Below are positions 1 to 22,604 of a stretch of DNA of 22,604 bases, in pieces. The DNA is from Desulfobacteraceae bacterium (GTDB lineage: Bacteria > Desulfobacterota > Desulfobacteria > Desulfobacterales > SURF-15): assembly GCA_003599475.1 (NCBI GenBank), contig QZKK01000128.1, forward strand, positions 1-22,604, given 5' to 3'. Within the stretch, counting starts at the first letter, position 1, and each line of letters opens with the position of its first letter. A model generated the notes under the pieces. It had not been told where the DNA came from. It did not search any database and was given only the letters and a program-made list of their open reading frames with translations. A program made the translations under genes and the position numbers.

Positions 1-486
1 GGAGATGTTTCCCGAGGCGGGCATCCGGCTTGAAAAACTGGCATTCAGTCGAACGGCCGGAAGCGGATTGATCACCCCCAGGCAGTTGGGACCGACCACC
101 CGGATGCCGGCTTCCCGGCAAACCGAAACGATCCGGTCTTCGATGGCACGCCCCTCTTTGCCGACTTCTCGAAAGCCGGCCGATACGATGACAATCCCCT
201 TGACCCCCTTTTTCACTGCGTCTTCCACGGCCTCAAGCGCCGGCTTGGGGGGGAGAATGATCATGGCGAGATCGATCGGATCCGGTATGGCGGCGACGGA
301 CGGATAGGCCCTGACGCTGGCAACCGATTTTGCATTGGGGTTGACCGGGTAGAGGGTACCGGTATACCCCCCCTTCAAAATGTTGACAAAGATATCGTGT
401 CCGACCTTGCCGGGGGTGGTAGAGGCACCCACCACGGCAACGGATACAGGGGAGAAGATGGCATCCAGACGATCGACACTGCTCAT
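1..486 (-). CDS. Acyl/acetyl-CoA synthetase (ADP-forming), CoA-binding N-terminal part, truncated by window edge
   Basis: I translated this region myself. It opens with ATG at 486-484 and gives 162 uninterrupted codons to the window edge, so the rest of the gene lies to the left. The protein begins MSSVDRLDAIFSPVSVAVVG, and the Rossmann-type CoA-binding stretch VAVVGASTTPGKVGHDI follows at about residues 17-33. Later motifs are GIVIVSAGFREVG and GPNCLGVINP, the signature of the CoA-binding domain of ADP-forming acetate-CoA ligases and related succinyl-CoA-synthetase-like enzymes. Family knowledge: these enzymes convert acyl-CoA, ADP and phosphate to free acid, CoA and ATP in the cytoplasm. 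Substrate specificity cannot be read from this domain. It follows rsmI on the same strand after a 74-base gap that holds half of a repeat element, so co-transcription with rsmI is uncertain. Whether the ATP-grasp half is fused cannot be seen. Confidence 0.85.
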   Translation of the reverse strand, partial: MSSVDRLDAIFSPVSVAVVGASTTPGKVGHDIFVNILKGGYTGTLYPVNPNAKSVASVRAYPSVAAIPDPIDLAMIILPPKPALEAVEDAVKKGVKGIVIVSAGFREVGKEGRAIEDRIVSVCREAGIRVVGPNCLGVINPLPAVRLNASFSSRMPASGNIS

Positions 487-514
487 TTTAATTCCTCGCT
501 TGTATCATCATTCC

Positions 515-603
515 GCCACCAAGGCACGAAGACACCAAGGCATCCAGGTTCCAACAAGTATTAGACTTTGGGCCTCTTCTTTGTGGCTTTGTGTCTTTGT
601 GGC
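515..603. repeat. Palindromic repeat element of CACnAAG units, overlapping the 3' end of rsmI
   Basis: The left arm (515-541) reads as 8-base units CACCAAGG, CACGAAGA, CACCAAGG. The right arm (577-603) is its imperfect reverse complement, in units such as CTTTGTGG. A 35-base centre separates them. A related element lies at 20567-20648. Such CACnAAG palindromes are dispersed in many deltaproteobacterial genomes (general knowledge, not searched). The right arm is read as the last codons of rsmI. Confidence 0.75.
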
Positions 604-1457
604 CGTTCGGGTTCGCTCGATTTTAATTTTAATGCTTGCCGATAAATCTGCTTCCTGGGGAGGCCGTACTTTTTCGATGTTGTTTTTACCGCATCGGAAA
701 AAGAATTCGCCTCCGAAGCCAGGAGCCGTTCCAGATCTTCTTTTACCGCCTCCATAGAAACCGCAGGCGGATCCGCTGCACCCGATACCAGCAGGGTAAA
801 CTCACCTTTTATGGTGGACCGCCCCTCCAGCAGCGCTTGCATATCCGACAGGCTTCCTCGAAGAAACTCTTCGTGCGGCTTGGTCATCTCTCTGGCGAGC
901 ACCCCGTGCCTGCTTCCGAATATGCAGGCAAGCTCTTCGAGAAGCGAGACGATTCGTTTGGGGGATTCATAGAATACGATCGTACGCCGGTCCGTTGCCA
1001 ACGCTTCGAGCTCTTTCATCCGCTGGGTCTTTTTTTTAGGCAAAAAGCCGACGAAAACGAAAGCATCGGTCGGCAGAGCGGAAACGCTCAAGGCGGCGGT
1101 GACAGCGGAAACACCGGGAACCGGTATCACCGGTATCTTCCGGTCGACAGCGGCTTTGATCAGGCGATAGCCGGGGTCCGAAACCGAAGGTGTTCCTGCA
1201 TTCGACACCAGTGCGATCGCTTCCCCATCGATCAACCGCCGGATCAGTTGAGGAGTTCGTTCGGCTTCGTTAAAATCATGGTAGGAAATCAATGATCCTT
1301 TGATGTCGTGATGCGCCAAATGTCTCCGGATCACCCGGGTGTCTTCCGCAGCCACGACATCGGCGGAAGCAAGTGTGCGCAAGGCTCTCAACGTGATATC
1401 TTCCATATTGCCGATGGGCATTGCCACTACAAAGAGTCTGCCGGTTTCTTGCATCAT
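561..1457 (-). CDS. rsmI: 16S rRNA 2'-O-ribose C1402 methyltransferase RsmI
   Basis: The 298-residue protein has the tetrapyrrole-methylase fold typical of RsmI. The N-terminal strand and loop are GRLFVVAMPIGNMEDITLRA (about 6-25), then AAEDTRVIRRHL (36-47) and the hallmark VSNAGTPSVSDPGYRLI (84-100), followed by VPGVSAVTAALSVSALP. The enzyme methylates the 2'-OH of C1402 in the 30S decoding centre using SAM. Its ATG (1457-1455) overlaps the yraN stop by four bases, so the two are translationally coupled. The last 14 or so residues (from about 285, PQRHKATKKRPKV near the end) are encoded by one arm of the palindromic repeat, and the stop codon lies inside that element. The body of the protein is intact, so this looks like a tolerated basic tail. 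Confidence 0.95.
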   Translation of the reverse strand: MMQETGRLFVVAMPIGNMEDITLRALRTLASADVVAAEDTRVIRRHLAHHDIKGSLISYHDFNEAERTPQLIRRLIDGEAIALVSNAGTPSVSDPGYRLIKAAVDRKIPVIPVPGVSAVTAALSVSALPTDAFVFVGFLPKKKTQRMKELEALATDRRTIVFYESPKRIVSLLEELACIFGSRHGVLAREMTKPHEEFLRGSLSDMQALLEGRSTIKGEFTLLVSGAADPPAVSMEAVKEDLERLLASEANSFSDAVKTTSKKYGLPRKQIYRQALKLKSSEPERPQRHKATKKRPKV

Positions 1458-1828
1458 TTCCCGAAGGCCAAGTCGAATGCGTTTCTGACGATTTCTATTT
1501 GCGGCGGCCTCTCATCGGACTGGATGGTCAGGACGTCGAAGCGCGCACGCGATTGCATCTGATGCGTCGATTTCAGGTAGTGCAGGGCGACCATCGACAT
1601 ATTTCTCTGCTTTTTAGGCGTTATGGCCCATTTCGGATGTCCATACCGTTTCGATCTTCTGGCCTTTACCTCCACAAAGACGATGACGCCGCCGTCTTTT
1701 GCGATGATATCGATTTCTCCAAGTTTCGTACGGTAGTTTTGCTGAAGGATCCGGTAGCCGTTCTTTGTCAGAAATCGAACCGCTTCCGATTCTCCTTTTT
1801 CTCCGTATTGTCTCGATGAAGGCTGCAT
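1454..1828 (-). CDS. yraN: YraN/UPF0102 family nuclease-like protein
   Basis: A 124-residue protein of the usual length for UPF0102. It has the compact PD-(D/E)XK-like core of this family: E13 in GEKGESEAVRFL, the GEID of TKLGEIDIIAKDG (E38, D40), and FVEVKAR (E53, K55). The family resembles Holliday-junction resolvase-type nucleases, but its cellular role is not settled. It starts with ATG at 1828 and ends by overlapping rsmI, and yraN next to rsmI is a common bacterial arrangement. In many relatives rnhB lies between rplS and yraN. Here only a 153-base spacer with a GC-rich hairpin is present. Function remains general. Confidence 0.9.
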   Translation of the reverse strand: MQPSSRQYGEKGESEAVRFLTKNGYRILQQNYRTKLGEIDIIAKDGGVIVFVEVKARRSKRYGHPKWAITPKKQRNMSMVALHYLKSTHQMQSRARFDVLTIQSDERPPQIEIVRNAFDLAFGK

Positions 1829-1879
1829 GGAAACTCGGAAAAAACATCAGGTAGGGGAAACGACTGCCTCAAATGAAGC

Positions 1880-1909
1880 GAGGCCGGCCAGGAAAACCCG
1901 ACCGGCCTC
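1880..1909 (-). terminator. GC-rich hairpin downstream of rplS, possible terminator or attenuator
   Basis: A perfect 8-base stem, GAGGCCGG (1880-1887) with CCGGCCTC (1902-1909), closes a 14-base loop in the rplS-yraN spacer, about 70 bases past the rplS stop. On the minus strand there is no real U-tract after it, so it may only reduce readthrough or protect the mRNA end. Confidence 0.4.
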
Positions 1910-1981
1910 TTTGAATCCGGAAACAACAACATCCGTACTTTTTCGGGAAACCTTTAAGCTTCCTCCGATATGATGCCATCA

Positions 1982-2329
1982 TCAAACCGTTCGGCGCTCG
2001 CGAATCCTCGCTGCCTTGCCTCTCAGCTTCCTCAAGTAATAGATCTTGGCTCTCCGTACCCGCCCCCGGCTGACCACCTCGACCTTGTCGATGATGGGTG
2101 AGTGCAGCGGAAAGATGCGTTCGACCCCGATTCCGTAAGAAACCTTTCTGACGGTGAAAGTAGCGTTTACGGTTCCGTTTTTCCTCCCGATGACAACCCC
2201 CTGAAACACCTGGACGCGTTCTTTTTCACCTTCCTTGATCTTGACGTGGACATTTACGGTGTCTCCCGGCGAAAATTCAGGCACATCCAGGCGCATCATC
2301 TCTTTTTCAAGCTGTTGCAACTTTTCCAT
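1982..2329 (-). CDS. rplS: 50S ribosomal protein L19
   Basis: The 115-residue product begins [20 protein letters not shown] and shows the L19 core: [51 protein letters not shown] and the basic C-terminus [19 protein letters not shown]19 sits at the 30S-50S interface. I chose the ATG at 2329 because GGGGGA lies five bases upstream of it. An in-frame ATG at 2341 would add four residues and lacks a comparable site. It follows the SPOUT methyltransferase after 95 bases in the same operon. Confidence 0.96.
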
Positions 2330-2424
2330 GTTGTCCCCCATAATTTGAGCTTCACTCGATCTAAACGCCGATTCGAATATCGCAATTGGAAATTTTTATC
2401 TTTACCTCTTTTTCACAGGAAAAT

Positions 2425-2985
2425 CTATTCTTTCTTTCCCACCAGCCGATCCAGGATAACGGCGGCCGCCGATCGAACGGAGAGGTGATTGTACCCCGTA
2501 TTCCCTTCGATCGGTTCCAGAACATAATCGGCAGACATAAGAATCTCTTCCGCAAGCCCCCAAGCCGTACCGAAAACCAGCATATAGGGCGCTTGGTTTT
2601 TCAGCAGTTCCCTTGCGGCTTCGAATCCGATGCACCGCCTGTTCTCCTTTGCGCTGGTGACAATCGTCTTCGGTATCTGCCCTTCGAGGGCGGCGATCGA
2701 TTCGACGGCGGTGCCGAAAGAATCGACTGCACGGATCAGCGACATGGAATCCCGCCGGTTCGGATTGTACGCTGCCCCCGCACCTTCCAGCCAGTGCGCA
2801 GCGATCCGCTTCACCAGATTCAATTGATCGGTCAAGGGCGTAACGACATAGAACTGGTTAACTCCGTATGTTTTGGCCGCACGGGAGATATCGTGCAGGT
2901 CCAGATTGGTCACTGCCGATGCGATCTTTTCACCGGCTTTATTGACCACCGGGTAATGGAGCAGCGCCACATACAGATTGGGCAT
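2425..2985 (-). CDS. SPOUT-superfamily RNA methyltransferase (TrmD-associated, PF09936-like)
   Basis: A 186-residue protein beginning MPNLYVALLHYPVVNKAGEK. It resembles the small SAM-dependent RNA methyltransferase family found beside trmD in deltaproteobacteria, Aquificae and Thermotogae. Visible signs are the N-terminal LYVALLHYPV and TNLDLHDISRAAKTYGV, the glycine-containing loop LVFGTAWGLAEE, and the C-terminal YNHLSVRSAAAVILDRLVG, which fits a trefoil-knot SAM site. The RNA target is not known from sequence. The ATG at 2985 is preferred over an in-frame TTG at 3000 because GAAGAGA precedes it at suitable distance. Its first 47 bases overlap the 3' end of trmD in another frame, implying tight coupling. 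Confidence 0.85.
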   Translation of the reverse strand: MPNLYVALLHYPVVNKAGEKIASAVTNLDLHDISRAAKTYGVNQFYVVTPLTDQLNLVKRIAAHWLEGAGAAYNPNRRDSMSLIRAVDSFGTAVESIAALEGQIPKTIVTSAKENRRCIGFEAARELLKNQAPYMLVFGTAWGLAEEILMSADYVLEPIEGNTGYNHLSVRSAAAVILDRLVGKKE

Positions 2986-3727
2986 CGATGATCTCTTCAA
3001 TATCGAAACGCCACTTTTTCAAAATTTCGATCTCTTCCCGGGTAAGCGGCCGGTTCTTTAAAAGATCCTTCCGTTTCAAAAGGGTGCGAATCAGCGCAGA
3101 CTCTTTTCTCCAGGCATCGATTTGACCGTGGTTTCCGGACAAAAGCACATCCGGAACCTCCTCCTCCTCGAAACTTCGCGGTTTGGTGTACTGGGCATGC
3201 TCCAGCAGGCCATCGGCAAACGAATCCTTTTCCGCAGCCTGCTCACCGCCCAGGATGCCCGGAATCATCCGGATCACCGCCTCGATGAGAACCATGGCAG
3301 CCGATTCTCCGCCGGTGAGCACGTAATCCCCGATGGATACTTCGAAATCGATAAAATCGGTGCAGACCCGCTCGTCCACACCCTCATACCGGCCGCAGAC
3401 CAGGATAAGCCCCTGCAGGGAGGAGAGCGTTCGGGCAAGGTCCTGGTTGAGAGCCCGACCCTGAGGGGTCAGAAGGATGGTCGCCGCCCCCGGAACCTTG
3501 CCCCTGGCGGACCGGATGGCTGCAGCCAGCGGCTCCACCTTCATCACCATCCCGGATCCCCCGCCATAGGGCGTATCATCGGTTGTCTGGTGCCGGCCGG
3601 CTGCAAAAGCCCTGATGTTTACGGCTTCTGCGGATATCTTACCGCTTTCGATGGCCCGGCGGACGATCCCATTTTCCCAGAAGGGCTTAAACATTTCAGG
3701 GAAAATGGAAAGAACGATCACCTTCAT
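2939..3727 (-). CDS. trmD: tRNA (guanine37-N1)-methyltransferase TrmD
   Basis: A 262-residue SPOUT enzyme that makes m1G37 in tRNAs with G36-G37, guarding against +1 frameshifting. The N-terminus is MKVIVLSIFPEMFKPFWENG. The knot and SAM site are visible in DDTPYGGGSGMVMK, LLTPQGRALNQ, LVCGRYEGVDERV and SIGDYVLTGGESAAMV. The C-terminal tRNA-binding part includes HAQYTKPRSF, VPDVLLSGNHGQIDAWR and TREEIEILKKW. The ATG at 3727 gives the standard start. An in-frame TTG two codons upstream is less likely. The rimM stop lies 12 bases upstream. The last 47 bases overlap the next gene, a second SPOUT enzyme. Confidence 0.96.
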   Translation of the reverse strand: MKVIVLSIFPEMFKPFWENGIVRRAIESGKISAEAVNIRAFAAGRHQTTDDTPYGGGSGMVMKVEPLAAAIRSARGKVPGAATILLTPQGRALNQDLARTLSSLQGLILVCGRYEGVDERVCTDFIDFEVSIGDYVLTGGESAAMVLIEAVIRMIPGILGGEQAAEKDSFADGLLEHAQYTKPRSFEEEEVPDVLLSGNHGQIDAWRKESALIRTLLKRKDLLKNRPLTREEIEILKKWRFDIEEIIDAQSVCGAAPLPGGQ

Positions 3728-3739
3728 GAACAAAAAACC

Positions 3740-4261
3740 TTACAGACCCTCCGGAAGCTTCACCGTCATACGGCCGTTTGCCTTATCGATCTTTAAAACC
3801 ACATGCTCCAATGCCGGAACAAGGATTTCATTCTCTTGGTTTCGCACCACATAAACGTCGTTGCTGCCGGTGGGAATGACCGCCTCCACACGTCCCATGT
3901 ACTCTTCTTCGGCATCGTAGACGGAAAGCCCGATGATTTCGAACCAGTAGTAGGTCCCTTCTTCCAAATCCGGCAGACGATTCTTTGGCATCAAAAGGTC
4001 GCATCCAGCCAATGAGGATGCCTCGTTTCGATCTTCGATTCCCTGGAGCGACAAAAGCATCCCTTTTCCGTGTGACTTCGCCCACCGGATGAGATACTTT
4101 TTTTTCATGCCTTGATTGTTTTTAAGGAGAATGCGGGTACCCGGTTGAAAGATGGATAGAGACTCTGCGTACGGATGAACTCTTAACGCCCCATTGATGC
4201 CGTGGGGCCCGACAATCTTTCCAATCGAGAGATAACCATCTGTCTCCACAAGGCTATTCAA
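3740..4261 (-). CDS. rimM: 16S rRNA processing/ribosome maturation factor RimM
   Basis: The 173-residue protein has both RimM domains. The N-terminal beta-barrel begins [20 protein letters not shown] and continues to [20 protein letters not shown]. The PRC-barrel has [48 protein letters not shown] and MTVKLPEGL. RimM binds S19 and helps mature the 30S head. The start is uncertain. TTG at 4261 overlaps the end of khpA and has GGAA just upstream, while a GTG at 4249 would shorten the protein by four residues. The position between khpA and trmD is standard. Confidence 0.95.
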
Positions 4262-4484
4262 TTATTTCCAGGACGGTTCGCTTTTTTACCTTCGCCGATG
4301 CGGCGCTCAAGATCGTTCTCATGGCTCGGGCGGTTCGACCCTGCTTTCCGATTACTTTCCCTAGATCCTCTTTGGCTACTTTCAACTCCAAAACCGATGT
4401 CTGGTTCCCCTCCACTTCAGCAACAGAGACCTGATCCGGATTGTCAACGAGCGCCTGGGCAATGTACTTAATCAGCTCTTTCAT
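4254..4484 (-). CDS. khpA: KH-domain RNA-binding protein KhpA (YlqC family)
   Basis: A 76-residue single KH-domain protein. The RNA-binding GxxG loop is GKQG at residues 46-49 within [17 protein letters not shown], followed by the basic end [14 protein letters not shown]. Family members are small global RNA chaperones, often paired with a second KH protein, and commonly sit between rpsP and rimM as here. The stop codon overlaps the probable rimM start, so translation is probably coupled. GAAAGGAGATG precedes the ATG as a ribosome-binding site. Confidence 0.92.
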
Positions 4485-4529
4485 CGCGCCATCTCCTTTC
4501 CAAGCAGTTGAGAATTAGGGGATAGGACA

Positions 4530-4784
4530 CTATGCAGGCATTATCGAAGCCTTTCTGTTCTTCAAAATATTCTTTACCGTATGGGTTGGAATCGCACCCT
4601 GTTCCATCCAGTATTTGATCCGCTCATCCTTGACCGATACATCGGCCGGCTCCGATAACGGGTTATAGGTGCCTATAATTTCAATGAATCTCCCGTCTCG
4701 CGGACTTTCGCTGTTTGCCACCACGATCCTGTAAAAGGGCCTCTTTTTCGCTCCGTGCCTTGCCAACCTGATCTTCACTGCCAT
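4530..4784 (-). CDS. rpsP: 30S ribosomal protein S16
   Basis: The 84-residue protein begins [20 protein letters not shown], the canonical S16 start, followed by [20 protein letters not shown] and [20 protein letters not shown]. Length and motifs are normal for the family. It lies 13 bases after ffh and 45 bases before khpA. ffh-rpsP adjacency is frequent in Proteobacteria. GAAGGAGAATC just before the ATG provides a good ribosome-binding site. Confidence 0.97.
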
Positions 4785-4797
4785 CTTCGATTCTCCT

Positions 4798-6129
4798 TCA
4801 GAAGGGGAGCATGCCGCGGCTGAATCCCCGCATGCCGCCCTTGTTCATTTTCTTCATCACCTTGAGAAGTTGCGTATAGTTTTTCAAAAGTTTATTCACA
4901 TCCTGAACACTGGTGCCGCTTCCGTTTGCAATGCGTTTTCGGCGGCTTCCGTTGATCACAAGATGATTCTGGCGTTCCTGAGGCGTCATGGAATTGATCA
5001 TCGCCTCGATTCGAGCGAATTCTTTTTCGTCCACCTCGAGATTCTTGAGTTGTTTCGCCTTACCGATTCCGGGAATCATTCCGAGCAGATCGTTCAGAGG
5101 TCCCATTTTCCGAATCTGTACCATTTGATCACGAAAATCTTCCAGTGTAAACAGGTTTTTTCGGAGTTTCCTCTCAAGCTCTCTGGCTGTTTTTTCATCG
5201 ACCGCCTCCTGCGCCTTTTCGATCATCGTCAGGATGTCTCCCATCCCCAGGATTCTTGAAGACATCCGTTCCGGATGAAAAGGTTCCAGGTCGCTTGACT
5301 TTTCGCCCACCCCGACGAACTTGATCGGCTTTCCGGTGATCGATTTGATGGAGATGGCCGCCCCGCCCCGGGCATCGCCGTCCATCTTGGTCAACACCAC
5401 CCCGCCGATATCGAGCGCCCGATCGAAGGAGCCGGCGATATTGACGGCATCCTGTCCGGTCATGGCATCGGCAACCAGAAGAACCTCCGAAGGCTTCACG
5501 GCATCCCGGATTCGGCGCAGCTCCTCCATCAAAGTTTCATCCACATGGAGCCGCCCTGCCGTATCCAGCAGCAGCACATCGCACCCTTTCTGCTGAGCCG
5601 CTGTCCGGGCATCCCGGCATATGTCGACGGGATCCATATCGACGGTTGACGGATACACCGGAACGTTGAGCTGTTCGGCCAGTTTCTTGAGCTGGTCGAT
5701 GGCAGCCGGGCGGTAAACGTCCGCAGGCACAAGAAAAGGATGATGTCCTTTTTTCCTTAAAAACAAAGAGAGTTTTCCGGCGCAGGTAGTTTTTCCGGAC
5801 CCCTGCAAGCCCACCAGCATAATCGATACCGGCCGCGGTCCGGACAGGTCCAGCTCCTGATGCCGGGCTCCCATCAAGTCGGTCAACTGCTCGTTGACGA
5901 TTTTGATGACCTGCTGGCCGGGGGTGAGGCTTGCCAGGACCTCTTGCCCGAGGGCGCGCTCTTTTACATCGGAGATAAACTGTTTGACCACCTTGTAGTG
6001 GACGTCTGCCTCGAGAAGCGCCATGCGCACTTCCCGAAGACCCTCTTCGATGTTCTTCTCGGAAAGCTTCCCGTGTCCTTTCAGTCTTTTGAATACCGCA
6101 TCGAGCCGGTCGCTCAAGCTTTCGAACAT
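4798..6129 (-). CDS. ffh: Signal recognition particle GTPase Ffh
   Basis: A 443-residue SRP54/Ffh protein. The N-terminal helical bundle occupies about residues 1-90. The GTPase domain has the P-loop GLQGSGKTT at 107-115, then [23 protein letters not shown] (G3) and [10 protein letters not shown] (G4). The methionine-rich M domain from about residue 300 binds 4.5S RNA and signal peptides and ends [19 protein letters not shown]. With 4.5S RNA and FtsY it delivers nascent membrane proteins to SecYEG. It is the first gene of the leftward operon, and a sigma70-like promoter sits about 40-65 bases upstream of its ATG. Confidence 0.97.
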
Positions 6130-6164
6130 ATCAAACTTCCTTACATATCGGCATTAAACTCTTG

Positions 6165-6193
6165 AAAATAGAATACAGGATATGATATGTCAA
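6165..6193 (-). promoter_or_regulatory. Sigma70-type promoter of the ffh operon
   Basis: On the minus strand a perfect -35 hexamer TTGACA (6193-6188) is followed by a 17-base spacer and TATTTT (6170-6165, four of six matches). This predicts a start about 30 bases before the ffh ATG. It would serve ffh through rsmI. Confidence 0.65.
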
Positions 6194-6330
6194 GATAATT
6201 AATCCGCAGACTACGCCGGTTCGCAAGATTGAGACAAACCGACACACGTTTCGAATCCGATAATCCGCGTAACCCGCGCGTTCTGTGAATGAAGGAAAAA
6301 TCCTGAATAATTTCGTAATTTATTCTCTAA

Positions 6331-6489
6331 CCGTTCACAGGTTCAGCGTTAAAAGGTTCAACAATTGGGAATTTCAATGACTGAGGACTCAACGATGGCT
6401 TTGATTCTTCAATATTTTTAGGGTTCAAAACCTGTAAACCAGCCCAGTTCTTAACTTCTGAACCTTGAACCTTTGAACCCCTGAACGTT
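6331..6489. repeat. GTTCA-type degenerate repeat, inverted pair
   Basis: The left arm (6331-6363) is built of units such as GTTCACAG, GTTCAGC and GGTTCAACA. The right arm (6457-6489) carries the complementary units CTGAACC, TTGAACC, TTTGAACC and CCTGAACG. The arms form an imperfect palindrome around about 93 bases of ordinary sequence. Unit length is seven to eight bases, comparable to the repeats at 515, 7561 and 20567. Confidence 0.65.
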
Positions 6490-6500
6490 TACTTTATATT
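6473..6500 (+). promoter_or_regulatory. Probable rlmN promoter with -35 in the repeat arm
   Basis: TTGAAC (6473-6478, four of six) and TATATT (6495-6500, five of six) are separated by 16 bases. Transcription would begin near 6507, giving a short leader before the ATG at 6524. The -35 hexamer is part of the GTTCA repeat arm. Confidence 0.5.
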
Positions 6501-6523
6501 TTATGCTCCGTTGAGACGGCAAA

Positions 6524-7633
6524 ATGAGTGCTTCCGACAAACCGAACCTTCTGGATCTGACCAAACAGGACCTGATCGATTGGCTGCAGCTCAAGGGAAT
6601 CGCCGCTTACCGTGCATCCCAGATCTTCAAATGGGTTTTTATCCGGCAGGCAGACCAATTCGAGCAAATGTCCGATCTGAAAAAGGACCTCCGGGATCTT
6701 CTGGCAGATCATTTCACCATCGCCGGGCTCGACCGGATTCGACGCGAAGTCTCCGTGGACGGCTCCCGAAAATATCTCTTTCAGTTGTGTGACGGAAATC
6801 GAATCGAAAGCGTACTGATCCCGGAAAGGGACCACCATACCCTCTGCATATCCACTCAGGTCGGCTGCGCCCAGGGGTGCCGGTTCTGTTTGACCGCCCG
6901 GAGCGGTTTTGTACGAAACCTGACGCCCGGTGAAATCATCGCCCAGGTTCGGGAAGTGCAAAAGGAGCTTACCGATTCCGAGCGTTTGACCAATCTTGTC
7001 TTGATGGGAATGGGAGAACCGCTGGCAAATTACGGAAACGTTGTCGCTGCAATCCAGGTTTTCACCAACTGCGAGGAAGGACTGAAGTTTTCGAATCGCA
7101 GGGTGACCCTTTCCACTTCCGGTCTGGTCCCGAAGATTGCAGAACTCGCAACCGAGACCCGGGTGAGTCTTGCCGTTTCTCTCAATGCAACGGAAAATGC
7201 CACACGCAGCCGGCTGATGCCGATCAACCGGAAATATCCGATCGAGACGCTGCTGGATGCTTGCCGAAAATTTCCGCTGCGCTCCGGCCGCCGGATCACG
7301 ATCGAATACATCCTGATCGAGGGCGTCAACGATTCCGAACAGGATGCCGAAAGATTATCCAAATTGCTGCGCCCGGATTGGGCCAAAGTGAACTTGATCC
7401 CCTTCAACGAATTCGAGGCGTGCGGATTTCGCCGCCCGGAGGAACCTGTCATCCAACGGTTTCACGAGGTTTTACTCGAGCGCCGATTCACCACGGTTAT
7501 TCGCCAGAGCAAAGGTCGGGACATCTCTGCGGCTTGCGGCCAGTTGAGCGCAAATCGGGAAGAGGTCAGAGGTCAGAAGTCAGAGATCAGAAGAAGTCGG
7601 GGATCGGAAGCTCGAATCGGAAGCTCGAATTGA
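6524..7633 (+). CDS. rlmN: 23S rRNA A2503 / tRNA A37 C2-methyltransferase RlmN (radical SAM)
   Basis: The 369-residue protein is a clear RlmN. The N-terminal helical accessory domain (about 1-70) includes LKGIAAYRASQIFKWVF. The radical-SAM cluster is C115-x3-C119-x2-C122 in TQVGCAQGCRFC. SAM-binding parts include LVLMGMGEPLANYGNV and LSTSGLVPKIAEL, followed by VSLAVSLNA and RLMPINRKYPIETLL. The methyl-carrying cysteine is C338 in DISAACGQL. The enzyme methylates C2 of A2503 in 23S rRNA and A37 in some tRNAs. Residues after about 342 are not part of the family. They are a 28-residue polar tail encoded by tandem repeats (EEVRGQKSEIRRS and so on). It is transcribed alone and converges on the minus-strand pair beginning at 7701. 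Confidence 0.96.
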   Translation: MSASDKPNLLDLTKQDLIDWLQLKGIAAYRASQIFKWVFIRQADQFEQMSDLKKDLRDLLADHFTIAGLDRIRREVSVDGSRKYLFQLCDGNRIESVLIPERDHHTLCISTQVGCAQGCRFCLTARSGFVRNLTPGEIIAQVREVQKELTDSERLTNLVLMGMGEPLANYGNVVAAIQVFTNCEEGLKFSNRRVTLSTSGLVPKIAELATETRVSLAVSLNATENATRSRLMPINRKYPIETLLDACRKFPLRSGRRITIEYILIEGVNDSEQDAERLSKLLRPDWAKVNLIPFNEFEACGFRRPEEPVIQRFHEVLLERRFTTVIRQSKGRDISAACGQLSANREEVRGQKSEIRRSRGSEARIGSSN

Positions 7634-7677
7634 ATCTCCAACCCGCAACGCGTACCCTATAACACGCAACCCGTAAT
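7561..7677. repeat. Composite short tandem repeats at the rlmN 3' end
   Basis: From 7561 there are seven-base units GAGGTCA, GAGGTCA, GAAGTCA, GAGATCA. These are followed by two perfect copies of the 13-mer ATCGGAAGCTCGA (7603-7615 and 7616-7628). Past the stop codon a different family, AACCCGCAACGCG with relatives, fills 7639-7677. The first two blocks are translated as the RlmN tail. Confidence 0.75.
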
Positions 7678-7691
7678 CCCGCCTCGGCGGG
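7678..7691. terminator. Small GC hairpin between convergent genes
   Basis: CCCGC-CTCG-GCGGG forms a five-base stem with a four-base loop in the 67-base space between the rlmN stop and the end of the facing minus-strand gene. There is no U-tract on either side, so bidirectional termination is only a possibility. Confidence 0.3.
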
Positions 7692-7700
7692 ACGATCCGA

Positions 7701-8684
7701 TTAAATCAGGAACTGCTTCACGTCCCCGGGCGACACCCCTTTTACTTCCAGGAATTCACGCCCTTCCGGTGTAACGATTTGAACCAGAGTGGAGTCTCCA
7801 TTGGCCTTGCTGTACCCCGCACAAATCGCGGCGGCCGTCTGCAGGGTCTCCCTGTCCGAACCATCGGGTATCAGCAGAACCGGGCCGGGCACCTGCAATG
7901 TCTTCATGACCGTGTCCTTTCGGGGGGTGTGGTATTTCAGGATCTGCTCGTTGTCTTTTTGGGTCCGGCCGACGATCAGTTTTGTCTTGTTCGCCAATCG
8001 GAAGTGGCGCCCGAATTTCAAAAGATGCAGCTCCGATTCCTTGGGGTTTTTCCGGTGTTGAAGAAAATCGCGCAGCCTGTTCGAATACCCGCGGTCGGTC
8101 AGCAGGCAGCCGCCGGCAGGCGCCGGGTAGTCGGTGACGCCGAATTCTCTTGCCAATTCGATCTGCGCCTTGCGGCCCCTGCCGACAATATCGCACAGCC
8201 GCTCCCGGTCAACCCATCCTTCTTTTTCCGGGATGGATTCCGGAAGGAGCTTGGCGCTCAGCGGGCGGAGAATGTAGCCGTCGCAGCCTGAATTTTTCTC
8301 CACATACCGCAGCGACGGCCGGGTTTGCGACATGGGGCGTTGCCCCAGGACTTCTCCGCTGAACAGAAAATGAAATCCTTTCCGCTTCATCTGATCGCCT
8401 GCAAGCCGGAACATCAGTGCATGGCAGTCCATGCACGGGTTTATCCACTTCCCGTATCCGCAGTTCGGGTTTCGAAGCATGGGAAGGTATTGGCGGGTGA
8501 TTTTTTTTACCGTAAGCGGAATTCCGGTGATTCGAGAAGCCTTCCGAGCTTTTTCGGAAGAAAAAAATGGAGTTTCAAAGGTAATCCAGGCAACCTGGAT
8601 CCCCTGCTGTCGCAACACAAGCCCGGCCAGCATGCTGTCGAGCCCGCCGGAGCATAAACCCAGAGCTTTGACTTGCTTTCGCAT
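7701..8684 (-). CDS. PP-loop (MnmA/ThiI-like) tRNA thiolation protein
   Basis: A 327-residue protein beginning MRKQVKALGLCSGGLDSMLA. The ATP-pyrophosphatase PP-loop SGGLDS lies at residues 12-17. NPCMDCHALMF (C84, C87) and PAGGCLLTD (C193) match in position the two-cysteine chemistry of MnmA-type 2-thiouridylases, which adenylate a tRNA uridine and replace oxygen with sulfur. GEVLGQRPMSQ (about 110-120) is also typical of the MnmA-like group common in deltaproteobacteria. The C-terminal part (about 215-327, with HFRLANKTKLIVGRTQKDN) looks like a separate domain, possibly an NFACT-R-like RNA-binding module. That assignment is tentative. I chose ATG 8684, preceded by GAGGGG with a four-base gap, over ATG 8750, which would run into the racemase gene. 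It follows the racemase by 28 bases, so the two are probably co-transcribed. Confidence 0.8.
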   Translation of the reverse strand: MRKQVKALGLCSGGLDSMLAGLVLRQQGIQVAWITFETPFFSSEKARKASRITGIPLTVKKITRQYLPMLRNPNCGYGKWINPCMDCHALMFRLAGDQMKRKGFHFLFSGEVLGQRPMSQTRPSLRYVEKNSGCDGYILRPLSAKLLPESIPEKEGWVDRERLCDIVGRGRKAQIELAREFGVTDYPAPAGGCLLTDRGYSNRLRDFLQHRKNPKESELHLLKFGRHFRLANKTKLIVGRTQKDNEQILKYHTPRKDTVMKTLQVPGPVLLIPDGSDRETLQTAAAICAGYSKANGDSTLVQIVTPEGREFLEVKGVSPGDVKQFLI

Positions 8685-8712
8685 CGAACCCCTCATTTCA
8701 ATCGCTGAACGC

Positions 8713-9408
8713 CTATTCTTCGAGCGCAAACCGCACGGCCGCTTCGGCATGGATTCCGGTCGTATCGAAGAGGGGAACGGGGCTGTCCGCCTGCTTTACC
8801 AGCAGCCCGATTTCGGTACACCCCAGAATGATTCCCCTGGCGCCTTTTTGCACAAGCTTCTCCATCACGGCTGTGTAGATCGATTGAGATTCGGGAAGTA
8901 TCTTTCCCACACACAGCTCATCATAGATGATCCGGTTGACCGAAGCGATCTCATCCGGGTCCGGAATCAGGACTTCCAGGCCGAAAAGCTGCTTCAGCCG
9001 CCCCTTGTAGAAATCCTCCTCCATCGTAAACCGGGTTCCTAGAAGCGCAACGCTGCGGATCCCTTCCTCTTTGATTTTACCGGCGGTGGCATCGGCGATG
9101 TGAAGCAGGGGGATATTGATGCTGCTCTGGATTTCGGCAGCCACCTTGTGCATGGTGTTTGTGCATAAAACGATAAAATCCGCTCCGGCGGCTTCGATGC
9201 TTCTTCCTGCGGCCGCAAGCAAAACGGCCGCCTCCTCCCAGCGCCCTTCCGCCTGGAGAAGTGCCATTTCGGCGAAATCGACCGAGATCATGACGCTTTT
9301 CGCCGAATGAAGCGCTCCCAATCGCTTCCGGGTTTCCTGGTTGATGATCCGGTAGTATTCGATGGAGGATTCCCAGCTCATTCCGCCGATCAAACCGATC
9401 GTTTTCAT
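8713..9408 (-). CDS. Aspartate/glutamate racemase family protein
   Basis: A 231-residue protein starting MKTIGLIGGMSWESSIEYYR, the classical opening of the YgeA/aspartate racemase subgroup. The two catalytic cysteines are present: C82 in FIVLCTNTMHKVA and C197 in GIILGCTEIGLL. These act as paired acid/base residues in cofactor-independent racemization. Substrate (Asp, Glu or another amino acid) cannot be fixed. ATG 9408 is chosen because it matches the family start and has GAGG upstream. An in-frame start at 9474 would add a lysine-rich leader overlapping the promoter. It heads a probable two-gene unit with the PP-loop protein. Confidence 0.88.
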   Translation of the reverse strand: MKTIGLIGGMSWESSIEYYRIINQETRKRLGALHSAKSVMISVDFAEMALLQAEGRWEEAAVLLAAAGRSIEAAGADFIVLCTNTMHKVAAEIQSSINIPLLHIADATAGKIKEEGIRSVALLGTRFTMEEDFYKGRLKQLFGLEVLIPDPDEIASVNRIIYDELCVGKILPESQSIYTAVMEKLVQKGARGIILGCTEIGLLVKQADSPVPLFDTTGIHAEAAVRFALEE

Positions 9409-9445
9409 TTCCAAAGCCTCTTTTTCTATTTTTTCTCCGCTTCTT

Positions 9446-9474
9446 TTTATAGCACAATTCGCGTTCATCCACAA
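9446..9474 (-). promoter_or_regulatory. Candidate sigma70 promoter for the racemase gene
   Basis: On the minus strand TTGTGG (9474-9469, three of six) and TATAAA (9451-9446, five of six) are 17 bases apart. The predicted start is some 30 bases before the ATG at 9408. Confidence 0.45.
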
Positions 9475-9498
9475 ATCGGATATTTTTCTTCAGCCGGT

Positions 9499-9528
9499 TG
9501 TAACCCTCTACGGTATTGCTGCGACGTA
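9499..9528 (+). promoter_or_regulatory. Possible ECF-sigma promoter before the Spy-like gene
   Basis: TGTAACC (9499-9505) has the AAC core usual in group-4 sigma -35 boxes, and CGTA (9525-9528) could serve as the -10, with a rather long 19-base spacer. If real it would allow the operon's own sigma factor to autoregulate. The match is weak. Confidence 0.25.
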
Positions 9529-9576
9529 AGCAGTAAAGAGCAAAGAATCCATATCAATGATTTTCAGGAGGTCAGA

Positions 9577-10014
9577 GTGAAAAGAAGATTCTTATCGGGG
9601 CTTTCTATTGCAATCGGGCTGCTGTTTGTTTTAATACTGGCATCGACAGCGGTTTCCGGCCCCTTCGGCCGAAGCCAGCGGAACGCAAGGGGGCTGATGG
9701 GGCTGAAAACCATTCTGGAATTGAACCTTTCAGAGGAGCAACGGAGCGAAGCGCTTCAAATCATCGAACGGTTTCAGTCTTTCCGGAATTCTGCCGGAGA
9801 CGAGATGCAGAAGGCCCGAAAAGATCTGGCCGCAGCCGTAAGCGGGGAGAGTTTGAGTGAGGATGAGGTAAGGGCCGCCTTTCGCCGGAGTGCAACCATC
9901 CGGGAGGATCTGTTTGTGGAAAGGATCAGGACGAAAGCGGCCTTAAGGAAGCTTCTGACGCCTGAACAGCTCGAACTGCTGAAACGACAGCGCCCCGGAA
10001 AGTGGAACGGTTGA
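9577..10014 (+). CDS. Spy/CpxP-like periplasmic protein (LTxxQ family)
   Basis: I place the start at GTG 9577 because AGGAGG lies five bases upstream. An in-frame upstream extension back to 9307 runs antisense through the racemase gene and is rejected. The 145-residue product has a signal peptide (MKRRFLSG, then a hydrophobic core to about residue 24, cleavage near STAVSG). The rest is mostly alpha-helical and charged, with two LTxxQ-type motifs, LNLSEEQR and LLTPEQLELL, as in Spy, CpxP and the Metal_resist family. Such proteins are periplasmic chaperones or stress sensors. There is no His and no Cys in the whole protein, so binding of metal as in CnrX or ZraP is unlikely. First gene of the sigma-factor/RND cluster, 45 bases before the sigma gene. 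Confidence 0.8.
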   Translation: MKRRFLSGLSIAIGLLFVLILASTAVSGPFGRSQRNARGLMGLKTILELNLSEEQRSEALQIIERFQSFRNSAGDEMQKARKDLAAAVSGESLSEDEVRAAFRRSATIREDLFVERIRTKAALRKLLTPEQLELLKRQRPGKWNG

Positions 10015-10059
10015 ATTGATTCGTCGAGTGGATTTGAATCGAATCGATGTTGACGGCCC

Positions 10060-10653
10060 ATGATAAAAGACACCCTCTCCGAAAACGATGCGGAAGTGAT
10101 CCACCGCGTGGTTCGGGGAGAGGTGAATGCCTTTGAGATTTTGATGAACCGCTACCAGGAGCAAGTATTGCGCATCGTAAAGAAGCGTGTCCCTTACGGC
10201 CGGATCGAAGAGATGGCGCAAGAGGTATTTATCCGCGCCTACCAGGGCTTGCCGGCCATTCGGCAGAAAGAAAACTTCAGGCATTGGATTTCATCGATTG
10301 CCGTCCGAACCTGTCATGATTTTTGGAGAAAAGAATATCGACAGCGCGAGATACCGATCAGCGATCTGACCGACGATCACGGGAAATGGCTGGAGGATGT
10401 TTCCGCCGAAAGATCCCCGTCACATGATCAAAACCTCCGGAGAAAGGAGGCTGCAGAATTGCTCGACTGGGCTCTTGGCCGGTTGTCCGCGGCAGAGCGA
10501 TCGGTATTCGAGTTGGTTTACCTCGAGGGGCTCTCCGGAAAGGAGGCGGCATCGCTTCTCGGATGGAGTGTCGCCAACGTAAAGGTTCGTTCTTTTCGAT
10601 GTCGAAAGAAAATGAAAAAGTTGCTTTCAGAACTACTTCAGGAGAAGCAATGA
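10060..10653 (+). CDS. ECF-family RNA polymerase sigma factor
   Basis: A 197-residue group-4 sigma factor. Region 2 spans about residues 8-95, with GEVNAFEILMNRYQEQVLRI, then EEMAQEVFIRAYQGL and FRHWISSIAVRTCHDFWRKE, where -10 recognition and core binding occur. Region 4 spans about 133-192, with LDWALGRLSAAERSVFELVY and the helix-turn-helix LSGKEAASLLGWSVANVKVR, which reads the -35 box. Regions 1.1 and 3 are absent, as expected. Its stop codon overlaps the start of the small membrane-protein gene (ATGA), the arrangement seen for many sigma/anti-sigma pairs. The neighbours suggest that it controls the RND efflux genes downstream. Confidence 0.93.
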   Translation: MIKDTLSENDAEVIHRVVRGEVNAFEILMNRYQEQVLRIVKKRVPYGRIEEMAQEVFIRAYQGLPAIRQKENFRHWISSIAVRTCHDFWRKEYRQREIPISDLTDDHGKWLEDVSAERSPSHDQNLRRKEAAELLDWALGRLSAAERSVFELVYLEGLSGKEAASLLGWSVANVKVRSFRCRKKMKKLLSELLQEKQ

Positions 10654-10973
10654 AATTTACCATCGAAGAGCAAAAAGTGCTCGAACAGTTTCGAAGAGCA
10701 TACAGGGAGAGGGAAAATCGCCGGGTCGGAGACCGCTGGCACCAGGATGCGATGGGCGGGATAAGGAGCCTCGGATCGATGCAGCCCCGGAAGACCTTCT
10801 TGATCGGATTCGAGTATCTCGTCTGGCGTATGGTGCCTGCCTTCTGCCTGATCCTGATCGTTTTATCCGCCCTGGTGTATGAGCTGGGGCTTTACCCGGA
10901 CATCGGTCCGCTTCAAATCCTGATGAACATCGAAAATGATGAAGCGACGCTATCCTATTTTGCGGGGCTTTGA
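10650..10973 (+). CDS. Small single-pass membrane protein, candidate anti-sigma factor
   Basis: A 107-residue protein starting at ATG 10650, with GGAGAAG as ribosome-binding site and a four-base overlap with the sigma gene. Residues 1-55 are hydrophilic and basic, probably cytoplasmic (EEQKVLEQFRRAYRERENRR). Residues about 60-80 form one membrane helix (MVPAFCLILIVLSALVYELG), and about 27 residues follow, probably in the periplasm. I recognise no family. There is no zinc-binding HxxxCxxC anti-sigma motif. The topology, size and position match CnrY, the short membrane anti-sigma of CnrYXH-type systems, so an anti-sigma role is a reasonable inference but not shown. Confidence 0.7.
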   Translation: MKFTIEEQKVLEQFRRAYRERENRRVGDRWHQDAMGGIRSLGSMQPRKTFLIGFEYLVWRMVPAFCLILIVLSALVYELGLYPDIGPLQILMNIENDEATLSYFAGL

Positions 10974-10982
10974 GGTGCACCG

Positions 10983-11348
10983 ATGAAGCGATGGAGGCTT
11001 TTTGCCGGTATCGGAATCGTTTTCGTCCTTGGGGTCCTGGCAGGCGTCCTGGGTGCAGGGATCTACGTCAAATACAAGATGCTCCCCCTCAAGCTCGAAC
11101 CGAAGGCGCGGAAGGTCTACTTACTCGACAGGTTCACCCGCAGACTCGATCTGACCGAAGCCCAGAGAGCCGGGTTCAAAGAAATATTCGACGAAATGGA
11201 TAAAGTAAGGGAGCAGTACCGATCGGAAATGAGAAAAACATGGGAGCGGGCCATCCCTCGAATGAAGCAGGAGTTGAACCCCGAACAACAGAAAAAGCTT
11301 GACGAATTGCGTCGAGACTGGGAAACGAGAAGAAGAAAGAAGGAGTAG
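10983..11348 (+). CDS. Membrane-anchored Spy/CnrX-like periplasmic sensor protein
   Basis: A 121-residue protein nine bases after the candidate anti-sigma gene. The N-terminus MKRWRLFAGIGIVFVLGVLA continues as a hydrophobic helix to about residue 28, with no clear cleavage site, so it is probably an anchor. The remainder is a charged helical hairpin with LDLTEAQRAGFKEIFDEM and ELNPEQQKKLDELRRDW, the LTxxQ pattern of Spy, CpxP and CnrX. It contains no His and no Cys, and only a few Met. By position it would be the periplasmic sensor that holds the anti-sigma protein, as CnrX does for CnrY. What it senses cannot be read, but metal coordination of the CnrX type is not supported. Confidence 0.78.
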   Translation: MKRWRLFAGIGIVFVLGVLAGVLGAGIYVKYKMLPLKLEPKARKVYLLDRFTRRLDLTEAQRAGFKEIFDEMDKVREQYRSEMRKTWERAIPRMKQELNPEQQKKLDELRRDWETRRRKKE

Positions 11349-11411
11349 TTTTCTGTTGTTATTTTAATAAAGTAAGATAAAATTAGTTTTTCCTGATAGC
11401 CTGAACACCGA

Positions 11412-11427
11412 CCCTGTGGAAGCAGGG
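11412..11427 (+). promoter_or_regulatory. Short hairpin in the leader of the RND genes
   Basis: CCCTG (11412-11416) pairs with CAGGG (11423-11427) around a six-base loop, 23 bases before the adaptor ATG. It lies in a 102-base gap whose left half is very AT-rich. It might affect translation of the pump genes or separate the two halves of the cluster. Confidence 0.25.
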
Positions 11428-11450
11428 CGGACGCCGACAATGGACCGACA

Positions 11451-12689
11451 ATGAAAAAATTTATCGTGATCACAATCCTTTCTGCCGGAATCGGCCTCTT
11501 GGGCTGGCAGATCTATGTAAAGGCCTCTGCAACGAAAAACGATTTCCAGCGCAACCGTGGGAATGTTCCGGTTGCCGTGGAAGTTGCCCCTGTCCGGAAA
11601 GCCGATATCCGAAATGTTGGACAGTACACCGGATCACTCTACCCATTGTCGGAATACACGGTCGCTCCCAAAGTATCCGGCCGGCTCGAAAAGATGCTGT
11701 TTCACATCGGGGATATGGTGCAGAGCGGGGATCTGGTGGCGGTATTGGACGATGACGAATACCATCAGCAGGTTCTGCAGGCGGAAGCCGAGCTCGAAGT
11801 CACCAGGGCCAATCTCCTGGAGCGCCAGGACGCCTTGGATAACGCCAAGCGGGAGTACGATCGGACCGTTGCACTCCGTCAGAAAAAAATCGCGTCCGAG
11901 TCCGAGCTCGATTCTTCGGAATCCGAATACAGGGCGCAGCAGTCAAAGCTGAAGGTGGCGATCGCCCAGGTGGCTCAAAAGGATGCGGCCTTGAAGATGG
12001 CCAGGGTCCGCCTCTCCTATTCTCAAGTCCGTATCCCGCAGAGCAACCATGGCGGGCACTGGGTCGTAGGCGAACGATTTGTCCATGAGGGGGCTCTGCT
12101 GGCGCCGAACGATGCGATTGTCACCATCCTGAATATCGGGACCCTTATTGCGGCCATCCATGTGATCGAACGCGATTATCCCAGCATCCGGCCCAACCTT
12201 GCAGCCCTCATCACAACCGATGCCTTCCCCGGGCAGACTTTTCAGGGGAAAGTCCTCCGCATCGCCCCGATGATGAAAGAGAAATCCCGTGAAGCGCGGG
12301 TCGAAATCGAGGTACCGAACGAAAAGATGACGCTTAAGCCGGGAATGTTCGTTAAGGTTCAGATCGAGTTCGATACCCATGAAGACTCTGTCGTCGTTCC
12401 CGCTGCCGCACTGATCAAACGAGAGGGAAGCCAGGGGGTTTTCCTTGCCGATCTCAAGGAGAACAAAGCCCGGTTCGTTCCGGTGACTGTCGGCATCGTA
12501 AACGGAGTGAATGCGGAGATTCTCGATCCGCCCCTCTCCGGCGAGGTGGTTACCCTGGGGCAGCATCTGCTGGAGGACGGATCGACAATCCTCCTGCCCG
12601 GGAAAACACCTGCAGGAGGCGGCCCGGAGAGAGAAGAAAAGCCCGGTGTCGCACGCGGCAAAGTCTCCACGGCCGGAGAAAAGTCATGA
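11451..12689 (+). CDS. RND efflux periplasmic adaptor (membrane fusion protein)
   Basis: A 412-residue HlyD/AcrA-type adaptor. Residues about 4-22 are an uncleaved anchor or signal. The first half of the lipoyl/barrel-sandwich domain is YTVAPKVSGRLEKMLFHIGD followed by MVQSGDLVAVLDDDEY (about 69-104). A coiled-coil hairpin follows (LQAEAELEVTRANLLERQDA to AALKMARVRLSYSQVRIP, about 107-198). Then come the second lipoyl half, a beta-barrel (VIERDYPSIRPNLAALITTD) and a membrane-proximal domain with MTLKPGMFVKVQIEF and VVVPAAALIKREGSQGVFL. No lipobox is present. It bridges the inner-membrane pump and outer-membrane channel. The stop overlaps the pump start by ATGA, so stoichiometric translation is likely. 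Confidence 0.93.
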   Translation: MKKFIVITILSAGIGLLGWQIYVKASATKNDFQRNRGNVPVAVEVAPVRKADIRNVGQYTGSLYPLSEYTVAPKVSGRLEKMLFHIGDMVQSGDLVAVLDDDEYHQQVLQAEAELEVTRANLLERQDALDNAKREYDRTVALRQKKIASESELDSSESEYRAQQSKLKVAIAQVAQKDAALKMARVRLSYSQVRIPQSNHGGHWVVGERFVHEGALLAPNDAIVTILNIGTLIAAIHVIERDYPSIRPNLAALITTDAFPGQTFQGKVLRIAPMMKEKSREARVEIEVPNEKMTLKPGMFVKVQIEFDTHEDSVVVPAAALIKREGSQGVFLADLKENKARFVPVTVGIVNGVNAEILDPPLSGEVVTLGQHLLEDGSTILLPGKTPAGGGPEREEKPGVARGKVSTAGEKS

Positions 12690-15600
12690 ACGTCTCCCAG
12701 TTTTCCGTCCGGCGCCCGATCTTGAGCATCATGGTGACTCTGATCGTCATCATCATCGGAGGCATTTCGCTCTCCCGGCTTTCGATCGACCTGATGCCCG
12801 ACATCACCTACCCGACCCTGAGCATCTCGACTGTATACGAAAACGCCAGCCCGGAAGAGGTCGAAGAGTTGATCACCCGACCCGTGGAGGAGGCGATGAG
12901 TGCCGTTCCGGGAGTCGAAGAGGTCACCTCCATATCTGCGGAAGGGAGAAGCAACGTGCGGGTGACGTTCACCTGGGGAACCGATCTCGATGCGGCCGCA
13001 AACGATATCCGCGACCGGCTGGACCGCGTGGTGCCGAGACTCCCCGATGATGCCGAGCGGCCGGTTTTAAGAAAGTTCGATCTCGCAAGCTTTCCGATCC
13101 TGATCCTCGGTGTTTCGAGCAACCTGGACCCCATCCAGGTCAGAAGAATCATCGACAACCAGGTAAAAAACCGCATCGAACGGGTTCCGGGGGTGGCTTT
13201 CCTAGACATCCACGGAGGCCTGGACCGCGAAATCCATGTAAATCTCAATGCCGAAAAGATGAAGGCCCTGGGCCTTCCGGTCGACCAGCTCTTGACCCGC
13301 CTGGAAGATGAAAACATCAATCTTCCGGCCGGCACCATCGAGCAGGGGCATCTGGATGTGACCATCCGGACCCCGGGAGTCTACAACGATCTGAAGGAGC
13401 TTGAAAATACGGTCGTTGCCATGCGCGAGGGGGTGCCGATTCAAATCAGGGATATCGCAACCGTAGAAGACTCCTGGGAGAAGGTGACACGGATCATCCG
13501 GATCAACGGGAAACCGGGGGTGAGGCTTGCGGTAAACAAGCAGTCCGGGAAAAACACCGTTGAGGTGGCGACCGGAGTGCTTAAGGAGATCGAGCAGCTC
13601 AACCAGGACATCCCCCAGCTCCATATCCTTCCGATCATCAACACCTCCGATTACATCAAGCGCTCCATCACCAACGTGGGGACCACCATCCTCTACGGAG
13701 GAGCGCTGGCGGTGTTCGTACTGCTTTTCTTTCTTCGAAATATCCCGAGCACGGCCGTCATTGCCACCAGTATCCCGGTTTCGATCGTCGCCACCTTTTC
13801 CCTGATGTACTTCGGCGGATTCACGCTCAACCTTATGACCCTCGGCGGACTGGCCTTGGGGGTGGGAATGCTGGTGGACAACGCCATCGTGGTGCTGGAA
13901 AACATCTACCGGCTCCGCGAAGCCGGGCAGGACCCCGAGGGGGCGGCGATAGGCGGGTCCCAGGAAGTGTTTGCGGCCGTCATCGCCAGCACTTTGACCA
14001 CACTGGTCGTCTTCCTGCCGCTGATCTTCGTGCGCGGAATGTCCGGCATCATGTTCAAACAGCTCTCGTATGTGGTGAGCTTTTCCCTTGCATGTTCTCT
14101 GGTGGTGGCGCTCACCCTGGTACCAATGATGGCTTCCTGGGTCCGCCGTCCACTAGCGGTTGAAAAGAACGTGAATATCGGCGGCGGGGGAAAAATCTAT
14201 CGGATCACCGGAAGGCTTTTTACCTGGATGGAAGATGAATACAAGGCGCTTCTCCGGTTTTCCCTCAGCCACAAGGTGCTGATCCTCGGATCCGCACTGC
14301 TTTTTCTGGTCGGAAGCCTCCTTCTCATCCCGCTTGTGGGGGTGGAGCTGATGCCGGCAACCGATGAAAGCGAGGTGCGGGTCAATGCCGAGATGGCGGT
14401 GGGCACCCGGCTCCAGCTCGTGGATGAAGTATTCAAAAAAATCGAAGAAATCGTTGCTCAGGAAGTGCCGGAGATCGACAACACGGTCGCTTTTATCGGA
14501 GGGTCCACCTTTCGGGCTCAGGGAGGAAACAGCGGAGAAATGCGGGTTGCGCTCAAACCTGTAAAGGAAAGGACCCGCTCCAGCGAAGAGATTGCAGTCG
14601 CTTTGCGGCGCAGGCTGATGCATATTCCTGGCGTCACCATCAGAACCCGCGCCGGGCAGGGCCTCTTTCTGCTCAAAATCGGAACATCCGGAAACGACAA
14701 TGTGCAGGTGGAGGTGCGCGGATACGATCTGGAGGCATCGGAGGCCTTAGCAAGGCGCGTCCGGGAAATCGTCGACAAGGTGGACGGCATCACCGATTCC
14801 AAGATCAGCCGCGAGAGCGGAACCCCCGAAGAGCTGATCCTCATCGACCGGCAGAAAGCCGCCAACATGAAGCTTACCGTCTCGAAGATCGCCGAGATGC
14901 TGCAGACGGTACTGTCCGGAACGGCAGCCGGCTACTATCGGGATGCAGGGACCGAATACATGATCCGGGTCAAACTGGAGGGTGCCGAAAAAAAGAATCT
15001 TTCCGATATCCTGGATCTTCCGATCACCAATGCAGACGGAGATCCCGTGATTCTCCGCAACGTGGTCGAAATCCGGCCCCGGCGCGGTCCCGTTCTCATC
15101 GAGCGGAAGGCCCAGGAAAGAGTCGTCTATGTCACGGCCAATTTCACCGGACGCGATATGGGAAGCGTTCTCGCCGATGTCCGGGAAGGACTCAAGACGG
15201 TTCCGGTTCCGAGGGACTTCAGCATCCTCTTCGGGGGCGACTACGAAGAACAGCAGAAGGCGTTTAGGGAACTGATGACAAGCTTCATCCTGTCGCTTCT
15301 GCTTGTTTATATGGTGATGGCATGCCTTTATGAATCGTTGAGATATCCTCTCGTGGTGATGTTTTCCGTACCTCTTGCGGCCATCGGCGTGATTCTGATG
15401 CTGTTTCTATCCGGAACCACCTTCAACATACAGTCGTTCATCGGCTGCATCATGCTGGGAGGCATCGTGGTCAACAACGCGATTTTGCTCGTCGACCACA
15501 TCAACCTGCTGCGGCAGCGCGACGGGTTTCCCCTCCGGGAGGCGATCGAAGAGGCCGGCCGCAGGCGTCTCCGCCCCATCCTGATGACTGCATCGACCAC

Positions 15601-15832
15601 CACCCTGGCCATGGCTCCCCTGGCCCTCGGAATAGGGGAGGGAGGAGAAGCCCAGGCCCCGATGGCGCGTACGATCATCGGAGGGCTCACCAGTTCCAGT
15701 CTGATCACACTGCTCGTCACCCCCACGATCTATGCCGTTTTCGAGCGAAAACACTTGAAGGCGGCTGTCGATACGACTGCCGAATCGAAACTTACCGGAT
15801 CGGAAAAAAACCTGCTTAGGGAGCCTGCATGA
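12686..15832 (+). CDS. RND efflux pump, HAE1-type inner-membrane transporter
   Basis: A 1048-residue AcrB-like transporter with the usual twofold repeat. TM1 is at about 12-32, starting [21 protein letters not shown] large periplasmic porter loop follows. TM2 to TM6 start near residue 335 and include TM4 with [18 protein letters not shown], where D398 is the proton-relay aspartate. AcrB has two Asp here and this protein has D398-N399, as in SwrC-like pumps. A second porter loop covers roughly 560-870, and TM8 to TM12 include [16 protein letters not shown] and [20 protein letters not shown]. There are no heavy-metal (CzcA/CusA) signatures, so lipophilic compounds are the likelier substrates, driven by proton motive force. 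ATGA overlaps on both sides bind it to the adaptor and channel genes. Confidence 0.95.
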
Positions 15833-17469
15833 AGCCAAGCTTGATTCTGAACGGACGGAGCGAAATCTTACTAGCCACCGTGATCTTTTCTCTGTTAACC
15901 GCATGCGTTTCTACCGAAAACCTGCAAAGGAAAATGGCCTCCGGGCCCCCGGAGTATCCGAAGGAAAGCCTGATTCCCCGATCCGAGATCAAGCCGGATG
16001 CCCCTCCATACAGGGCGCCCTCTGAGGGGCCGCTTCGGTTGTCCATCCGGGATGCGATTCTTTCGGCATTTGAAAACAACCAGGCGCTTGTACTCGAAAA
16101 ATTCAATCCCTCGATCCAACAGACCGTCGAAGACCAGGAACTGGCTGTATTCGACCCTGTGTTGGAGGCATCGGTTTCAGCCGGCAGAGCGAAAGAACGG
16201 CGCCTGACAACCTCGGGGACGCAGACGGGCGACTCTACGACGGACACTTTCGACGGAGCCATTTCTTTGAGCCGGTTCTTTCCCACCGGGACAACCGTAG
16301 ATCTTGAGGGAACGACCAGTACGACCGACTCGTCTCTATCCCCGGACCCTTTTTCCCAATCCCGCCTCGGCCTCACGGTCACCCAGGCGCTGCTGCAGGG
16401 GTACGGAACCGAGTTCAACCTTGCGAGCCTCAGACGGGCCGAAATCGATACGGAGATCTCCCTCTACGAGCTCCGCGGATTCAGCGAAACGCTTCTTTCC
16501 GAGGTGGAAACGGCCTACTGGGACTATGCGCTTGCTCAGCGGCAGATCGAAATCGTAGAGGAATCGTTGAAGGTGGTACGGCAGCAGCTTGCCGAAACGG
16601 AAGAGATGATCGCTGTCGGTACGATGGCGGAATCGGAGCTTGCCGCCGTGCAGGCCGAAGTTGCGGCCCAGGAACAGGCGTTGATCGATGCCAGAAGTGC
16701 GGCGGAAACCGCCCGTCTGCGCCTGCTTCGGCTCATCAATCCGCCGGGCACCCCTCTATACGAAAGAGAGGTCGAACTGCTTTACGATCCGACCATTCCG
16801 GAATTGAAGCTGGATGACGTCAAGGACCATGTTGCCCTTTCTCTACGGATGCTTCCCCTGGTCAACCAGACCAAACTCGGCATCCAGCAGAACGACCTCG
16901 ATATCGTTCGGACCCGAAACGGGCTTTTGCCCCGGCTGGATCTTTTCATCTCGTTGGGCAAAAGCGGGTACGCCGATTCTTTCAGCGGTTCGGTAAGCGA
17001 TATCACCAATGAGAACAGCTACGATGTGCTGGCGGGGGTCAATCTCAGATATCCGATTTTCAACCGGGATGCTGAAGCCCAGCATAGGCGGTCGATCCTG
17101 CTCCGGGAGCAGGCGGAGGAGGCGCTGAAAAATGTCGTACAACTGGTCGAGCTCGATGTCCGAAGCGCCTATATCGAAGTCCGGAGATCGAAAGAGCAGA
17201 TCGCCGCAAGTGCCGCCACGCGGAGGTTTGAGGAGGAAAAACTCAGAACCGAGACGGAAAAATTCAAGGTGGGAAGATCGACCAGCATCCTGGTTGCCCA
17301 GGCTCAGCGGGATGTGTTGGCCGCCCGCATCAGTGAGGTCGAAGCGATCGTAAACTACCTGAGAGCGTTGATCAGTTTCTACCGCGTCGAGGGAACGCTC
17401 CTGGCCCGGCGTGGAATCGCCGCCCCCGGAAACGAGCCGGTAACGTTATACAATAAATCCGTATACTGA
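15829..17469 (+). CDS. Outer-membrane efflux channel lipoprotein (TolC/OprM-like)
   Basis: A 546-residue outer-membrane factor. The signal ends in the lipobox LLTAC with C26 as the acylated residue, so it is a lipoprotein like OprM. Two OEP repeats follow. The first begins LRLSIRDAILSAFENNQALV (about 69-88) and includes the coiled-coil ALAQRQIEIVEESLKVVRQQ. The second runs from about DVKDHVALSLRMLPLVNQTK to the C-terminal helix pair RSKEQIAASAATRRFEEEKL and TSILVAQAQRDVLAARISEV. It is longer than TolC because of an inserted beta-region (about 140-190). It completes the tripartite pump, and its start overlaps the pump stop by ATGA. Confidence 0.93.
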   Translation: MKPSLILNGRSEILLATVIFSLLTACVSTENLQRKMASGPPEYPKESLIPRSEIKPDAPPYRAPSEGPLRLSIRDAILSAFENNQALVLEKFNPSIQQTVEDQELAVFDPVLEASVSAGRAKERRLTTSGTQTGDSTTDTFDGAISLSRFFPTGTTVDLEGTTSTTDSSLSPDPFSQSRLGLTVTQALLQGYGTEFNLASLRRAEIDTEISLYELRGFSETLLSEVETAYWDYALAQRQIEIVEESLKVVRQQLAETEEMIAVGTMAESELAAVQAEVAAQEQALIDARSAAETARLRLLRLINPPGTPLYEREVELLYDPTIPELKLDDVKDHVALSLRMLPLVNQTKLGIQQNDLDIVRTRNGLLPRLDLFISLGKSGYADSFSGSVSDITNENSYDVLAGVNLRYPIFNRDAEAQHRRSILLREQAEEALKNVVQLVELDVRSAYIEVRRSKEQIAASAATRRFEEEKLRTETEKFKVGRSTSILVAQAQRDVLAARISEVEAIVNYLRALISFYRVEGTLLARRGIAAPGNEPVTLYNKSVY

Positions 17470-17570
17470 TCGTCCGCCTGCGCTCAGGGCTGAAACGGCG
17501 CATGATCAGGATGGGAAAGATCCGGATCGATGCCGATCGCGCGGTCCGGCGGATTTCATGAGGAGACCCC

Positions 17571-18692
17571 ATGAAGCAGATTCGAGTCGATTTTAAAAAG
17601 AGGCTCAAAGAGGAGCCCCATACGGGACACAACCGCTGGCACCCGGATATACCGCCCATCCTGGAGGTTGAACCCGGTGAGGAGGTGACCCTGGATACCC
17701 GGGATGCCGCAGACGGAATGATCAGACCGGAAACGACGGCTGACGATCTGGTTAGCCTGCCGAAAAAGATCGCGCATCCTTTGACCGGCCCCGTCTACAT
17801 TAAAGGTGCAAACCCGGGCGATCTGCTTGAAATCGAAACTGTAGACATCCTCCCGCAGCGGTACGGTTGGACGCGCATGCGCCCCGGAGCCGGATTTCTC
17901 CGAGATCTTTTTCCGGATTTCTATCTGATCCACTGGAAAATCGAAAACGGGTGGGCTGTAACCGATTCGCTTCCGGGCGTTCGGATTCCTGACGGGTCAT
18001 TTCTGGGAACCGCCGGAATCGCTCCGTCCGAAACACAGCTCCGGAGCTGGTCCAGAAGGGAGGCGGACTTGGTTGCCCGGGGAGGGGTTGCCTTCCTGCC
18101 GGATCCGGAAGATGCGGTACCGGCAGAAGGCCGGATCGCCCGGGAGGGGTTGCGCACAGGACCGCCGAGAGAAAACGCCGGAAACCTGGATGCCAAGCAG
18201 TTGACCCGCGGCTCCCGTCTTTTCATTCCCGTCAATGTGGCAGGCGCGCTCTATTCCGCAGGGGACGCCCACTTTGCCCAGGGAGATTCTGAATGCTGCA
18301 TCACCGGAATCGAAATGGCGGCCACCGTTATCGTTCGCTTTCGAATCCATTCGGGAGAGGCCGCCCGGCGCAATATCCGGTGGCCCAGGTTTTCTCATTC
18401 CGGGTTTTTTATCGACCCGAAGTGGGCAGCTCCGAGAAACTTCATCGCAACCGTAGGCATGCCCATCCGTGAAGACGGCGCCCAGGAAGGGGAAAACCTG
18501 ACGCTGGCTGCGCGCAATGCGCTTTTGAACATGATCGAGCTGCTTGAAGAAAGAGGTTGGAGCCGCGAGCAGGCCTATGCCTTGTGCAGTGTGGCGGTGG
18601 ATCTCAAGATCAGCAATGCCGTCGATCTTCCGAATGTGACCGTTTCCGCCTTTCTGCCCGAAGATATCTTCACCGATTCCGGCCGGACATAG
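17571..18692 (+). CDS. Acetamidase/formamidase family protein
   Basis: A 373-residue member of the FmdA/AmdA family. The opening EEPHTGHNRWHPDIPPILEV, then EPGEEVTLDTRDAADG (about 34-49), is the family hallmark, with PLTGPVYIKGANPGDLLEIE (about 69-88) following. The middle has LPGVRIPDGSFLGTAGIAPS and GGVAFLPDPEDAVPAEGR. Further on, LYSAGDAHFAQGDSECCITG (about 224-243) is the conserved late motif. Enzymes of this family hydrolyse formamide or short amides to ammonia and the acid, but many members are uncharacterised and substrate cannot be assigned. GAGGAGA precedes the ATG. The next gene begins nine bases after its stop, its ribosome-binding site overlapping this stop codon, so the two are co-transcribed. 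Confidence 0.88.
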   Translation: MKQIRVDFKKRLKEEPHTGHNRWHPDIPPILEVEPGEEVTLDTRDAADGMIRPETTADDLVSLPKKIAHPLTGPVYIKGANPGDLLEIETVDILPQRYGWTRMRPGAGFLRDLFPDFYLIHWKIENGWAVTDSLPGVRIPDGSFLGTAGIAPSETQLRSWSRREADLVARGGVAFLPDPEDAVPAEGRIAREGLRTGPPRENAGNLDAKQLTRGSRLFIPVNVAGALYSAGDAHFAQGDSECCITGIEMAATVIVRFRIHSGEAARRNIRWPRFSHSGFFIDPKWAAPRNFIATVGMPIREDGAQEGENLTLAARNALLNMIELLEERGWSREQAYALCSVAVDLKISNAVDLPNVTVSAFLPEDIFTDSGRT

Positions 18693-18701
18693 GAGGTGCG
18701 C

Positions 18702-19247
18702 ATGCCCTGGGTACCGTGGATCCGCATCGAAGACGATTCGACAACAGACAAAGACGTGCAGCAGTTGTTCAGGCGAACCCGGAACGGAATGACGGGAAAA
18801 GTATCGGACACCGTAAAACTGACAAGCCTGACTCCGGAAGTCTCCGGTCTGATCCATGATCTGAGTGCGGCCGTCGCCAGAAATGCCGATGGGCTCAGCG
18901 TGCGGGAAAAAGAGACTGCCGCCCTGATCGTCTCGGTTTACAACGGCTGTGTGCACTGAACCGCAAGCCACCTTGAAGCCCTCGGTCGAGCGGCGAAAAG
19001 CAAGCGGTTTGCCAGCCAGGTGGCGGAAGATTTCACCAAGGCGAAACTGAGCACACGGGAGAGGCGCATCGCCGATTTTACCGTCAAGGTGACCCGGTCT
19101 CCCAACGCATGCAGCCCGGCGGATCTGGATCTGCTCCGGAATGAGGGGCTTTCGGATAAGGATATCCTCAGCCTGGTTGAAATCATCGCCTACTACAACA
19201 TGAGCACACGGCTGTTCGAATCGCTCAGCACCGTTGAAAAACCATGA
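18702..19247 (+). CDS. AhpD-like (peroxidase-related) selenoprotein with in-frame TGA as Sec86
   Basis: Reading from ATG 18702 (AGGAGG five bases upstream) gives 85 codons, an in-frame TGA at 18957-18959, and 95 further codons to a TGA stop at 19245, 181 residues in all. Both halves belong to one alpha-helical AhpD/carboxymuconolactone-decarboxylase-like protein of the peroxidase-related type: REKETAALIVSVYNGC before the TGA, and TASHLEALGRAAKSKRFASQ then STRERRIADFTVKVTRSPNA after it. The family's redox site is C-x-x-C-x-x-x-H. Here it reads C83-V-H-U86-T-A-S-H90, so the TGA takes exactly the place of the second cysteine. A SECIS-like hairpin follows at 18978-18994. AhpD-like selenoproteins with CxxU are known from other bacteria. 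Inference: a thiol/selenol redox enzyme, perhaps peroxide or disulfide handling. The alternative is a nonsense mutation or sequencing error. Confidence 0.85.
18978..18994 (+). promoter_or_regulatory. SECIS-like hairpin for selenocysteine insertion
   Basis: GCC-CTC (18978-18983) pairs with GAG-c-GGC (18988-18994) with one bulged C at 18991, giving a six-base-pair stem. The apical loop is GGTC (18984-18987). Bacterial SECIS elements bind SelB through a GGU in the apical loop of a short, bulged hairpin about 16-37 bases downstream of the UGA. Here GGU begins 25 bases after it. The hairpin lies within coding sequence, as is usual in bacteria. An outer pairing, GCCACCT (18967-18973) with AGGTGGC, could extend the fold. 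Confidence 0.7.
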
Positions 19248-19285
19248 GATTCGCCGTTTCATAGAACTCGCGCTCGACAGCCGCA

Positions 19286-19355
19286 ATTCTCGGTGGAATG
19301 AAATTCATAGAAATGAGGACGGAGACCCCGCTGCAAGTGGATGTTCACCGAGAAT
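19286..19355 (+). repeat. Inverted repeat upstream of the GreB-like gene
   Basis: ATTCTCGGTG (19286-19295) and CACCGAGAAT (19346-19355) are perfect ten-base inverted repeats 50 bases apart, in the 148-base gap before the GreB-like gene. They might form a leader structure or mark regulator half-sites. No function can be assigned. Confidence 0.4.
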
Positions 19356-19395
19356 CGCCGACCTTTACAGGGGCGGATCATCGTCTGTACGTGAA

Positions 19396-19965
19396 ATGAA
19401 CAAAGCTTTTGTCAAAGAAGATGACTCTTTAATCTCCCAGGTTCCCGAGCCGGGTCCGGATGCGCATTCGGATATACCCCCGGGTGCGAAGAACTATATG
19501 ACCCCGGGCGGTATGGAAAAACTCCGCACGGAACTGCATCGACTCGCAAATGAGCAGCGGCCGCAACTGATCGAAAGGATCAACCGCAGCCGGACGCACG
19601 ATGCCGACAGGGTAACTGCCGATGAATTCAATGAGGCAAAAAGGGAGCTCCGAAAGACCGATCTCCGGATCGATTTTCTGAGCCGGCGGCTGGAGCTCGC
19701 GGAAGTCGTCGATCCGCTGAAGGTGCGCTCGGAGCATGTGCAATTCGGCGCGACGGTTCAGGTTCTGCACGAAGACGGTCTCACGAAAACGTACCGGATC
19801 GTCGGCATCGATGAAGCCGATATCGATCGCGGACGCATCGGCTGGACTTCTCCGCTGGCAAAGGCGCTTCTGGATGCGAAGGCGGGAGATGCGGTCAATT
19901 TCAAAAGCCCCGGGGGAGAGGAAGAGCTTGAAGTGTTGTCGGTCGATTATCTGGAGATCCGATGA
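19396..19965 (+). CDS. GreA/GreB-type transcript cleavage factor homologue
   Basis: The 189-residue protein starts MNKAFVKEDD, the usual GreB opening, so ATG 19396 is chosen over an in-frame TTG at 19234 that overlaps the selenoprotein gene. The N-terminal coiled-coil begins YMTPGGMEKLRTELHRLANE (about 34-53). The C-terminal FKBP-like domain contains YRIVGIDEADIDRGRIGW and TSPLAKALLDAKAGDAV. Gre factors enter the RNA polymerase secondary channel and trigger cleavage of backtracked RNA through two acidic residues at the coiled-coil tip (GreA D41 and E44). By my alignment the tip reads DRVTADEF, keeping D71 but with T74 at the essential Glu position. It may act differently from GreB. The N-terminus carries about 25 extra residues (SQVPEPGPDAHSDIPPG). 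Confidence 0.82.
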   Translation: MNKAFVKEDDSLISQVPEPGPDAHSDIPPGAKNYMTPGGMEKLRTELHRLANEQRPQLIERINRSRTHDADRVTADEFNEAKRELRKTDLRIDFLSRRLELAEVVDPLKVRSEHVQFGATVQVLHEDGLTKTYRIVGIDEADIDRGRIGWTSPLAKALLDAKAGDAVNFKSPGGEEELEVLSVDYLEIR

Positions 19966-19971
19966 TGAACC

Positions 19972-20088
19972 GTGAAGTTTCATACAAACGCTTCGTTTGA
20001 TTATTTCTTCATTTGAATACTTTGTCTTATTGTTTGGATTTTGGTGCTTGGAATTTGGAATTTTCTTTGAGCGGGGTGAAGTTTCATA
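19972..20088. repeat. 13-base direct repeats flanking an AT-rich low-complexity stretch
   Basis: GTGAAGTTTCATA occurs at 19972-19984 and again at 20076-20088. Between them lies T-rich sequence with units such as TTTGGATTTTGG and TTGGAATTTGGAATTTT, unlike the GC-rich surroundings. The pattern resembles an inserted repeat with a target duplication, though no encoded element is present. Confidence 0.5.
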
Positions 20089-20097
20089 AAAGGCTCC

Positions 20098-20454
20098 TCA
20101 GCCCAAGATATCGATGACGCTCTTAAGGGTCTCCTCTTGAACCTGGATGCTTTTCAGGTTGGCCTCGTAGCCGCGCTGTGCCGTCACTGTCTGGGGGATC
20201 TCTTCCGCCAGATCCACATTCGAAAGCTCCCTTTCGATTTCCTTTCCATCTTTTCCGGTCTCTGCGACAACAGGCCCCGGAGTGTCGATTCTTTCAATCT
20301 GCGTCTTTACGGTCCGGTTTTGCCCTTCCGTCAAGACGGTCCGGCTCTTTTTGAATTCTTCGGACTGCCAGTTCGCCACGTTGTTGGAAGTGACTCCCAT
20401 CTTCTTTCCGAAGGCGGAAAGTGCCGACAATGAACCGCCGATTGAAGAAATCAT
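20098..20454 (-). CDS. Orphan FlgC-like flagellar basal-body rod protein
   Basis: A 118-residue protein from ATG 20454, preceded by GGAGG with a five-base gap. An ATG at 20466 lies upstream with no better site. The N-terminal rod-protein motif is MISSIGGSLSALSAFGKKMG followed by VTSNNVANWQSEEFKKS, where the usual NVANxxTxGFKK is altered. The C-terminus VDLAEEIPQTVTAQRGYEAN, then LKSIQVQEETLKSVIDIL, is the conserved Flg_bbr_C segment. Proteins of this group form the axial rod and are exported by the flagellar type III system without a cleaved signal. It is short compared with FlgC of about 135-150 residues, and no flagellar gene lies beside it. A role outside the canonical rod is possible. Confidence 0.8.
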   Translation of the reverse strand: MISSIGGSLSALSAFGKKMGVTSNNVANWQSEEFKKSRTVLTEGQNRTVKTQIERIDTPGPVVAETGKDGKEIERELSNVDLAEEIPQTVTAQRGYEANLKSIQVQEETLKSVIDILG

Positions 20455-20767
20455 CGCTTCCTCCATCATCCATCGAGGTAATTTGCATTTTTTCAGGTTT
20501 GCAGTATGATTGGTATCGGCATTTTCCTCAAAAAACTTTAGCTGGGTTGTTCAGGAATTTCCATTTATCCACTAAGGGCACGAAGGGGCACGAAAATTAT
20601 TTCAGAAAATATTTTTTCTCCTTCGTGGTCTTGGTGAACTTCGTGGATAACTTGATCGTACAGGAATTTGCATTTCCAGGTTTCAGGTGTCGGCTCTGTG
20701 GCGGATCTGAAACCTGAGTCCGCCGAAGCGGGAAAACCCGAAAACCTAACTTGAAAGGAAAACGGAA
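20455..20767. other. Divergent intergenic region with repeats
   Basis: The 313 bases between the FlgC-like gene and the RraA-family gene contain no convincing gene. They hold a CACnAAG-type palindrome (20567-20648) and copies of an AATTTGCATTT..CAGGTTT motif at 20480-20500 and 20665-20686. No clear promoter could be picked. Confidence 0.65.
20567..20648. repeat. Palindromic CACnAAG repeat element, second copy
   Basis: The left arm (20567-20594) reads ATCCACTAAGGG then CACGAAGGGG CACGAA. The right arm (20620-20648) has CTTCGTGGT, CTTGGTGAA and CTTCGTGGAT. The arms are imperfect reverse complements around an AT-rich centre. Near-identical CAGGAATTTsCATTT sequences flank the element at 20552-20566 and 20661-20675. 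It is the same family as the element at 515-603, with a nine-base period here. Confidence 0.7.
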
Positions 20768-21493
20768 ATGGCGATAACCGAGAAGGAACTGTTCGATGAG
20801 CTGTGCGAGTACGACACCCCCTCCGTTACAAACGTGGTGGCCACCTATCCGGAAAGGCCTTATTGTCTCGGCCTTTACAATCCGTGGTCCGAAAACTGGT
20901 ATACCGATCAGTCCCTCCGGTGCATGTACCCCGAGCTGGGAAGCCTGGCCGGTTATGCGGTGACCTGCGTATACGGCCTGCCGGATCCGTCATTCAAGCG
21001 CTTGTCCTTCATGGATGTCATCGATGCCCTGGATGCCTCGAAGAAACCGACCATTCTCGTGCTCCAGCAGAAATTTCCTCCGGAAATTGCCGGAAAAGTC
21101 GGACTGGCCGGAGCCAATATGGTAAACGCGATGAAAGCGGTGGGCTGCCGGGGGATCGTCTCAAACGGCCCCTCGCGGGATATCGATGAAATCCGCGGGC
21201 TGAAATTCCAGTACCTGCTCAGCGGTGTCACGGCCGGCCACGGCCCCATGGCTGTACATTCCGTAAACGTTCCCGTGTCGGTCGCGGGGATGGACGTAAG
21301 CCCCGGCGAGATCGTCCACATGGATGAAAACGGTGCCTGCAAGTTTCCGGCGGACAAGCTGCAACAGGTGGCCGCGCAGTTGAAGGTTATCAGGAAGGAG
21401 GAAGAGGAACGGATCACGGCCCTGTCGAAGGCCGTTTCGGCCGGAGAGGTCAGAAAAATTTTCGGCGGGCAGTCTTATGCGAAAAAACCCTGA
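20768..21493 (+). CDS. RraA / HMG-aldolase family protein
   Basis: A 241-residue protein of the RraA-like family (often mis-named dimethylmenaquinone methyltransferase). The N-terminus LFDELCEYDTPSVTNVVATY is typical. The core is ANMVNAMKAVGCRGIVSNGP followed by SRDIDEI, with R137 and D138 at the positions of the Arg-Asp pair that binds substrate and metal in 4-hydroxy-4-methyl-2-oxoglutarate and related aldolases. Later SVNVPVSVAGMDVSPGEIVH and MDENGACKFPADKL are conserved. Family members are either oxo-acid aldolases/decarboxylases or RNase E regulators. The retained Arg-Asp pair fits the enzymatic branch. The substrate is unknown. GAAAGG upstream is the ribosome-binding site. Apparently transcribed alone. 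Confidence 0.85.
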   Translation: MAITEKELFDELCEYDTPSVTNVVATYPERPYCLGLYNPWSENWYTDQSLRCMYPELGSLAGYAVTCVYGLPDPSFKRLSFMDVIDALDASKKPTILVLQQKFPPEIAGKVGLAGANMVNAMKAVGCRGIVSNGPSRDIDEIRGLKFQYLLSGVTAGHGPMAVHSVNVPVSVAGMDVSPGEIVHMDENGACKFPADKLQQVAAQLKVIRKEEEERITALSKAVSAGEVRKIFGGQSYAKKP

Positions 21494-21570
21494 TTTGATC
21501 GGTTGTTCGCCAATAGAAGCTTAGGCATGCTTTGGAGCATCTGTATCAATTTAGATGTTTGAAAATAAAC

Positions 21571-21637
21571 CGGGTCGACAGGGGATTCGCTTTTAAGACA
21601 GTTCCCCGATTCCAAAAGCGAACCCCCAGTCGATCCG
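21571..21637. repeat. Long imperfect hairpin at the edge of the AT-rich island
   Basis: The left arm 21571-21594 (CGGGTCGACAGGGGATTCGC then TTTT) pairs with 21614-21637 at about 21 of 24 positions, with an 18-base loop containing GACAGTTCCCCG. It follows the RraA-family gene by about 80 bases and precedes the convergent vsr gene. It could be a bidirectional terminator, a dispersed repeat or a mobile-element end. Confidence 0.6.
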
Positions 21638-21674
21638 TGTATAGTTATTCAAAGCGCTAAATCGTTACTTTATT

Positions 21675-22094
21675 TCAAAATGTTTCAATAAAGCTCTTCA
21701 ATATGCTGCAAAGCTTTTGTTCATCCTTTTTTTTGATTTGGCATTGCCAAATTACAAGTGCCGACCAACCTAAATTTTCCAATTCTTTTTGATTCTTAAT
21801 ATCCCTTCTTATGTTCTTCCCTATTTTGTCATCCCAAAAACTCGTGTTGGTTGAAGGCTTTTTGGCTCTGACGCAACCGAAATGACCGTGCCAAAAGCAT
21901 CCGTGAACAAAAACGACTATTTTGTATTTCGGTAAGACAATATCTGGATTTCCGGGGAGATCCCTCCTATGCAGCCGAAACCGGTAGCCCATTCTATGAA
22001 GGAGAGATCGAACGATCCTTTCCGGTCCGGTGTCTTTCCCCTTGATGTTGGACATGCAGTAGCTTCTTTGGTCAGGTGTTAAGTTGTCGGTCAC
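21675..22094 (-). CDS. vsr: Very short patch repair endonuclease Vsr
   Basis: The 139-residue protein is a full-length Vsr. The opening PDQRSYCMSNIKGKDTGPER, then IVRSLLHRMGYRFRLHRRDL and PGNPDIVLPKYKIVVFVHGC, are family hallmarks. Catalytic and metal residues align with E. coli Vsr: D51 in NPDIVL, the HGCFWHGH block (H64, W68, H69), D98 and W116. H71, C74 and C118 probably hold structural zinc. Vsr nicks 5' of T in T:G mismatches arising from deaminated 5-methylcytosine and normally accompanies a cytosine-5 methyltransferase. None is present here, and it may lie beyond the right edge. The start is GTG at 22094. The gene is clearly more AT-rich than the rest of the window, suggesting acquisition. 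Confidence 0.93.
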   Translation of the reverse strand: MTDNLTPDQRSYCMSNIKGKDTGPERIVRSLLHRMGYRFRLHRRDLPGNPDIVLPKYKIVVFVHGCFWHGHFGCVRAKKPSTNTSFWDDKIGKNIRRDIKNQKELENLGWSALVIWQCQIKKKDEQKLCSILKSFIETF

Positions 22095-22109
22095 TTTGTG
22101 GAACTCTTT

Positions 22110-22562
22110 TTACATTTTTGTATCTGTTCTTTTAATCTTAAAATATCGCGATTCACCTATTCCTTTTGTGAACTTATATGGGTCGAACTCCTGAGGGCTG
22201 ACATACCAGCAGTGAGCAATTTTGCAGACAACACTGACTGCGGCACAAGCAACCGCCTGCATCTTTGATCCTGTCAAACCGAATTCCAGATTATACCCCC
22301 TGTCAATATACCAATGTCTATATTGTTTTATCAATAAATCAACTGTGCAACGTAAATCATTTGTGTGAACTTCATTTGTCCCAGAAGCTCTGAAATTCCA
22401 TGCTGCTATCTCGGCTGCAATAAATGCGATTTCACTTCGAGGTGTTCCTTTCGGGGGAACAATAATTTCAATTCTATCGTAATCTCTCATATCCAACAAT
22501 GTAAGTACCTGAATTTTGCACGGCAGATGACCTGAAAAACTAAAAAACCATCTGGGCACCAT
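22110..22562 (-). CDS. Unrecognised protein with CARF-like motif, linked to vsr
   Basis: A 150-residue open frame on the vsr strand, ending 15 bases before vsr. I do not recognise it with confidence. The ATG at 22562 follows directly on an in-frame TAA and has a poor ribosome-binding site. ATG at 22490 (MRDYDRIEIIVPPKGTPRSE) is an alternative. A Rossmann-like layout can be seen: a beta-strand DRIEIIVPP, a helix SEIAFIAAEIAAW, then LRCTVDLLIKQYRHWYIDRG and the segment YNLEFGLTGSKMQAVACAAV. The last resembles the ligand-binding TGGTK-type loop of CARF-fold sensors. It ends YKFTKGIGESRYFKIKRTD. Composition is AT-rich. It may belong to the restriction-modification or defence locus that supplied vsr. 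Confidence 0.55.
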   Translation of the reverse strand: MVPRWFFSFSGHLPCKIQVLTLLDMRDYDRIEIIVPPKGTPRSEIAFIAAEIAAWNFRASGTNEVHTNDLRCTVDLLIKQYRHWYIDRGYNLEFGLTGSKMQAVACAAVSVVCKIAHCWYVSPQEFDPYKFTKGIGESRYFKIKRTDTKM

Positions 22563-22604
22563 TTATGATAAGGGTTTATCAGGTTAAACAAAATCATAAA
22601 GGAG

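Follow-up and report, generated by a model that had tools for sequence, protein, structure and literature searches.

A predicted AhpD-like selenoprotein gene with an in-frame UGA belongs to a sparse subclade with its own SECIS placement

Introduction

What does a single in-frame TGA in the middle of an otherwise continuous AhpD-like frame represent: a broken gene, a reassigned codon, or selenocysteine (Sec)? The question is posed by positions 18702-19247 (+ strand) of the 22,604-nt stretch of DNA analysed here, which we call the window. AhpD-like proteins with a CxxU motif have been known as selenoproteins since 2005, with 27 sequences reported in the accessible text of PMC1088965 and 299 AhpD-like 1 and 70 AhpD-like 2 sequences in that of PMC2398784, and the available part of PMC13188914 lists TIGR01926 as a selenoprotein family with a CxxU motif and one Sec. 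A sequence-only reading of the window had proposed that the TGA is read as Sec. The present analysis supports this proposal, and those of its checks that could be run came out as predicted.

Results

The gene extends from an ATG at 18702 to a terminal TGA at 19245-19247 on the + strand, encodes 181 residues and is preceded by a Shine-Dalgarno-like AGGAGGTG (18691-18698, +), which was read directly from the sequence. Its lone in-frame TGA (18957-18959, +) is codon 86 and occupies the place of the second Cys in an AhpD-type motif, E71…C83-V-H85-U86-T-A-S-H90. Within this motif, the codons for Glu71 (18912-18914, +; 12 residues before Cys83) and His90 (18969-18971, +) correspond to invariant alignment columns, and the first redox position, Cys83, is encoded by TGT (18948-18950, +). 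The spacing equals that of the C-x-H-C-x-x-x-H motif of Mycobacterium tuberculosis AhpD, formed by E118, C130, H132, C133 and H137. Re-reading the sequence reproduced the coordinates, frame and residue numbers given in the sequence-only reading, as well as its placement of the TGA at the second motif Cys. The boundaries of the two halves, which it had set at Cys83 and His90, had to be corrected slightly: His85 (GCVH) is the last residue of the upstream half and Thr87 the first of the downstream half.

When the TGA was read as Cys, the joined frame matched TIGR01926 ("peroxidase-related") with 117.9 bits against a cut-off of 81.8, which places it in that family. For the CMD family (cut-off 23 bits), the joined frame scored 46.8 bits and each half alone only 18.7 and 17.9 bits. 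The best of five structure models was almost all-helical with a mean pLDDT of 87.7 (80.1 to 54.5 for the other four), and its top fold match was Deinococcus radiodurans AhpD (PDB 6k40; E 2.5e-9, TM 0.74), which also matches the window protein by sequence (E 6.1e-26). The two proteins have the fold and the motif register in common but differ at two motif sites, the D. radiodurans protein having Cys at the site of Sec86 and Tyr at that of His85. M. tuberculosis AhpD (PDB 1gu9, 1knc and 1lw1), which lacks Sec, is a weak fold match (E 0.025 and above).

From these likenesses we infer that the window protein is a selenol/thiol peroxidase or disulfide reductase. Its selenol might instead serve as a nucleophile on some other substrate, for instance in reductive dehalogenation as in the debrominase Bmp8, a structurally related protein (6ohi) that does occur among the fold matches. 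This we consider unlikely, since Bmp8 is 15% identical and 25th in the fold ranking, whereas D. radiodurans AhpD is closer than any other solved relative. According to the accessible portion of a review (PMC8945050), the D. radiodurans mutant shows H2O2 sensitivity and is complemented much less well when Cys of the CxxC motif is mutated. The gene neighbourhood leaves room for such another substrate, as it gives no function and varies between the relatives scanned. In the window, a gene of the FmdA/AmdA acetamidase/formamidase type (17571-18692, +; Pfam PF03069, 350.8 bits) lies directly upstream, with 9 nt between its stop and the ATG of the selenoprotein gene, and the two genes are probably co-transcribed. 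No such neighbour was found beside loci L001-L006, where the 10 neighbouring proteins scanned belonged to other, unrelated families or to none, and the neighbourhood was rejected as a clue to function.

Several other genes were seen around these loci. The gene ffh lies directly downstream of the selenoprotein gene in the Zixiibacteriota genome G007 (G007:C19:81530-83753) and within 4 kb of it in G006, a proximity that is probably due to chance; the window's own ffh is on the opposite strand, at a distance of about 12.6 kb. The window also encodes a ThiI-like protein with a C-terminal NFACT-R_2 domain (7704-8750). A gene group at 9307-17469 includes a metal-resistance-type protein (PF13801) together with a sigma factor of the ECF type; the frames that come next resemble an RND efflux set on visual inspection.

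To return to codon 86, a scan of genome contigs yielded seven loci, in metagenome-assembled genomes (MAGs) labelled SAR324, Acidobacteria, Desulfobacteraceae, FCB group, Planctomycetota, Calditrichaeota and Zixiibacteriota, and all seven of these loci from named genomes have TGA there. Whole-genome searches added two members of the same subclade, L043 and L062; together with the window, TGA is found at codon 86 in 10/10 subclade members read as DNA. Because relatives carry TGA at the same codon, a chance TGA is excluded. Among 53 family rows, comprising the window, the seven loci and 45 search matches (duplicates L018-L022, L042 and L061 left out), the second motif position is TGA in 49 and Cys in four (L023, L024, L025 and L054), the former being a biased frequency because similarity to the Sec subclade guided the choice of rows. 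Cys is likewise present in the database protein P0009, a plain CVHC form, and in two PDB chains including 6k40. Aligned relatives thus show TGA or Cys at residue 86, as the alignment check had foreseen.

The database proteins are marked by the same codon in other ways. P0002-P0008, P0010, P0015 and P0016 have Trp at position 86, which is most simply explained as a gene caller's reading of TGA. P0021-P0024 stop exactly at GCVH, and a detached downstream half also occurs, such as P0017. In P0011-P0014 unrelated N-termini are joined to downstream pieces, and P0020 keeps both ends without the motif stretch, perhaps as a result of frame shifts. Two fusions were seen as well: P0012 carries a PF04986 transposase-type domain joined to the downstream half, and P0015 has an N-terminal PF09997 domain ahead of the full-length protein. 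The second protein search scored the best 7998 candidates by shared words. The window gene cleanly illustrates the case of a gene whose relatives appear in databases split, truncated at GCVH or with Trp at the Sec site.

Downstream of the UGA lies a predicted bacterial SECIS element, GCCCUC-GGUC-GAGcGGC (18978-18994, +), identified by folding and comparison. Its stem has 6 bp with one bulge, and its 4-nt loop GGUC (18984-18987) follows the UGA at a distance of 24 nt. In loop size, G positions, stem and spacing, the element fits the bSECIS model as set out in the accessible text of PMC13188914, and the energy of -8.9 kcal/mol lies within the bSECIS threshold of at most -7.5 kcal/mol. With the hairpin folded alone, this threshold was reached in 7/10 subclade members, the others being L001 (-6.6), L006 (-7.0) and L007 (-7.4). 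Folded as a single sequence, the window's hairpin region did not exceed shuffles in stability (z 0.12), and an Rfam search matched no relevant family, so comparison was relied upon for the SECIS assignment.

That comparison revealed CUC-GGUC-G(A/G)G in 10/10 subclade members, always in the same position, its loop 24 nt past the UGA. Among the 29 columns in which the amino acid is invariant and its codons are four- or six-fold degenerate, only Leu94 (CTC) and Gly95 (GGT) were also codon-invariant (10/10 each), and the codon of Arg96 was CGA in 9/10. These three adjacent codons, the least variable of the 29, specify the loop of the hairpin together with its flanks; the chance of picking exactly these three of 29 is 1/3654, and the hairpin had been seen earlier by folding. 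Pair counts among the subclade members gave no compensatory changes in the main hairpin register. An alternative register has one double compensatory change, a level that 111/500 shuffles also reach.

The placement of the element sets the subclade apart. Counted from the T of the UGA, GGUC starts at 27 nt in all ten subclade members, whereas of the 39 Sec rows that fall outside this group 14 have it at 21 nt and five elsewhere, and 20 lack it; for the CHYU rows outside the subclade, 12/15 have it at 21 nt. Given offsets of 27 versus 21, the subclade SECIS lies two codons further on than that of the CHYU rows.

Would the sequence beyond a true stop be kept? Decay of the downstream half in relatives had been named as evidence against the Sec reading, and the opposite was found: it is intact in the nine subclade relatives read as DNA, and in 9/9 its conservation exceeds that of the upstream half (amino-acid identity to the window 0.64-0.76 downstream versus 0.39-0.62 upstream). 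dN was also lower downstream in 7/7 pairs computed (L006 and L007 not included). Since dS was partly saturated, with five of 14 values not computable, only identity and dN were used. An ordinary nonsense mutation or a sequencing error in a pseudogene could place a TGA at this site, the codon being one base from the Cys codons TGT and TGC, and both a Cys form (P0009) and a garbled relative (P0020) exist. We nevertheless regard this explanation as very improbable and rejected it, as the TGA is shared by subclade members from several phyla, the downstream half is conserved and the hairpin is fixed at the codon level.

The machinery expected for Sec insertion was found in the named relatives. selB and selA scored above cut-off in 7/7 of their genomes each, against 2/14 and 1/14 control genomes, respectively. 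tRNA-Sec (selC) was above cut-off in six of the seven (best matches in these six 59-77 bits vs 47), at a cut-off that is loose because 5/14 well-known control genomes also pass; in G004, the match fell below it and the best hit was an ordinary tRNA. The selA frames of G007 (Zixiibacteriota; TGA; L038:1501-2835) and G005 (Planctomycetota; TAG; L040:1501-2868) are each interrupted by a single internal stop, possibly through errors in the MAGs. Ffh comparison places the window nearer to the Desulfobacteraceae MAG G003 (63%) than to any of the eight others compared, and the best Ffh match within the 395-genome sample of the phylum of G003 reaches 77%. selB is present in 10/10 of the sampled genomes nearest by Ffh, compared with 2/14 controls. 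These relatives and the features of the gene strongly support reading of the UGA as Sec, and we infer that Sec is inserted in the window's own organism.

TGA is the terminator of 15/25 listed window frames, the selenoprotein gene included, so that the codon does not look globally recoded; the other 24 frames contain no internal TGA by construction, being stop-to-stop frames, and several are named by eye only. Reading of UGA as tryptophan (code 4 or 25), which would account for the Trp in the database proteins, is the least probable explanation and was rejected on this terminator usage, which includes several frames with library matches (such as PF13801, PF03737 and PF03852), and the relatives carry the Sec genes described above.

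The subclade was delimited in a tree of 60 rows, made from 52 of the 53 family rows (L055, a partial row, left out) and P0002-P0009. The window, nine loci and P0002-P0009 formed an 18-row group with support of 100/100 in an analysis whose bootstrap had not settled. A branch of 1.77 sets this group apart from the remaining TIGR01926 rows. The residue before Sec is His in 10/10 subclade members read as DNA versus Tyr in 39/39 other Sec rows; M. tuberculosis AhpD likewise has His there (H132).

The subclade gene is rare in the genome samples searched. Matches were found in 1/395 genomes sampled from the phylum of G003, 1/52 from that of G001, 3/132 from that of G006, 2/396 from that of G002 and 2/392 from that of G005, where each count includes the genome on which the search was centred, so that G586 and G1179 are the sole additions. 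For the larger groups a sample was searched (395, 396 and 392 genomes), in which at most the best eight candidates per genome were scored. Within the order of G003, the subclade match was in 1/85 genomes, again G003 itself. No relative turned up when viral contigs were scanned.

Discussion

Taken together, the data indicate that the UGA at 18957-18959 is almost certainly read as Sec at the catalytic position. We consider it very likely that the gene encodes an AhpD-like (TIGR01926) redox protein in which the catalytic second Cys is replaced by Sec, with SelB and the GGUC hairpin delivering Sec-tRNA(Sec) at the UGA at 18957; this reading rests on the single frame, the family match, the TGA shared across phyla, the constraint downstream, the fixed hairpin and the Sec machinery of the relatives. 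SelB would bind the GGUC hairpin 24 nt downstream of the UGA and thereby bring its bound Sec-tRNA(Sec) to the codon. In the finished protein, Cys83 and Sec86 would form a selenenyl-sulfide pair, presumably assisted by Glu71, His85 and His90, and peroxides or protein disulfides may be reduced, the electrons being supplied by a thiol or by lipoamide as donor.

The window gene is an additional member of the AhpD-like CxxU selenoproteins already described: it has TGA at the second Cys, and Cys homologues exist elsewhere. It resembles the known family (TIGR01926/COG2128, CxxU; Sargasso Sea and GOS data) in the NCBIfam model that it matches, in the site of the TGA and in the predicted SECIS downstream. 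The subclade to which it belongs nevertheless differs from the known AhpD-like selenoproteins, as its motif is CVHU rather than CxYU, it forms a separate branch and its SECIS loop is placed further from the UGA. The window gene marks a sparse subclade that spans several phyla and has a SECIS placement of its own.

Whether the CVHU subclade also contains a natural double-Sec AhpD-like enzyme (UxxU, forming a diselenide) is, in our estimation, evenly balanced, the candidates being one MAG and one metagenomic protein. No UxxU AhpD-like protein was found in the accessible portions of the literature on AhpD-like, UxxU and carboxymuconolactone decarboxylase selenoproteins; as far as their available text goes, PMC13188914 and PMC9312934 give AhpD-like solely as CxxU, and the UxxU selenoproteins in the table of the former are Prx-like, mercuric reductase-like and FmdB-like. 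The MAG candidate, L003 (Desulfobacteraceae; contig JAERTK010000092.1; L003:2720-2731), has TGA at residues 83 and 86, giving UVHU, and would have two Sec two residues apart like the known UxxU selenoproteins, which belong to other protein families. L003 is alone among the 53 rows in carrying TGA at the two motif positions, and the window gene, with TGT at 83, is not of the UxxU type. The hairpin of L003 lies 33 and 24 nt from its two UGAs, and because both distances fall inside the published range of 16-37 nt, one SECIS may recode both. L003 could serve as a test of whether one bacterial SECIS recodes two closely spaced UGAs and of a diselenide role in the AhpD active site. The metagenomic protein, P0006, has Trp at both motif positions and may be a second, separate double-Sec case.
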